A model generated the notes under the pieces. It ran no database searches. It was not told where the DNA came from and worked only from the letters and a program-made list of their open reading frames with translations. This document shows positions 1 to 61,105 of a stretch of DNA of 61,105 nucleotides, piece after piece. Positions within the stretch are counted from its first letter, which is position 1. Each line of letters opens with the position of its first letter. The stretch lies in contig CAUJDS010000066.1 of assembly GCA_963169695.1 (NCBI GenBank), positions 1-61,105 on the forward strand. Reading direction: 5' to 3'. Position numbers and translations under genes: made by a program. The stretch is from Bdellovibrionota bacterium (lineage in GTDB: Bacteria > Bdellovibrionota > UBA1018 > CAUJDS01).

Positions 1-381
1 GCAGAAGCTGTTTTGTTATAGTGGATTCGGGCATGGTCCAGGATTCCTTTCGTTGAATCAGTTCTTGTTAAACCAATTCTACGCATTGTTTCCTGACTGT
101 GCCCTCCTTCTATTCACCCACCACTAAGCGAGAAGAGCCAATAATAAATAACATTTCTGAAATACCAAATGACAGAATCGAATGCGAAGCACTACCGCGT
201 TGAACATGACTGTGTCCCCCAAGACACCCGTTAGAATTCTGTCAACCGTATCGCAGACTTTCATGTGTCACAAATTCTCCTTACCCTCTCTAGCCCTTAA
301 AACACAAAAGGAGCCGTGGATCCGACTGGCACGGAGAATGCTAATAGCTAGGTAGCAGTTATAAAATCAGAGGAATTGGAA
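1..381. other. Gene-free left edge
   Basis: I see no convincing coding region here on either strand. A short dyad (GTGTC at 212-216, GACAC at 223-227) lies in the middle and is followed by no T tract. The last bases before 382 carry the ribosome binding site of the next gene. The region may hold that gene's promoter, but I could not assign -35 and -10 boxes with confidence. Confidence 0.5.
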
Positions 382-1461
382 ATGAGAAGTCTAAATAGCG
401 ATAGAAGTAATTTTGTGACACCAAACACCACAAGCATTTCAAAGTGGATCTCCATCCCGATCTTTGCTCTTTATCTTGTTTCAGCAAATCCAAGCCATGC
501 CCAAGTAGTCAATGGAGGAGTAATGCACGCTGAAAATGCACTGATAGCGGAACTTAAAAAGTTAAAGGCCATTTCGGAAGAAGACATTAGTGAGTCCCAT
601 AGTCTCTTTTCTAAACTAAGCACCATTAAAAAGGGCCTTGAAAATCTTGGAATCAAGGACCTAGATGCCTCGAAGGCGGGTCTACTTTATAGAACCAAGC
701 TCTACCAAGCGGCATTCAATGATTTCCAGAAAAAGGCACTCGTTGTTGAGCAGATCAAAAGAGTCACTTTAGAGACCCAAACAAAAGCAAATGAAGCGAG
801 AAAGAACTACCAGACCCATCTCAGCGCTCAACTAAAGCGTGACAAGCCGGTATTAGATGAATTTTCTGATGCTTTTTTGCAAAATGACGCCAGCCGAAAA
901 ATTGAAGCTGCCAGGGCACTAGAAAGCGTTTCTAATAATGGTCTCCTTACTATCGAAAAGGACTTAGAAACAATCGGAGCGGACGCACCAGAGGCGGCGA
1001 AGCAATACCTCGCCACCGCTAGATTGCGGGTGAAGAAATTCAAAGAAGGCAAAATAGAAGACAAGGAGCTAGCTTCATTCGAGGTAGCAACCAAGCAATT
1101 TGACAACTTAGCCAGCGCACTCACCGAGTTGTCGGGCAGTGTTCAAGCTTGCTCAACTTCTGGTGCCCTACTTGAGGACGAAGGAGGACTAGCCAAGGAA
1201 ATTGATCACCTAAAACGCTACCTCGAGAACGATCAAAGGCCTCATAGCTTAAAAGATGACGAAGACAGCAAACAAAAGATGGCTGAATTGCAGATCAAAC
1301 TTAACCAAATACGAGAATGTCGGACTGCTGCAATCGATATTGAAACGGCCATCAAAGAACTCAAACCAACTACCGATGTCACAGAAGTAGCGGAGCTAGC
1401 TGCAAAGTATAAATCGTTGAATGAGAAAGCAGCTAAAACTAGGGCAGGCGCAGCCAAATAG
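382..1461 (+). CDS. Secreted coiled-coil protein of unknown function
   Basis: The product is 359 residues and I do not recognise its family. After a long polar N-terminus there is a hydrophobic stretch (about residues 20-36) ending in an S-H-A-Q site, which reads as a Sec signal peptide. The rest is rich in Lys, Glu, Ala and Leu and looks almost entirely helical and coiled-coil, with two Cys near residues 257 and 312 that could form a disulfide. I chose ATG at 382 because AGAGGA lies 8 bases upstream. An in-frame TTG two codons earlier is less likely. It stands alone, followed by a convergent small gene. It is probably periplasmic or surface exposed; no function can be given. Confidence 0.75.
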   Translation: MRSLNSDRSNFVTPNTTSISKWISIPIFALYLVSANPSHAQVVNGGVMHAENALIAELKKLKAISEEDISESHSLFSKLSTIKKGLENLGIKDLDASKAGLLYRTKLYQAAFNDFQKKALVVEQIKRVTLETQTKANEARKNYQTHLSAQLKRDKPVLDEFSDAFLQNDASRKIEAARALESVSNNGLLTIEKDLETIGADAPEAAKQYLATARLRVKKFKEGKIEDKELASFEVATKQFDNLASALTELSGSVQACSTSGALLEDEGGLAKEIDHLKRYLENDQRPHSLKDDEDSKQKMAELQIKLNQIRECRTAAIDIETAIKELKPTTDVTEVAELAAKYKSLNEKAAKTRAGAAK

Positions 1462-1568
1462 ATTTTCAATCAACGAACGCTGGAACTGCTCTCTCCGCAT
1501 AAAGCAAAGAAGATTGCGGAACGGGATGGAGTCCTCGTTCCTCCTCTTCAAGCTCTGAGATCGTGCCA

Positions 1569-1868
1569 CTACGCCGCTTCGGACTGGTCGTCGGCATGCC
1601 AGAGATCAAAAAGTGTCTTGCCGTTGGGAGCCTTGAGCCATTTGGAATAGTGATCGGTAGGCTCCATACCAAGGCATTCCTGAACAAATTGGCTGACAGT
1701 CATCATGGACTTGAGGTCGCTAGGCTTCTGAACTTTGTACTCGCCTCCGGGATGATGCACAATGACGCACGACTTAGTCTCATCGCTGATAAGAACTAAG
1801 ACATCACCATTCTTAACGTATCCCTTATTCACTAATGCTTTGAGGTCGAATTTATTTTTCTTTCCCAT
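1569..1868 (-). CDS. Small protein resembling a RAMA-type DNA-modification reader
   Basis: This is a 99-residue soluble protein with a strong ribosome binding site (GGAGG, 4 bases before ATG). The pattern is: basic N-terminus; 'LVNKGYVKNGDVLVL'; a central beta-rich part with 'CVIVHHPGGEYKV'; then a helical C-terminus with a conserved-looking Trp in 'SKWLKAPNGKTLFDLW'. It resembles the RAMA domain (restriction and morphogenesis associated), which has an L-I-x-x-G-L-x-x-G-D-x-L start, an A-x-V-x-x-D-G core, and an N-G-W end. RAMA domains are proposed to read modified DNA. The match is by eye and weak in the C-terminal half, and the canonical S-P-S-A-A segment is not obvious. No restriction or modification gene is nearby. 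Confidence 0.6.
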   Translation of the reverse strand: MGKKNKFDLKALVNKGYVKNGDVLVLISDETKSCVIVHHPGGEYKVQKPSDLKSMMTVSQFVQECLGMEPTDHYSKWLKAPNGKTLFDLWHADDQSEAA

Positions 1869-1988
1869 GCTTCCTCCAACTCTCCTATCGGAAAACTTCT
1901 AAGATTTTGAGAGTGTGTCTTGATTGACCATTATTTTTTAATTATTGGCGGTGTCATATTTTTTTCGCAGGTGCCGACAGGAAATAGT

Positions 1989-3464
1989 ATGAACTGGACT
2001 ATTTCAAAGCAGTTGTGGGGCTATACTTTTGTCACGCTTTCGATCGTTGGAATCCTTGGATTTATTAACGCAAGAAAAGCTGAACAATTAGTATCGCAGT
2101 TAGATGAACTGGCGCTAACTCAGATTCCTGCTGTTAGAAACATGACGAATGCTGACATGATGCATGACGGATTAAGAGGCGTTCTCTACAATGCTTTCTT
2201 TATTGCCATATCGGGCACTAAGGAGGAGCTTGCCGAAATAAAAAAAGAGACTGAGGAAAAAATAGGAGACTTCAAAAAATACATTTCAGCGCTAGACCAA
2301 CTCCACTTGCCGAAAGAAACAAAGGCGGTGATAGATGAAACTAAGCCTGCCTTGGACGACTACGCCAAAATTACGGACCAAGTAGTCAGTCTGATCGCAT
2401 CCGGCAAGGGTGATCAGGCCAAGCAATATGTAAAGGAATTCGACGAGAAATTTAAGGCTCTCGAAACCAAGATGGAGTCACTTGGAGACCTCATTGAAAA
2501 GGACTCCTCGAAGACGCGAAATGAAGGCAAAGATGCTGCAAGCTTTAGTTATGCCGGCATGGCAATCGGACTCTTTTTGTCACTATTTATATCAATTTTA
2601 ATGAACAGAAACGTAACAACGAGATTGCGACAGGTCATTACCACAATGATACAAGTCTCAAAATCGGTTGGTGAATTATCGAAGCTACTCCGAAGATCCA
2701 GCGAAAGTGTTTCTAAGGAAAGTGAAGCTCAGTGCCAAGAACTGCAAGGTGCGGTAGCCGCATTGCATGAATTTGAAACTGTCCTTCTTAACACCAATAC
2801 CGGTGTTTCATCTTCCCTTGCTTCTACCCAAGAAATCACATTAGAAAGCGGAAAGGTAACAAAGACCATTGAAGAAACGAAGGAGGCGATGGAGAAAATA
2901 TCCGATGCCAATTTACAAATTCAGAACCTCAATCAAGTAATCAACTCCATCGCAGAAAAAACAAGTGCGATCAATGATATTGTCTTCAAAACGCAGCTAC
3001 TGTCTTTCAATGCATCCATCGAAGCAGCGCGAGCGGGGCAGCAAGGCCGAGGATTTGCGGTAGTAGCTGAGGAAGTAGCCATTCTGGCAAAGAATAGCGG
3101 CGTGACTGCAACAGAGATCCAGGTACTATTGGAGGAAAGTCGCAAGACAGTCGACTCAATTTTGAAACTCATCCAAGATCGCGTGAAGGAAGGGTCTGAC
3201 ATCAGCAGAAGTAGCTATGATTCGTTTCTAGGAATTACGAGGAAAATTCAATCGGTCAACGAGCAAGTCAAATCAATCCATGCGGCTTCCGAACAGCAAT
3301 CTATTGCGATTAAGCAAACAAGTCAGTCAGTATCGCAAGTAGATCGTGCAGCACGAAGCAATCAGAGTGCCGCCAAAAATTCACTAGAAACTACGGTTTC
3401 ACTCGAAGCGGAGTGTCAGCGGCTATCCGAAGTCGTGCTGGATGTCGGAAAGCTTGCAAGCTAG
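1989..3464 (+). CDS. Methyl-accepting chemotaxis protein
   Basis: This is a chemoreceptor of 491 residues that would feed a CheA/CheW array. It has one N-terminal membrane helix (about residues 10-27) and a helical periplasmic sensor (28-180, four-helix-bundle type). A second membrane helix follows (about 186-207), then a cytoplasmic signalling hairpin. The hairpin tip is clear: '[19 protein letters not shown]' followed by ARAG and [13 protein letters not shown] see no clear HAMP domain between membrane helix 2 and the signalling helices. ATG 1989 is preceded by AGGA at suitable distance. An upstream in-frame start at 1920 would add 23 unlikely residues. The tip with [11 protein letters not shown] is a variant I associate with Bdellovibrio-type receptors. 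No che genes are adjacent. Confidence 0.93.
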
Positions 3465-3481
3465 CTCGGTGAAAATAGCGA

Positions 3482-5404
3482 CTAGCCGGGAGACTTAACC
3501 CCGAGGTGCTCCTTGAAGAACGCTTCCATGGCCTCATAGAACTCAAAGCGATTCTCTTCATTGTGAAATCCATGGCCTTCATTTTCCTTGACCATATACT
3601 TCACTTTCACTCCCTTTTTTTTGAGGGACTCGACCATCTGATTGGACTCATTGATGTTGACGCGCGGATCTTGCGCTCCTTGGGCAACAAAGAGTGGGGT
3701 CTTGATTTTATCAGCATGGAAGACCGGTGATGCAGCTCTCATCAGCTCTTGGTCCTTCTTAGGATCACCAACCATTGCGTACAATTTCTCTATCCCGGTT
3801 CTCCAATATGGCGGAATCGTGTCCATGAAAGTGAAGAGATTGGAGACCCCCACATAGTCCACGGCCGCTGCATACAGGTCTGGCGTAAAAGCAATTCCCG
3901 CCAAGGTGGCATAGCCACCATAGCTTCCGCCATAGATCGCAACGCGCTTAGGATCAGCTATTTTCTTCGCGATCAACCACTTTACTCCGTCCGTGATGTC
4001 GTCCTGCATCTTCTTACCCCATTGTTTAAAGGATTTTACGAAGAAGGACTTACCGTATCCGGTGGAACCGCGATAATTCATCTGAAACACCGCATAGCCT
4101 CTGTTTGCTAAAAACTGAACTTCGGGATCGAATCCCCATTCATCTCTTGCCCATGGACCGCCATGGGGATTGACAATAACTGGCAGATTTTTTCCATCGC
4201 TTCCCTTTGGAAGAGTAAGGTAGCCATGAATCGCCAATCCATCTCGAGATCGATACTGAACGGGCTTCATCTCAGCAAGCTGATCCGCCTTGAGCCAAGG
4301 TGAAACGTCAGTCAGGAAAGTGAGACGATCTTTCTTTGCATCGTAGAGATAATAGAGTCCTCGGGTCTTGTCACTTGTGGCAACCACAGTGAAGAGATCC
4401 TCTTCTTTGTTTTGGCTGGTGAAATGGTATTCAAAATCTCCTAATTCTTTTTTAACGCGTTGATAGCGCTTCTTGCTGAGTTTATCGAAGAAGTGATATT
4501 CGCTTTTCCAGGTAGTATATTCTGCGGCAGTTAGAACTTTGCGCTTTTTGGAATAGGCCATCCCCTCTACGTCGACTTCGGGATTTTGGTAGAGAACCTG
4601 CAACTCTTTGCCAGTCTTAGGATCGATCTTAACAATGGCACTCTTATCTCTAGTTAAGTTGGATGAGCCATAGAGGTATTTATTGTCAAAGGTAAAAAAC
4701 AAGGGATCAAAATTTTGCTTATAATCAAATTGAAGGACTTCTTTGAAGGCATCTTTTTCTTTGGCACGCGTATAGATTTTGGTTTTGAGTCCGTCGCTCT
4801 CCACGGCAACGCGAACCTTTCCTTCGTGGTCCGTTATCCAACCTTCGACTTTGCCTGGGTTTTCTGCAACGACGGTCATTTCTCCAGTCAAAATATTTAC
4901 CCGATAGACATCAAAAAGCTGGGGGTTTCTTTTATTCATCTGAACTAGAATGTCTGTGGGACTAAGATCTTCCAAGTCATCCAAGACGGACGCTCTCGTT
5001 TTGTCGAATGGCGTCAGGTCTTTTTCACTATCAGTGGATGTATCGATGCGGAAGACATGAAAATTTTCGTCCCCACCCTTGTCCTTCATATAGAGCAAGT
5101 AGTTTTCTTTCCAAAAGTATCCAGAAATATCGCGGTCTTTGACAAACGTTACCTGCTTAGCTTCCCCTATTGGAAGGCGATCCTCGGATAGCTTTTGGAT
5201 AAAAATATTCATTCGATTCTTCCACGGCTTCATCGAGGAAAGGTAATTGCCATTGGGAGAGACCTGATAACGCCCTTGCTCAGGGTTCTTAAAAAAATCT
5301 TTCAGTGGAATTTCGCTCGCCAAAAGACGAGGGCCACAAAGAAAAGAAATCACAAGAAGGGGTAGTGCCAAGTTACGCATGGCAATTGCACGACTGCTCA
5401 ACAT
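3482..5404 (-). CDS. S9 family prolyl oligopeptidase-type peptidase, secreted
   Basis: This is a 640-residue serine peptidase of the prolyl oligopeptidase/acylaminoacyl peptidase family. A signal peptide covers about residues 10-29. Residues 40-370 form the beta-propeller that gates substrate entry. Residues 385-635 form the alpha/beta-hydrolase domain with the nucleophile S494 in GGSYGGY, D579 in 'AQGAQDPR' and H611 in 'ENEGHGF'. The start is supported by AAAGGAG seven bases upstream. It would cleave peptides in the periplasm or outside the cell, which fits a peptide-feeding lifestyle next to an amino-acid permease gene on the same strand. The substrate cannot be read from the sequence. Confidence 0.95.
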   Translation of the reverse strand: MLSSRAIAMRNLALPLLVISFLCGPRLLASEIPLKDFFKNPEQGRYQVSPNGNYLSSMKPWKNRMNIFIQKLSEDRLPIGEAKQVTFVKDRDISGYFWKENYLLYMKDKGGDENFHVFRIDTSTDSEKDLTPFDKTRASVLDDLEDLSPTDILVQMNKRNPQLFDVYRVNILTGEMTVVAENPGKVEGWITDHEGKVRVAVESDGLKTKIYTRAKEKDAFKEVLQFDYKQNFDPLFFTFDNKYLYGSSNLTRDKSAIVKIDPKTGKELQVLYQNPEVDVEGMAYSKKRKVLTAAEYTTWKSEYHFFDKLSKKRYQRVKKELGDFEYHFTSQNKEEDLFTVVATSDKTRGLYYLYDAKKDRLTFLTDVSPWLKADQLAEMKPVQYRSRDGLAIHGYLTLPKGSDGKNLPVIVNPHGGPWARDEWGFDPEVQFLANRGYAVFQMNYRGSTGYGKSFFVKSFKQWGKKMQDDITDGVKWLIAKKIADPKRVAIYGGSYGGYATLAGIAFTPDLYAAAVDYVGVSNLFTFMDTIPPYWRTGIEKLYAMVGDPKKDQELMRAASPVFHADKIKTPLFVAQGAQDPRVNINESNQMVESLKKKGVKVKYMVKENEGHGFHNEENRFEFYEAMEAFFKEHLGVKSPG

Positions 5405-5506
5405 AGAAGCTCCTTTTGTCTTGAGAAGGTCTCAGAATAGCTCTGATAGATCTTCTTTGAAAGAGCTGCAGCTAATGCCTGGACAAAATACTGTGACGAG
5501 TCGCGC

Positions 5507-7246
5507 TTAAGCTTTGACCTTCATTGCGTTGAGTCGGCTATTCTTAATGCCGTAACTAAAATAGACCACCAGTCCCAAGGCCAACCATATGAGGAAGCGA
5601 ATCCAGGTGATGACACCCAGTTCCGTCATCAGAAAACTACAACTCACCAATCCTAAGACTGGAATAAGTGAAAGGTTTCGTTGGAAGGAAAGGATGGAAA
5701 GAGCCAAAACCTCGATTAAGAAGACCAGAAGGGGAATCGAGCCAGAAGAAAAATTCTGAAAATAAGCTGATACTCCATCTCCATTCATCGCCATCACCAA
5801 GATTGCGCCAATCAAGCTCATACCTGGAAAAAGATATTTGCCATCGATGTAGGGGACCCGAAACTTTCCAGGTTCCTTGGGGCGATGGGGATCGAGACGA
5901 AGAACGCCCAAGCAAACCAGTACAAACGCAAACAAAGTACCAATGCTGGTTAGGTCAGTGACTTCCGTCAGATTCATAAACAAGGATGGTACTGCAACCA
6001 CAAACCCCGTAAGCAAGGTAGAAAACCAAGGAGTCTTGTACTTAGGATGAATGGAAGAAAAAATAGGCGGCAAGAGTCCATCACGACTAATGGACATCCA
6101 GATCCTTGGCTGACCAAGTTGGAAAACCAAGAGTACCGTAAACAATGCCACGACTGCACTGACAGCGATCACGCCGGAGATCCAACCAATATTGGCGCCC
6201 TGGGGTCCAAAAACAAAGGCCAATGGATCGCCTACCTGCAATTGGGTGTAGTGAACCATTCCAGTAAGCACCAGCGCGACCAGGACATAGAGCAGCGTGC
6301 AAATAACCAAAGTGTAAATCATGGCCCTTGGAAGGTCTCGCTGAGGATTCTTACATTCCTCGGCTGTTGAGGAAATGGCGTCAAAACCAATATAGGCAAA
6401 GAAAACCCCCGATACCCCTTTGAGGATCCCGGTTACGCCATTCGGGGCGAAGGGTGACCAATTGGCGGGTTGAACGTAGAAAGCACCCAATACAATGACC
6501 ATCAGCACGACAGCCAGCTTGAGCAGCACCATGATGTTGCTGACCTTCTTGGACTCCTGAATTCCGACGTAAACAACCCAGGTGACAAGAACCACGACCA
6601 GGAGTGCCGGCAAGTCACAGACGATCGGCAAGCCAAAAAGATGGGGAGCAGTTGTCCATGCCTGATAACCCTCCATCTGAAAACTAGAAATGCCATTGGC
6701 AGTCAACTGATCCAACGGAATTCCCTGACTGAGGAGCGTCATTACGGCGTCATAAGCGCGAGACGCAGAGAGAAAGTCCATGGAGAGATAGGAAGGAACA
6801 TTGATTCCGTAGCCAGATAAAAAGGCCGTAAAATAATCGCTCCAGGAAATCGCGACTGCAATATTTCCAATGGCGTATTCTAGCAAGAGATCCCAACCGA
6901 TAATCCAAGCCACCATTTCACCAAGCGAGGCGTAAGCATAACTATAAGCGGATCCTGAAATAGGAAGGACCGACGCAAATTCCGCGTAACAAAAAGCGGA
7001 AAATGCACAGGCAATTGCCGTAAAAATAAAAAGGAGCGCTACCCCTGGACCACCTTGGAAGGCGGCATTGCCGATGGTCGAAAAAATCCCAGCTCCGATG
7101 ACCGCTGCGATTCCAAATCCGGTAAGGTCCCAAACTCCCAAAACCTTTCTTAGCCCCGAGCCTGAATGAAGGGACTGGTCAGAAGCATTGGCTTCGCTGA
7201 CCAAAACATTAATGGGCTTCCTTCGAAACAGCGTTTGTAGGTTCAT
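5507..7246 (-). CDS. APC-family amino-acid permease (cationic amino-acid transporter-like)
   Basis: This inner-membrane amino-acid transporter has 579 residues. The N-terminus 'MNLQTLFRRKP' followed by 'GVWDLTGFGIAAVIGAGIF' is the usual APC helix 1 with the G-x-G-I-F substrate motif. Later helices include the 'GFDAISSTAEE' segment typical of the CAT/YfnA subgroup. About 12-14 membrane helices are evident. I prefer ATG 7246 (GGAG nine bases upstream) over ATG 7267, because it matches the usual CAT beginning. It follows the S9 peptidase gene divergently from the GT87-like gene. Import of basic or branched amino acids is an inference from the subgroup. Confidence 0.92.
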   Translation of the reverse strand: MNLQTLFRRKPINVLVSEANASDQSLHSGSGLRKVLGVWDLTGFGIAAVIGAGIFSTIGNAAFQGGPGVALLFIFTAIACAFSAFCYAEFASVLPISGSAYSYAYASLGEMVAWIIGWDLLLEYAIGNIAVAISWSDYFTAFLSGYGINVPSYLSMDFLSASRAYDAVMTLLSQGIPLDQLTANGISSFQMEGYQAWTTAPHLFGLPIVCDLPALLVVVLVTWVVYVGIQESKKVSNIMVLLKLAVVLMVIVLGAFYVQPANWSPFAPNGVTGILKGVSGVFFAYIGFDAISSTAEECKNPQRDLPRAMIYTLVICTLLYVLVALVLTGMVHYTQLQVGDPLAFVFGPQGANIGWISGVIAVSAVVALFTVLLVFQLGQPRIWMSISRDGLLPPIFSSIHPKYKTPWFSTLLTGFVVAVPSLFMNLTEVTDLTSIGTLFAFVLVCLGVLRLDPHRPKEPGKFRVPYIDGKYLFPGMSLIGAILVMAMNGDGVSAYFQNFSSGSIPLLVFLIEVLALSILSFQRNLSLIPVLGLVSCSFLMTELGVITWIRFLIWLALGLVVYFSYGIKNSRLNAMKVKA

Positions 7247-7387
7247 CTTACTCGGCTCCTCATCCATTTATTCCAAAGAGATCAGATATTTTGCTCAGAG
7301 CGAAATGAAAAGAACTTTTTTCAACTTGCTCGCGATTTTTGGGACCAAGTGAGACTTTGGCCAAAATGCCTGATAGGATTTTTCTGC

Positions 7388-8608
7388 ATGCTTACTCGCT
7401 CCGCCGTTTCAAAGATAGGATCCCTCGGTCTCGTTGTCGTGCTTGGTTTAGGAATGTTCTGGGCGCTCACGCGCGGCGCCCCGGACTTTCATGTTTTTCA
7501 CTACGCTTGGAACCTCGTCCTGCATCATCAGAGCGCAATTCTCTACACAGATAGTCCCGACAGGTACCTTTACAGCCCTGGCTTTGCCTTCTTACTTTGC
7601 TGGTTGGGATGGCTGCCAAGAAGCGCAGCACTGATACTATGGAGCCTAGGTAAGGTAGCTTTGGTCCTTGGACTCCTCAAGCTCGCCACTCAAAAAGGCC
7701 AAAAACATAAGGTAAACTTGGGAATTGCAGCCTGGGGTTGCCTCATCCTTGCACGATCGATACTCATCGATTTTCAATATGGGCAGATTAATTTGCTGAT
7801 CGTGGGTTGCGTGACACTGGCGCTGGTGCCGCTGCTAAGCGGTACTGGTAAAGCCAAATTTGGATTTTGGAAGGTTACTAGCGGCTTTGCTGCCTCCATC
7901 AAGCTCCTCCTAGCGCCTTCTATTCTTTGGAGCTGGAACCTTTCTAAACAACGTTCGGACAGAGTCCTCTTGGCGTCGGGGATCATTCTGGCAACTACAC
8001 TGCCGCTCTTCTTCGTGGGTCCCCAAGGATTGCTTCACCTTCTCCAATCTTGGATCCAAGGTCTTCAAGAAAAAGGAATGCCTCATACTTCTCACAATCA
8101 AAGCTTTGCTGCCTTCTTGCACCACTGTTTTTCGGGACAGCCTACTCATGTGACAGCGCTTTGGGGTACCGTGGATACGACGCTTTGGATTTGGTCTGAG
8201 ACCACCCGACAAACCATGGCATTCCTTTGGTCCTTGGCCTGGGCTGGCTTGCTTCTCCACTGGTCCTTCCAATGGAAGGCAAAGGCTATTCCGAACCTCC
8301 CACTTTTGCGGGTGGGAGTTTTTCTCGCTGTTTGTCCAATCCTTTCACCCCTGCTCTGGAAGCCTCATTTAGTTTTTGGGCTACCGCTCGCCATTGGCCT
8401 TGCCCTGCAGGCCATTCAAAATCGCAAACTCCTTTGGGGCTTAGGGGTGGTATTTATTATTCAAAATCTACTTACCATTGATGTATGGGGTCCTCATCTC
8501 GGAGGAAGGATCGAATGCTATGCACCTCTGCTTTGGGGGCATATGATTTTGATCATCATGGGATGGAGAGAGATCCGATCAATGCTTGCGAAGGCCAAGG
8601 TAAGATAA
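7388..8608 (+). CDS. GT87/DUF2029-like polytopic glycosyltransferase
   Basis: This is an integral membrane protein of 406 residues with about ten hydrophobic helices. The first extracytoplasmic loop reads 'DFHVFHYAWNLVLHHQSAIL' then 'YTDSPDRYLYSPGFAFLL'. This is the D-x-x-x-F and Y-x-Y-P/S-P pattern of GT87 polyprenyl-phosphate mannosyltransferases. Members use polyprenyl-phospho-sugars as donors in envelope glycan synthesis. ATG 7388 has AGGA nine bases upstream and I prefer it over GTG 7349. The last 30 bases overlap the end of the convergent polyprenyl diphosphate synthase gene. The acceptor is unknown. Confidence 0.75.
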   Translation: MLTRSAVSKIGSLGLVVVLGLGMFWALTRGAPDFHVFHYAWNLVLHHQSAILYTDSPDRYLYSPGFAFLLCWLGWLPRSAALILWSLGKVALVLGLLKLATQKGQKHKVNLGIAAWGCLILARSILIDFQYGQINLLIVGCVTLALVPLLSGTGKAKFGFWKVTSGFAASIKLLLAPSILWSWNLSKQRSDRVLLASGIILATTLPLFFVGPQGLLHLLQSWIQGLQEKGMPHTSHNQSFAAFLHHCFSGQPTHVTALWGTVDTTLWIWSETTRQTMAFLWSLAWAGLLLHWSFQWKAKAIPNLPLLRVGVFLAVCPILSPLLWKPHLVFGLPLAIGLALQAIQNRKLLWGLGVVFIIQNLLTIDVWGPHLGGRIECYAPLLWGHMILIIMGWREIRSMLAKAKVR

Positions 8609-9553
8609 GATCCCACGGAGTTCATACTCGGCTTCTGAATCTCCTGCCCGAACTCTACAAAGCTCATTGAGGATCTTCTCAGCTTCTCGAAGCAAGGCTT
8701 GAGCACGCTCTCGAACGCGTTCCTTAGCAAGATCTAACTCGGTTTGTGTCCAAGGAGCGTGGACTAAATTTCCAGGTCCCATGCATTTTTGTAAAACGTC
8801 GCGATAGGAAGGTTGTGCCTCCAAAATCTCCAAGGTCACAAAGTTGATCTGACCTTCTTGAAGGTCCAAAGCAAAGGGTTTTTCGCTCTGCGTTTCAAAA
8901 TCTAAGATGTCATCAATCATCTGAAATGACAGACCCAAAAAACGACCAAAATCACCACAAAGGTCTACGACATAGTCCTCTTGATTAGCAATTCTGGCAG
9001 GCGTGGTGCAGCACCAAGCAATCAGTGACATCGTCTTTCGATTGGCGATGGTTTCCAAAGTAAGCCGGGTCGGCAAATTAGAAAATCGATTGTCGAGTTG
9101 TAGCCACTCTCCACAGGAGAGGTCTTCCAAGACATCCGCCAGGTCACTTACGATACGAATGTTGCCTGCGCCAATCGTCTCTCGGACTACACGAGCCAAG
9201 AGGATATCTCCCGCAAGAACGGCCTTTGCATTGCTGGATTCTTTGTTCAACGTGGGACGGTTTCTTCGAGTGTCGGACTCATCAATGACATCATCGTGAG
9301 AAAGTGTCGCAGCATGAGTCAATTCGGCCGCTCGTGCATAGACGGCCACTTTGTCTGGACTCAATTCAAAAAAACGACCAATCAGAAAGCAAATCAATGG
9401 GCGCAAACGCTTTCCACCAAGCAAGAGCGTACGTTCAAGCAAGGGACCAAATTCTGGAATAGCATCAGGCGATTGAATTCGGAGATTCAGGTTCTCGATG
9501 GCATCAGACCACACTGCGGTAGGAGAGAGTACTTGAGTATTGGGAACCTGCAT
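8579..9553 (-). CDS. Polyprenyl diphosphate synthase (quinone side chain)
   Basis: This 324-residue trans-isoprenyl diphosphate synthase condenses isopentenyl diphosphate onto an allylic primer. It has the first aspartate-rich motif D87-D-V-I-D91 followed by 'RRNRP', and the second motif D214-D-I-L-D218. The residues just before the first motif are small or polar ('THAATLSH'), as in long-chain (C35-C50) enzymes rather than FPP synthase. It sits beside the aro/men block and would supply the chain for MenA. A divergent 52-base gap separates it from aroB and probably contains both promoters. No good ribosome binding site precedes ATG 9553. Chain length cannot be read. Confidence 0.9.
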   Translation of the reverse strand: MQVPNTQVLSPTAVWSDAIENLNLRIQSPDAIPEFGPLLERTLLLGGKRLRPLICFLIGRFFELSPDKVAVYARAAELTHAATLSHDDVIDESDTRRNRPTLNKESSNAKAVLAGDILLARVVRETIGAGNIRIVSDLADVLEDLSCGEWLQLDNRFSNLPTRLTLETIANRKTMSLIAWCCTTPARIANQEDYVVDLCGDFGRFLGLSFQMIDDILDFETQSEKPFALDLQEGQINFVTLEILEAQPSYRDVLQKCMGPGNLVHAPWTQTELDLAKERVRERAQALLREAEKILNELCRVRAGDSEAEYELRGILSYLGLRKH

Positions 9554-9605
9554 AAAAGTATGTTAACAACCTTACCCGACGCCTATTGAAAACACAAGGA
9601 GTCCC

Positions 9606-10628
9606 ATGAAACGATCCGAACAGATCTTTCTGAGAAAGTTGCCTCGCTTTTCGGCCAAAGATCGAAAAGCGACCCTCGTCATATTTGATCACATCCTGAC
9701 CAAATGGGTTCCTGGTTTTAGCACCTGGATCAGTCGATTTCCAAATGCCTATCCCGTCAAAGCAGGAGAGTCCCTGAAGTCCCTGCGATCGTACAGTGAT
9801 TTTTGTGAAAGGGTGAGCCGAACGGCTCCCGATATTCGACGTAGTAATGGTCGAGTTCTTGGAATTGGTGGAGGCTCCGTTGGGGATTTCTCCGGATTTT
9901 TTGCTAGCACCTACCTACGCGGCCTACCCTTAGAGCTCCTCCCTACGACTTGGCTCTCGGCCATTGACTCAGCCCACGGCGGTAAGACCGCCCTAAATTT
10001 GCTTAACCATAAAAACCAAATTGGTACTTTTTATCCTGCCAGAAAAATCTACCTCGTTCGAGGCATGCTGGAAGTTCAAGGAAAAAGCCTCGAAGAACAA
10101 GCCTGGGGCGAACTTGCCAAGATTGCCATCTTGGATGGTGGAAAGTGGACCTACTCCCTCAACCGCGCTTCCCTTTGGTCCGTCCTTCCTCAGGCAATCG
10201 AAGCAAAGTGGAAGTGGGTACTTCAAGATCCCCTGGAGACAAAAGGAATTCGACATGCGCTGAACCTTGGCCACACCTGGGGTCATGTCTTAGAAGCAGC
10301 AAAGGGGCTATCCCACGGCGAGGCTGTCTTGCGTGGAATTCGGTTTGCTTTGCAATGGAGCTTCGAAAAAAACTACCTCTCCGAAAGAGATAGAAATCAC
10401 TTAATCCAATTCCTGGGCTCCTCTCGCTCCGAGACCGGCCCACTCTCACGCAAACAAGCGACTGCTCACCTACTGCGAGATAAAAAAATAGATCCGAAGG
10501 GATTGCGATTCGTTTTCTTAAAGTCAAAGTCGTCTGGATCAAAAAATAAAATAAAACCCTTCTTTGAATCCGTCACACTTCCGCAACTATTGAAAGAATT
10601 AGAAAGACAAGGATGGCTGAAGGTTTGA
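9606..10628 (+). CDS. aroB: 3-dehydroquinate synthase
   Basis: The enzyme converts DAHP to 3-dehydroquinate with NAD and a divalent metal. The NAD-binding glycine motif is GGGSVGD (88-94). 'IDSAHGGKT' (K127) replaces the usual S-V-G-G-K. Metal ligands are E169 ('GELAK') and the histidines of 'NLGHTWGH' (H223) and 'SHGEAV' (H237). The N-terminal 85 residues are shortened against typical enzymes, and the total is 340 instead of about 360. AGGAG five bases upstream supports ATG 9606. It is the first gene of the plus-strand aro operon, and its last 16 bases overlap aroA, so the two are probably translationally coupled. The same position leads the eukaryotic AROM polypeptide. Confidence 0.95.
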   Translation: MKRSEQIFLRKLPRFSAKDRKATLVIFDHILTKWVPGFSTWISRFPNAYPVKAGESLKSLRSYSDFCERVSRTAPDIRRSNGRVLGIGGGSVGDFSGFFASTYLRGLPLELLPTTWLSAIDSAHGGKTALNLLNHKNQIGTFYPARKIYLVRGMLEVQGKSLEEQAWGELAKIAILDGGKWTYSLNRASLWSVLPQAIEAKWKWVLQDPLETKGIRHALNLGHTWGHVLEAAKGLSHGEAVLRGIRFALQWSFEKNYLSERDRNHLIQFLGSSRSETGPLSRKQATAHLLRDKKIDPKGLRFVFLKSKSSGSKNKIKPFFESVTLPQLLKELERQGWLKV

Positions 10629-11806
10629 TTGCTGTACGAATCGCAGTTTCAAAATCAATCGCCAATCGAGCTATGATCCTCCAGAGCTTTCAAGCTGTGA
10701 AGCTTCTGGAAGAAGGCGCTTGCAATGACATTGCTCAACTCCGAAAGGCACTTCATGCTTTTCAGTCCGGAGAATCGGTACTGGATTGCGGCGAGGGCGG
10801 TACAGTTTTGAGGTTCCTACTGGCTCGAGTGTCGAGAGAGGCGGGCCACTGGCACCTTCTCATGGGTCCTTCCCTGCGTTGTCGACCCCACCAAGAACTC
10901 ATGCAAGCACTCTCAGAACTCGGAGTGAGCACTTCACTTACCGCGCAAGGGATAGAGGTTCGGAGCAAAGGATGGCAAGCCCCTCGTAATCCACTGCGCA
11001 TCTCTTGTGAACGCTCTAGCCAATTTCTAAGTGCCATACTCCTTTCGTCAGCGCACCTGCACTTCGACCTTGAAATAGATTTTTCTGGAAACAAGGTAAG
11101 CGAGCCTTACCTCGCCATGACCCTCGCACTTCTCGATCTCAATGGCATCAGGGCCGAAAATCTGGAGAACGCGAAACTCCGAATTCGTGCCAACCAAACA
11201 CTTTCCCTTCCTCTGCTGATACCAAAAGAACCTGATCTTAGTTCCACCTTTGCTTTGGCAGCTCTCGCAAGTGTCAAAGGACGTGTGCTGATTGATGCAT
11301 TTCCGCTTTCATCGCTTCAACCAGATGCTAGCTTTGTTCACCATCTTCGGTCCTTAGGTGCTTATTGCACTCGCAATCGGGAGGGACAGCTTCTCGTGGA
11401 AGCACGGGACCTCCATGGAGTTGACTGTGACTTAGGTTCGAGCCCGGATCTCTTTCCATGCCTCGCGTCGTTGGCTGGGATCGCGAAGGGATCCTCTCGA
11501 TTCTTCGGCGCCACTCAACTGAATCACAAAGAAAGTCCCCGCATTCAAAAAATATCCGAACTGCTATCACTGATAGGGCGCCCTCATGAGGTCAAAGATG
11601 ACGGAATCCTGATCGGAGCAGGATTACCCAGAGATCCCAAAGAATGTCTGTCTCCACTCGCTTTTGATCCAGCCAATGACCATCGAATGGTGATGGCAGC
11701 AGATATCCTGATTCGGGCGGGCTACCCCATCGAAGTGTCCCATCGCGAATGCGTAACTAAGAGTTTCTACGAATACGAGGATCTCAAATGCAACGCATTG
11801 TCTTAA
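10613..11806 (+). CDS. aroA: 3-phosphoshikimate 1-carboxyvinyltransferase (EPSP synthase)
   Basis: This enzyme transfers the enolpyruvyl group of PEP to shikimate-3-phosphate. It has 397 residues. 'AVSKSIANRA' (K14, S15) is the substrate loop that normally reads DKSxSHR. 'GEGGTVLRF' (60-68) is the PEP site, usually GNSGT, followed by 'RPHQEL'. 'SSQFLSAILL' (from 135), 'DLSSTFALAA' and 'NDHRMVMAADI' are the remaining domain signatures. The N-terminus is very short. The gene begins inside aroB (16-base overlap) and its end overlaps the fused aroK-aroD-aroE by 19 bases. The GNSGT to GEGGT change at the glyphosate/PEP site is unusual and may affect inhibitor binding; this is inference. Confidence 0.93.
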   Translation: MAEGLIAVRIAVSKSIANRAMILQSFQAVKLLEEGACNDIAQLRKALHAFQSGESVLDCGEGGTVLRFLLARVSREAGHWHLLMGPSLRCRPHQELMQALSELGVSTSLTAQGIEVRSKGWQAPRNPLRISCERSSQFLSAILLSSAHLHFDLEIDFSGNKVSEPYLAMTLALLDLNGIRAENLENAKLRIRANQTLSLPLLIPKEPDLSSTFALAALASVKGRVLIDAFPLSSLQPDASFVHHLRSLGAYCTRNREGQLLVEARDLHGVDCDLGSSPDLFPCLASLAGIAKGSSRFFGATQLNHKESPRIQKISELLSLIGRPHEVKDDGILIGAGLPRDPKECLSPLAFDPANDHRMVMAADILIRAGYPIEVSHRECVTKSFYEYEDLKCNALS

Positions 11807-13473
11807 TAGGCCATCGCGGTGTGGGCAAGACCTCCCTTGCACGTCGCATTGCCGGATACCTCCAAACATCCTGGAGCGACCTGGATCAAGCTGTCGAAAC
11901 TCAATTTGATAGAGCAATCGCTGATTACTTTCCAAAAGACGAAGCGTTGTTTCGTCAGCGTGAAACCTCCACCCTCAAGCACCTTTTGGAAAATAGGACT
12001 TCCGTCGTAGCAGTGGGTGCAGGATTTCAAGGTTGGGAGTTGCTTCATGACTGGAAGAAGAAAGATCCAGCTCTGAGAATCCTTTGGGTGCGTCGCCCAA
12101 GTGATCTGACGGGACGCATCTTCTTGGATCGTCCCGCACTTAGCGACGCTTCGCCATTGGATGAGTTTCACGCTTTTCGCAAAATACGAGATCCCATTTT
12201 TTCACAAGTTTGCACGGAGGAACTTTGGCTTTCGGAAGGTTTTGATTTTCCAAATAATCCCGAACGGAAGGCCTTACTGCTCGACGCTTCCGTCCATCCT
12301 GGTATTCTCACGCTTTTTCCGAAACACCTGGAAAAAGGCTTTCCTCGCTTTGAGCGATACGAATTGCGCACCGATCTTCTGAGCAAAGATGCCATTGAAT
12401 CCTTTCGTGAGAAGATCCCTAGCCATCAGATACTTTTGAGTTATCGCACAACAGAGTGGCGACACTTCCCAGCTCGCCAAGGTGAATGGGTGGACTGGCC
12501 GTATGAATGGGGCCAACCTACAACTTCCGCTAACAACTCCCATTGGATTTTGTCTTCCCATGATGCGCTCATAGAACCCGAAAGCCCTCACCTTCTTAAG
12601 GCTGCACCTTGGGTTTCATCTTGGAAGGAACTGATCGAGGGACATGAATGGTGGATGCGTGATCCACGGAGACGATCCTTCCTTCCTCGGTCAACGGATG
12701 GACGTTGGACATGGTACCGACTTTGGATGCTTCACAAGCAGCCCATGGCCTTTGTACGCGTTGACGAAGGTTCATGCCTTGACCAACCCACCCTTCACCA
12801 AGTTCACCAAATGCCAGGTCCTTTTGATCATTTTGGGGCGGTTCTGGGTGATCCTGTTTCTTTGAGTCATTCACCTGCTTTGCATTTTGATTTCTTTCGA
12901 GAAAGAGGGATGCCTTTCTTTTCTATCTCGATCGTCCAAGGGGATTGGCCACTAGCCTGCCAATTCCTTCTCTCACTGGGGCTGCGTTTTGCCGCAGTGA
13001 CCACTCCCCTCAAGCAGGTAGTGGCTCCAGAGGAAGGCTCGGTCAACACCTTGCGATGGTTAAGCGATGAGGTATCCCCAACTTGCGCCAATACCGACCT
13101 TGATGGATTGAGGGATAGCGTTGGAATGGACTCGCTAGGATCTACTGTCCTCTGGGGAGGAGGAGGAACGGAAGCTATTGTAAAAGCTGTTTTGCCAGAC
13201 GTGCATATTTACTCTGCTCGTACTGGGTTGCTTCGAAGTGGAGCTTCACAGGATACCCATGATCCCGATACTTTGATCTGGGCGGTTCCACCTGCTCGAC
13301 AAGAGGCTTGCAAGTGGCCATCCCCTCAGTGGAAGCCAAAGCTCGTCATCGACCTCAATTATTTTGAACACTCTCCAGCCAGGACTTATGCCAAATCGGT
13401 TGGAGCCCTCTACCGCTCAGGGAAAAAAATGTTAGCTTCACAAGCTGAGATGCAAAGGAAGTTTTGGAAATGA
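11788..13473 (+). CDS. Trifunctional shikimate kinase / type I dehydroquinase / shikimate dehydrogenase fusion
   Basis: One 561-residue protein carries three shikimate enzymes. Residues 1-165 are shikimate kinase: P-loop G8-H-R-G-V-G-K-T15, 'DLDQ' (31-34), 'FRQRE' (55-59), lid 'DRPAL' (114-118). Residues 180-342 form a compact type I 3-dehydroquinate dehydratase. It has E192 and R194 in 'YELRTD', R220 in 'LSYRT', H258 in 'SSHDA', the Schiff-base K271 in 'LLKAAP', and S329/Q333 with the spacing of E. coli S232/Q236. Residues 346-561 are shikimate dehydrogenase: 'GDPVSLSHSP' (354-363), K409 in 'TTPLKQ', 'SVNT', 'NTD', a GGGG nucleotide loop (457-460) and Q552 in 'MLASQAE'. All key catalytic residues are present, so all three activities are expected. 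The domain order K-D-E equals the C-terminal half of eukaryotic AROM. ATG has GAGG seven bases upstream; aroC follows with an ATGA overlap. Confidence 0.93.
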   Translation: MQRIVLIGHRGVGKTSLARRIAGYLQTSWSDLDQAVETQFDRAIADYFPKDEALFRQRETSTLKHLLENRTSVVAVGAGFQGWELLHDWKKKDPALRILWVRRPSDLTGRIFLDRPALSDASPLDEFHAFRKIRDPIFSQVCTEELWLSEGFDFPNNPERKALLLDASVHPGILTLFPKHLEKGFPRFERYELRTDLLSKDAIESFREKIPSHQILLSYRTTEWRHFPARQGEWVDWPYEWGQPTTSANNSHWILSSHDALIEPESPHLLKAAPWVSSWKELIEGHEWWMRDPRRRSFLPRSTDGRWTWYRLWMLHKQPMAFVRVDEGSCLDQPTLHQVHQMPGPFDHFGAVLGDPVSLSHSPALHFDFFRERGMPFFSISIVQGDWPLACQFLLSLGLRFAAVTTPLKQVVAPEEGSVNTLRWLSDEVSPTCANTDLDGLRDSVGMDSLGSTVLWGGGGTEAIVKAVLPDVHIYSARTGLLRSGASQDTHDPDTLIWAVPPARQEACKWPSPQWKPKLVIDLNYFEHSPARTYAKSVGALYRSGKKMLASQAEMQRKFWK

Positions 13474-14429
13474 GTGCTAATCAATTTGGAAGTCGATTTC
13501 GAATCACGACCTTCGGAGAAAGCCATGGCCCTGCCTTGGGGGTGGTCATTGACGGTTGTCCCGCTGGAGTCCTTTTTGACGAAGTACTTCTACGGGATGT
13601 CCTGGATCGTCGAAAACCAGGTAAAGCACTCACCTCCTCTCGACAAGAAGCGGATCACTACGAAGTCTTGAGTGGAGTCTATGAAGGCAAAACCCTGGGC
13701 ACTCCTCTCGCGATGATAGTAAGGAACCACGATGCGCGAAGTGAAGACTACATCACCATTGCAGACAATCCACGACGAGGTCATGCAGATGCGACTTGGA
13801 GAAACAAGTTCCAGCATTCTGACCCGCGTGGCGGCGGGAGATCCAGTGGAAGAGAAACTGTGGCGAGGGTACTGGCAGGCGCTGTGGCGCAAATGCTTGT
13901 GAGGACTCGATGTCCCGAAGTCGCAATACAAAGCCAGCTGCTTCAAGTGGGACCTTTGACACTCGAAAAGGCCTCTGATTGGGAGCGAGATTTAGAAACA
14001 CTCCTTCAGCAAGCCAAAGTCGAAGGTCAAAGCTACGGAGGCGTTATTCGGGTGACACTCTCGGGTGTGCCTCCGTCTCTGGGGCAACCCGTCTTTCGAA
14101 AACTAAAATCCGATCTCGCCCAGGCCATTCTCTCGATCGGCGCAGTCAATGGATTTGAATTGGGAGCGGGTTTTTCGGGGGTAGAAAGTAAAGGCACCGA
14201 CTTTCATGCTCCCGATTCACATCCTTATGGTGGAATCCAAGGTGGCATCAGCACGGGGGATCCTATTCAATTCAAGGCTTCCATCAAACCGACTTCGTCT
14301 ATCTTGGATATTGCCAAAAAGGGCCGTCACGATCCGTTTATTGGATTGCGCGCGATTCCGGTTATGGAGGCAATGACTTGGCTAGTCTTGGCAGATCACT
14401 TGCTTTGGTCTGCTACCGATAAAATATAG
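13470..14429 (+). CDS. aroC: Chorismate synthase
   Basis: This FMN-dependent enzyme makes chorismate from EPSP, the last shikimate step. 'FGSRFRITTFGESHGPALG' is the diagnostic N-terminal signature. 'GRSSGRETVARVLAGAVA' and the C-terminal 'GRHDPFIGLRAIPVMEAM' are also typical. At 319 residues it is shorter than the usual 350-390, but both ends are conserved and no domain is missing. ATG 13470 overlaps the stop of the fusion gene as ATGA, which implies coupled translation. The last 34 bases overlap the convergent menG gene. Chorismate made here is the substrate of MenF, encoded 1.5 kb downstream. Confidence 0.95.
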   Translation: MSANQFGSRFRITTFGESHGPALGVVIDGCPAGVLFDEVLLRDVLDRRKPGKALTSSRQEADHYEVLSGVYEGKTLGTPLAMIVRNHDARSEDYITIADNPRRGHADATWRNKFQHSDPRGGGRSSGRETVARVLAGAVAQMLVRTRCPEVAIQSQLLQVGPLTLEKASDWERDLETLLQQAKVEGQSYGGVIRVTLSGVPPSLGQPVFRKLKSDLAQAILSIGAVNGFELGAGFSGVESKGTDFHAPDSHPYGGIQGGISTGDPIQFKASIKPTSSILDIAKKGRHDPFIGLRAIPVMEAMTWLVLADHLLWSATDKI

Positions 14430-15130
14430 AGGTAAGCAATTCCTCCGGTGAGAGCTTGAGACTGAACCTCAGCGAAACATCCCTGCGCACGAGCCAAATT
14501 TAAAAATGCCTCTCCATAGGGAAATGCTGAAGAAGACTTCTCGAGGTAAGCATAAGCCTGGCGCTTACCACTGACCCAGCCGCCCAATACGGGAAGGAGC
14601 TTGCGCGAGTACCACTGGTACATTCCACGCAACAATGCTCTCTTTGGCTGCCCAAACTCCAAAATCAAAACCTTGCCGCCTCTCTTCGTCACTCGGGCCA
14701 ATTCACGCAGTCCTAATGCAGGATCCACGACATTGCGAATTCCGAAAGAAACACTTGCTGCATCAAACTGTTGGCTTGCAAAGGGAAGTTTGCAAATATC
14801 GGCGAACTCAAAATGAACCGTAGAGTCCCGCTGTGCGGCTTTTTTCTTAGCTAGCTCAAGCATGGGCTCACAGAAATCGGTTCCAATGATTTTCGCTTTG
14901 GATGAGAGGGAGCGTTCCCACGCAAATGCAACGTCTCCAGTGCCCGTTGCACAATCCAAAACCTTGGCATCCTGAGGCAAATGCACCGAAGACACCAAAG
15001 CCTTGCGCCAAAGGTGATGGATACCTACGGACAGCGTAGAATTGGCCAGATCATACCGATGGGCGATGGACGAAAAAAGATTTCGAATTTCGGAAGGGTT
15101 TTTGGTTTGAACCAAATCCTGATCATTCAT
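14396..15130 (-). CDS. menG: Demethylmenaquinone C-methyltransferase
   Basis: This SAM-dependent methyltransferase of the UbiE/MenG family performs the final C-methylation of menaquinone. It is 244 residues. Motif I reads 'VLDCATGTGDVAFAWE', motif II 'IIGTDFCEPML', and the UbiE signatures are 'FDAASVSFGIRNV' and 'GGKVLILEFGQP'. The start has GGAGG ten bases upstream. It is transcribed with the DAHP synthase gene, 14 bases before it, against the men operon. The Mg-porphyrin-like alternative is excluded by the UbiE signatures. Because the surrounding genes make naphthoquinone, menG is preferred over ubiE. Confidence 0.93.
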   Translation of the reverse strand: MNDQDLVQTKNPSEIRNLFSSIAHRYDLANSTLSVGIHHLWRKALVSSVHLPQDAKVLDCATGTGDVAFAWERSLSSKAKIIGTDFCEPMLELAKKKAAQRDSTVHFEFADICKLPFASQQFDAASVSFGIRNVVDPALGLRELARVTKRGGKVLILEFGQPKRALLRGMYQWYSRKLLPVLGGWVSGKRQAYAYLEKSSSAFPYGEAFLNLARAQGCFAEVQSQALTGGIAYLYILSVADQSK

Positions 15131-15144
15131 TGAAACAATTCCTC

Positions 15145-15969
15145 CTAGAGGCTAGAAAAGAAAGGAATGCCAGGATCCGAAAGCCGGCGTCCCAAGGCTG
15201 GTAGAAGCGTTCGCAAACGTTTCATCAAATCTTCCAATTCAAATAAATCTAAAGCTTGAGCCCCATCCGAAAGCGCCTTTTCTGGATTCGGATGCACTTC
15301 AATCAATAGTCCATCCGCACCGGCTGCAGCTGCCGCGAGTGCCATAGGGAGGACCAAGTCTTTTCGACCGGTACCATGACTAGGATCCACCAAGATTGGA
15401 TAATTTACTTTGGACTTCAAAATGGGTACGGCCGCAAGGTCTAACGTATTGCGTGTCTCGCGCTCAAAGGTACGAATCCCTCGCTCGCAAAGCATGACTC
15501 GAGAGTTGCCACCTTGAATGACGTAATTGGCGGCCTGAAGCCACTCTTCTAAATAAGCAGAGAGCCCACGCTTCAGAAGCACGGGCTTTTCTTGCTTTCC
15601 GAGTTCTTTGAGAAGTTCGTAGTTGTACATGTTGCGAGTTCCAACTTGCAGGACATCCGCAACTTCACTGAGGCCCTTGATCTGACGAACATCCGTGACT
15701 TCACTCACTAAGGATAGACCAAGCTCCTGCTTGACCTGCGCAACAATAGAATAGGCCGATTCTCCAAGACCCTGAAAGGACTCTGGATTTGTTCGCATCT
15801 TATAGATTCCACCACGAAGGGCGGTCACACCCAAATCTTGGATGGTACGCGCGACCTGGGTTAGAACCTCGTAACTTTCAATGGAACAAGGACCGGCTAT
15901 GACGCAGAAAGGTAAAGAACTCACAAGTGGATGCACTTTATAGTGGAAGTTCTGTTTAATCAAATGCAA
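15145..15969 (-). CDS. aroF: 3-deoxy-7-phosphoheptulonate (DAHP) synthase, type I beta
   Basis: This enzyme condenses PEP and erythrose-4-phosphate, the entry to the shikimate pathway. Signatures are 'FCVIAGPCSIES', 'LRGGIYKMRTNPESFQGLG' (the K-P-R-T-S-P variant), 'QVGTRNMYNYELLKE', 'PVLLKRG' and 'PILVDPSHGTGRKDL'. There is no N-terminal ACT, ferredoxin-like or chorismate-mutase domain, so feedback control by aromatic amino acids is not evident. No in-frame ATG precedes the core. TTG at 15969 is my tentative start; TTG at 15963 and 16002 are alternatives, and the last would overlap the divergent menF start. No clear ribosome binding site is seen. The aroF symbol is used for the activity only. 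Confidence 0.9.
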   Translation of the reverse strand: MHLIKQNFHYKVHPLVSSLPFCVIAGPCSIESYEVLTQVARTIQDLGVTALRGGIYKMRTNPESFQGLGESAYSIVAQVKQELGLSLVSEVTDVRQIKGLSEVADVLQVGTRNMYNYELLKELGKQEKPVLLKRGLSAYLEEWLQAANYVIQGGNSRVMLCERGIRTFERETRNTLDLAAVPILKSKVNYPILVDPSHGTGRKDLVLPMALAAAAAGADGLLIEVHPNPEKALSDGAQALDLFELEDLMKRLRTLLPALGRRLSDPGIPFFSSL

Positions 15970-15979
15970 TAGAAAACAG

Positions 15980-17005
15980 ATGCGCGCTCTTTTGGATCCC
16001 AATCATTCAGCGTTCTTTCAGTCAGGTTTTATTCTCTCCAGATCAGAGAAACCTGGGGATCGAATTCAATTGGCGTCCCTCAGTTCAACTGAAAAAGATG
16101 CGCCTATCTTTGCGCCGTCCTTCTTTTCGAAGCATCAGGAGTCCACGATTCGAGCGGCAAATCTTATGGACATTGCCCGCTCGGACCTGCTTCGAGCGTG
16201 CGAAGGTCCAAGCCTTGATCCTCTAACCTGGTCGGCAGTCAACTGGCGAGAGTTCGAAAAAGACTTCCTCGACTTTCAATGGGAGGCCAGTCAAGGAAAC
16301 TTAAAGAAAGCGGTCTTATTTGCATCGCAATCGGGCCCCCCACCGAGTGTCGATCGAATCCGATTCTGGCTAGGACAACTCTTGCTTCATACGGAGAACT
16401 ACCCAGTTTGGATCTACGGATTTTGGAATGAAGAGGGCGGAATACTCGGCGCAACTCCCGAGCTTCTCTTTGAGCGCAAAGGGGATCAGCTCACAACCAT
16501 GGCACTTGCCGGGACTCAGAAGCCCGGATTTCCAAGCCTGCAGTCAGACCCGAAAGAAATGCAGGAACACGCTTTGGTGGTGGAAGCCCTTTGTGAATCA
16601 CTCGGTAAAGACCGCACGCAAGTGGGAGAACTTCAGCTTCGAGCCGCTGGGCCCACCCTTCAACACCTCTTCACACCGATACGAGCCAAAATTCCTGAAT
16701 CCCTAAGCACCGAAGCCTTGATTCAAGCCCTTCACCCAACACCCGCCCTCGGTGGTGTCCCAAGAGAGACTGCATTGCGTTTTCTGGCAGAACGAGAGCG
16801 AGGGCGAGGCCGCTTTGGTGCACCCTTTGGCTTGGCTGAGCAAATGGTCGTAGCCATTCGTGGAATCCAATGGGACCGCGAGAAGAGTTGGATCACCGCG
16901 GGTGCAGGCATCCTGCCGCAAAGTATTTTAACAACCGAGCGCTACGAACTCATGATGAAACTTCGCTCGATTCGAAAGTCTTTTTCTGAGGACGCTTCAT
17001 CGTGA
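15980..17005 (+). CDS. menF: Isochorismate synthase
   Basis: This Mg-dependent chorismate-utilising enzyme isomerises chorismate to isochorismate, the first committed menaquinone step. It is 341 residues. Family motifs are 'ATPELLFERKGDQL', 'ALAGTQKPG', 'EHALVVEAL', 'LHPTPALGGVPRETALRFL', 'RGRFGAPFG' and 'WITAGAGILPQS'. The N-terminal part is shortened compared with E. coli MenF (431). ATG 15980 has no good Shine-Dalgarno, and the gene begins head-to-head with the DAHP synthase. It overlaps menD by 4 bases (GTGA) and leads the seven-gene men operon. Confidence 0.93.
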   Translation: MRALLDPNHSAFFQSGFILSRSEKPGDRIQLASLSSTEKDAPIFAPSFFSKHQESTIRAANLMDIARSDLLRACEGPSLDPLTWSAVNWREFEKDFLDFQWEASQGNLKKAVLFASQSGPPPSVDRIRFWLGQLLLHTENYPVWIYGFWNEEGGILGATPELLFERKGDQLTTMALAGTQKPGFPSLQSDPKEMQEHALVVEALCESLGKDRTQVGELQLRAAGPTLQHLFTPIRAKIPESLSTEALIQALHPTPALGGVPRETALRFLAERERGRGRFGAPFGLAEQMVVAIRGIQWDREKSWITAGAGILPQSILTTERYELMMKLRSIRKSFSEDASS

Positions 17006-18468
17006 TTCAACGTTTGATTGATCAGGGCATCACGCAATTCTGCGTATGCCCGGGATCTCGCAACGCCCTTTTGATTCAGCAGCTGATTCAAAGAGGATCC
17101 GAAGTAGCCGTCACCTACCACTTTGAAGAACGATCGGCGGCTTTCTTTGCATTGGGTCTTGCTCGCTCATCGCAAAAGCCAGTGGGTATCCTAGTCACTT
17201 CTGGTACTGCCGCAGGAGAACTCCTTCCTGCTGCAATGGAAGCAACCTACACGCAAGTGCCATTGATACTAATGACTGCAGATCGACCTCGTCGTTTTTC
17301 GGGCACGAATGCCCCGCAAGCTGCCGAGCAAGTTGGAATTTTTGGCGTCTACGCCTCACCGACTATCGAAATAACCGAAGGGGATTTGACCTGGCAGCTT
17401 CCTCCTCGACCTTGGCTGAAACCTTTGCACCTCAATTTTTATTTGGAAGACCCTATGAGCGGAACGCTTGATGCTTCCGAACAAAAGCAGACTTCTCATT
17501 CTGGAATAGTCCTCACACTCGAAAGGATGGACGAATGGAAAGCGCAACTGGATCGCGCGCAATCCCCCCTAGCCATTGTAGGAGAAATCAGCAACACCAA
17601 TGATCGACTTAGCGTGGAAGCATTTCTGCTGCACTTCAATTTGGCCTGCTACTGCGAGGCTACATCGGGACTAAGAGAATCACCTCAGTTGAAAAGCCTA
17701 CGAGTCACGGATCTTTCGTCTCTCACTGACTTTGATGCCGTAGTTCGATTGGGCGGAATCCCCACCCATCGTGTCTGGAGAGATTTGGAACGGAAGTGGA
17801 AGACTTTCCCCGTCTTATCCTTGAGCGACCGCCCTTACTTGGGAATGGCAAGACCTAGTATTTTGCTACATGCCTCAATTGCAGAAGGAGTCCATGCACT
17901 TCAAACGGATTTGCTCCCGAAGAAGCGAAGACCTCCACTCAAAGATCCTATCCCCGAAGATTTCTCACCTGGTAGTGAGCGCCATTGGATGCGTTGGTTG
18001 TCGCTGAATTTTCCTAAAGGAAGTCGCATTTTTTTGGGCAATAGCCTTCCCATTCGACTTTGGGACGAGGCAGCTACTCACGATTCTCGAAATTACGAAA
18101 TGGGAGCGTCACGAGGTCTCAATGGGATTGATGGGCAAGTTTCAACCTTCCTGGGTTGGTGTCAGAAGGACCAGCACAATTACGCAATCTTAGGAGACCT
18201 TACAACGCTGTACGATTTGGCGGGGCCGTGGGTTTTGCCGTCGCTTCAAGCGGACTCGATCCACCTCATCGTGCTCAACAATGGCGGCGGAAAAATATTT
18301 GCTCCAATGTTTCAACAGAAAGAATTTATCAACTCACATCACTATTCTTTTGAAGGGCTCGCTCGCCTTTGGAAGCTCCCTTACCATCGTTGGACGACTC
18401 CACCTGCGACACTCCCCACCCAGGGCCGCGGGCTAATAGAAATAGTTTGCCATGGAGACGAAGCGTGA
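17002..18468 (+). CDS. menD: SEPHCHC synthase (MenD), thiamine-diphosphate enzyme
   Basis: This ThDP- and Mg-dependent enzyme adds the succinic semialdehyde unit from 2-oxoglutarate to isochorismate. N-terminal signature: 'FCVCPGSRNALL' (14-25) and 'HFEERSAAFFALGLA', where E43 should activate ThDP. 'TSGTAAGELLPA' follows. The C-terminal ThDP site is 'ILGDLTTLYDLAG' then 'IVLNNGGGKIF'. At 488 residues it is about 60 shorter than E. coli MenD, with the loss mainly in the middle domain and tail. GTG is the start, overlapping menF by four bases. All active-site motifs are intact. Confidence 0.94.
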   Translation: MIQRLIDQGITQFCVCPGSRNALLIQQLIQRGSEVAVTYHFEERSAAFFALGLARSSQKPVGILVTSGTAAGELLPAAMEATYTQVPLILMTADRPRRFSGTNAPQAAEQVGIFGVYASPTIEITEGDLTWQLPPRPWLKPLHLNFYLEDPMSGTLDASEQKQTSHSGIVLTLERMDEWKAQLDRAQSPLAIVGEISNTNDRLSVEAFLLHFNLACYCEATSGLRESPQLKSLRVTDLSSLTDFDAVVRLGGIPTHRVWRDLERKWKTFPVLSLSDRPYLGMARPSILLHASIAEGVHALQTDLLPKKRRPPLKDPIPEDFSPGSERHWMRWLSLNFPKGSRIFLGNSLPIRLWDEAATHDSRNYEMGASRGLNGIDGQVSTFLGWCQKDQHNYAILGDLTTLYDLAGPWVLPSLQADSIHLIVLNNGGGKIFAPMFQQKEFINSHHYSFEGLARLWKLPYHRWTTPPATLPTQGRGLIEIVCHGDEA

Positions 18469-19163
18469 AGCCTTGTTCCATACATGCGCTGCACGGATTC
18501 TTGGGAGATTCGCAGGACTGGGATGCATCCCCCTTGCCCTTAAAGTCCCTATCCCATGCGTCGATCCGTCGGAAGTCCCTTAGCGAAACGGGTCAGGCAC
18601 TTGCAGAGTCTGTGTCTCATCAAGGAAAAAAGGTTCTCTTGGGATACTCGCTGGGCGGTCGCATCGCGCTTCATTCTCTTTTGGAGTGCCCCACGACTTG
18701 GTCTGCCGCGATCATGGTAAGCACCCATGCTGGCCTACCCACAGAACGAGAGCAAAAAACGCGAATCCAATCCGATCAGCACTGGATCCAACGTTACCAG
18801 CAGCTGGAATGGGAAGCATTTTTAGGCGCGTGGAATCAACAGCCAACCCTCCAATCGAGTAAGCCACTTAGCATTCCTCAACGCCCCGTGGAATCGGTGA
18901 TTCGACCCCTTGACGAATGGAGCCTGGGACGACAGGAGTTTCTTTTACCAAAATTATCCCAGCTCCACCTTCCAGTACTTTGGGTAGCAGGAGAAGCGGA
19001 CACGCGTTATGTCGAACTTGCGCGAAGTTATCAAAGCGAAAACAAGGATTTTCGGCTATACCTATGCCCTGGCGCGGGTCATCGCGTGCCTTGGGATCAA
19101 CCCAATTTATTTTGGCAAAACGTAAAGGAGTTCCTCAATGAAACAGGAATGGACCCAGCTTAA
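18465..19163 (+). CDS. menH: SHCHC synthase (MenH), alpha/beta hydrolase
   Basis: This 232-residue alpha/beta-hydrolase should eliminate pyruvate from SEPHCHC. The oxyanion part is '[12 protein letters not shown]', the nucleophile elbow '[13 protein letters not shown]', and the catalytic His lies in 'GAGHRVPW'. I place the start at GTG 18465, which overlaps the menD stop as GTGA. The frame stays open further upstream to 18369, but that would overlap menD by 100 bases and adds nothing like the family. Its end overlaps menB by 26 bases. Position between menD and menB supports the MenH assignment over a general esterase. Confidence 0.9.
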
Positions 19164-19959
19164 GGAATATCAGGACATTCGATTTGAAGCGACGGAAGAC
19201 GGCGTAGCAAAGATCACAATCAATCGTCCCCATGTGAGAAATGCATTTCGACCAGAGACGATCATGGAACTGATTGATGCGTTTCATCTAGTGCGCGACG
19301 ACAGCGCAGTTGGAGTGGTGATCCTTACCGGCGAAGGGAATGAAGCATTCTGCTCAGGAGGAGATCAGAAAGTACGCGGCGATGGCGGATACATTGGTGG
19401 CGATGGCAAAGCTCGCTTGAATGTCTTGGATCTCCAAAAGCAAATTCGCTCATTGCCAAAGCCAGTGATTGCCATGGTTGCGGGATATGCCATTGGTGGT
19501 GGCCATATCCTTCATTTGGTTTGTGACTTATCTATTGCAGCCGATAACGCGCGCTTTGGCCAGACGGGACCGAAGGTTGGGTCCTTTGATGGCGGGTTGG
19601 GTAGCAGTTACCTTGCGAGAATTGTAGGCCAAAAGAAAGCGCGAGAAATCTGGTTCCTCTGTCGTCAGTACGACGCCAAGCAAGCCCTCGATATGGGATT
19701 GGTGAATACCGTCGTACCTTTGTCCGAACTTGAGTCTGAAACCCTAAAATGGAGTCGCGAGATCCTTCAACATTCGCCACTAGCTTTGCGTTGTCTCAAA
19801 TCAGCCATGAATGCTGACTGTGACGGACAAATTGGACTATTGGATTTGGCTGGGAATGCAACACTCCTCTACTATCTTTCGGAAGAAGCCAAAGAAGGAA
19901 AGAAAGCCTTCCTCGAGAAGCGCAAACCTGACTTCAAGAAATTTGGACGCCTCCCATGA
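19138..19959 (+). CDS. menB: 1,4-dihydroxy-2-naphthoyl-CoA synthase
   Basis: This crotonase-fold enzyme closes the second ring of the naphthoquinone from OSB-CoA. It is 273 residues. '[15 protein letters not shown]', '[11 protein letters not shown]', '[16 protein letters not shown]' (oxyanion hole) and '[17 protein letters not shown]' are MenB-specific, and '[13 protein letters not shown]' follows. An AGGAG box seven bases before ATG 19138 sits inside the end of menH. The stop overlaps menA by four bases. This is one of the most confidently assigned genes of the block. Confidence 0.96.
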
Positions 19960-20834
19960 AGTCCGCTGCCCTCATTCAAGCGGCAAGACCGAAGACACTA
20001 ACCGCGTCTCTCGTGCCATGCATGGTGGCTGGCGCTTATGCCATGCATGAATTGGGATTTGTGCCGTGGGGCTTACTCCTTTCAGCCTGCGCTAGTGCTT
20101 TGATGATTCAAATCGGAACCAACTATTTCAATGACGTCTACGACTTCAAGAAAGGCGCGGACACTGCAGAGAGAATGGGACCGCGTCGAGCCACCCTTTC
20201 TAAGGACCTTTCACCGCGACAGGTTTTTTCGCTCGGGGTCTTGGCATTTGGCTTGGCACTTCTTTTTTCGATTCCCCTGGTAATCAAAGCAGGAATTCCG
20301 ATTCTTATTCTAGGATTGGTATCTTTGTTAGCAGGATACCTCTACACGGCTGGCCCCTTTCCACTTGCGTACGTGGGATTGGGAGAAGTCTTCGTGATCT
20401 TGTTCTTTGGTTGGGCAGCCGTTGGCGGTTTGGCATATCTCTTTGACTTACCTTTGGATGGAAGCGTTTGGATTTTGGCTACTCAAATAGGGCTCCTCTC
20501 AGCCGCGATGATCGCTATCAATAACCTACGTGACGCAAGAACGGATGTCTTTGCAGGCAAGAAGACACTTGCCGTAAGACTTGGAATCCCTGCAAGCAAA
20601 GTGCTGATTCAACTATTCTTGATCGCACCTTATATAATGAGTCTCTATTATATAGGGGCAAGACAGTCCTACTGGGCTGGTCTATTACCCTGGGTAACGC
20701 TACCCCTCGCCCTAAGACTTTGCGGAAACATCCGATCAGCAGAACCTTCACCCCTCTACAATGAGTTTTTGGCTCAAGCTGCCAAGATTCAACTTCTGTT
20801 TGGACTAACCTTGACCGTGGCGTGGCTACTTTGA
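19956..20834 (+). CDS. menA: 1,4-dihydroxy-2-naphthoate polyprenyltransferase
   Basis: This UbiA-superfamily membrane prenyltransferase attaches the polyprenyl chain to DHNA. It is 292 residues with about eight or nine membrane helices. The aspartate motif is '[14 protein letters not shown]'. A second conserved region, '[19 protein letters not shown]', holds the other diphosphate-binding Asp residues. The start overlaps the menB stop (ATGA), and the end overlaps menC by 13 bases. Its prenyl donor is probably made by the polyprenyl diphosphate synthase at the left edge of the block. Confidence 0.95.
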
Positions 20835-21706
20835 ACTGCGCTTACTGGCCTTATGAATTGCTTCCAAAAGAAACGGGGCAGGTGCGCAAGGGTGCCTTGC
20901 TTCGCTTTGATTTTCCTGACGTGGGATATGGCTATGCCGACTGTCACCCTTGGGAATCACTTGGGGACGCGCCACTCGACGATCAATTGAGGTTCTTATC
21001 AGCAGGCCGGCTCACGCTTTTGACTCAGCGAAGTAGAGATTTTGCAAATCAGGACGCGCTCGCTCGAGCAACCAAGGAAAACCTCTGGACGGGATTAAGA
21101 ATCCCTCCCTCCTACCTACTTATTCAAAATTGGAAGGAAATCCAGCTGGGGACAGACCTAGGATTTAGCGAATTCAAAATCAAACTCCCTACTGATCTTC
21201 CGTCGCTTAAAGTACGCGTTCGACTCGATTGGCAAAATCAATCAAGTCCCGAGGCGCTTCAGACCTTTCTTCATCGGTACGCATCAAGTCGAGAGCAAGT
21301 GGTCTATAGCGAAGATCCGTTTCCTTGGGATCCGCTCACCTGGAAGAATGTTAGAAAAATGCTCGACCATCCTTTGGCTGTTGACCGACAGCCCTTTGAC
21401 AAGGAACAATCGGACTTCATTCGGATCTTGAAGCCCGCGATTCAAAATCCTCAAGACTACCAGGATCACGCATCCTCGACGATCTACACCAGCTACCTCG
21501 ATCATCCTATCGGGACGCTTTTTGCGATGTGGGAAGCAGCTCGTCGAGAATGTGAGGAACCATGCGGATTTGCCAGTCACCTGTATTACGAGCCGAACGA
21601 GTTTTCGGATCAGCTTGTGGTACAAAACAATCGAGTCCTTCCACCAGAAGGCACCGGTATCGGATTCGACGAACCCCTCAGGAGGCTCGCATGGATTGGA
21701 ATTTGA
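20822..21706 (+). CDS. menC: o-Succinylbenzoate synthase
   Basis: This enolase-superfamily enzyme dehydrates SHCHC to o-succinylbenzoate. It is 294 residues. The catalytic lysine pair is in 'EFKIKL', metal ligands lie in 'VRLDWQNQ', 'YSEDPFPWD' and 'LAVDRQ', and the second-face lysine lies in 'IRILKPAIQ'. I use GTG 20822; TTG 20831, which overlaps the menA stop as TTGA, is an equal alternative. The sequence is divergent, as MenC usually is, so the assignment leans on motifs and on position between menA and menE. Confidence 0.88.
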   Translation: MATLNCAYWPYELLPKETGQVRKGALLRFDFPDVGYGYADCHPWESLGDAPLDDQLRFLSAGRLTLLTQRSRDFANQDALARATKENLWTGLRIPPSYLLIQNWKEIQLGTDLGFSEFKIKLPTDLPSLKVRVRLDWQNQSSPEALQTFLHRYASSREQVVYSEDPFPWDPLTWKNVRKMLDHPLAVDRQPFDKEQSDFIRILKPAIQNPQDYQDHASSTIYTSYLDHPIGTLFAMWEAARRECEEPCGFASHLYYEPNEFSDQLVVQNNRVLPPEGTGIGFDEPLRRLAWIGI

Positions 21707-22875
21707 TCGATCGAGAAATCTTAGTGAATCCTCGCCTCGTCGAAGTGGATCGCAATACGCTCGTCCATCGACTTATTTCTTCCCGTGCCTACGAAGACCT
21801 GAAGGATCACCTCTGGATCCTCACATCAGGATCTTCGGGAGAACCTAAATGGATTGCACTCTCGCGCGAGGCTTTCTTATCGAGCGCGGCATCCGTCAAC
21901 CGTGTGGCAGAAGTGACCTCTAACGATCGCTGGCTCAATGTACTTCCACTTTTTCATGTGGGTGGACTTGCCACTCAGGCTCGCGCTTGGTTGGCAAATT
22001 CAACCTGGGTCGATCGATCCGAGATGAATTGGGATCCGGCCGTATTTGTAAGGACCGCCGAAGAACAACAGACAACGCTGACCTCCTTGGTACCATCGCA
22101 GGTCTATGATCTGGTTCAGCGAGAGTTGACTCCGCCTCCTACGCTGCGTCGTATATTTGTCGGTGGCGGCAAACTTACGGCAAGCACACGAGATCGCGCT
22201 TTGGCCCTAGGCTGGCCCCTCTGTATTACTTATGGCCTTACTGAATCAAGCTCTCAAGTCGGCTTGTATTTTGGTGATCAAGAATCGTATGCACCCCTTC
22301 CACACGTCGAATTTAGAATTGCTCAAGATGGCTGGATCGAAATCAAAAGTCCGGCATTGCTTACGGGTATGATTGACCACGAAGGATGGAAAGATCCCAA
22401 GGTAGACGGATGGTTTCGATGTGAGGACCTGGGTTCGCTCGATACCGAAGGACGTCTCACGTTGATTGGGCGTGCGTCAGGATTTATCAAAATCTTAGGC
22501 GAGAAGGTTTCTTTGACCAAACTTCAAGAAATGGTGGACTGCGGACGTCATGAGATGCGCCTGAGTCACACTCCCATCCTTTGGTCCGAGCCTTGCGAAC
22601 GCAAGGAAAACACCCTTCATCTCGTTGCTGAGAATGAACTCGAAGCCCAAAAGCTTGTCGCTTGGTATCAGTCGAAGGTCATGCCTTACGAAAGGATCGA
22701 GGCTATTCGGATCATCGACCAAATCCCCCGAACTGAGATGGGGAAGACGCCTGTTTCTCAATTACGGCAGCGGTTAGCCGAACCACACAAAGTCGTTCCT
22801 GTTTCTCATTTCGAATCTGAATATCCCAAACCTGAAACCGCTTCCCCAACCTTAACGGCTGAACCCGCCCTGTAA
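21691..22875 (+). CDS. menE: o-Succinylbenzoate--CoA ligase
   Basis: This adenylate-forming enzyme makes OSB-CoA. It is 394 residues. The P-loop is 'LTSGSSGEPKW' (45-53), followed by 'PLFHVGGL', 'YGLTESSSQVG', 'WFRCEDLG' and the C-terminal catalytic lysine K352 in 'PRTEMGK'. ATG 21691 has AGGAGG five bases upstream. The frame is open from 21562, but that would extend 145 bases into menC. Homology ends near residue 362. The last 30 or so residues are a tail read from DNA that on the other strand encodes conserved MenI. It is about 50 residues shorter than E. coli MenE. Confidence 0.93.
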   Translation: MDWNLIDREILVNPRLVEVDRNTLVHRLISSRAYEDLKDHLWILTSGSSGEPKWIALSREAFLSSAASVNRVAEVTSNDRWLNVLPLFHVGGLATQARAWLANSTWVDRSEMNWDPAVFVRTAEEQQTTLTSLVPSQVYDLVQRELTPPPTLRRIFVGGGKLTASTRDRALALGWPLCITYGLTESSSQVGLYFGDQESYAPLPHVEFRIAQDGWIEIKSPALLTGMIDHEGWKDPKVDGWFRCEDLGSLDTEGRLTLIGRASGFIKILGEKVSLTKLQEMVDCGRHEMRLSHTPILWSEPCERKENTLHLVAENELEAQKLVAWYQSKVMPYERIEAIRIIDQIPRTEMGKTPVSQLRQRLAEPHKVVPVSHFESEYPKPETASPTLTAEPAL

Positions 22876-23173
22876 CAACTCCCTCGCGCACCGACTTGAG
22901 ATGACTGGCACTAAGCTCAAGCCCTACAACGTCAGATATTTTTGCATCGATACAGAGGTAGGACGCGACACTTGCCAACGACTCCGCCAAGACCACACTG
23001 GCTCCTCCATGAAGCAAACCCGCTGGTTGCCGAGTACGATTCTCCACTGGCATGGTCGCTTCAATCCAATCATCACCTATGGCGGTAAACACAATGCCCA
23101 ACGGCTTATGAATCGTAATGTCATTGAAGCGATTCAGATCTTGCACAGTAACTTGGTACTTCCAAATAGCCAT
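22712..23173 (-). CDS. menI: 1,4-dihydroxy-2-naphthoyl-CoA thioesterase (hotdog)
   Basis: This 153-residue hotdog thioesterase should release DHNA from DHNA-CoA before prenylation. It aligns well by eye with E. coli YdiI/MenI: N-terminus 'MAIWKYQVTVQDLN', 'IGDDWIEATMPVENRTRQP', then 'GLLHGGASVVLAESLASVA' with E64 as the catalytic acid. It also has 'VVGLELSASH' and 'RLTAAVIEK' (to residue 140). I place the start at 23173 by that alignment. An upstream ATG (23209) in frame has a better purine box but adds 12 unmatched residues. A 13-residue C-terminal tail runs into menE. The 3' ends overlap by 164 bases. Confidence 0.9.
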   Translation of the reverse strand: MAIWKYQVTVQDLNRFNDITIHKPLGIVFTAIGDDWIEATMPVENRTRQPAGLLHGGASVVLAESLASVASYLCIDAKISDVVGLELSASHLKSVREGVVTGRVQPLRLGKRFQVWDIQIRNEKQERLCVVRLTAAVIEKQASSPSQFGGFGR

Positions 23174-23190
23174 AGTAGGGCCAAGGCTAG

Positions 23191-23221
23191 TATTGACACC
23201 GCATATCATGCAAGCTATTCC
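23191..23221 (+). promoter_or_regulatory. Promoter with repeated element, copy 1
   Basis: The element TATTGACACCGCATATCAT (23191-23209) recurs twice before the next paralogue. It contains TTGACA (23193-23198) as a -35 box, then 17 bases, then TATTCC (23216-23221) as a weak -10 box. It points at the first LURP-one-like gene, which starts at 23256. The conserved ATATCA falls in the spacer, where a regulator could bind. Confidence 0.55.
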
Positions 23222-23255
23222 ACCAAAGGTTTGCTACCCAAAAGAAGAGGTAACC

Positions 23256-24068
23256 ATGTTGCGTAAAATAGGAGTGTTGGTCCTACTAGCTGCGATTTAT
23301 TTAAGTACCCATTCTGCCATCGCAGGAGCTGGCGATTCTGACTCACAGCCAACGAACCCTTCCGAATCCTGTCGGCATACATGGATACGCAACAAGGGGA
23401 TTGAAAAATGGTTCCTTGGCACTGCTTTGTTGGGCACCCTATTTGCCACCGCCGAAACCTATGGTTATGTTTCCAGGCAACTTCACTTTCCGCCCTCGAC
23501 CAAGCAACCATTTGGAGAAAAAGCGATCGAAGGCCGAAGGTATTTATCCATGACGAACGAGGAGCTGACCTCTACGAGGAGCAAAGTGCTTCACGATTCT
23601 CATGCGAGCTACGGAAGGATCTGGGAAAACATTAAACCTGACAACGGTTTCGAGATTTTCTACCAAGATCAATTGCAGCAAACACTCGCAGTGGGCACCG
23701 GGCAATACCTCCCACGAGGTTACTCCATGGAAATAGTGGATCCTCGAACCAACGCCCCAATCGGCTGGATCGTAGAAGACCTCAGTGTCGAGGCCCAAGG
23801 ACAGGTCCTAGCTCATTATCAGATTCTCAATGAAGCAAAATCCTCTGTCGCACATTCGATCCCGGTGGCCCTTGGCACTCAAGGAAGCACGGGAGCTTTG
23901 CAATTCCAAAACAGTCTTGATGAAAATTTTCTCAGCTTTCGCTGGGGCAAATTGAATTTTATGTTTCGCACGAGCTGGCAAACAGAATTGAGAGGAACCA
24001 CCAGCATCGATCCCCGCCTCATTGTTCTCTTGCCTGCCTTTAAGTCGGCGGTTGATTCGAGACGGTAG
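23256..24068 (+). CDS. Secreted LURP-one/Tubby-like protein, paralogue 1
   Basis: This protein has 270 residues. A signal peptide (hydrophobic about residues 5-22, cleavage near A-G-A) is followed by a region with a second hydrophobic stretch ('WFLGTALLGTLFATAETYG'). A C-terminal beta-rich domain (about 125-266) then follows. That domain has the alternation of 'YSMEIVDPRTNAPIGWI', 'YQILNEAKS' and the closing 'IDPRLIVLLPAFKSA'. These resemble the LURP-one-related family (Tubby C-terminal fold, related to scramblases). The next gene ends with the same pattern, so the two are paralogues. ATG 23256 has GAGG six bases upstream; the frame is open further upstream but would run through the menI start. 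Function is unknown. Confidence 0.7.
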   Translation: MLRKIGVLVLLAAIYLSTHSAIAGAGDSDSQPTNPSESCRHTWIRNKGIEKWFLGTALLGTLFATAETYGYVSRQLHFPPSTKQPFGEKAIEGRRYLSMTNEELTSTRSKVLHDSHASYGRIWENIKPDNGFEIFYQDQLQQTLAVGTGQYLPRGYSMEIVDPRTNAPIGWIVEDLSVEAQGQVLAHYQILNEAKSSVAHSIPVALGTQGSTGALQFQNSLDENFLSFRWGKLNFMFRTSWQTELRGTTSIDPRLIVLLPAFKSAVDSRR

Positions 24069-24086
24069 TATTGACGCGACATATCA
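24069..24086 (+). repeat. Repeated element, copy 2
   Basis: TATTGACGCGACATATCA matches copies 1 and 3 at 14 of 18 positions common to all three. It begins directly after the stop of paralogue 1 and lies 80 bases upstream of copy 3. No -10 box follows at the expected distance, so it may be an upstream binding site rather than a promoter. Confidence 0.5.
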
Positions 24087-24148
24087 GCCATACGCCGCCC
24101 AATTTCTAGAACTTTACTCCTAGAGTTACTTCTCCAGGCCACTATCAA

Positions 24149-24179
24149 TATTGACACGATATATCATAACAGCTAATTA
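24149..24179 (+). promoter_or_regulatory. Promoter with repeated element, copy 3
   Basis: TATTGACACGATATATCAT (24149-24167) contains TTGACA (24151-24156). Exactly 17 bases later comes TAATTA (24174-24179), a good -10 box. It precedes the second LURP-one-like gene at 24204. The same 17-base geometry holds in copy 1, which supports a shared regulated promoter for the two paralogues. Confidence 0.6.
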
Positions 24180-24203
24180 TCACCTCATTGGAGCTCGCTC
24201 TCT

Positions 24204-25079
24204 ATGCGAATAAAAATTTTCCACGCACCCCTATTGGCAATCACCCTTTTGACTTCGTTAGTTCCCAATGCACTGTCGGCCGATCATTGTGGGCCAGATG
24301 TTTTTGGCAACGAATCTTTCAATTCCAAGTCACCTACTTACCTACTAAGAAAAAAAAGCAATAATGATCAACGGGCTGCCCGTCTCTTTGCAGGTGCAAC
24401 CTTGTTGAGTCTTGGCTTTTGTTCGGTCCGCTGTACCGAGCCGAACTATCCCGATGCACCCGTAGCAGCCTGGACACACGACAGCAGGGGCCAATTGCTT
24501 CCGATTCTTCCAGACCAAACAAAGGCAAGTGAGTACCTTCTAACCATTCTTCGGGATGAAATGGCCATCCACGACGGGAAACAAAACTACGGGACAGTAA
24601 CGGAACGATTCTGGGCCCTAACAAAGGGTTTTATCTATCGTTCAAGTTCCGGTGAAGTCGTGGCAAATGCTCGAATGAGAATTTTCAGCTTAGGTACTGC
24701 AATTGATGTGACTGATGCTACAGAGAAGCCTATTGGAACCTTTCGAGAGCGCATCTTCTACTCCTTACTTACCAAATCCTACTCCGTTTACGAGATTCTC
24801 GATCCTGTGGGTAATGTTTTAGCGGAATCAGAAAAATTTGATTTGTTCGGCACCACATTCACTCTTCGAACTCCAGCTGGAAAGGTGATAGCTGTCATTT
24901 CTCGCCCTTGGGTCAATTGGCTTCGAGATGATTGGTCGATTCAGATTGTGGACCACAAGACAGTAGATCCTAGAATCCTTGTAATGATACCGGCCTATAA
25001 GACTTCAATGGACAAAGAGCGATCGGAATCATCCGATTCTGACAATAAGGACACTCCTCCTTCCAATCCAAATAAGTAG
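24204..25079 (+). CDS. Secreted LURP-one/Tubby-like protein, paralogue 2
   Basis: This is a 291-residue secreted protein. The signal peptide is 'MRIKIFHAPLLAITLLTSLV' ending near S-A-D. A variable middle follows. A LURP-one-like domain (about 150-270) then follows with 'ANARMRIFSLGTAIDVTDAT', 'PIGTFRERIFY', 'YSVYEILDPVGNVLAESE' and 'VDPRILVMIPAYKTS'. These beta-hairpin repeats are typical of the LURP-one/Tubby fold. The tail is acidic and Ser/Asn rich. GGAG lies ten bases before the ATG. Its C-terminal pattern matches the upstream gene, so the pair arose by tandem duplication and then diverged. Such folds bind lipid in other proteins; a membrane-lipid role is only a guess. Confidence 0.75.
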   Translation: MRIKIFHAPLLAITLLTSLVPNALSADHCGPDVFGNESFNSKSPTYLLRKKSNNDQRAARLFAGATLLSLGFCSVRCTEPNYPDAPVAAWTHDSRGQLLPILPDQTKASEYLLTILRDEMAIHDGKQNYGTVTERFWALTKGFIYRSSSGEVVANARMRIFSLGTAIDVTDATEKPIGTFRERIFYSLLTKSYSVYEILDPVGNVLAESEKFDLFGTTFTLRTPAGKVIAVISRPWVNWLRDDWSIQIVDHKTVDPRILVMIPAYKTSMDKERSESSDSDNKDTPPSNPNK

Positions 25080-25114
25080 TCGCAAATCTCATTGCCGCTG
25101 AGAATTGCGATTCC

Positions 25115-25130
25115 GGTCGCCACGGCGACC
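25115..25130. promoter_or_regulatory. Candidate parS-like palindrome, copy 1
   Basis: GGTCGCC-AC-GGCGACC is a perfect 7-base inverted repeat around two bases, flanked by C and G that extend the pairing to 8. It lies 166 bases upstream of parA in an otherwise AT-richer gap. A second copy lies inside parA. The pair is a plausible ParB binding site; the standard chromosomal parS (TGTTTCACGTGAAACA) is absent. Confidence 0.5.
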
Positions 25131-25146
25131 GAGTTCGGAACTTTTA

Positions 25147-25167
25147 TATACATTGTTCCAATGTATA
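25147..25167. promoter_or_regulatory. Operator-like dyad upstream of parA
   Basis: TATACATTG-TTC-CAATGTATA is a perfect 9-base inverted repeat with a 3-base centre. It is too AT-rich and lacks a T tract, so it is not a terminator. Its location between the GC-rich palindrome and parA suggests an autoregulatory operator, perhaps for the N-terminal helix-turn-helix of ParA. Confidence 0.5.
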
Positions 25168-25296
25168 AATACACTCCGCCACCACCTATAGACGAGCCTG
25201 TCAAAGAAGCGCCATTGCACATTGCTTTGAAGGATCCTGTCGATACAATCATTTGCGACACGGATGTGATCAATCAAACAATGGAGGATGGTAATT

Positions 25297-26397
25297 ATGT
25301 CTCAGCTTCAAGAGTTCTGCTTCACCCCGAGTGAGTTTGCAAAGCTCGCTCGAATCGACAAGGAAGTCTTGCCGATCTTAGAGGATCAGGGTCTGATCGA
25401 AACCTTTCGCCGCAAGAGCGGCAACGTGGACCGAAAGATGATTACGCTCGAAAGTGCTCAAGCTTACTTTCATCGTGTACGCGATGCCAAGTTTCAGGGC
25501 ATGACCTTTGAGCCTGAAATCGGTCGCCGCGGCGACCAGCCTCTGACTGATGTTGCTGCTGGACCGCAGGTTCCCATCCTAGCTGCCGAGGAAGTTCAAA
25601 AGATCCTCGACCGCTTGATGGATACACCCGTCGCACATCCCCCACATCACAAGAAGCAAATGTTCTACAACGTCAAAGGCGGCACCGGAAAATCCACACT
25701 CACCGCTCAGTATGTGATGCGTGCTTCCATGATGGGCTATCGCGTATTAGCGATTGACCTCGATGCTCAAGGTCACCTCACCTTGAACCTCGACGTCTTA
25801 GATGGCCACGAGCTACCGACCATCTACGATGTCTTGATCAATGACCTTCCGATTCAAGACGCAATTATCTCAGTATCTCCTGGCCTGGACTTAGTCCCTG
25901 CTAGCCTTGGATTGTGCAATATTGAAATTCCGCTCAACTCAAAGCCCCGCAGAGAATACCGGCTCGCGGAAGCTTTGGAGCGTGTGCAAGATCAATATGA
26001 CCTCATCGTAACCGACACCAATCCTGCGGCTTCGATCCTAAACAACTCGATGTTGGTGGCCGCTGATTTGGTCAATGTGGTTTGCGCAACAAGCCCTTTG
26101 TCCTTTCACGGCATGTCGCTTGTACTCTCCACCATCCAACAGATGGAAAAGGAGTTTCGTAGACAGCTTGCACTGAGGATCATTCCTAATATGTATGACA
26201 ATCGCGAAGTCATCAGTCAGGAAGTCTTGGGAGAATTGAGAAGCCAATTCTCTGAGTATTGCACCAAGACCGTGGTCAACCGCTGCGCAGACCTCAATGA
26301 AGCCACTAAGCGACGCTCCACGGTTTGGAGTGTCAACGCTCGGGGCACTGCAGCAAATGACATCGACGCTCTCACGGAAGAGCTGCTCTTTACATAA
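25297..26397 (+). CDS. parA: ParA-family partition ATPase with N-terminal HTH-like domain
   Basis: The product is 366 residues. Residues 1-60 form a small MerR/HTH-like domain ('FTPSEFAKLARIDKEVLPIL'), as in plasmid type Ia ParA proteins that repress their own operon. The ATPase domain starts near 115, with the deviant Walker A 'KGGTGKST' (127-134), 'AIDLDAQGHLT', and a Walker B-like 'LIVTDTNPAAS'. It drives ParB-DNA complexes along the nucleoid. ATG 25297 has GGAGG ten bases upstream; the in-frame ATG at 25288 overlaps that box. A GC-rich palindrome lies within codons 76-81. Neighbours are not dnaA, rsmG or mnmG, so this is a secondary parAB system. Confidence 0.9.
   Translation: MSQLQEFCFTPSEFAKLARIDKEVLPILEDQGLIETFRRKSGNVDRKMITLESAQAYFHRVRDAKFQGMTFEPEIGRRGDQPLTDVAAGPQVPILAAEEVQKILDRLMDTPVAHPPHHKKQMFYNVKGGTGKSTLTAQYVMRASMMGYRVLAIDLDAQGHLTLNLDVLDGHELPTIYDVLINDLPIQDAIISVSPGLDLVPASLGLCNIEIPLNSKPRREYRLAEALERVQDQYDLIVTDTNPAASILNNSMLVAADLVNVVCATSPLSFHGMSLVLSTIQQMEKEFRRQLALRIIPNMYDNREVISQEVLGELRSQFSEYCTKTVVNRCADLNEATKRRSTVWSVNARGTAANDIDALTEELLFT
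25522..25537. promoter_or_regulatory. Candidate parS-like palindrome, copy 2
   Basis: GGTCGCCGCGGCGACC is a perfect 16-base palindrome inside parA. It shares both 7-base arms with copy 1 and differs only in one of the two central bases. The encoded residues (R-R-G-D) lie in the linker between the HTH-like and ATPase domains, where sequence is free to vary, so a DNA-level function is likely. Confidence 0.5.
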
Positions 26398-26427
26398 ATC
26401 CTTACCAACGATTCAAGGAGAATCCTC

Positions 26428-27348
26428 ATGGAAGAAAAAGACAAAATAGACCCCAGTAAGAAAATCAAAACACGCGAAGGAAGTGGCTACCTTCGGCAGC
26501 TCTACAGCACCGCTCGAACCACTGCCGGAACCACCCATAGCAACCTCAAGAATCTAACGACCTTTATGGTCAATCTGATTCCTACGGAGAAGGTCGATGC
26601 CTCTGAGCTACAAGTGCGTTCGCATTTTGACTCTGCAGAGATCCAAGGCCTTTCAGAATCCATCAAGCAACATGGCGTCCTTCAGCCCATCTTGGTGGTA
26701 CAAGACGGCGATCGCTACAAAGTGATTGCCGGAGAGCGGCGACTCCGAGCCACCAAGCTTGCAGGAATTGATCGAATCCCTGCTCGTGTCATCAGCACGG
26801 ATGATCGTTCCACTCACGAAATCGCCTTGCGAGAAAACCTCGATCGAGTGGACCTCCATCCGGTGGAAGAAGGCGAGGCTTACTTGTCGCTCATCGAAGT
26901 CAAAGCCTTTACCAGCTACGACGCGATTGCCAAGGCCTTTGGTAAGCCCAAGTCTCGAATCACTGAGTGCATTGGTTTTACGAAGTTGCCAGCGGCAACC
27001 AAGGAAGAACTCATGCGCCACAACATGAAGCAGCGATCCATCCTAAGGAAGCTCCTGTCATCAGGCCCGGAGGAGCACATCCGCATTATTCAAGAGACTG
27101 CCAAAACCGAGACTGAAGAAAATGGACAGGGACTTCCGGAGATTCCAGCTTCTTCGATTTTGGCTGACAAAGCCGCACGAAGGGCAAAGGACCCTAAGGT
27201 CAAGCCTTACGAATACAGCGTCAAAAGCGACGCGGTCGTCGTTCCTGGATTTCGATGGAAGGTGGGCGAGGGACCACAGAAGCTCAAAGACTTCGCCGTC
27301 GCCATGCAGAACCTCGTGAAGGACCTAGAGGCCCAACACAAAATCTAA
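26428..27348 (+). CDS. parB: ParB-family partition protein
   Basis: This 306-residue CTPase/DNA-binding partition protein pairs with the ParA 30 bases upstream. It has a basic N-terminus (ParA contact) and the ParB N-domain from about 50. The nucleotide motif is 'AGERRLRATK' (G102-E-R-R) and 'LRENLDRVDLHPVEEGEAY' follows. A helix-turn-helix comes next ('YDAIAKAFGKPKSRITECIG'), then a linker and a C-terminal dimerisation region. The start has AGGAGA eight bases upstream. It should load at a parS-like centromere; the two GC-rich palindromes nearby are candidates. It ends at a strong terminator shared with tig. Confidence 0.92.
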   Translation: MEEKDKIDPSKKIKTREGSGYLRQLYSTARTTAGTTHSNLKNLTTFMVNLIPTEKVDASELQVRSHFDSAEIQGLSESIKQHGVLQPILVVQDGDRYKVIAGERRLRATKLAGIDRIPARVISTDDRSTHEIALRENLDRVDLHPVEEGEAYLSLIEVKAFTSYDAIAKAFGKPKSRITECIGFTKLPAATKEELMRHNMKQRSILRKLLSSGPEEHIRIIQETAKTETEENGQGLPEIPASSILADKAARRAKDPKVKPYEYSVKSDAVVVPGFRWKVGEGPQKLKDFAVAMQNLVKDLEAQHKI

Positions 27349-27357
27349 TTCTCTTTG

Positions 27358-27387
27358 GTGCTGTGGGATCGCAAGATCCCGCAGCAC
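27358..27387. terminator. Bidirectional terminator between parB and tig
   Basis: A 13-base-pair stem (27358-27370 with 27375-27387, one G-T mismatch) closes on the GCAA loop. On the plus strand it is followed by TATTTCTTCTTC; on the minus strand an A/T-rich run follows. It separates the convergent parB and tig genes, and the first base of the stem arm lies in the tig stop codon. Confidence 0.85.
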
Positions 27388-28742
27388 TATTTCTTCTTCT
27401 TGCTTGGAGCGGGAGCGTCTACTTCTTTGATCTTAGACTGACCCAAGATGTGCTGAATGGTCTTGTTCTCCCGAATTCGAAACTCCAAATTCTCCTTGGC
27501 CTTAGCAGTCTTTTCGTAATAGGCCTTCACGTCTTCAAGCTTCATTTGTGTGCCAGCAGCGACCTTCTGGTACTCGGATTCAAAGTCCGCCTCTTGAATT
27601 TCGATTTTCTCCATCTCAGAGATTTTATCCAAGAGAAGACCGGCACGAACTTGACGCTCAGCTTGAGTTTCAAAATCCTTGGCATTCGTCTCAATCGCGC
27701 CTCGAATGCGATCTTCTGGCATGCCACGACGCTTCAGGTTCTCAGCAAAGTCGGTCATCAAACTCTGCATCTGCGCATGGAGCAATGCTTTAGGAAGCTC
27801 GAAGGGGTTCTTGCTGACCAACTCAGAAACCAACTCTTGCCTTAGGGCTGCGTCACTTTGCTCAGTCTGACTGCGCTCTACTGCATTCTTTGCCTTCGTG
27901 CGCAAATCAGCCATGGACTCATAGCCAGCTTCTTTTGCAAATTCGTCATCCAATTCTGGAAGGCGGCGGATACGAATATCCTGAGCCGTCACTTCAAACT
28001 TGGCCTTCTTGCCTTGAAAACCTTCTGCGCCATAATCCTCTGGAAACTGAATTTCGAATTGCTTGGACTCGCCTTTTTTGAGGCCAAGAAGCGCATCCTC
28101 AAAACCTGGAATCATTTGGCCTGAACCAATTTCAATCAACTGGGTTCCAGACATTCCTGGCTTTTCTTCCCACTGATCATTGTCCCAAAGCATCCCCTTA
28201 AAGAGGGTGTCAACAAATTCACCTTTTGCCACGACATGAGACGCAGCTTGGTCTTCGGGGACTGAGGTCATTTCGGCATGCTGGGTTTGAAGATTGGAGA
28301 CAACCGCTTCCACATCTTCCGCCTGAACATCAACCTTCGGCTTCTTCAGTTGAAAACCGGCAGAATGCTTGATTTCGATTTCTGGAAAAACCTCAAAATG
28401 AGCTTCAAACTCCAACTCACCATCTTCTACCAGCAACACGCCCTCGGGCTTCTTGCGATGAATATGAGGGCGACCGACGATACGAACCTGATGTTCTTCC
28501 ATCGCTCGCTGAGTCGCTTCATTGACGACTTGATCAAAGACCTTCTGCTTTACATCTTCGCCATAGACTTTTTTGACCATCTGCAGGGGCACATGACCAG
28601 GGCGAAAGCCCTTCACGCTTGCACGGCTCTGCTGCTCAACCATCACGCGGTCGTAACGGGCACGTATCTGCGTCGATGGGATGGTGATAAGAAGTTTACG
28701 ATTGGTATCCGAGGTTTTTTCGAGTTTTGAAGAATATTCCAT
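27387..28742 (-). CDS. tig: Trigger factor
   Basis: This ribosome-associated chaperone and peptidyl-prolyl isomerase has 451 residues. The ribosome-binding signature 'SVKGFRPGHVP' (F-R-x-G-x-x-P) lies in the N-domain. An FKBP-type domain follows in the middle ('IEIGSGQMIPGFEDALLGLKK'), then the long helical C-terminal chaperone arms. The protein ends in a lysine run. It is the last gene of the 14-gene minus-strand run that begins with rpsB, and starts nine bases after truA. Linkage to clpP/clpX, common elsewhere, is absent here. No clear Shine-Dalgarno is seen. Confidence 0.96.
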   Translation of the reverse strand: MEYSSKLEKTSDTNRKLLITIPSTQIRARYDRVMVEQQSRASVKGFRPGHVPLQMVKKVYGEDVKQKVFDQVVNEATQRAMEEHQVRIVGRPHIHRKKPEGVLLVEDGELEFEAHFEVFPEIEIKHSAGFQLKKPKVDVQAEDVEAVVSNLQTQHAEMTSVPEDQAASHVVAKGEFVDTLFKGMLWDNDQWEEKPGMSGTQLIEIGSGQMIPGFEDALLGLKKGESKQFEIQFPEDYGAEGFQGKKAKFEVTAQDIRIRRLPELDDEFAKEAGYESMADLRTKAKNAVERSQTEQSDAALRQELVSELVSKNPFELPKALLHAQMQSLMTDFAENLKRRGMPEDRIRGAIETNAKDFETQAERQVRAGLLLDKISEMEKIEIQEADFESEYQKVAAGTQMKLEDVKAYYEKTAKAKENLEFRIRENKTIQHILGQSKIKEVDAPAPSKKKK

Positions 28743-28751
28743 CCGAGGTTT

Positions 28752-29570
28752 TTATGACAAGACGCGATGCCAAGCAAGAATGGAATCGGGATAGGTGACT
28801 TTTTCGAGCCATAAAGCCCTACCCGGCGCGGTCGTTCCTAAGAGCGAACGATCCTGAGTCTCTAGTATTTTAGCAAAGATCTCGGGGGGCTGCTTTCCTT
28901 CTCCTACTTCCAGCAGGGTGCCCGCCATGGCCCGGACCATCTGCTTCAAAAATCCTGTGGCCACCACACGTATCCGGATCAAAGAAGCCCCCGAGTCCTG
29001 AAGCGGAAATCCCACCTGCGCGACCGTCACTTCGGCCTCATAAAGGGTCCTCACAGTCGTGCGAGTAACCCCTCCCGCTGCCTGAAAGACCTTAAAATCA
29101 TGCTCACCCAAAAGGTATCCCAATCCCCGATTCATGGCCGCCACATCCAATGGAAGCCTGATCCACCGAGTCGTCGTCACCAAATGAGGGAGGGGCTCGG
29201 GGCCTTGCTGGTAGTAGTAAGAATACTGCTTCTTCACCGCATCGCGAGTGCTGTGGAAGTCCGCCCCCACCCTTACGCAGTCTAAGACTCTGACTGACTT
29301 CGGCAGCTGGGAGTTGAGGCCCTTGCGCAATTTATCCGGATCCCAATCCTTCAACCGAAGATCAAAGTGAGCCACCTGTCCCAGGGCATGAACCCCTGCA
29401 TCGGTCCTCCCACTTGCCGTAAAAGGGGCGCGCTCTTGAGTGATCTCGTTCAGCGAATCTTCGAGCAGCTCTTGGACACTCCCCTGCCTGCCGGGTGGTT
29501 GCCTCTGCCAGCCGCAAAAATGGGTTCCAAGATAAGAAAGCAAGACGGCGTAGCGTTGTTGCACTGACAT
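28752..29570 (-). CDS. truA: tRNA pseudouridine(38-40) synthase
   Basis: This enzyme converts uridines 38-40 of the tRNA anticodon stem to pseudouridine. It is 272 residues from ATG 29570, whose first base is the last base of the preceding stop (TGATG). The catalytic Asp is D57 in 'ASGRTDAGVHALGQV'. The other signatures are 'YLGTHFCGWQRQP', 'YYYQQGPEPLP' and 'FLKQMVRAMAGTLLEVG'. An in-frame GTG one codon upstream is possible. It is coupled to the barrel-protein gene upstream and followed by tig. Confidence 0.95.
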   Translation of the reverse strand: MSVQQRYAVLLSYLGTHFCGWQRQPPGRQGSVQELLEDSLNEITQERAPFTASGRTDAGVHALGQVAHFDLRLKDWDPDKLRKGLNSQLPKSVRVLDCVRVGADFHSTRDAVKKQYSYYYQQGPEPLPHLVTTTRWIRLPLDVAAMNRGLGYLLGEHDFKVFQAAGGVTRTTVRTLYEAEVTVAQVGFPLQDSGASLIRIRVVATGFLKQMVRAMAGTLLEVGEGKQPPEIFAKILETQDRSLLGTTAPGRALWLEKVTYPDSILAWHRVLS

Positions 29571-30565
29571 CACATATCAAATGAGAAGCCAGCGTAAAGA
29601 CCTGATTGATCAAAATTCAGTGGACCCGAAAGCGCCGCTTGCAATCGATACTCCACATTGAGGTAATAACTCTTCACACCGCTGCTTCGATAAAGGTTGA
29701 AGGAGTCTCGCGAACTGATCCAATCCAGCCAGAGCGAGAGGCCCGCTCCATAAACAATTGCAGTTGAATATCCAACCTGAGAATCCTTGCCGTCACTTCG
29801 ACTCTCTTCAAACGGAATGACCATCGCCCCGAGGAGTGCAAAGGGCCTCAGCACCCGAAAAAGATTGAAGCGATACTTCGCAATGGCCTCGATCGGAATG
29901 TAGGCGAATCGAAACTCCGTCTCCGAAGTTTGCGAAAAATCTGAAGTTCGACTGTTATTAGAAACTGCGTATTCAAACTGTCCAAACCCCTTGACGATGA
30001 CCAATCCCGCGCCAAGTCCAAAGGCAAGATTCCCTAGGTACTCACTATTGAAGGGATACCATTCCACATTCACCCGAAAATCCGGAAACCACTTGGTCCC
30101 GTACATGTCCTTAAATCCAAGTCGCGTACCCGAATCTCCCGATGCTTGGATTCGATTGCTTACCGCTGCCCCCAATCGAAAACCAAACGAACGATAAGGC
30201 GTTCCTCTGTTCAGCGGTTCTAAGTCTACCTTGCCTGCTTTGACATTGGCGATGGTGCTTCCAGGTACATCAGCACCGAGCTTTTCTTTGAGACGTTGCG
30301 AATAACCCTCGGGAGATTCCTTCTCTGCTTCGAGCTTGCTTTTGATACCTTGAGTATAGCCTTCCGTACTGGGAGGCTGATTCTCTTTGGACTGAAGGCT
30401 CTCTTTCATGCGGCGAGAATAGCCCTCACTTGAGCCGCCCTCTTCAGAAGCAGGCTGACTTTGGAGGCGTTGCTTTTCGCGAGCGGTGTATCCTTCGGAG
30501 GACTCTGGCGTCTGTGCCTGAGCGGACAATGCAAGGATACAAAATAGCCCGACCCACCACTTCAT
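29570..30565 (-). CDS. Outer-membrane barrel-like protein with four S-x-EGY repeats
   Basis: This is a 331-residue exported protein. The signal peptide is residues 1-17 ('ILALSAQAQ' cleavage). Residues 22-98 contain four copies of a 15-residue motif: SSEGYTAREKQRLQS (22-36), SSEGYSRRMKESLQS (45-59), STEGYTQGIKSKLEA (66-80) and SPEGYSQRLKEKLGA (84-98). They are separated by 3-8 variable residues. From about 118 to the end, alternating aromatic/hydrophobic strands and a terminal Phe-containing strand ('LYAGFSFDM') look like an 8- to 10-stranded outer-membrane barrel. The gene overlaps its neighbours by 4 bases (ATGA) and 1 base (TGATG). I do not recognise the repeat; it could bind peptidoglycan or a partner in the periplasm. 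Confidence 0.75.
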   Translation of the reverse strand: MKWWVGLFCILALSAQAQTPESSEGYTAREKQRLQSQPASEEGGSSEGYSRRMKESLQSKENQPPSTEGYTQGIKSKLEAEKESPEGYSQRLKEKLGADVPGSTIANVKAGKVDLEPLNRGTPYRSFGFRLGAAVSNRIQASGDSGTRLGFKDMYGTKWFPDFRVNVEWYPFNSEYLGNLAFGLGAGLVIVKGFGQFEYAVSNNSRTSDFSQTSETEFRFAYIPIEAIAKYRFNLFRVLRPFALLGAMVIPFEESRSDGKDSQVGYSTAIVYGAGLSLWLDWISSRDSFNLYRSSGVKSYYLNVEYRLQAALSGPLNFDQSGLYAGFSFDM

Positions 30566-32031
30566 TGTATTTCACGCTCGGAAGGCCGCTGAATCCAGCC
30601 AAACACAATCAATCCCATTCCCACCAAGAGCAAGGTTAGCAACAAAGCAGTGTGCAGCGCAATCCACGCCACCGCCTGAACTATCGCTAAAAAAAGAAAC
30701 ACAGGAAAGCGCAGCCAAGGATGCTCCACCAACCAAAGTGCAGCGGGCGGCGAAAACTTATAATAGCTCCTTACGAAGAGCTTTCCCCAGCTGGACTGCA
30801 AAAGGACCTCGTCTCGAAACATGCGCAACAAACTCAGACTAGGATTGGACTCCTCCCGAAAAGCTCCCGTCGCAATAAAGCAATTGCCCTTGCTGACAAT
30901 TCCAAAAACCTTGGATGTTTGAACTCCTTGAACCTGACAAGTCGTTAAATCTCCTACCATCCCCGAAGCGTCCAAGGCGGCTACTGCAACCGTGTATTCA
31001 TTGTCGCTGCCATCGGTTGTATTGCTGAATCCCGTTACCCACTGATCATTGCCGTAGCCAGTTCTTTCAACAATAGAATTGGATTCGTAAGTCGAGTCAG
31101 CGGAATAAACAGCTGTCCCCAAATTTGCAACAGCCAAAAGATTTTTCACTGGAGCTGCCGCTGAATTCACGCTACTTGGCGAAATGACCCCACTCTTCAG
31201 TGCGATTGCTCCATCTCGAGGAGCATAAAGATTACCTAAGTCGGAGCAACTTGTTGCGGGTCCGCCATATTGAAAAACAATTTTCAAAGTTTGACTCTGA
31301 CTTCCAGAACCTTTCGAGGCCAAGGCAGAACCGACCGCGGTTGCTTCTCCGATCTCAACATAAAGCGTTTGACTAACTATGGTTGAAGTAGAAGAAGGTG
31401 CAGTAGCACTAGCTCCGGAGCATCCGTCGGCTGTCACACTGCCCCCAGCTGCTGAATTTGCATAAGCACACAAGTCATACATTCGAATGCCAATGCGTAC
31501 AAAATTACCCGCCGTAGCTTTGACTCCAAAGTACTTGCTGTCTGTATTTTTGCCAGTGCATTGTCCTTGACTATCCGAGCATAAGGTTGGATTGGCGCTA
31601 CTTCGATCCGATACGACATCCGCTGCATAAATTGGAACTCCCGGAAAAACACTAGTGTCGTTACTTTTTGCAAAAACGCTAACCACCAAATTACTGCCCG
31701 TGGTTGCAGCATCTACTAGAACATAGAAGACCAATAGATCATCAGGTGCAGTATCTTGATCGGTATTGTTACCAATATCAGGAGTCGTCGTGGATGTCGG
31801 GTTGACGAAATGAAAGGGCACAGCATAATCACTGGTACTATGGTCAATAAATTGTGTAAAATCAGACGTATCGCAAGAATAGCCACTATTCATAGTTAAA
31901 GGACAATAGCTATAATAGAGCGCGTTATTATAAATCTCATACGGCGGAACTCCGTAGAGCGTAATGGCATGAGCCAGTGTCGTCGATAAAAGCCCAAAGA
32001 CGACGGCGAGAATCCTAGAATGCATCTTCAT
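30562..32031 (-). CDS. Exported CFI-box C-terminal protein
   Basis: This 489-residue protein has a signal peptide ('ILAVVFGLLSTTLAHA'). A long Ser/Thr-rich, beta-type extracellular region with several Cys follows (about 20-380). The C-terminal block begins 'CFIATGAFREESNPSLSLL' and continues with 'RMFRDEVLL', 'GKLFVRSYYKFSPPAA' and two hydrophobic helices. This is the CFI-box C-terminal module known from predatory and other delta-type bacteria and is probably an envelope anchoring or sorting signal. ATG 32031 has GGAG ten bases upstream and lies inside the end of asd (17-base overlap). The large domain is not recognised. It is odd to find it inside a housekeeping operon. Confidence 0.8.
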   Translation of the reverse strand: MKMHSRILAVVFGLLSTTLAHAITLYGVPPYEIYNNALYYSYCPLTMNSGYSCDTSDFTQFIDHSTSDYAVPFHFVNPTSTTTPDIGNNTDQDTAPDDLLVFYVLVDAATTGSNLVVSVFAKSNDTSVFPGVPIYAADVVSDRSSANPTLCSDSQGQCTGKNTDSKYFGVKATAGNFVRIGIRMYDLCAYANSAAGGSVTADGCSGASATAPSSTSTIVSQTLYVEIGEATAVGSALASKGSGSQSQTLKIVFQYGGPATSCSDLGNLYAPRDGAIALKSGVISPSSVNSAAAPVKNLLAVANLGTAVYSADSTYESNSIVERTGYGNDQWVTGFSNTTDGSDNEYTVAVAALDASGMVGDLTTCQVQGVQTSKVFGIVSKGNCFIATGAFREESNPSLSLLRMFRDEVLLQSSWGKLFVRSYYKFSPPAALWLVEHPWLRFPVFLFLAIVQAVAWIALHTALLLTLLLVGMGLIVFGWIQRPSEREIQ

Positions 32032-33091
32032 CAATAAGAAGCTCCGCAATTTGAACAGCGTTGAGGGCGGCTCCCTTTCTGAGATTGTCCGCGGTGATCC
32101 AGAAACTCAATCCCGCATCCACCGATGCATCCTCTCGAAGTCGCCCCAAATAAACGGTGTCCGCTCCACTTCCTATCGGTAGTCCTTGGTCCTTCCTGCC
32201 ATCACAAAGAGGATAGAGATTCTTGCTGGGGTCATCGGCCAAGGTCAATCCCGCAGCTACCCGAAACGCCTCGCGTACCGCTTCGAGGGATGCGGGCTTC
32301 TTTTTGAGTTCAACGTAGACCACCTCTCCATGACTGGAGAGCGTGGGTACCCGGACGCAAGTTGCAGCAACTCGCAACTCCGGCAGTCCAAGGATTTTAC
32401 GACTCTCTAAAATAATTTTTGTCTCTTCGCTGGTCGATCCGTCTTCTTTGAATCCCCCAATTTGAGGAATGCAATTAAAGGCCATCGGATACGCAAAGGA
32501 TCTGGAAGAGTCCGGAAAACTTCCATGAAGCCTCATATGCGTGTGTTCGAGAAGCTCCTGGCGCGCCGCTTGACCTGCGCCACTCACACTTTGGTAGGAT
32601 GCAACGACCACCCGATCAATTCCCCACGCGTCTCGTAAGGGCTTCAAGGCAACCACCAATTGCACCGTCGAACAATTGGGACCCGAAAGAATGCGGTCGC
32701 TTACATTGGACGGATGCTTGTCCGCCTTCAATCGATTACGAAGGAGGCTCCCATTCACTTCAGGAACCAAAAGTGGCACATCTTGCTCAAGTCGAAAGGC
32801 CGCTGAATTATCGACGACCCAGGCTCCCGATTCCGCCGCCTGCGGAACCCACTCTCTCGAAACTTCATCCGACGCATCGAAGAAAGCCAGGTCCACATCC
32901 GAAAAACACCCTGGACGCAGTCCTTCTACTTTGAGCGTCTGGTCTCCAAATTGAAAAGGCTTCCCCACCGATCGTGGAGACGCAAAGGCTCGGACCGATT
33001 GAAGCGGGAAATTCCGCTCCTTGAGAATGGAGAAAAGTTCTTTTCCAACAGCGCCTGTGGCGCCCACGACCGCTACTCGAATGGGTTTCAT
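32015..33091 (-). CDS. asd: Aspartate-semialdehyde dehydrogenase
   Basis: This enzyme reduces aspartyl-phosphate to aspartate semialdehyde for lysine/diaminopimelate, threonine and methionine. It is 358 residues. NADP-binding 'VAVVGATGAVGKELFSIL' is at the start. The nucleophile is C140 in 'LSGPNCSTVQLV', preceded by about ten extra residues not usual in the family. 'YQSVSGAGQAARQEL' and 'CVRVPTLSSHGEVVYVE' carry the other active-site residues. ATG 33091 has AAGGAGG ten bases upstream. It begins 4 bases after pssA. Confidence 0.95.
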   Translation of the reverse strand: MKPIRVAVVGATGAVGKELFSILKERNFPLQSVRAFASPRSVGKPFQFGDQTLKVEGLRPGCFSDVDLAFFDASDEVSREWVPQAAESGAWVVDNSAAFRLEQDVPLLVPEVNGSLLRNRLKADKHPSNVSDRILSGPNCSTVQLVVALKPLRDAWGIDRVVVASYQSVSGAGQAARQELLEHTHMRLHGSFPDSSRSFAYPMAFNCIPQIGGFKEDGSTSEETKIILESRKILGLPELRVAATCVRVPTLSSHGEVVYVELKKKPASLEAVREAFRVAAGLTLADDPSKNLYPLCDGRKDQGLPIGSGADTVYLGRLREDASVDAGLSFWITADNLRKGAALNAVQIAELLIDEDAF

Positions 33092-33095
33092 TTTG

Positions 33096-33821
33096 TTATG
33101 CCTCCTTGCTTCCAGAATGGGCAATGACTCGCACCCAACGGAGCAGATTCCAAAGCAAACTGGCTAGTAAATAGCAAAGAATCAAGAGAAAAAGAAAGAC
33201 CTCGGGATTCACAGCAATCAAAACAAGGCTCAGAAGGACGACCAAGAGGTAACCAAAGGTGACTCGAGACCGCCAATTCCATTCTTTAAAGGATGGAAAC
33301 AAAAGCGTGCTCACCATCAAAAGTCCCAGCCCAAGCGCAAAGACAAGCGAGAGAGCCTGAAGCCAGTGTTCTTCTGGGTACCCCGTCTTAAACCGATAAA
33401 TACAGAAGGTTGCAACAATGCCTGCTGCTCCGGGGGTCGGCAGGCCCTGAAAGAATCCTTTGGGCTGCTTCTCACCCGATACGTTGAAACGCGCCAACCG
33501 AAAAGCCGCGCAACAGAGAAAGGCAAAGGCCGCGAGCATCCCCAAGCGTCCATAGCCCTCGAGAATCCAAAGGTACATGAGTAGCGCCGGCGCCATTCCA
33601 AAAGAAATCAGATCCGAAAGGCTATCGTACTCGCTTCCAAACTCAGACGTCGCACGGGCCAGGCGAGCGATGCGGCCGTCCAAGAGATCAAAAACCATCG
33701 CCAACAAGATTGCCCAAGCCGCCGTCTGAAAGTCATAGCGAATAGCGGCCGTAATGGACCAAAATCCACAAAAGAGATTTCCGGTCGTGACCAAATTAGG
33801 AACGATGTAGATACGTTTCAT
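33096..33821 (-). CDS. pssA: CDP-diacylglycerol--serine O-phosphatidyltransferase
   Basis: This membrane enzyme makes phosphatidylserine, the precursor of phosphatidylethanolamine. It is 241 residues with about seven membrane helices. The CDP-alcohol phosphatidyltransferase signature is present as D-G-R-x-A-R in 'DLLDGRIARLARAT' and the following 'GSEYDSLSD' (D-G-x2-A-R-x8-G-x3-D-x3-D). The subfamily call rests on the N-terminus 'RIYIVPNLVTTGNLFCGFWS', which is typical of PssA rather than PgsA. It shares a transcript with cdsA, which makes its substrate. Confidence 0.93.
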   Translation of the reverse strand: MKRIYIVPNLVTTGNLFCGFWSITAAIRYDFQTAAWAILLAMVFDLLDGRIARLARATSEFGSEYDSLSDLISFGMAPALLMYLWILEGYGRLGMLAAFAFLCCAAFRLARFNVSGEKQPKGFFQGLPTPGAAGIVATFCIYRFKTGYPEEHWLQALSLVFALGLGLLMVSTLLFPSFKEWNWRSRVTFGYLLVVLLSLVLIAVNPEVFLFLLILCYLLASLLWNLLRWVRVIAHSGSKEA

Positions 33822-33839
33822 TGAAGCTCAAGCCCTTTT

Positions 33840-34688
33840 TTAGCGATCCTTCATCTTGGAACGAGTTGGACTAATTGGCAACTCGCCAGCGAGGAGTTTT
33901 AACTCAGCATGTGAAGCACGTGCGTAATTGGGGTGCACGCTCAAAGGCTTTTGTTCGAGACCCCGGGCAAGGGCCTCCCAAACAAGGGTAACAATCGACC
34001 TCCCTTGAATCTGGTCCGGAAAAGGATATCCCGTCTCTATAAGGGCTTTTTTGGGAATTCTTGCACAGGCTTCGGGATATCGATGCCATCCTTCGCCGAT
34101 ACATACAAAGCGCACGCCGCGAGGGGACTTCTTGCTACGACTCAGAACATCATCAATCAATAGATCTGGCGCAATAGATGCCTCTTGGACACCACGCTTC
34201 CAAAGACTTTGTGCAGGGTCCGAGGTGAGGATCACCGATTCTTCCACACCCGAGGCCAATCCCCACAATGCAAAGAGTTCACCCTTTGCCGCATCGACCG
34301 ATGCAATCACCTGCACCGATTCTGATTTCGTGGCCGCTCCACTTTGGGTAGCCCATCGTGCTGCGGGTCGAGCAAGCAATGCCAAACTCGAAACCGCCAC
34401 CAAAGGCTTTTTCATCAAATGCGCCAAAGTGCGCGCCGTCGTGATTCCGATTCGCAAACCTGTAAAGCTCCCTGGCCCAATACCCACGCCAAAGACATCG
34501 ACTTCTTCCAATTTCCAACGGCTTGCTTCCAAAAGATTATGGACTGCCCACAACAATCGTTCCGAATGGGTGGCCTCGATGTTCAACGTCCATTCGGCGA
34601 TAAGTTTCGGATGCGCACGATCTTGATCAAGCTCGAAGGCGGCCAAGACTGCAGACTTCGAAGAAGTATCCCAAGCAAGAACCTTCAT
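33840..34688 (-). CDS. tsaB: tRNA threonylcarbamoyladenosine biosynthesis protein TsaB
   Basis: TsaB is the inactive-kinase-fold partner of TsaD in t6A37 synthesis on ANN-decoding tRNAs. It is 282 residues. The ASKHA-type start 'MKVLAWDTSSKSAVLAAF' and the family motif 'GIGPGSFTGLRIGITTART' are clear; 'THSERLLWAVHNLL' lies between. The C-terminal part is longer than in E. coli (231). ATG 34688 is used; GTG one codon upstream is possible. It sits between rseP and pssA, an unusual neighbourhood for this tRNA-modification gene. Confidence 0.93.
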   Translation of the reverse strand: MKVLAWDTSSKSAVLAAFELDQDRAHPKLIAEWTLNIEATHSERLLWAVHNLLEASRWKLEEVDVFGVGIGPGSFTGLRIGITTARTLAHLMKKPLVAVSSLALLARPAARWATQSGAATKSESVQVIASVDAAKGELFALWGLASGVEESVILTSDPAQSLWKRGVQEASIAPDLLIDDVLSRSKKSPRGVRFVCIGEGWHRYPEACARIPKKALIETGYPFPDQIQGRSIVTLVWEALARGLEQKPLSVHPNYARASHAELKLLAGELPISPTRSKMKDR

Positions 34689-34696
34689 CACGTCGC

Positions 34697-36337
34697 TCAG
34701 TTAAAGAACGGCAATCGCGTCAAATCGTTTCGCATCACGACCACCATCAGTAGGAGAATCAAGGATAGCCCCACCTGCTGGATCACTTCCGTTTGCCTCA
34801 TAGTAAGCGGACGCCCTCGCACAACTTCTACTCCTAAGAGTAGGATATGTCCGCCGTCCAAAACAGGGACTGGAAGGATGTTCAAAACACCCAGACCGAT
34901 GGACAGAATGGCCATCGTAGTAAGGAATGCAATAAGTCCCCGCTCAATGGAATCACCTGCAATTTTTCCAATCAAGATAGGTCCGCCAAGTGTTGCCAGA
35001 GAAACATCACCCGTAAACATTTTTCCGATCGAAACAAAATTTCTCCACGAGTAATCGACCATTCGGTAGACGGCTTCGGAGACCAACTTCAATGGATTCC
35101 AAATACGTTCCAAAATCATGGGAGGTTCCATAATCGTCAGCATCGGCATCATGCCAATGGTGTAGGCCATTTTTTTTCTTAAGGAAGGATCCCGAACTGA
35201 TTTTCCCTCGGGCTCAATATTTAGCGAAAGCATCTTACCTAGGCGTTCTACCTTCATGACCACTTTGGGCGTGCCTGAAGTGACTCCTTCACCAGAATTT
35301 TGGATTTGCTCCTTCACCGTTTCAAAGCTAGTCGCTTCTTTTCCTTGAAACGCCACTACACGGTCACCCGCCATCAGACCCGCCTTTTCAGCAGGAGAAG
35401 CTTTGACTACTGTTTTGACAAATAGTTCAGAATTGAAAGCTCCAAAGTCAGAAGCAAGGTCTCGCTTCTTTGCTGCAACCTGAAAAGATTTTGCGAGGAC
35501 TTTGCCATCGCGCCGAATTTCGAATGGTACTACGGTTCCTTTGGGCGTTTCAGCATAACGCTTCTCGAGCTGTTCCCAATTCTTGATCTCACTCCCATTA
35601 TAAGAAACCCACTCGTCCCCTGTCTGTATTCCTAGCTTCGCCGCTTGGGACTGAGGATTCGAAACTCCGATTTGAATTCCTCGAGCATAAGGAAAAAGTC
35701 CTGGAATTTCTCCGACATCCTTTTCTTCTCCGTACTGAGAATACCCCTTTCGAACCGAAGGAGTTATCTTGAGTTCGAGTCTTTGATTTTTTTCGCTGGT
35801 GCGTTCAAGGACCCAGGCCTGGCCTTGGCCTGGATTTTCGTGAATCTTGATTGCGATGTCTCGAAAATAAGTCATCGGCTCACCATCGATGGACAAGACA
35901 CGGTCTCCGGCCACGAGCCCAACGGACTGCGCCTGCGTACCTTTTTCGATTCGTCCTACGTAGTTGGCAATCTGAGGTTCTCCCAAAACCAGGATCACCA
36001 TGAAAACAAGCGCCGCAAAAATAAAATTAAACAATGGACCGCCCAGAAAAATAAAGAAGCGCTTCCACGGTAATGCAGCTTGGAGGGATCGCGACTTGTC
36101 AGCTGCAGACAATTCTACTCCTGGCTCTTCACCCAGAAGTTTGACGTAGCCACCCAAGGGGATGAGGCTTACTCGAAACTCCGTCTCTCCCCACTGCCAC
36201 TTCAATAATCGCGGCCCGAAACCAATCGAAAATGCTTCAGCCTTTACATTGAAAAGTCTGGCGAAAAAGAAATGCCCAAACTCATGAACAATGACCAAAG
36301 GCGCCAATATGACTAAAAAGCCTAATATAGAAATCAC
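34697..36337 (-). CDS. rseP: RIP metalloprotease RseP/SpoIIP-type site-2 protease
   Basis: This is an intramembrane zinc protease with 546 residues. The catalytic H-E-F-G-H (18-22) lies in the first membrane helix. The third ligand Asp is in 'NILPVPVLDGGHILL' near the C-terminus. Two PDZ domains are present: about 115-200 ('VGRIEKGTQAQSVGLVAGDR' begins the first) and a second with 'KASPAEKAGLMAGDRVVAF' near 310. A further PDZ-like copy ('NPQSQAAKLGIQTGDEW') lies between them, which explains the length above the usual 450. The start is GTG with AAGGA six bases upstream. It cleaves anti-sigma factors or signal-peptide remnants in the inner membrane. The dxr gene often found beside it is missing. 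Confidence 0.95.
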   Translation of the reverse strand: MISILGFLVILAPLVIVHEFGHFFFARLFNVKAEAFSIGFGPRLLKWQWGETEFRVSLIPLGGYVKLLGEEPGVELSAADKSRSLQAALPWKRFFIFLGGPLFNFIFAALVFMVILVLGEPQIANYVGRIEKGTQAQSVGLVAGDRVLSIDGEPMTYFRDIAIKIHENPGQGQAWVLERTSEKNQRLELKITPSVRKGYSQYGEEKDVGEIPGLFPYARGIQIGVSNPQSQAAKLGIQTGDEWVSYNGSEIKNWEQLEKRYAETPKGTVVPFEIRRDGKVLAKSFQVAAKKRDLASDFGAFNSELFVKTVVKASPAEKAGLMAGDRVVAFQGKEATSFETVKEQIQNSGEGVTSGTPKVVMKVERLGKMLSLNIEPEGKSVRDPSLRKKMAYTIGMMPMLTIMEPPMILERIWNPLKLVSEAVYRMVDYSWRNFVSIGKMFTGDVSLATLGGPILIGKIAGDSIERGLIAFLTTMAILSIGLGVLNILPVPVLDGGHILLLGVEVVRGRPLTMRQTEVIQQVGLSLILLLMVVVMRNDLTRLPFFN

Positions 36338-36353
36338 TGGATTCCTTCTTCCT

Positions 36354-37181
36354 CTAAGAAAAGAGGATGACCGAAGTATACATTACTGGGAGCGCAAAAA
36401 CGACACCATCGAAGCGATCCATCATGCCGCCATGTCCTGGCAATATCCAACCAGAATCCTTGGCTCCGAGCCCACGCTTCAGCAAACTCTCGCATAAGTC
36501 ACCGATTTGACTAGCGATATAAACAAGAATCGCAGAAATAAAAGAAACCGATAACCCATCAATTCCAAAGAAGTAAACACCCAGTAGAACTCCCAGCGGC
36601 ACAGCCAAAAAGGCTCCCGAAACCGCCCCGGCCACCGTCTTTTTAGGACTCACTGCTGCATATAAGGGAGTTTTACCCATGGCCTTGCCACCAAAGTAAG
36701 CCCCGACGTCACCGCCCCAAACGACAAAAAGAAAGAAATACAGCCAGTTAGGACTCAACTGATAGAGGAGCGGCAAAAGCAAAGGCAAAGCCACCAAATA
36801 GAAGAGCGAAAACCCCGCTCCTAACGTCTCCTGGACGTGGCGAGTCAGAGTCGCCTCCTGCAAAGCATGAGCGCCAGCCAGCGCTACAAAGAACCCGAAC
36901 AAAGTAATCAGCGCTATCATTAAAATCAAAAATTCTTGCTGATAGACCCAAGCAGAAGACAGGTGGACCAAAAGAGCAACAACAAGAAGAAACCATTTCT
37001 TACTGCGACGATCCTTTTGGTCAAACGTCAGGGTGGCAAACTCCCACGTCATCCCCAGTGAGATGACCAACCCAAAGAGACGAGTGCCCCATTCCCCACC
37101 ATAAAAAATAGCGGACAACAGTACCGTGACTCCAACAAGGGCAGTAATGGTTCTCTGAGCAAGGTTACTTGCAACCGTCAT
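36354..37181 (-). CDS. cdsA: Phosphatidate cytidylyltransferase
   Basis: This integral membrane enzyme makes CDP-diacylglycerol from CTP and phosphatidate, feeding PssA in the same operon. It is 275 residues with about eight membrane helices. The C-terminal signature includes 'VVWGGDVGAYFGGKAMGKTP', 'SPKKTVAGAVSG' and 'GQIGDLCESLLKRGLGAKDS' in its local form ('SQIGDLCESLLKR'), followed by 'LPGHGGMMDRFDG'. The start overlaps the uppS stop as ATGA. Confidence 0.95.
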   Translation of the reverse strand: MTVASNLAQRTITALVGVTVLLSAIFYGGEWGTRLFGLVISLGMTWEFATLTFDQKDRRSKKWFLLVVALLVHLSSAWVYQQEFLILMIALITLFGFFVALAGAHALQEATLTRHVQETLGAGFSLFYLVALPLLLPLLYQLSPNWLYFFLFVVWGGDVGAYFGGKAMGKTPLYAAVSPKKTVAGAVSGAFLAVPLGVLLGVYFFGIDGLSVSFISAILVYIASQIGDLCESLLKRGLGAKDSGWILPGHGGMMDRFDGVVFALPVMYTSVILFS

Positions 37182-37954
37182 GCTCGAAGCTCATGAGCCT
37201 TCGGAAAAGGGATTCGAATTTGACTGGAAAGCATTCCGTAGCGCCTTTCTCGACCCGCAAAACTCTCAATCGCCGAACGGAACTCGTCAGGAACAAAATC
37301 AGGCCAGCAGGTTTCTGTAAAATAATACTCAGCATAGGCCGCTTGCCATAGGAGAAAATTGCTCATGCGCAATTCTCCACCGGTACGAATCACCAGATCC
37401 ACATCCGCCAAACTTCCCAGTTCCTTGGTTGCTAGGAATGACTCCAGCATCTCCTCATCTAAGACCGAAGGATCCAAGCCTGTTGCGATGCAGTGGCGAG
37501 CAAATTCCTGGGCCGCAACGACAAGCTCTCGTCGCGCGCCATACGAAACCGCAAACGTGAGCGTCAAACCACTGCAGGAATCCAAAAACCGTACCGTCTC
37601 ATCCAATGTTTTTCGCAAAGCGGGGTCTAACCGGCCAACTTCACCAATGACACGAAGTCGAACATTTTCGCGCTTCAGTTCTTCGCGCTCTCTCAACAAG
37701 TATTTGCTCAGCAGTGACCAAAGCACTCTGCGTTCGGACTCGGGCCTTAGCCAATTCTCCGTAGAAAATGCAAAGAGCGTCAGCGCCTTGATTCCCACTT
37801 TGCTGGCCTCGCGAACAATGGCTTTGACCCTTCTTGCTCCGCGGATATGCCCGTGCACACGCGCACGACTTCGCCTCTGTGCCCACCGGCCATTGCCATC
37901 CATGATGATTGCCACATGGCTCGGGAGTGAAGTCATTGTCGCTGCTGGCGGCAT
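37178..37954 (-). CDS. uppS: Isoprenyl (undecaprenyl) diphosphate synthase
   Basis: This cis-prenyltransferase makes the lipid carrier for peptidoglycan and other glycans. It is 258 residues. The N-terminal diphosphate loop is 'HVAIIMDGNGRWAQRR' with catalytic D19. Later signatures are 'LTLFAFSTENWLRP', 'LTFAVSYGARREL' and 'DLVIRTGGELRMSNFLLWQ'. In the last motif, R-T-G-G-E/x-R-x-S-N-F contacts the allylic substrate. The start could also be ATG at 37936; neither has a strong ribosome binding site. Confidence 0.95.
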   Translation of the reverse strand: MPPAATMTSLPSHVAIIMDGNGRWAQRRSRARVHGHIRGARRVKAIVREASKVGIKALTLFAFSTENWLRPESERRVLWSLLSKYLLREREELKRENVRLRVIGEVGRLDPALRKTLDETVRFLDSCSGLTLTFAVSYGARRELVVAAQEFARHCIATGLDPSVLDEEMLESFLATKELGSLADVDLVIRTGGELRMSNFLLWQAAYAEYYFTETCWPDFVPDEFRSAIESFAGRERRYGMLSSQIRIPFPKAHELRA

Positions 37955-37975
37955 GAGATTGAGGGTTCTTCCTTT

Positions 37976-38542
37976 TTAGATCGAGAGGATTTCTTTTTCT
38001 TTGGACTCGATCAATTTATCGACTTCTTTGATCTTCTCGTCGGTTTTCTTTTGAACAACGTCCATGGCTTTCTTGGATTCGTCTTCAGAGATGGCCTTAT
38101 CTTTTTCTGCCTTCTTCACGCGCTCATTGGCATCTCGTCGTTGATTTCGCACGCCGACTTTGGTCTCTTCGCCCATCTTCTTGATGACCTTGACCATTTC
38201 TTTGCGTCGCTCTTCTGTCAAAGCGGGCAGCGGAACTCGAATAATTTTGCCGTCGCTCTGAGGAGTCAGTCCAATATTGGCCGCGAGAATGGCCTTCTCG
38301 ATGGCACCTGCGACACCTGGTTCCCATGGAACGATTTGAATCGTTCTGGCATCTGGAGTTGTGACGTTGGCCACTTGATTCACTGGGACCTTCGACCCGT
38401 AATAATCAACTTGAACCGGCTCAATCAGTCCAACAGATGCTCGTCCAGTTCGGACTTTGACGAGATCTTTTTGAAGCGATTGGACCGTCTTCATCATATG
38501 GTCCTGCATTTCTTTTACTAGATTATCTACTACACCAGCCAT
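37976..38542 (-). CDS. frr: Ribosome recycling factor
   Basis: RRF splits post-termination ribosomes together with EF-G. It is 188 residues, the usual length. The motifs 'LVKVRTGRASVGLIEPVQVDY', 'DARTIQIVPWEPGVAGAIEKA' and 'GLTPQSDGKIIRVPLPALTEE' are read in shortened form as 'KVRTGRAS', 'PLPALTEERRKEM' and the long C-terminal helix. It follows pyrH by 24 bases with its own GGAGG-type box (GGAGG before ATG 38542). Confidence 0.96.
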   Translation of the reverse strand: MAGVVDNLVKEMQDHMMKTVQSLQKDLVKVRTGRASVGLIEPVQVDYYGSKVPVNQVANVTTPDARTIQIVPWEPGVAGAIEKAILAANIGLTPQSDGKIIRVPLPALTEERRKEMVKVIKKMGEETKVGVRNQRRDANERVKKAEKDKAISEDESKKAMDVVQKKTDEKIKEVDKLIESKEKEILSI

Positions 38543-38566
38543 GATCCACCTCCAGACAGTTAACGA

Positions 38567-39307
<741 letters not shown>

Positions 39308-39901
39308 TTACTCTCCCAATACAAATCGAGAAAACCGACGAATCGCAATATTCTCACCAAGTGTCATAATTGCCTCCTTAAGGATATCAGAGACAGCCTT
39401 ATCAGGAGTCTTCACAAACGCTTGGTCCATAAGACAATTCTCTTGGTAAAACTTCTTCAATTTTCCTTCGGCAATCTTGTCGATTACTGCTTCTGGCTTA
39501 CCTTCATTGCGCATTTGAGCTTTGAAGATTTCTTTTTCTTGCTCCACTGTTTCTGGCGGCACATCCGAAGCGTTCACCCACTTTGGCGAAGCGGCTGCAA
39601 TATGCATGGCAATGTCTTTGACGAATGCCTTGAATTGTTCCGTACGAGCCACAAAGTCAGTCTCGCAATTGATCTCGACCATAACACCAACACGACCCTC
39701 GCCGTGAATGTAGGATCCGACCGAACCTTCCTTCGTTGCACGACCAGCCTTTTTGTCAGCGGAAGCGATTCCCTTTTTTCGAAGGTATTCTACTGCTTTA
39801 TCAAAATTGCCAGAGGTCTCGAGGAGTGCCTTCTTACAATCCATCATGCCAGCGCCAGTCTTCTCTCGAAGATCACGCACTTGATTTGCTGAAATATCCA
39901 T
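39308..39901 (-). CDS. tsf: Elongation factor Ts
   Basis: This is the nucleotide exchange factor for EF-Tu. 'VRDLREKTGAGMMDCKKALLE' spans the UBA-like N-domain, and 'INCETDFVART' is the core signature containing the T-D-F-V residues that contact EF-Tu. At 197 residues it is the short form, lacking most of the second core subdomain and coiled-coil found in the 283-residue E. coli protein. ATG 39901 is chosen because the mature family begins near 'DISANQVRDLR' and an AAAGG box precedes it; an ATG 15 bases upstream is in frame. Confidence 0.95.
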   Translation of the reverse strand: MDISANQVRDLREKTGAGMMDCKKALLETSGNFDKAVEYLRKKGIASADKKAGRATKEGSVGSYIHGEGRVGVMVEINCETDFVARTEQFKAFVKDIAMHIAAASPKWVNASDVPPETVEQEKEIFKAQMRNEGKPEAVIDKIAEGKLKKFYQENCLMDQAFVKTPDKAVSDILKEAIMTLGENIAIRRFSRFVLGE

Positions 39902-39919
39902 TGTTTGACCTTTCAATTC

Positions 39920-40789
39920 TTAGGAAGTTTTTTCTTCCGTTGGCTCAACTTTCTCTTCTTCTTGAGCTTCTAGTTGTTCCAAGTCAGCGACGTCCATTCC
40001 CTTGAGATCGATGTCACCTTCAAATTTAGAAACTTTCTTTTCTACAATGAGGTCTTCTTCTTGTTGCGCGCGTGCCGCATCTTGCGAACGAAGGCGCTCT
40101 TGAAACAGCTTTGCACCTTCCAGACAGCTGTCTGCAATCAACTTGGTGAAAAGACCCACGCTTCGGAGCGCGTCATCATTGCCTGGGATGACAAAATCAA
40201 TTCCCGTCGGATCACAATTCGTGTCAACAAGCGCAATCGTAGGAATGCCAAGCTTAATGGCTTCTTTGATAGCAATATGTTCCTTGCCGGTATCGACGAC
40301 AAAAATCGCGCCTGGCAATTTCTTCATGTCTTCGATTCCACCCAAGGACTTCTTCAACTTGGCCAATTCGCGATCGAATCGAGCCTGTTCTTTCTTAGGT
40401 GTTTCTGCCCACTGCTCAGGGGATTCTTTCAATACTTCAATTTTCTTCATGCGATCAATAGACGCCCGAACCGTCGTGTAGTTGGTCAACATTCCACCGA
40501 GCCATCGATTGGTGACAAACGACATCTCGGATCGACGTGCTTCCATCTCGATCACATCTTTGACTTGCTTCTTCGTGCCGACAAAAAGGATTCGCTTTCC
40601 TTGTGCGGTGATATCTCGAACAAAATCAGCCGCTCGCTTTGCGCCGTCCACCGTCTTTTGTAGGTCGATGATGTAAATTCCGTTGCGCGTCCCGTAGACA
40701 TACGAGCGCATGCGCGGGTTCCAGTGATTGGTCTGATGACCAAAGTGGACGCCTGCTTCTAAAAGGTCCTTCATTACGAATTGGGTCAT
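39920..40789 (-). CDS. rpsB: Small ribosomal subunit protein uS2
   Basis: This is ribosomal protein S2 with 289 residues. '[20 protein letters not shown]' is the family start. '[16 protein letters not shown]', '[15 protein letters not shown]' and '[19 protein letters not shown]' follow. A charged, Glu-rich C-terminal extension of about 55 residues goes beyond the E. coli length. ATG 40789 has GGAG six bases upstream; starts at 40801 and 40825 are in frame but less likely. It is the first gene of the long minus-strand run. Confidence 0.97.
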
Positions 40790-40983
40790 TTGCTTCTCCA
40801 TCCTCAGCTTGTCGTTCAAAATCAAACGGGATCTTGGGATACGCCAGGAGAGCGAACGCCCTCACAACAGAAACCTAAGATCGCGGTTTATCCTCCACCT
40901 CATTCGGCCCTGCAGGCCCACCCAGAACGCCATCGCCCCGAGCACCACGATTTCTCTAGAAAGAGGTGTGTGTAATAGGGAGC

Positions 40984-41012
40984 GTTCTATCGACGAAGCC
41001 CTGAGGAATCAA
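40984..41012 (-). promoter_or_regulatory. Probable rpsB promoter
   Basis: On the minus strand, TTGATT (41012-41007) is separated by 17 bases from TAGAAC (40989-40984), a moderate sigma-70-type match. It would give a leader of about 190 bases before rpsB, in which I see no tRNA. I could not define an S2-binding leader structure. No comparably good promoter was seen further down the 14-gene run. Confidence 0.4.
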
Positions 41013-41055
41013 GGGGTTTCTTGACTTCGAGATCCCTTCCTCAGACACTAAAGCC

Positions 41056-42042
41056 GTGAAGCGACTCCTTTTGCTATGGACCTTCATCAGCATGGCTCAC
41101 GCCAGCGACCTGACTCTGATTCAAGACGCAACGGGGTCCTTGCCCGCGTCCTTCAGCCAAAAATGGCTTCCCATCCTGACCGAACATCAGGCCGCTACGG
41201 GCGAAACCCTCTGGATCCGAGTTCTGACGGACTCCAAGCTCCTCGAGGACCCTGAGGCCTACGTCGAGCAAGAGCTCGGTGACGAACGCGAGATCCAAGA
41301 GCAATCGCTACTGGTATGGGTGGTGCCTTCGGAGAGGAAGTGGGGAGTTTTTCCCGGCATTCGGCTTGAGGGAAGGATTTCTGCAGCCCAAGGCGCAATG
41401 CGTTCAATTCCAGTCGTTGAATTTCTGGACGAGAAGCTTCGAAGTCTTCTGTCTACCCTTTCCACTCCGCTTGCCTTGCCCGACTCGCCCGGACTTCAAG
41501 CCCCCTCATCCACCGAACTGTCGATGAATTTTCCGGATAGGCCCAAGGGTTGGATGCGAGTAGTCATGATTGTTCTGGGGATTTTCTCGATCGCAGGATT
41601 TCTACTCGTTGCCTGGCGGATCAGGGGCGGAGAGATCCGCGTCGAAACGCAGCACCAGTCCAGTGGCCCCACCGCCCTTCATGATGCTTTGCGCCTTCAT
41701 CTTATTCCACTCGAGGACAAACTTGGCCGCAAGGTAGCCGTCCTGCTCACCCACTACCCTGCTGAAGTTTTTTTGAAGCTAAGGCTGAAGCGCGAATGGC
41801 GCCGTCAAGAAAATGCCGGATTGCTTCTCTACGTCAACCTCAAGAAGGACCTCTTGGTGCACGAAATTCATCCATCAACCAACGCACTACTTCCTGCCGG
41901 CGTCTTGGATGAAACTTTGCAGAACTTGCGCTGGGACATGCACTCCACGCACCCCCTTCGTGCTGTGACGCTTTTCATCAAAACACTCACTTACTTGGTA
42001 CCCACCGATCACGCTAAAAATAACTCCCACTCGCGTCCATAG
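41056..42042 (+). CDS. TPM-domain membrane protein
   Basis: This is a 328-residue protein with a signal peptide ('LLLLWTFISMAHAS'). A first TPM-like domain (about 20-150) contains 'TGETLWIRVLTDSKLLEDPE' and 'EQSLLVWVVPSERKWGVFPG'. A single membrane helix follows (about 172-190, 'VVMIVLGIFSIAGFLLVAW'). A second TPM-type domain on the other side then contains 'LRLKREWRRQENAGLLLYV' and 'NLKKDLLVHEI'. TPM domains occur in thylakoid and bacterial envelope proteins, and some have phosphatase activity. The role here is unknown. GTG 41056 lacks a convincing Shine-Dalgarno, so the start is uncertain. Confidence 0.65.
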   Translation: MKRLLLLWTFISMAHASDLTLIQDATGSLPASFSQKWLPILTEHQAATGETLWIRVLTDSKLLEDPEAYVEQELGDEREIQEQSLLVWVVPSERKWGVFPGIRLEGRISAAQGAMRSIPVVEFLDEKLRSLLSTLSTPLALPDSPGLQAPSSTELSMNFPDRPKGWMRVVMIVLGIFSIAGFLLVAWRIRGGEIRVETQHQSSGPTALHDALRLHLIPLEDKLGRKVAVLLTHYPAEVFLKLRLKREWRRQENAGLLLYVNLKKDLLVHEIHPSTNALLPAGVLDETLQNLRWDMHSTHPLRAVTLFIKTLTYLVPTDHAKNNSHSRP

Positions 42043-42096
42043 AAAAAAGAAGCTATTCTATCTTCTGCAAAAGGCTTCTGTGGGAGGAGACCATCG

Positions 42097-42627
42097 ATGA
42101 TCCAGTTCTTGAAGAAAACAAGTCATGCTTTTGTTTTTATTGCACTGATTTGCGGTACCGTATTCGCTGCGCCAAATTTCAGTTTCAATCCGGGTGCCCA
42201 GTGGGAACCCAAACCCCTTGGCCCCAATAGCGGATGGATTGCTAAGGACAAAAAGGCCACTCTTTTTGTTTCATCCGATAAACTTCCGACGGGCGTTTAT
42301 ACCATTCAAGACAGCGACGCTCCAAAGATTGTGAAGCTCATTGAGCAGCTACAGAACTTCAAAGGCCAAGCTCAAGGAATGAAGAACTGGAAGGTCAAAA
42401 AATTTCAGTTCTCATCTGCCTTCGCCGGCAAGGGCTCACTCCTCCGAATGGAGGGCGACTACATGGGCTTCACCGGTAAGAAGGTTCAATTTGTTGAGTG
42501 GCATTACTATATCGGCAGCAGTCACTACCGCCTGGTCTACGCGCAAGATGCGGTCCGAGGAGTTTTGAATAAGAAGAGTGCTGAGTCTGTTTTAAGTTTA
42601 TTCCGTCCTGAGGGGGTGTCGTCGTGA
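42097..42627 (+). CDS. Small exported protein of unknown function
   Basis: This is a 176-residue exported protein. Residues 1-24 are a signal peptide ('VFIALICGTVFAA'). The mature part is a single domain with alternating strands ('FVEWHYYIGSSHYRLVYAQD') and a helix ('APKIVKLIEQLQNF'). It resembles Mog1/PsbP-like folds only loosely. AGGAG precedes ATG 42097 by about 7 bases. It overlaps the next gene by 4 bases (GTGA), so the two proteins are probably made together and may act together. Confidence 0.7.
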   Translation: MIQFLKKTSHAFVFIALICGTVFAAPNFSFNPGAQWEPKPLGPNSGWIAKDKKATLFVSSDKLPTGVYTIQDSDAPKIVKLIEQLQNFKGQAQGMKNWKVKKFQFSSAFAGKGSLLRMEGDYMGFTGKKVQFVEWHYYIGSSHYRLVYAQDAVRGVLNKKSAESVLSLFRPEGVSS

Positions 42628-44834
42628 AAAAATCCGAAAATCATTTTGTTTCTTCCAATTTGGCAGGGGCCCTGTTTGGTTTTGCAAGTATGGCGCAAGT
42701 CCTTTTGCCGTTTTCGGCATTTGCCGCAGCAAACGATTGCGTATCGCCAGAATTGTCCTTGCCGCTCCCAGTCCTCAGCACCTTAGCACCAGCCATGGAC
42801 TCCGTGGGTGCCCTTGCTACTCCTGCAGAATCCACCGCGGCCAATAGCTGTCCCGCGAGTTTAGAAAATCAGATTGATGGCGTTCCGGCCGAAGGAGATT
42901 GCGTTGCTTGCGATCAAATCAAGTCGGCCCTAAAAGCCAAAGGTGAGCTCCCTGGCAATCCAATTACGAGCGCCCTCACAGGTGCCGGAAAAGGGTTGAA
43001 GTTCGCAACCCTTACGCAGGCTGAAGATAATATCAACATGCTCGATCACTTGGTTACTTCTCCTTGGGAAGCTACCAAGAGCTTCATCGCAGGTGCTGGT
43101 ACGGTATTGAGCTCTCTCTGGTCAGAAACAAAAGCCATATCGTCTGCCGCACTGACTGCCGCGACGTCGGATGCTGAATTTACGCATCTCTATATGAGCA
43201 ATCCTGATTCTTATGGAGCCAAAATTGCCAAGCTCACCGAGCAGGTCAGTCCTGCAATTGGAGCGGGAATTCAAGCCTGGGACTGTCTTCCTTTGAGCAA
43301 GAAAGCCGAGATCATTGCGTCCGCAGTAGCAGGCGGGGGATTAACCATACTAAGCATGATAGCCGCTGGAGGACTTATAGGATTCTCCATGAAGACAGCT
43401 CGTCTTGGCAAATTGGGCAGTGGAGCTGAAAAATTTGTAGCGCTCGTCGATCACGCATTTTCAGAAGCTATGCATGGCTTGAAATTAGTGACGGGATCCA
43501 GAGGCCGCCTCCTAGCCAAAGGGAAGGAAGTAAGTGCAGATGCTGCCAAAGCTTTTGCTGCAGCTGAAGCCAAAGGTGGATTAGTGCGAGACGGAATTCA
43601 AGTCGTCAATAACGGTCACGAAACCAAGGTCTTTGCCAGACTAGGCAACGAACTTCGCGAATTTGAGTCTCATTCCGCTGAAGGGCAAAGTCTTGCCAAG
43701 CGATACCGACACCTCGATTCGACGCTCACTACCGAAACGCGAATCGCGCATGCACAAGCGGTGGAGCAAGCAGAGCGCGACTACAAAGAGGCAGCAAAAG
43801 CCGCCAAAACAGCCCGAAAGACCTACATCGCCGCCAATGATACGGCTCGAATGGAGAAGGTTGCCTCTGTCACCAAGGAGATCAAAGCCTTGGAGTATGG
43901 CAAAGGTGGCATTGCCGTAGCGCAAGATGGATCGGTCTTTATGAGAGAGGGATTAGTCTCGAAGAACTACTTCCGCTTCAAAGATGCGGACGCTGCCGAA
44001 CAAGTGGCTAAGATTGCCTCTGCAGAAAAAGCAGCAGAGCTCAACCTCCAAGCCGTGCGAGCGGGGCTACCGGCAAACGCACTGTTAGACGCAAGCAAAG
44101 CCTCCAAAAGCTTGATGCGTGCCGTGGCCAATGCACCCTCGACGGACTCTATGACGGAAGCCTATGTCACGGCCCGTACCGCCGGAAGGATGGCATCCAA
44201 ATCGGTCCTCCGCGAAGTCCAAGAAACCGCCCCCCTCCTCGACCAAGCAGTGGCTTCGATGATGCCGGATACGCATCCGCTCGTTCGAGCCAAACTGGTA
44301 CGAAATGCTCTGACTGAAGCACAAGGAAACCAAGCCATTGCGTTCGATGCCATGAGACCAAAGCTTGTTGATCGAGCTAGGTACGCCAAGGTGGTTGATG
44401 AATTGGAAGGAGGCTTCGGCAAAGATAGCCTTCTGGACCACGCAGAACTCGGGGCTCTTTTGGCTGAGCAACAAGACCTTAAAAAGGCTTTGACTACTTT
44501 AGAAAGAGACGGTGAAAAAATTGATAAAGCCTACACTCAAGGCAGGCTTGGTGAAATTGCTGCAACGCTAGCAAGGAACGAAAGTGCTCGGCGAGAAGCA
44601 GAGGCTCTCGTGCGCTTTGGAAAAAACAACGAAGACCTCGTCGCTTCTGGTGTCAAGACCTTTAAAAATCTTGATGAAGCCAACCCTCCCAGCGATGCAC
44701 TCGTTGCTGGAGTTGGGAGAAAGAAAGCCGTAGAACACGGAGCAGTGGGAGAAGGCAAAGTAAGTTCCGAGGTAAGCAAGAAAGTTGAACAGGATTTCGA
44801 CGGACTTGCAAAGAGTTGCGCAGTCCCTGGCTAA
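42624..44834 (+). CDS. Large exported helical protein of unknown function
   Basis: This 736-residue exported protein starts at GTG in a GTGA overlap. The signal peptide is about residues 10-34 ('VLLPFSAFAAAND'). Four or more Cys lie in the first 100 mature residues ('GDCVACDQI'). A hydrophobic Gly/Ala-rich stretch at about 232-255 ('SAVAGGGLTILSMIAAGGLI') could be a membrane segment. The remaining 480 residues are Ala/Lys/Glu-rich helices with coiled-coil character. They carry a few short beta pairs ('IQVVNNGHETKVFARLGNELR') and a final Cys. I do not recognise the family. The architecture recalls large polymorphic or effector-like envelope proteins, but no toxin domain is visible. Confidence 0.7.
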   Translation: MKKSENHFVSSNLAGALFGFASMAQVLLPFSAFAAANDCVSPELSLPLPVLSTLAPAMDSVGALATPAESTAANSCPASLENQIDGVPAEGDCVACDQIKSALKAKGELPGNPITSALTGAGKGLKFATLTQAEDNINMLDHLVTSPWEATKSFIAGAGTVLSSLWSETKAISSAALTAATSDAEFTHLYMSNPDSYGAKIAKLTEQVSPAIGAGIQAWDCLPLSKKAEIIASAVAGGGLTILSMIAAGGLIGFSMKTARLGKLGSGAEKFVALVDHAFSEAMHGLKLVTGSRGRLLAKGKEVSADAAKAFAAAEAKGGLVRDGIQVVNNGHETKVFARLGNELREFESHSAEGQSLAKRYRHLDSTLTTETRIAHAQAVEQAERDYKEAAKAAKTARKTYIAANDTARMEKVASVTKEIKALEYGKGGIAVAQDGSVFMREGLVSKNYFRFKDADAAEQVAKIASAEKAAELNLQAVRAGLPANALLDASKASKSLMRAVANAPSTDSMTEAYVTARTAGRMASKSVLREVQETAPLLDQAVASMMPDTHPLVRAKLVRNALTEAQGNQAIAFDAMRPKLVDRARYAKVVDELEGGFGKDSLLDHAELGALLAEQQDLKKALTTLERDGEKIDKAYTQGRLGEIAATLARNESARREAEALVRFGKNNEDLVASGVKTFKNLDEANPPSDALVAGVGRKKAVEHGAVGEGKVSSEVSKKVEQDFDGLAKSCAVPG

Positions 44835-44843
44835 TTCTCTCAC

Positions 44844-45500
44844 TTAAATAGCGCCTTTATTTTGCGGCTCCGCTGCCTGTCCTGCAGGCACCGGGGCCGC
44901 AGTTGTTTGGGAAATGCGAGGAATCTTAGCCAGAGCGGGGGAACGATACTTCACCTTGGGCGTAAACAGGCCATTGCCCGCATCGACAAATTCTGCATCC
45001 AATACAACTTCAGCCCGATAAATCTCGTTGGCATTTCTGGCCAGCGGCCCAATCAACAACTCGTGCACCTCCGTCAAGGTACCCCGTGAGCCAGAAACCG
45101 TAGCCGGCTTGGGACTCCATAGGTAGCGGACTCGGCGCAAGGATTGCTCGTCTGCCTTTTCCGGCTTTGCTGAGGGATCACACCAAAAACCCAAATACGC
45201 TTGCCGCTCTGCCGCCGGAATTTTTGTCGCAAAAACACCCCCTTTGGGACAGGTGCTTCCCGACAAAACCACGTCAATCGCCACTCCTTCGTTGGTCCAA
45301 GCAAGTGACTTTCCACGAGACTCCACTCCACCCAGTTCCACTGAATTCACTTCTAAGACAGAAACATCGATGGCTTCATAGGGTCGCGATGCCTTCCAGA
45401 AATAGCGAAACCCCCATGCCGCAACAATAATCACCAAAAGGGCGACGGCCAAAACGGCTGGTTTTGAAAATCCCGAATGAGTGAGTCCAAATTTTTTCAT
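44844..45500 (-). CDS. Membrane-anchored protein of unknown function
   Basis: This is a 218-residue protein with an uncleaved N-terminal membrane helix (about 15-34, 'AVLAVALLVIIVAAWGF'). A single periplasmic beta-rich domain with two Cys follows, at about 83 and 112. The tail is Pro/Ala/Gln rich. The last 40 bases of its coding sequence form an imperfect GC-rich dyad (44863-44902). It faces the symporter gene divergently across 38 bases and converges on the large exported protein gene. No family was recognised. Confidence 0.65.
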   Translation of the reverse strand: MKKFGLTHSGFSKPAVLAVALLVIIVAAWGFRYFWKASRPYEAIDVSVLEVNSVELGGVESRGKSLAWTNEGVAIDVVLSGSTCPKGGVFATKIPAAERQAYLGFWCDPSAKPEKADEQSLRRVRYLWSPKPATVSGSRGTLTEVHELLIGPLARNANEIYRAEVVLDAEFVDAGNGLFTPKVKYRSPALAKIPRISQTTAAPVPAGQAAEPQNKGAI

Positions 45501-45538
45501 CTGCCAAGTTTACCCGAACTCGATTAGAAAGAATACCC

Positions 45539-46924
45539 ATGAAGCCAAGCTTAAGCGCCCTAGACTGGTCGATCTTTGGAGGAGTCTTGTTTCTCACGGT
45601 CTTTATGGCTAGGTTTGGAACACTGCTTCGAAAAAAGGAGAGCCCAAGCCAAGAAGCGGGCTATCTCGAATACCTCGTAGCGGGGCGCAGACTCACCTTG
45701 CCTCTCTTTGTGGCTACCCTGGTGTCCACCTGGTACGGCGGAATCTTTGGCGTGACTCAAATTGCCTTTGAGCAAGGCATCTATAATTTTGTGACCCAGG
45801 GATTATTTTGGTACGTCACGTACTTATTCTTTGCATGGGTCCTTGCGCCACGCCTCAAAGCCACCAGCGCCGCAACGCTGCCCGAAATGGTTGGCGAACT
45901 CTTTGGCCCGCGTTCTCGAAAACTCAGCGCAGTCCTCAACTTTCTGGGAATCATGCCCATTGCCTACGCCATGAGTGCGGGGATTTTTCTGCAGTCCCTC
46001 TTTGGCATGTCGCTTCTCACGGGGTCGCTCTTGGGTGTGCTCTTTGTCGTGCTCTATAGTTTTCGAGGCGGTCTTCGTGCGGTGGTTTGGGCTGAGGCTG
46101 TGCAATGTGTCGTGATGGTCCTCGCAGTATGCATGGTGCCGCTCTTTTCGTGGATGAAATGGGGAGGCTGGGGATTTCTGACGGAGCACCTTCCTGCTTC
46201 GCACTTTGATTGGAAGGGCGGACAAAGTGCCTGGTCCACTTGGGTTTGGGGATTGATTGCATTGGGCACCTTGGTGGATCCAAGTTTCTATCAGCGCTGC
46301 TTTGCAGCCCAAGACAAAAAGACGGCCCAACGCGGAATCCTTATCGCAACCGTCATCTGGGTCTTCTTTGATCTCAGTACCACCTTAGGCGGAATGTACG
46401 CACGGGCCGTGCTCCCGCAAGCGTCTTCTCAAGAAGCTTACTTGCTCTATGTATTGGAATTGCTGCCCAATGGATTGCGAGGGTTTTTCTTGGCAGGAGT
46501 CTTAGCGACGGTACTATCGACCTTAGACTCCTTTCTATTTGTTGCAAGCTCCGTGGTCATCCATGACCTTCTTCCCAATAAGGTGGGTCATCGAAAAGTC
46601 GTTCGGCAAGGAAGCCTGATTGCTGTTGGAATTCTTGCCGTAGGAATGGTTCCGCTCTTTGATGGAAGCATGAAGCAAATTTGGCTCACGATGGGAAGTC
46701 TGTCTGCGGGAGCACTTTTCTTTCCAGTATTGTTTGGAATGCTAGGCAAACGCAAAATATCGGACTTCCAGTTTGTCTTCACCTGCCTCCTTTCTATTGT
46801 GGCAATGCTATTATGGAAGCTTCTTTCGGCAGAGAGCAACTATGCCGAGGTGGATCCTCTTTATATTGGAATTTTGGTTTCGGCCGGGTCGGTGTTAGCT
46901 TGGACGTATGCACGTCGTATTTGA
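45539..46924 (+). CDS. Sodium:solute symporter (SSS family)
   Basis: This 461-residue transporter has about 13 membrane helices. Family features are the LeuT-like broken helix region 'LVSTWYGGIFGVTQIAFEQG', 'VYSFRGGLRAVVWAEAVQ' (here 'LYSFRGGLRAVVWAEAVQC') and 'GVLATVLSTLDSFLFVASS', whose Ser/Thr residues form the second sodium site. The substrate cannot be told from sequence; the branch is nearer to pantothenate/proline-type members than to sugar transporters, by impression only. Its last 17 bases overlap the GT4 gene. Confidence 0.88.
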   Translation: MKPSLSALDWSIFGGVLFLTVFMARFGTLLRKKESPSQEAGYLEYLVAGRRLTLPLFVATLVSTWYGGIFGVTQIAFEQGIYNFVTQGLFWYVTYLFFAWVLAPRLKATSAATLPEMVGELFGPRSRKLSAVLNFLGIMPIAYAMSAGIFLQSLFGMSLLTGSLLGVLFVVLYSFRGGLRAVVWAEAVQCVVMVLAVCMVPLFSWMKWGGWGFLTEHLPASHFDWKGGQSAWSTWVWGLIALGTLVDPSFYQRCFAAQDKKTAQRGILIATVIWVFFDLSTTLGGMYARAVLPQASSQEAYLLYVLELLPNGLRGFFLAGVLATVLSTLDSFLFVASSVVIHDLLPNKVGHRKVVRQGSLIAVGILAVGMVPLFDGSMKQIWLTMGSLSAGALFFPVLFGMLGKRKISDFQFVFTCLLSIVAMLLWKLLSAESNYAEVDPLYIGILVSAGSVLAWTYARRI

Positions 46925-47876
46925 GTACTCGCATCCTTTGCCCGTTCTGCGCTATGGCGGGACCGAACGTGTCTTGATTTGGCTTATGAAAGCACTCCTG
47001 CAATTAGGTCATCGCGTGTCTCTTATTGGACATCCAGAAAGCCAAGTTGCACCTTTGGGTATTCAACTCATTCCAAGAAACCAACAAGACTGGGAGTCAC
47101 AAATCCCGGCTGACGCCGATATCCTTCACTTCCAAGGAACCCCAAGATTAGAACTAGCTCGTCCCTTTGTTGTTACGATTCATGGCAATGGCAAACCTGG
47201 AGAGACCTTCCATCGCAATACGGTTTTTATTTCAAGGCGACATGCGCAGCTTCATTCCGCCGAGACTTTTGTCTTCAACGGAATGGACTGGAACGAATAT
47301 CCGTATGTCGACCGACCCTCCACCGACTGGAAGCAATTTGCCTTCTTGGCGAAGGCCTCTTGGAAAGTCAAGAACCTAAGGGACTGCATCCGAGCTTGCC
47401 GAAACACCAATAAGAACCTGCATATTGCGGGTGGACGGAGCTGGCAGTCTTGGCTATTTCCGTCGATCCATTCTTACGGAATGGTGGCAGATTCCGCCAA
47501 ATTAGCAATCTTGAGAAGCTGTGACGCCCTTTTGTTCCCGGTTCGATGGGAGGAGCCTTTTGGCATTGCGATTTTGGAGGCTTACTCGCAGGGCTTGCCC
47601 GTATTGGGTTCTTCGCATGGAAGCCTGCCCGAGCTCATCACAGAAGAATCGGGCCTTATTTGCGAGAATTTTGAAGCCTTTGAACAAGCGATCCGAGAAA
47701 TGCCGCGCCAATTTGAACCGAAGAATATTCGAGCTCAGGGCGAGGCGCGCTTCTCTCACCTCCAAATGGCCCGCGAATATTTGAAGTGCTACGAACGTGT
47801 TCTGTCCGGAGAGACTTTGAATCGCTCTGCACCCTTCGCTCCCCAAAAAGCGCCGGAGAACCTATTACCATTTTGA
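46908..47876 (+). CDS. Glycosyltransferase family 4
   Basis: This GT-B fold retaining glycosyltransferase has 322 residues, short for the family. The N-terminal 'LRYGGTERVLIWLMKALLQL' is the acceptor-side glycine loop. The C-terminal donor site is 'VRWEEPFGIAILEAYSQGLP' with E-x7-E spacing, followed by 'SHGSLPELI'. It begins inside the symporter gene and is followed 11 bases later by a GT39 gene, so the pair probably modifies an envelope glycan. The sugar is unknown. Confidence 0.9.
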   Translation: MHVVFEYSHPLPVLRYGGTERVLIWLMKALLQLGHRVSLIGHPESQVAPLGIQLIPRNQQDWESQIPADADILHFQGTPRLELARPFVVTIHGNGKPGETFHRNTVFISRRHAQLHSAETFVFNGMDWNEYPYVDRPSTDWKQFAFLAKASWKVKNLRDCIRACRNTNKNLHIAGGRSWQSWLFPSIHSYGMVADSAKLAILRSCDALLFPVRWEEPFGIAILEAYSQGLPVLGSSHGSLPELITEESGLICENFEAFEQAIREMPRQFEPKNIRAQGEARFSHLQMAREYLKCYERVLSGETLNRSAPFAPQKAPENLLPF

Positions 47877-47887
47877 CTAAGACTATT

Positions 47888-49522
47888 ATGAAACGCCTCA
47901 AACCCTTTATTCGATGGGACTCTCCGCTGTATTTGATGTTTTGGATTGCTCTGGCCTACCTTCCTTTTATTTGGAAAACAGGACTCCTCCTGACTGGAGA
48001 TCAAAAAACTTACTTACGTATTGCTCAAGAGATGTTCACCACAGGAGACTGGCTTCATCCAAGACTCTTTGGAGAAACCTGCTACCTCAAGCCGCCCCTG
48101 CAATACTGGGCAACCCTTCTAGGCATGACTTTCTTTGGTAATAATGCGGTAGGTGCCTACCTTCCTTCTGCTTTGGCAATGATGGCAACCAGTGCATTGC
48201 TGTGGAGAATGGAAGCCGGGTTTTTTGCGCGACCTGCGGGACTGGCTGCTTTGTTTTTTGCGTTTTCGATGGGGACTTATACCTATGCGCAATCCGCGCA
48301 GATGGAAATCTATTTGGTCTGGCTATGGACGCAAGCCTGGTACTTTGGATGGAAGCACTTGCACGACAGAAAATGGAAGTCCCTTGCTTGGGCCTTTCTA
48401 TCCGCGGGACTCTTGGCCCTCGTAAAGAGTCCGCTTTATTCGGGTCTGTGGACCATCACTTTCTTTGCGGTCGCGGCCTTTCGAAAGGACTTTTGGCTTT
48501 TTCGATCGTGGCGCTCCTACCTTTCCCTCGCACTAGGAGTCCTCGTAGGAGTGAGCTGGTACTTCGCTGTGTACTGGACGGATCGCGATCGATTTTGGAC
48601 CCAGTACATTCAGGTCGAAACTTTCGGAAAGAAGGGTGGCAACTCGGGATCCGTCCTTCATATGTGGGCAGATTTCTCTACCTTTCTTTGGCCACTGCTT
48701 CTCTTGATTCCGGCTGCACTTTGGCAGAAAATTCGCAAAGCCAAATCCTTGCGCATAGATAGAAAGAATCTGCTCGTCGCAGGAATGGTACTTCCAGGAG
48801 CCGTGTTTTTCTCTCTCTTTCCTTACCGTACCGAGACTTACCTTTACCTTTTGACACCTGGAGTTTTTTTGGGACTGGGCCAACATTTAGACAGAAAGAT
48901 CCTTACCGAAGCCATAAAGAAATCAGCATGGCTAAGCGGAGTAGCGATCCTTCTAGCGGGACCCTTTCTTGGTTGGATTGTCTTTCAACTCGAAGTCACT
49001 TCTTGGTGGATTTATCTCTTCTTTACTGCGACTTCTGTTCTTTCCGGATGGAGCCTCAGTCGGATGCGATGGAAGGTTTGGGTTCCATCTACTGCGTTGT
49101 GGATTCTCGCGCTCCGGCTCTTGGTCATTGACCTCAATCAGGCAGACTACCAAGCACTTTATGCGATGTCAGACAACCACCCACAGGCTCAGTGGATGGT
49201 CTACGATCCCGATCGAGCGATTTGGGGAGAGGCTGGCGTTTTCGGAATTCAATTGGGTACCATAGTGGATAGAAAGGAATCCCTTTATGAAATGCTGTCG
49301 GACCTTCGAGCCAGAAAAATCGCGATCCTTTCAGAAGAAGATTACCAGCAATTCAAGACACTCACTTCGCGCGACGAACTAAAAGCAACCGAATGGCTCA
49401 GGTGGAAAAAACGTGAAAGTTTTCCTTGGTGGGAACTCATCCTTCATGGCAAGTCTTCTATTTCGGACTGGAATATGCGATTCTCCCGAAAATTCTATCT
49501 CGTAGAAAGAGCTCAACCATGA
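47888..49522 (+). CDS. GT39/ArnT-like membrane glycosyltransferase
   Basis: This is a 544-residue polytopic protein with about 11 membrane helices. The first periplasmic loop carries 'LTGDQKTYLRIAQEMFTTGD' and 'CYLKPPLQYW'. These correspond to the D-E-x-x-Y and K-P-P-L-x-Y-W motifs of PMT/ArnT-type enzymes, which use polyprenyl-phosphate-sugars. Here the usual D-E is D-Q. A C-terminal soluble domain of about 130 residues follows the helices. ATG 47888 is chosen by homology; the frame is open from 47786 inside the GT4 gene. It overlaps ybgC by 4 bases. Confidence 0.88.
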   Translation: MKRLKPFIRWDSPLYLMFWIALAYLPFIWKTGLLLTGDQKTYLRIAQEMFTTGDWLHPRLFGETCYLKPPLQYWATLLGMTFFGNNAVGAYLPSALAMMATSALLWRMEAGFFARPAGLAALFFAFSMGTYTYAQSAQMEIYLVWLWTQAWYFGWKHLHDRKWKSLAWAFLSAGLLALVKSPLYSGLWTITFFAVAAFRKDFWLFRSWRSYLSLALGVLVGVSWYFAVYWTDRDRFWTQYIQVETFGKKGGNSGSVLHMWADFSTFLWPLLLLIPAALWQKIRKAKSLRIDRKNLLVAGMVLPGAVFFSLFPYRTETYLYLLTPGVFLGLGQHLDRKILTEAIKKSAWLSGVAILLAGPFLGWIVFQLEVTSWWIYLFFTATSVLSGWSLSRMRWKVWVPSTALWILALRLLVIDLNQADYQALYAMSDNHPQAQWMVYDPDRAIWGEAGVFGIQLGTIVDRKESLYEMLSDLRARKIAILSEEDYQQFKTLTSRDELKATEWLRWKKRESFPWWELILHGKSSISDWNMRFSRKFYLVERAQP

Positions 49523-49950
49523 AGTCCTTTGAAGCCAATATTCGAGTCTACTATGAAGATACCGACGCGGGAGGCGTGGTCTATCATGCCAACTACCTCA
49601 AGTTCTTTGAGAGGGTACGTTCTGATTTTTTAAGATTTTTGGGATTTGCACATCTCGAAATGCGTGAATCGAAGGGTCTCGTCCTGATGATTAAGAATCT
49701 GGATATTGACTACCTCAAGCCGGCCCATCTCGATGATGTACTGACGATTCGCAGTTGGATTTCTGAAATTAGGCCCGCTAGCTTGATATTTAAACATGAA
49801 GTCCGCACGGTCGCCTCTCCTGAGACACTGATTTGCACGGGACAGGTTCGGATATTTTGCATGGACCTGCACAAGAAGAAGCCCGGACTTCTTCCTCCTG
49901 AACTCAGCGCCGCCTACGCCCGCTTTTTGACTGAACCCTCATCCGATTAG
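49519..49950 (+). CDS. ybgC: Acyl-CoA thioesterase YbgC-like (hotdog)
   Basis: This 143-residue hotdog thioesterase has the family signature 'VYYEDTDAGGVVYHANYLKF', in which the Asp (D-A-G-G) is catalytic, followed by 'FERVRSDFLRFLG'. In Gram-negative bacteria YbgC usually lies with tol-pal. Here it follows glycosyltransferase genes and no tol genes are in the window. ATG overlaps the GT39 stop (ATGA). Its stop overlaps the convergent gene's stop by 4 bases. Confidence 0.92.
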   Translation: MKSFEANIRVYYEDTDAGGVVYHANYLKFFERVRSDFLRFLGFAHLEMRESKGLVLMIKNLDIDYLKPAHLDDVLTIRSWISEIRPASLIFKHEVRTVASPETLICTGQVRIFCMDLHKKKPGLLPPELSAAYARFLTEPSSD

Positions 49951-50837
49951 AGCTTGGCCAAAAGCTCTTTGAGAGATTGAAGGAGCTGGCTTTCGTCGTC
50001 TTGATAGCCCGTAGGCTCCACCACGCTGCAATTATAATTTTTCTTTTCTAACAATCGCTGGAGACCCTTTGCGTGCATTCCTCCAAAGAGGATTGCCAAA
50101 TTCTTTTCTTTGGATTGCTCCACGATCTGCAATACTTTTTCGTTTCTTTTTTCGATGGAGACTTCGACACGATCGATCGCCTTTTTTAATTCGACTTTCA
50201 GGCGAGCCATGGCTTGAAGGATAGAGGTGTTTTTATCCATGGCGTAGGCTTTGACCACACCGTCTATGTAGAGCTGGGCTTTGACTTTATCTTTTTTATT
50301 TTGAATTATTCGAGTCAAAAACCCAAGTGCCCCTCTTGCATCCGAGAATGCCAACAGCCCTTCCTTGATCAAGGCTTCATCATCACCACAGAGCGTCTGA
50401 ATCGCATCTCCAAACTTAGTCTCCAATTTCATTGCCACACTGGTTGGAATTTCTGAGAAGCGTCCAGCTTGAAGCTCGGGTTTGAGATCGGATATCTTCC
50501 AACCATTGAAGCGAAGAACACTCGCCTCGGTGATTTCTCCTGTGCAGCCCTCGGCTATTAATTGCTTGATTGCTGAAGCTTCAATCCATTTCTCCAGCTG
50601 AAGATAGAGAGAAGTTAGGTTCTTAGTTTGCAGAATCGAGGAATAGTCCTGCAACACACGCGTGTCGGTCGAGGGGCTGAGGTGCCACTGCTTCAGTATC
50701 CAAATCTTAGGTGCGTCGGGTACACTTTTGCATTTCTCCGTGACCTTGCCCCATTCACTTTGAATGGTAAGCGGAACAGCCCCAAATGCCGAAGGCAATA
50801 TCAAAATGCTAAAGATCCAAATCCCATTTCGCACCAT
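49947..50837 (-). CDS. Exported protein, possibly TIKI/ChaN-like
   Basis: This is a 296-residue protein with a signal peptide ('IFSILILPSAFGA'). Near the N-terminus is 'IWILKQWHLSP' and near the C-terminus 'LAILFGGMHAKGLQRLL' followed by 'YNCSVVEP'. This pairing of an early and a late His resembles the TIKI/TraB/ChaN metal-binding fold, where a late G-x-x-H-x-x-G-L motif is typical. The middle is helical with a Cys-containing segment ('IQTLCGDDEALI'). The assignment is tentative. Stops of this gene and ybgC overlap. Confidence 0.6.
   Translation of the reverse strand: MVRNGIWIFSILILPSAFGAVPLTIQSEWGKVTEKCKSVPDAPKIWILKQWHLSPSTDTRVLQDYSSILQTKNLTSLYLQLEKWIEASAIKQLIAEGCTGEITEASVLRFNGWKISDLKPELQAGRFSEIPTSVAMKLETKFGDAIQTLCGDDEALIKEGLLAFSDARGALGFLTRIIQNKKDKVKAQLYIDGVVKAYAMDKNTSILQAMARLKVELKKAIDRVEVSIEKRNEKVLQIVEQSKEKNLAILFGGMHAKGLQRLLEKKNYNCSVVEPTGYQDDESQLLQSLKELLAKL
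49949..49968. terminator. Weak hairpin at a convergent gene junction
   Basis: AGAGCTT (49949-49955) pairs with AAGCTCT (49962-49968) around GGCCAA. It begins at the ybgC stop codon and is followed by only a short T run. It lies in the last codons of the opposite gene. It could act as a poor terminator for either gene. Confidence 0.3.
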
Positions 50838-50905
50838 AAACTAAATTGTACGTAGGCAAAGAGACCCTAACAAGTGAGAATCTCTCTTGCTCGCCGTTTT
50901 TTTAT

Positions 50906-51406
50906 TTAAAGGTTAGGTAGATCAGCAGGTTTTGGCCTGGGATGAATGGTTAGGCCCACTTCTTTGAGCAGTTGGTCAAAAACCCTAGGGACTTTGCCCT
51001 CTCTGAAAGTAATTTTGACAATCAACGATGCCGCCAATTTATTTTCGGTTCTTCCTACCTGATAGAGCTTATGGCTGACCCAAATCCATTGTGAATCCCA
51101 ATAAACCATTTCCGTATGCAGCTCGATTAACTGAAACCTTCGAAGTGGTCTGTGAAATCGAACTTGAATGGCTCCCGCAACGACATAGATTTTTTTCTTC
51201 AAGCAGTACCAAACCAACTTGCTACGAAAGAAATAGTCCAACCTACCAAATTCTGCATAGGTGAGGATCAGAGCATTGTTGACGATATTGAGATCCACGT
51301 CTGTCGGCCAAACTCGAAAGCGAAGGATGGTTGAACCATTGGGGTCAAACGACTTCTTCAGCATTCCACAGAACATAAACCCCAGAAATCGAAGCCATCG
51401 AGTCAT
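50906..51406 (-). CDS. THEM6-like hotdog thioesterase-family protein
   Basis: This is a 166-residue soluble protein of the 4HBT-like thioesterase family. 'FRVWPTDVDLNIVNNALILT' is the family core with D-x-D/N-x-H-x-N-N in variant form, lacking the His. 'FHRPLRRFQLIELHTEMVYWD' and 'FIxH'-like 'WVSHKLYQVG' follow. The substrate is unknown. It may be co-transcribed with its minus-strand neighbours; gaps of 37-68 bases separate them. Confidence 0.75.
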   Translation of the reverse strand: MTRWLRFLGFMFCGMLKKSFDPNGSTILRFRVWPTDVDLNIVNNALILTYAEFGRLDYFFRSKLVWYCLKKKIYVVAGAIQVRFHRPLRRFQLIELHTEMVYWDSQWIWVSHKLYQVGRTENKLAASLIVKITFREGKVPRVFDQLLKEVGLTIHPRPKPADLPNL

Positions 51407-51442
51407 ACCTAGACGCTAACGAACTCTTCCCTACAAAACAAG

Positions 51443-52315
51443 TTAGTAAGGTCGCACAAAGTTCCTTGGTAGGCTTCCTTCATAGATTAATTGCTGAGCT
51501 GTGACGGGCTGTGCCTGAGGGAGATTGTCAAAGAGATTCATAGCTCGGAATTGAAACAAGTCCTTGTCCGTGGTGCTTGCTCGATTAAGCGCAAGACCGC
51601 GGTCGGATCGCATCAGTCGTCCCAACTGATACCCCATGTATTTTGGTGAAGTGATTTCGAGATTGTACTGATTGCTTACGCGATAGCTATAATCCACCCC
51701 GACGGCGATGTACTGCGTAGGAAGGTTGGTATCCAAATTGATGAGTCGTCCCTTTCTGTTTTCGAACTGAAAGCTCATTTTTGATACTCGCAATGCTTGA
51801 ATGACGAATGCTACCTGATCCAAAAAGTCCTTACAGGTTTCGCTCATACCAGATCGATAGTACTCAGCTAGTCGTACCGAATCCAGGTACTCCACGGTGA
51901 CACCGCTCATCTCTAGATGGATCGTCGTAATATCATCAAAGCGGGCCCCGATGGACCCAAGGCCATTGGAAAAATTCAAAAATTTAAGCAGGCTTAACTT
52001 GGCTCCACCACTCACCGACAGGTTGTAGGTCTTGGAAGCCAAGGTAGTCTTGTCGACAAAACGAAGCCCGGTAGGCTGGCCCTCCACCTGATCCGGAAAA
52101 CAAGTTTGTGGCGGGGCAACAACTTGCAACTGACTAGGCCTTCCACCAATCAAGGTCCCTGGGCCAGAAAATTCTAATGGAGTTGTGTAAGAGATATATC
52201 CTAGACTTCGAATTTCCTTATTCAGAACTCCGACTGGATCCTTCGTCTTACAAGCAGATGAAGTGGCGGCGAAGAGAAGGATCACACCAAAATTCAGTTT
52301 CTGTCTTCTATTCAT
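51443..52315 (-). CDS. Putative lipoprotein of unknown function
   Basis: This is a 290-residue exported protein. The N-terminus 'FGVILLFAATSSACKTKD' has a hydrophobic stretch ending in S-A-C, an acceptable if not ideal lipobox. The mature part is mixed alpha/beta with no family I recognise. It contains one further Cys pair ('TCFPDQ', 'ETCKDF'). The gene is preceded by a 206-base AT-rich gap (52316-52521) with an imperfect dyad around 52395-52415. That gap probably contains its promoter, but I see no gene there. Confidence 0.65.
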   Translation of the reverse strand: MNRRQKLNFGVILLFAATSSACKTKDPVGVLNKEIRSLGYISYTTPLEFSGPGTLIGGRPSQLQVVAPPQTCFPDQVEGQPTGLRFVDKTTLASKTYNLSVSGGAKLSLLKFLNFSNGLGSIGARFDDITTIHLEMSGVTVEYLDSVRLAEYYRSGMSETCKDFLDQVAFVIQALRVSKMSFQFENRKGRLINLDTNLPTQYIAVGVDYSYRVSNQYNLEITSPKYMGYQLGRLMRSDRGLALNRASTTDKDLFQFRAMNLFDNLPQAQPVTAQQLIYEGSLPRNFVRPY

Positions 52316-52521
52316 CTTCTGGTGGCTCCCCTATAACTGTTAATATTTGTTAACTTTGACTCTCCTCAGTATGGGGTGCATTAGCCAAATTGACTAGTTG
52401 TGTCATTTTAGACAACTCTTTGATTATATTTAAATTATTTGAGTTTACTGTAGAACCCTTTCCACGCCAGGATCAGCGCGAAGGGCCGAGGAGACTATAT
52501 AGGTGGCAAGGTGACTGGGCC

Positions 52522-52884
52522 TTATTTCATTTCAGGTAGGGCCAGGATCTCCCGTCGGGCATCACGAATGGCAACGTCCAGTTCTTGAAGTAGCCTGGGA
52601 CCCTCTAAGCCTGTACCTGCACTACCCATTTTTTCCAATTGAGCGCAGATTTCTGTCATTTTGGTCAGCCCCGAATTGGCACTGCTCGACTTCAGTGAAT
52701 GTGCCTCTCCCTCCAAAGCCGAAAAATCTGAGACAGACAAGGCCTTTTCGATGGCTTTGAATCGCACAGGCATAGAGGCCAGAATAAGATCGAAATACTC
52801 CTTCAGGAATCCGGGATTATCGCTAGATACCAACTCCCGTAATCCTGCGAGGATTTCTGAATCAATAATTTCTGCACTCATCAT
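52522..52884 (-). CDS. Stand-alone histidine phosphotransfer (Hpt) protein
   Basis: This is a 120-residue four-helix Hpt protein. The phosphorylated His is in 'GEAHSLKSSSANSGL', the standard H-x-L-K-S/G-x-S/A motif. It would relay phosphate between the C-terminal receiver of the nearby hybrid kinase and a downstream response regulator. The start has GGAG nine bases upstream. It is divergent from the two response-regulator genes with 129 bases between, which probably contain both promoters. Confidence 0.9.
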   Translation of the reverse strand: MMSAEIIDSEILAGLRELVSSDNPGFLKEYFDLILASMPVRFKAIEKALSVSDFSALEGEAHSLKSSSANSGLTKMTEICAQLEKMGSAGTGLEGPRLLQELDVAIRDARREILALPEMK

Positions 52885-53013
52885 TACTTCATGCTCCCTC
52901 GTAGAAAAACGCTAAGTCGATCCGACGGGTCAGCCAGAACGATTCGTCCCCTGGATCCATCCGTGCCAATCCCGTCTTTTAAGGTTACTCTCAAGCAAGG
53001 GGAAGGGCAAAGG

Positions 53014-53691
53014 ATGAGCATCAAAGGGAAAGAGATTCTGATCATTGATGACGTGGCGGATCAGCGTGTTCTTGTTCGTAGGGTTTTAGAAAATGCGGGA
53101 ATCAGTGTGCTTGAAGCCGATTCGGTCGAGCAAGCCCTGGCCATTCTTGCCAAACGTTCACCCCATCTTCTATTGCTTGATCTTCAAATGCCTAAGGTGT
53201 CGGGTTTTGACTTTCTCGAAAAACGTCAGGCAATGACTTCCCTTCAGTCCGTACCGGTCATAGTCACTAGCGGCCTCAAAGATACCAAATCAATCTATCG
53301 TGCCATATCTCTGGGAGCATCAGACTACCTCGTCAAGCCCCTCGCCTCGCCCATTCTCCTACGTAAGATTCGAAAGCAATTGAAGGATACGGAATTTCAC
53401 AGCTTTCAATACCTTGAAGATGAGATGCCGATCATCCAAGCATCGATTCAAACGGAAATTACCAAAGCAACCGCAACGAGCTTCAATCTCTTCTCTCTTA
53501 TTCGGATCGCTCCGGAGACTCCAATGCGGGTACAGGGCAAGGAAATGGCAGATTTTGGCCTCTCAGATTGTACCTTTGTTACTGGCAGTGCACCGCTCTC
53601 TTGGTCTAGCACTGGAATATACCGGGGACTTTTGAGCGCGAAAGACAAAAATTTCGCAAGCCCGAGCAAAACCGAAAAGAGGCCTAAGTGA
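53014..53691 (+). CDS. Response regulator with C-terminal PilZ-like domain (1)
   Basis: This is a 225-residue response regulator. The receiver (1-122) has 'ILIIDDVADQRVLVRRVL', phosphoacceptor Asp in 'LLLLDLQMPKVSGFDFL', conserved Thr/Ser in 'VIVTSG' and Lys in 'SDYLVKPL'. A second domain of about 100 residues resembles the one in the next protein and has a PilZ-like beta pattern without an obvious R-x3-R motif. ATG 53014 has GAAGGG six bases upstream; the frame is open to 52891, which would add a basic leader. It overlaps the next gene by 4 bases. Confidence 0.88.
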   Translation: MSIKGKEILIIDDVADQRVLVRRVLENAGISVLEADSVEQALAILAKRSPHLLLLDLQMPKVSGFDFLEKRQAMTSLQSVPVIVTSGLKDTKSIYRAISLGASDYLVKPLASPILLRKIRKQLKDTEFHSFQYLEDEMPIIQASIQTEITKATATSFNLFSLIRIAPETPMRVQGKEMADFGLSDCTFVTGSAPLSWSSTGIYRGLLSAKDKNFASPSKTEKRPK

Positions 53692-54410
53692 AAACCAAAG
53701 AATTAGAGAAATTGGTATTTATTGCGGACGACGATCCCTCACACAATATTTTGATGAACCATTTGCTCAAAAAATTTGGCCTTACCTCAGAATCCTATAC
53801 GACTTATGAAGAGCTCTCGAAACGTCTCGAAACTCAATTACCAGCCCTCTTTATGATTGATCTAAATCTCGAATCTCTCAAAAACGGCTACGAACTTATC
53901 AATTACATTCGAACCAACGTTTCAACTATCATTCCGATTTTGGTAGTCTCAAGCAATAAGGACACTACCAAAATTGCACACGCCATGGAATTGGGAGCTA
54001 GCGACTACCTTTATAAGCCACTCAATCGTGACCTCTTAATAACAAAACTAGCTTCCTATTTTAGTTCTTCAGAACTCATTCAGGCGCTCCAAACGAGCGC
54101 CAAGATGCCCGATGGTGCTATTCGGGTAACGGCTCAACTCGATATTCAACTAGAACAAATAGACGAAACGGGCGTAACGGTCGTCTGCAAACACTTGATA
54201 CCCAAAGGCACCGCGCTTGCACTCAGTGGTAAGCCCTTTGACGAAATTTTAGGACAAGGGGCACGCCTGATGGTTACGGCCCTGTCTGTATCGTCTGGAA
54301 GTCAGGATGGAGTATTTAAGACCTACCTAGAATTTGATTCAACCTCAGAAGTGGCCGCTAATAAAATACGAACCTGGCTGGTCGGTAAAGCACGTCCACC
54401 GTCAAATTGA
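53688..54410 (+). CDS. Response regulator with C-terminal PilZ-like domain (2)
   Basis: This is a 240-residue response regulator starting at GTG (GTGA overlap). The receiver (about 8-125) has 'VFIADDDPSHNILMNHLL', phosphoacceptor Asp in 'LFMIDLNLESLKNGYELI', and 'SDYLYKPLNRDLLITKL'. The C-terminal domain (about 140-235) aligns by eye with that of the preceding protein ('VTAQLDIQLEQIDETGVTVV' onward) and looks like a PilZ-type beta barrel. The two proteins appear to be tandem duplicates acting in the same relay. A classic DNA-binding output is absent. Confidence 0.88.
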   Translation: MKTKELEKLVFIADDDPSHNILMNHLLKKFGLTSESYTTYEELSKRLETQLPALFMIDLNLESLKNGYELINYIRTNVSTIIPILVVSSNKDTTKIAHAMELGASDYLYKPLNRDLLITKLASYFSSSELIQALQTSAKMPDGAIRVTAQLDIQLEQIDETGVTVVCKHLIPKGTALALSGKPFDEILGQGARLMVTALSVSSGSQDGVFKTYLEFDSTSEVAANKIRTWLVGKARPPSN

Positions 54411-54417
54411 TTTCTCT

Positions 54418-57400
54418 CTAGGCAGCTTTTTTTTCCTCGGACTTAGGTATTAGCCACTTACTCAACATTTCACCTAAGCGGTCTTTCTTTATGGGCTTGG
54501 AGAGGTAGCCATCCATTCCTGCGGCAAGGCATTTGCGATCATCACCCGCCATAGCATTTGCCGTCAAAGCAATGATTGGAATATGAGTTCCGGTCGCTCC
54601 CTCTTGAGTCCGAATCATTTTGGTAGCTTGAAATCCATCCATTTCCGGCATCTGACAATCCATGAGAATGAGATCATATCCTCCGAGCACGAGGGATTCT
54701 AAGACCTCCTTGCCATTGCCTACCGCGTTGGCGCTGTATCCCAAACTCATCAATAGCTTCAGCGTAAGCAGTTGATTCGCAGCTACGTCATCCGCTACGA
54801 GAATTCGGAAAGCCGACCTTCCTGACTCGGAAACAATACTGTCACGGGTTTTCTCTGGAGCAACAGATTCAGCATGGACTCCCGTTACTGCATTAACCAG
54901 ACTATCGAATAATTGTGACTGCTTGACAGGCTTATAAATGATTCCATCAAAACACTCCATCAGTTCGGGTGAAGGGTCCGAGCTGATTCCAAAGTGCTCC
55001 ATCAGTAGAATCTTGGGACTAGCATCTCCAAAAGATTCCCGAATTTCTCGCCCAATGGGGAGCCCTTCTTCTTTCAATTTTCCCTGACCCAAAACAACGA
55101 CATCATAGGGCACGCCAGCTGCTTCCCCATCTCGAATATGCTGGATAACATTTTGAAAATTGAGATGACTCTTCCAGTTCATATTCCAAGAACTAAAGTA
55201 ATCTCCCATTATGCCTTGAACCGTTTCATCGTCATCAACGATCATGATTCGGACATTCTCGATTTTACTGCGCAGCTCAGACTTCGTAGCACCTTCGCGC
55301 GTGCGAGAAAGCGGGATCTCAAACCAGAAGATAGCGCCTTTGGTTTCGCTACTAAGCACTCCAATTTCGCCACCCATCGCCTGAACTAAACGCTTCGATA
55401 TAGACAAACCTAAACCAGTGCCACCATATTTCTGTGAAATGACTCCACTTGCCTGCGTAAAGGGTTGAAAGAGTTTTTGTTGGCTCTCTTCGCTCAGACC
55501 GATTCCGGTATCGATAATCTCAAATCGGACTCGGCTTCTATCACCGCTTTCAGAAGATCTTTTCGACGGAACTACTCTGACTGACACGCCTCCTCTTTCT
55601 GTAAACTTTACGGCGTTTCCCATCAGATTCAGCAATACCTGCCCGATTCTCGCTGCATCTCCGGCGTAAAAAACGGGCATATTAGGATCAATGAAGGTCA
55701 TGAGAGAAATATTCTTTCGTTCTGCTCTTAAAATCATCAACTCCGCCTGAGACTCCACCAAATGAGCAATCTGAAATTCCGCGTTCTCTAGTGTCAGTTT
55801 TCCAGCCTCGATTTTCGAAAAATCAAGAATATCATTGATGAGACCTAACAAAGCGGTTCCGGATTGTTGAATAATCATCGAAAACTGCCTTTGATCAGCG
55901 GTGAGCTTTGTCTCAAGCATAAGATCGGCCATTCCTATGACAGCATTCAACGGTGTTCGGATCTCGTGACTCATATTTGCAAGAAACGATGACTTAGCCT
56001 CCGCCGCTTGATTGGCCATTTGTTTTGCGAGAATGAGAGCTTGTTCATTCTGCTTGATCTGAGTGATATCCCAATTGATCCCAATCATCTTCAAGGGCGA
56101 GCCCAATGGATCTCGAAGAACTTTTCCGCGACCCAAGACGTAGGAAATCTTGCCATTGCTAGTTATTATCCTAAATTCGTGCTTAAATTCATCCCTTCCA
56201 ACCAATGCATCATTCATGGCGTCAACAACATCCTTGGCATCTTCGGGGTGAATCTGCTTGATCCACATCTGATAGTCTTTTCCGAAATCAAATCGATTCA
56301 GGCCATAGATTTTGAACATCTGATCATCCCAAATCAGTACATTGGAAGGGATGGTCCATTCCCAGACTCCGATTCCAGAATCCTGAAGTGCAATTTCGAG
56401 ACGATCCTTGAGATTCTCTAGTACTTGGTTGGCCTTTTCGATTTCCTGATTGGCATCTTCCATTCTCCGCAGATAAGAATGCTCCTGTCGGCGCGTATAA
56501 CCGACGGATTGCAGAAAGAACCCAACCAAGAGTGAAACCAAACTTCCGCCATAGAGAATAATGAAGGGCAGCAGCGTTCGATTCGCTTCAACAAAGCGAT
56601 GGGTTGGTGTGACCGTAATCATGAGAGAGGCCAGTCCCCAGCTAAGATTGGAGGAATCTGAGAGTTCGGTAACAATGCCGTTCTCATCCTTGGTCCAAAA
56701 AATCACCTGATCCGAATCATAAATTTTGAGAGAGAAGTCATTGAGCTTAACGAGATCTTTAAAGAGCTTTTCACCGTTCATCTCTGCATACAAGTAGCCT
56801 AGTGATACGCCAGATTTTCTTAGTGGAACCGAAACATAGAAATTGCCACCGCCCTCGGGTTGAAAAGCAAAGTGACTCATAGAGGGACTGTATTTTAACT
56901 TACTATCTGCCACGACCTCTCTCAATTCCAAGTTGGCTTTTGGGTTGAGATGATTGAAATTTCCTAATTTTTCGGGTGAATAGACCCAGTAAGGCTTCCC
57001 ACCCGAGTCAGCAAGCCCCATTTGCTTCAGTAGATTTAAATGTTCTAGGTAGGACTTGGCATCTAATTCGAGGTAACGGTGATCCCTGGAACCTAGGTAT
57101 TCAACTCTGGTTCCAAAACGCTTGAGCGCATAGGTTGAATTGGATAGTCGAAGGCCCAACATTCCTCGGACCGATTCTGATTGGGATCTCACAAGATTTG
57201 CAAGATGGGCGATCTCTTGATTCAAAAGGAGCTGCCACAGCCCGAGCGTTGCAAAGAAAAGCAAGGAAGTCACATAAAACGGGCGCAACCAGTGCGCATA
57301 CTTTTTTGCGTCACGAAGCCATAGATAAACCGTCAGCAGAATGAGCGAGCCACTGATTCCTACAGCGATTGCCGTCGGTAATGCCATATGGAGAAAGCTA

Positions 57401-57951
57401 GCTGGATCTACAGAACCCTTAGCACCGAAAATGTAACTGACGGTCTTTACGATTCCTAGTCCGATTGGAAGAAGGCCAATAAAGCCGGCCAAGAGTAGGC
57501 TGCGAGGATTTCTCTTTGGTGTGGATAAAATCCACACGGCCACACCGCTGGCGATGAGGCTTACCGCTGTATTGTGGGCCATTCTCCCTGGATTTCGAAG
57601 CAGCCCAGTCGTAAAAGCGGACCGAAAGAGCTGATCGATACCTAGGTCAATTCGATAGAGGTACTGCACAAGTGTCAGAAGCCCCAATGCTGCAATCGAA
57701 AATGCAAAGACCCGCGCAGCTCGAAAGCGATAGGTACAAAGCGAGAAAAGTGCCAAACCTAGACCCGACAGCCCCAAGGCTGTATTGAACTGCATCGAAA
57801 TCCAGGCATTGAACGTTGCTCCATACGGAGATGACGGAATTTGCCATTTCAGAAAAACGGGGACACCCGCTAAGAAAACTATCAATGAAAGCAAGGACTG
57901 CACTATCTGCAACCAGGGTAGCGATCCCTTTCTCTTCAGACTACTTCTCAT
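54418..57951 (-). CDS. Hybrid sensor histidine kinase with pseudo-receiver
   Basis: The product is 1177 residues. In order: seven membrane helices (about 12-245); an extracytoplasmic sensor (about 245-456) that resembles CHASE-type domains; one more membrane helix (457-480); a coiled linker; a PAS domain with PAC (520-633); HisKA with 'NMSHEIRTPLNAVIG' (H662); HATPase ('NLMGNAVKFTERG', 'DTGIGLSEE', 'GGTGLGLSI'); receiver 1 (about 900-1018); receiver 2 (about 1049-1168, D1098 in 'LILMDCQMPEMDG'). Receiver 1 keeps the acidic pair and the Lys but has Gly where the phospho-Asp should be ('YDVVVLGQGK'). I place the start at ATG 57951; the frame is open to 58047. No Hpt is fused; one is encoded 1.5 kb away. 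Confidence 0.92.
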   Translation of the reverse strand: MRSSLKRKGSLPWLQIVQSLLSLIVFLAGVPVFLKWQIPSSPYGATFNAWISMQFNTALGLSGLGLALFSLCTYRFRAARVFAFSIAALGLLTLVQYLYRIDLGIDQLFRSAFTTGLLRNPGRMAHNTAVSLIASGVAVWILSTPKRNPRSLLLAGFIGLLPIGLGIVKTVSYIFGAKGSVDPASFLHMALPTAIAVGISGSLILLTVYLWLRDAKKYAHWLRPFYVTSLLFFATLGLWQLLLNQEIAHLANLVRSQSESVRGMLGLRLSNSTYALKRFGTRVEYLGSRDHRYLELDAKSYLEHLNLLKQMGLADSGGKPYWVYSPEKLGNFNHLNPKANLELREVVADSKLKYSPSMSHFAFQPEGGGNFYVSVPLRKSGVSLGYLYAEMNGEKLFKDLVKLNDFSLKIYDSDQVIFWTKDENGIVTELSDSSNLSWGLASLMITVTPTHRFVEANRTLLPFIILYGGSLVSLLVGFFLQSVGYTRRQEHSYLRRMEDANQEIEKANQVLENLKDRLEIALQDSGIGVWEWTIPSNVLIWDDQMFKIYGLNRFDFGKDYQMWIKQIHPEDAKDVVDAMNDALVGRDEFKHEFRIITSNGKISYVLGRGKVLRDPLGSPLKMIGINWDITQIKQNEQALILAKQMANQAAEAKSSFLANMSHEIRTPLNAVIGMADLMLETKLTADQRQFSMIIQQSGTALLGLINDILDFSKIEAGKLTLENAEFQIAHLVESQAELMILRAERKNISLMTFIDPNMPVFYAGDAARIGQVLLNLMGNAVKFTERGGVSVRVVPSKRSSESGDRSRVRFEIIDTGIGLSEESQQKLFQPFTQASGVISQKYGGTGLGLSISKRLVQAMGGEIGVLSSETKGAIFWFEIPLSRTREGATKSELRSKIENVRIMIVDDDETVQGIMGDYFSSWNMNWKSHLNFQNVIQHIRDGEAAGVPYDVVVLGQGKLKEEGLPIGREIRESFGDASPKILLMEHFGISSDPSPELMECFDGIIYKPVKQSQLFDSLVNAVTGVHAESVAPEKTRDSIVSESGRSAFRILVADDVAANQLLTLKLLMSLGYSANAVGNGKEVLESLVLGGYDLILMDCQMPEMDGFQATKMIRTQEGATGTHIPIIALTANAMAGDDRKCLAAGMDGYLSKPIKKDRLGEMLSKWLIPKSEEKKAA

Positions 57952-58113
57952 CAATCTCTTAACGGCAAATGATAATGAAAAGCTTATCGTTGGGGAGCAT
58001 TCATCTAAGTTTTTGGTCTTGCCACGCTTAACCGTCAGGTTACACAACGCGCCAAATCACAAAAAAGCCAAACAAAGAAGCGCCAAGTCCTGAGGTCACC
58101 GCTCGAGCGTCAA

Positions 58114-58260
58114 TTAAAACATCGTATTGGAATTTGCCAAACTCTTCGGAACTTCTTGTACGGCATCCCAATGCTCGACAATCTTTCCATTTTCTAGTCG
58201 AAAAATATCAATGGCCGCATAGCCTCGGTCTCAAGTTCATTTTGATCGCTGAGCTACCAT
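58114..58260 (-). pseudogene. Remnant of a SnoaL/NTF2-like gene
   Basis: On the minus strand, 58224-58114 reads '[20 protein letters not shown]' followed by '[16 protein letters not shown]' and a TAA stop. This is the well-known C-terminus of SnoaL-like polyketide-cyclase/NTF2 proteins. Upstream, that frame hits TGA within a few codons. The continuation ('MVAQRSKMNLRP') is in a different frame, so at least one frameshift exists, and the N-terminal half is missing. The gene next to it, at 58305-59156, is unrelated. The remnant is a decayed gene and not functional. Confidence 0.75.
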
Positions 58261-58304
58261 TCGACGGAAGTGGTCCGTCCGAACGACGCTACTCCACGGA
58301 AATA

Positions 58305-59156
58305 CTACCGATCAATGTCCAAACCCCGCTCACGATATTCTCTGGGTATGTCGTAAATTGTTTTTCTCCAACTTCTATAGGGCCAATAGTCGTGCCAGTC
58401 TTCATGAATGCTTTCCTCGGTTGGAGACTTCCATGAAACGGGGTTCCTCAACCTCCAAATCCATCCTTTCACTCTTTGCCAAGGTGTCCGATACTGGAGT
58501 TGGACCTGATGATTGTTGGCATTCGCCTTTGCAGTTCTAACCGATGCATCTAGCCTGGCTAATTCTATAAAAGACCTCAAAAGAAGGACTTGATCAGGAT
58601 TTGAAAACTGTCCAATAAATGAATCTATCGCTCTGCCAATAAACGCCTCTTGATCATCTACAATCCTTGCCAGATCATAGAGGTGGGTTGCAAAATCACT
58701 TGGTTCGTTATTGTCTTTGAAGTTCATTACCTCTTCCGGAGTGGCAATGATCAATGCTTCGTTGAAAAATCCCTTGCCGTTATCGCCAGCTGCTTCGCTT
58801 TCAAAAAGTAACCCCCAAAGAGAGAGTACCTTTAGGTCATCTTTCGATGCTACGGACATAAACTGTCGTAGGTGATAACGACTGTGTCTAACTCCACTTG
58901 CAGTACGTTCAAGCATAGCAAAGACATCTCTGGAAGGTAGCCTCTTTATGTCATCGAGGTAGTCCCGCACCATCTGCCTACTCGGCTTATAGGGGCGCGT
59001 CTGTGACCATGGCTCATCAAAACCAGAAAAAGCCCCGTCGCATGAACTCCCAAGACTCAGGCCACATAAAAATTGGAAAAGTACCGCAAACGAGCAAAAG
59101 CGGCCAAAGATGTACCATTTTCTTACTTTGAACTGAGCTTTCATTGCTCGAGTCAT
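58305..59156 (-). CDS. Exported protein of unknown function
   Basis: This is a 283-residue protein. A long basic N-terminus and a hydrophobic stretch ('FCSFAVLFQFLCGLSLGS') ending at S-C suggest a signal peptide, possibly a lipobox-like one. The mature part is soluble and mainly helical ('RDYLDDIKRLPSRDVFAMLE', 'LRSFIELARLDASVRTAKAN'), with a Trp-rich C-terminus ('WHDYWPYRSWRKTIYDIP'). ATG 59156 has GGAG nine bases upstream. An ATG 12 bases downstream is in frame. I recognise no family. Confidence 0.65.
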   Translation of the reverse strand: MTRAMKAQFKVRKWYIFGRFCSFAVLFQFLCGLSLGSSCDGAFSGFDEPWSQTRPYKPSRQMVRDYLDDIKRLPSRDVFAMLERTASGVRHSRYHLRQFMSVASKDDLKVLSLWGLLFESEAAGDNGKGFFNEALIIATPEEVMNFKDNNEPSDFATHLYDLARIVDDQEAFIGRAIDSFIGQFSNPDQVLLLRSFIELARLDASVRTAKANANNHQVQLQYRTPWQRVKGWIWRLRNPVSWKSPTEESIHEDWHDYWPYRSWRKTIYDIPREYRERGLDIDR

Positions 59157-59183
59157 ATAACATAGCTCCCGAATGCCGGTCAC

Positions 59184-59437
59184 GAAATATGATGCGCTGT
59201 GTTTAAAGTCACGAATAGCTGAAACACCGGCGCTCCCTGAGCCGCTATCGTCGAAACAAAAAGCGGAAGACGGAACCCATTTCCTTATTTAGACCGTGTA
59301 AACACGAGACAACTGTCTTTCTAGATTGAATGCCCGTCCGATTACCTACCTAAATCCAAGGTCATTTGCCAAGCGCCTACGGCATTAGCATTTCGAAGGG
59401 CCGTCCCTCTGCGAGTCAGTCATCTCTGAGTTTTTCG
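59184..59437. other. Gene-free stretch upstream of ahcY promoter
   Basis: I see no convincing coding region here on either strand and no tRNA. The right end runs into the ahcY promoter and riboswitch. The left part probably holds the promoter of the exported-protein gene on the minus strand. Confidence 0.5.
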
Positions 59438-59466
59438 TTGTGTATCGTGAGCCCGGAAATTATAGT
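59438..59466 (+). promoter_or_regulatory. Probable ahcY promoter
   Basis: TTGTGT (59438-59443), a 17-base spacer and TATAGT (59461-59466) fit a sigma-70-type promoter with a strong -10 box. Transcription would begin near 59473, just before stem P1 of the riboswitch. Confidence 0.55.
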
Positions 59467-59474
59467 CTTTCGTG

Positions 59475-59547
59475 AATCCGAGGAGCGTTGCGAGGCATAC
59501 TAGGCCCTAGGCTCGGATTTTTGGTGGTGTCATTTCCAACCGCGCTC
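59475..59547 (+). promoter_or_regulatory. S-adenosylhomocysteine (SAH) riboswitch
   Basis: Stem P1 is an 8-base perfect pair: AATCCGAG (59475-59482) with CTCGGATT (59512-59519). The conserved core GAGGAGCGTTGC follows P1's 5' strand and AGGCTCGG precedes its 3' strand, both as in the ahcY-motif consensus. A pseudoknot forms between GAGCG (59483-59487) and CGCTC (59543-59547), preceded by AAC. The element sits 71 bases before ahcY. SAH riboswitches turn expression on when SAH accumulates, which suits a gene that removes SAH. A short CCCC-TTTT-GGGG hairpin lies at 59563-59574, between the aptamer and the gene. Confidence 0.88.
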
Positions 59548-59618
59548 ATTTTGAACCAACTTCCCCTTTTGGGGCATTAAGATAAGGGTACGAAATGTTC
59601 GGAGCAACGGAGAATACT

Positions 59619-61073
59619 ATGATGAAACAAAGCCAAATGAAAATGTCTTCCAGCCCATTTGATTCTAAAAATACTTCTGATAGTCCCGACTTTGTCGTCG
59701 CGGACTTAAGCTTGGCAGAGTGGGGTCGCAAGGAAATCAAGATTGCCGAAACCGAAATGCCTGGACTGATGGCGATCCGAGAAGAGTATAAGGCGCAGCA
59801 GCCATTGCGTGGTGCACATATCACTGGCTCGCTTCACATGACCATTCAGACAGCAGTGTTGATCGAAACCCTTAGGGCACTTGGTGCGCAAGTACGTTGG
59901 GCTTCGTGTAATATTTTTTCGACTCAAGACCATGCTGCAGCTGCAATGGCCGAAGCTGGCGTGCCTGTTTTTGCTGTCAAGGGAGAGTCCCTCCAAGATT
60001 ACTGGGATTATACCCATCGCATATTCGAGTGGAAGGATGGTTCTTTTTCTAACATGATTTTGGATGATGGCGGCGACGCCACCCTTCTTCTCCACATTGG
60101 TACGCGCGCCGAAAAGGACCTATCGGTGCTTTCTAATCCAAGTTCAGAAGAAGAGATCATTCTATTCAATTCAATCAAAGAGAAGCTCAAGCAGGACCCA
60201 ACTTGGTATTCGACCCGCTTGGCACAGATCAAGGGCGTAACGGAAGAAACGACTACGGGAGTACGCCGTTTGATTCAGATGCATGAGCGTCAGGAATTGC
60301 GATTCCCTGCCATCAATGTGAATGATTCTGTCACCAAGTCTAAATTCGATAACCTCTATGGCTGCCGAGAATCTCTCGTTGACGCCATCAAGCGTGCAAC
60401 CGATGTCATGATTGCCGGAAAAGTCGCAGTGGTTTGCGGATATGGCGACGTAGGCAAAGGATCGGCCCAAGCACTACGCGGTCTTTCAGCTCAAGTATGG
60501 GTCACCGAAGTAGACCCCATCTGCGCACTTCAGGCGGCAATGGAAGGCTACCGCGTGGTGACAATGGACTACGCGGCAGACAAGGCAGATATCTTTGTAA
60601 CGGCGACGGGTAACTACCACGTCATCACCCACGACCACATGATCAAGATGAAGGACCAAGCCATTGTTTGCAATATTGGTCACTTTGACAATGAAATCGA
60701 CGTTGCCGGTGTAGAGAAATACCAATGGGAAGAAATCAAACCACAGGTTGACCATGTGATCTTTCCAACTGGGAAGCGAATCATCATGTTGGCCAAGGGT
60801 CGACTCGTCAATTTGGGATGTGGAACAGGTCATCCTAGTTATGTGATGTCTTCATCCTTTGCCAACCAGACCATTGCCCAAGTAGAATTATTTACCAACA
60901 CGAAGAAATATCCAGTTGGCGTTTACACTCTGCCTAAGCATTTGGATGAAAAAGTAGCTCGACTTCAGCTCAAGAAATTGAATGCGGATCTCAGCACACT
61001 ATCTGATAAACAAGCGGCCTATATTGGTGTATCGCCACAGGGACCGTACAAACCGGAGACTTATCGCTATTGA
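59619..61073 (+). CDS. ahcY: Adenosylhomocysteinase
   Basis: This NAD-dependent enzyme hydrolyses S-adenosylhomocysteine to homocysteine and adenosine, relieving product inhibition of methyltransferases. It is 484 residues. '[11 protein letters not shown]', '[20 protein letters not shown]', '[13 protein letters not shown]', '[19 protein letters not shown]' and the NAD loop '[14 protein letters not shown]' are all canonical. The C-terminal 'KPETYRY' is the usual cofactor-contacting end, so the gene is complete. ATG 59619 has GGAG six bases upstream; the next codon is also ATG. Its expression is probably controlled by the SAH riboswitch upstream. The window ends 32 bases after the stop with no terminator visible. 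Confidence 0.97.
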
Positions 61074-61105
61074 GACCTAGCGTCCTTATTAATGTTTGGA
61101 ATTTT

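Follow-up and report, generated by a model that had tools for sequence, protein, structure and literature searches.

We identified, in an aro operon of a Bdellovibrionota genome, a single 561-residue protein (KDE) in which shikimate kinase (K), a divergent type I dehydroquinase (D), and shikimate dehydrogenase (E) are joined in that order, and sequence and model comparisons make it highly probable that KDE is a trifunctional enzyme for steps 3, 4, and 5 of the shikimate pathway. The window, that is, the whole stretch of DNA analyzed (61,105 nucleotides), carries this gene directly downstream of aroB and aroA. A bacterial phylum thus possesses a trifunctional, and in places tetrafunctional, enzyme in the exact order of the five-domain AROM protein, and it either evolved the AROM layout independently for a second time, with intermediates preserved, or was the bacterial source of AROM.

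Organization of the aro Operon

The genes aroB, aroA, KDE, and aroC form a chain of four overlapping open reading frames on the plus strand of the window. The 3-dehydroquinate synthase gene aroB (9606..10628, +, 340 aa) matched PF01761 (1.3e-24), PF24621 (1.5e-20), and TIGR01357 (5.5e-53), and has an AAGGAG ribosome-binding site immediately upstream; the EPSP synthase gene aroA (10613..11806, +, 397 aa) matched PF00275 (1.8e-45) and TIGR01356 (7.6e-59). KDE follows as a single open reading frame (11788..13473, +), and the chorismate synthase gene aroC (13470..14429, +; PF01264, 7.8e-99) has its most probable start codon, ATG, at 13470. The earlier note had described a fused AroK-AroD-AroE in AROM order downstream of aroB and aroA, with overlaps of 16 and 19 bases; the open reading frames bear out both, with 16 bases shared by aroB and aroA, 19 by aroA and KDE, and a further 4 (ATGA) by KDE and aroC. 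Promoter and terminator scans of the window returned chance-level signals only. A DAHP synthase gene for step 1 of the pathway lies near the aro genes on the minus strand (15145..16002; PF00793, 1.5e-71). It belongs to a region beside them (14396-22875) in which genes of chorismate and menaquinone synthesis adjoin, encoding a UbiE-type methyltransferase, the DAHP synthase, a chorismate-binding enzyme, MenD, MenH, MenB, MenA, and a Bdellovibrio-type MenC.

Pfam and NCBIfam recognized AroB, AroA, AroC, and the kinase clearly and the dehydrogenase weakly, and gave no match for the middle domain of KDE. The K domain (residues 1-161; 11788..12270, +) matched SKI (PF01202) over residues 10-140 with E 1.8e-14 and 54.6 bits against a cut-off of 22.1. 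It carries the Walker A motif GHRGVGKT with K14, together with D33, R56, and R115; the Walker A lysine and the shikimate-binding Asp and Arg (K14, D33, and R56) were kept in 101-102 of 103 aligned KDE-family proteins, K14 itself in 102. The E domain (residues 346-561; 12823..13470, +) matched TIGR00507 (1.8e-9) and, over residues 352-414, Shikimate_dh_N (PF08501; E 4.6e-4), the latter with 20.8 bits and hence below the cut-off of 27; relatives reached E values of up to 4.9e-16 and exceeded the cut-off at loci L084 (31.5 bits) and L052 (46.2 bits). K409, N420, and D437 were each conserved in 100 of the 103 proteins and Q552 in 98; we take K409 and D437 to be the catalytic Lys and Asp, and N420 and Q552 the substrate-binding Asn and Gln, of AroE. 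The sole SKI match and the sole Shikimate_dh_N match of the window's genome both lie within KDE.

A Predicted Type I Dehydroquinase in the Middle Domain

A Pfam search of the 561-residue protein had been expected to return SKI, DHquinase_I, and Shikimate_dh_N. SKI was found and Shikimate_dh_N remained below its cut-off, but DHquinase_I (PF01487) gave no match in the window KDE at E<=1e-3, none anywhere in the window's genome at E<=10, and, among the matches listed, none in the 37 KDE family members. The cut-offs of Shikimate_dh_N and PF01487 are detection limits, and that of PF01487 is not a biological feature. We therefore turn to more sensitive comparisons of the D domain (residues 172-343; 12301..12816, +). 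When a profile of this region alone, built from the 37-sequence family alignment, was searched against the whole PDB, the only significant matches were three type I dehydroquinases (2ocz, 3l9c, and 2egz; E 1.9e-5 to about 5e-4). Their ElRxD, SxH, and K motifs coincided with those of the profile, and H258 and K271 aligned with the catalytic His and Lys (H143 and K170 in E. coli/Salmonella numbering). An hhalign comparison of the D family with seven ordinary type I enzymes gave a probability of 83% and E 8.7e-6 over 174 columns, and in E. coli/Salmonella numbering it aligned E192 with E46, R194 with R48, R220 with R82, H258 with H143, K271 with K170, R311 with R213, S329 with S232, and Q333 with Q236. 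From the aligned enzymes, K271 is presumably the Schiff-base lysine and H258 the catalytic histidine, and we take R194, R311, and Q333 to be the counterparts of the carboxylate-binding and ring-binding residues.

Among the 103 aligned proteins, K271 was invariant, H258, R311, and Q333 were each kept in 102, E192 in 101, R220 in 99, and R194 in 98, and S329 was kept in just 66. Thus all of the catalytic residues named in the earlier note (K14, H258, K271, K409, N420, D437, and Q552) are retained in 98-103 of the 103 proteins. D has no conserved residue in place of the glutamate that follows R82 (E86 in Salmonella), which is likewise missing from some ordinary type I enzymes within the phylum. 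AlphaFold modeled the whole KDE chain with a mean pLDDT of 92 and a pTM of 0.91, and the D region of the model has the eight strands (E170-175 to E322-324) of a (beta/alpha)8 barrel. The D stretch measures 171 residues in the window, compared with a family median of 192 and with 208-257 for the ordinary enzymes of the comparison set, and 13 residues separate H258 from K271, compared with a family median of 23 (n=103) and with 27 in E. coli AroD; by this spacing, the window barrel is among the most shortened of the family. Taken together, these profile and model comparisons identify the middle domain as a type I dehydroquinase that has diverged strongly and is predicted to be active. The earlier note had named a failure of domain searches to detect a dehydroquinase in residues 180-342 as grounds for dropping the evolutionary link to AROM; judged on Pfam only, this condition would have applied, but the D profile, hhalign, and AlphaFold recover the domain.

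KDE in Bdellovibrionota and Its Fusion with AroA

KDE is widespread in Bdellovibrionota, in many metagenome-assembled genomes as well as in complete Bdellovibrio chromosomes such as NZ_CP102930.1 (Bdellovibrio bacteriovorus) and CP025734.1. The genome of the window shares its phylum with Bdellovibrio, and the NCBI ranks of related loci likewise give Bdellovibrionota. A search for the same fusion and for the B-A-KDE order elsewhere had been proposed with the original observation; within the phylum, it returned the fusion in 98 of 291 genomes and the order in most loci. Among loci of at least 9 kb (n=62, a count in which a few genomes appear twice), 37 showed the order aroB, aroA, KDE, aroC, five showed aroB, aroA, KDE without an aroC detected on that strand, and eight had AroA fused in-frame to KDE behind aroB. 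KDE was also seen in genome bins labeled Planctomycetota and Myxococcales (L073 and L115), which are either mislabeled or contaminated bins or cases of transfer to other phyla.

The A-K-D-E frames, which are AROM minus its first domain, occurred in three family-level groups, namely f13 (L002/L052), f27 (L033, L034, and L035/L120), and f2 (L031/L085 and L036), and also in L057 and L117. In L117 and L033, the short junction between A and KDE contains no start codon at all (for example, KSFPTFWSIVEGDAPKVAIIGHRGTGKT), and thus these are real fusions; other junctions contain an in-frame GTG, TTG, or ATG, at which internal starts are possible. The proposal that the operon is only a few joins short of AROM is therefore strengthened, because the A-KDE join has been made in relatives. 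No B-fused, pentafunctional form was present among the AroB matches listed from a phylum-wide search (a match in 293 of 369 genomes, the weakest lying outside those listed), and none of the listed AroB frames was longer than 443 aa. Two candidate full fusions were rejected: the 1366-aa frame of genome G134 consists of A-K-D-E and, ahead of it, a shadow of aroB in another reading frame, and the long frame of G256 (L032/L074) shares bases with aroA but is read in a different frame. At L042/L127 (886-aa frame) and L037/L128 (689-aa frame), the KDE homologues are unusually long or have diverged strongly, and show large insertions or a weak E domain, possibly reflecting remodeling or decay. Overall, KDE is an established trait of Bdellovibrionota that replaces separate AroK, AroE, and AroQ, and AroA has joined it in some lineages.

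Dehydroquinase Complement and Proposed Function

A profile search of the window's genome, which is 95.6% complete and may thus hold an unseen enzyme, returned no type II dehydroquinase and no recognizable type I dehydroquinase. In the phylum sample, KDE was present in 98 of 291 genomes, a type II enzyme in 117, and an ordinary type I enzyme above cut-off in five, with no overlap; the mutual exclusion of KDE and type II gave a Fisher p of 1.4e-29, a value that ignores the relatedness of the genomes. Family f2, of the window's own order, includes both KDE genomes and type II genomes, and thus the alternation is not merely a deep split. Since KDE never co-occurs with a type II enzyme, D is very probably the working dehydroquinase of the KDE genomes, as judged from gene content. 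AroB resembled that of the window much more closely in KDE genomes (mostly E below 1e-43) than in type II genomes (1e-40 or weaker), a pattern that suggests that the whole aro cassette may be inherited or exchanged as a unit. Another 71 of the 291 genomes had neither KDE nor a recognized type I or II dehydroquinase, and many of these, among those listed, also lacked AroB; aromatic auxotrophy or an additional, different enzyme might account for them.

In the proposed mechanism, K271 of the D domain would form a Schiff base with 3-dehydroquinate and H258 would act as the general acid/base in its dehydration, the E domain would reduce 3-dehydroshikimate with NADPH (K409/D437), and the K domain would phosphorylate shikimate with ATP (P-loop K14). 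One transcript that also encodes AroB (step 2), AroA (step 6), and AroC (step 7) would supply steps 2 to 7, with KDE presumably fixing a 1:1:1 ratio of steps 3, 4, and 5 and the gene overlaps possibly coupling translation. Because the domain order 5-3-4 departs from the reaction order, the gain is more likely to be fixed stoichiometry and co-localization than a linear relay. We do not claim channeling, given this off-pathway order and given that fungal AROM is reported to produce no faster flux in vitro than its separate domains (PMC9074039). If the assignment of D is correct, it would also fill an apparent gap: by Pfam, the KDE genomes, including Bdellovibrio bacteriovorus, have no dehydroquinase, and domain searches read KDE as a kinase plus a dehydrogenase, which makes the cryptic middle domain the candidate. 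The cultured Bdellovibrio strains make KDE accessible to experiment.

Other readings of the fusion itself were considered. The window comes from an assembly of 82 contigs, which could raise the suspicion of an assembly artifact or of one odd genome; the recurrence of KDE in 98 genomes and, decisively, its presence on complete chromosomes refute such an artifact or chance origin, to which we assign practically no credence. It is also conceivable, albeit quite improbable, that D is a decayed dehydroquinase that persists as a structural linker while another, unrelated enzyme performs the dehydration. Its invisibility to Pfam, its short barrel, and its shortened His-Lys loop would fit such decay, and a precedent exists in Candida albicans Aro1, where a type II enzyme has taken over from an inactive D domain (PMC9074039), so that fusion is no guarantee of activity. 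However, the catalytic His and Lys and the putative substrate-binding residues are kept in nearly all of 103 proteins, and the KDE genomes lack the type I or II alternative that other genomes of the phylum have. We thus retain the reading of KDE as a trifunctional enzyme with a working, predicted dehydroquinase.

Comparison with AROM

AROM (fungal Aro1; 6hqv, 7u5s, and 7tbv) and the Bdellovibrionota have in common the order B-A-K-D-E, here distributed over genes and domains, and a dehydroquinase of type I. AROM carries five domains in one chain, whereas KDE of the window has three and some relatives four, B and A being separate genes in the window, and the D barrel of KDE is much shorter than that of AROM. 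In a Foldseek search of the PDB with the KDE model, AROM was the best match by E-value (2.7e-25), with K, D, and E collinear; the TM score was nevertheless only 0.28 (rmsd about 18 A), which indicates that the predicted domain placement differs from that of AROM. A model of the tetrafunctional A-KDE protein (pLDDT 83.6 and pTM 0.56, with uncertain relative domain placement) was collinear with AROM over 1165 columns (E 5.5e-47). In profile searches, AROM scored below the best bacterial or archaeal chains for A (200 vs. 241 bits), B (174 vs. 224), K (about 53 vs. 68), and E (51 vs. 77), and it was not among the PDB matches of the D profile.

Phylogenetic trees covered A, K, and E, with partial fungal sequences representing AROM and with E. 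coli, mislabeled chromosomes in a plasmid collection, and PDB alignment sequences as outgroups; AroB and D were compared by profile ranks. In the A tree, the KDE lineages formed a clade (100/100) and AROM fell among other bacteria, with a joint clade not rejected (AU p 0.168), and in the K tree AROM paired with E. coli AroL (90/91), a joint AROM and KDE clade again not being rejected (AU p 0.30). In the E tree, AROM and KDE fell on the same side of a branch with 94/88, a weak result obtained with AROM sequences of half length and with KDE on a long branch. The kinase P-loop Arg (GxRGxGK) common to KDE and AROM was dropped as a link, because E. coli AroL also has GPRGCGKT. The earlier note had raised an evolutionary link to AROM and had suggested domain trees as a check; in the three trees that were run, the domains did not all group with AROM, and we read the A, K, and E trees together with the profile ranks as containing no congruent signal for AROM kinship.

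Under shared descent, eukaryotic AROM would derive from the B-A-K-D-E operon of such a bacterium or of an ancestor common to both, and only the missing joins would have had to be added. All five activities stand in the same order with a type I dehydroquinase in both, relatives have already fused A-K-D-E, the exact order of five genes would arise by chance once in 120 if all orders were equally likely (arithmetic only), and the E tree branch and the collinearity of the A-KDE model point the same way. On the other hand, AROM is outscored by ordinary bacterial enzymes in four profiles and absent from the matches of the fifth, the A and K trees place it elsewhere, if with weak supports and partial fungal sequences, and the predicted domain placement is unlike that of AROM. 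Weighing these points, we consider it unlikely that the aroB-aroA-KDE operon and the A-K-D-E forms preserve a bacterial intermediate of AROM, whether as its donor or as descendants of a fused ancestor. Convergence is the likeliest explanation of the likeness to the AROM order, which would then have had an independent origin in Bdellovibrionota.

Comparison with Other Shikimate Pathway Fusions

AROM has been described as a long-standing enigma, as prokaryotes normally have single enzymes and the reported exceptions are bifunctional only (PMC10792529). PMC10792529 remarks that bifunctional fusions emerged from a systematic survey of prokaryotes, a 2023 survey mentions bifunctional fusions only, and multi-domain EPSPS proteins are described as rare in bacteria and as usually having two domains (PMC9394408). 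We found no description of a bacterial K-D-E or A-K-D-E protein in the open full-text literature; the tri- and tetrafunctional bacterial fusions, in contrast to the bifunctional ones known before, are provisionally new. A viral structure search returned nothing significant, and a PHROGs search gave P-loop noise only.

Bifunctional AroDE fusions occur in plants, in 198 Planctomycetes and 88 Acidobacteria assemblies, and in some archaea (PMC11237513). As in plant DHQ-SDH and in bacterial and archaeal AroDE, a type I D domain directly precedes E in KDE, and the KDE model was collinear with Arabidopsis DHQ-SDH (2gpt; TM 0.55/0.61, rmsd 5.4; Foldseek); these fusions lack the kinase domain of KDE, however, and plant SDH reached 62 bits in the E profile compared with up to 77 for bacterial SDHs. 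Within the phylum sample, genome G251 (family f15) has an ordinary type I AroD-AroE fusion adjoining aroB (L147, 661-2199, -), and the rest of f15 uses the type II enzyme. The DHQD-SK fusion of Clostridia (CASP15 T1180; PMC10792529) resembles KDE in combining a type I dehydroquinase with shikimate kinase in one chain, but it is bifunctional only, is described as DHQD fused to SK, and has no dehydrogenase.

An AroE-AroK fusion is known in Methanomicrobiales (PMC11237513), and such proteins unite dehydrogenase and kinase in one chain, as KDE does. In family f9, which belongs to the phylum of the window, aroB is followed by an ordinary type I aroD, an AroE-AroK fusion, and then aroA where the locus extends that far (L199); the fusion lies at L148 (183-1637, -), L149 (293-1513, -), L151 (2052-3299, +), and, cut by the contig end, L150 (2127-3035, +). 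In contrast to KDE, in these loci (L148, L149, and L151) E precedes K and D is a separate, ordinary type I enzyme. The f9 AroE-AroK protein is an independent fusion, in pathway order, whereas KDE has its kinase, type I dehydroquinase, and dehydrogenase in the order of AROM.
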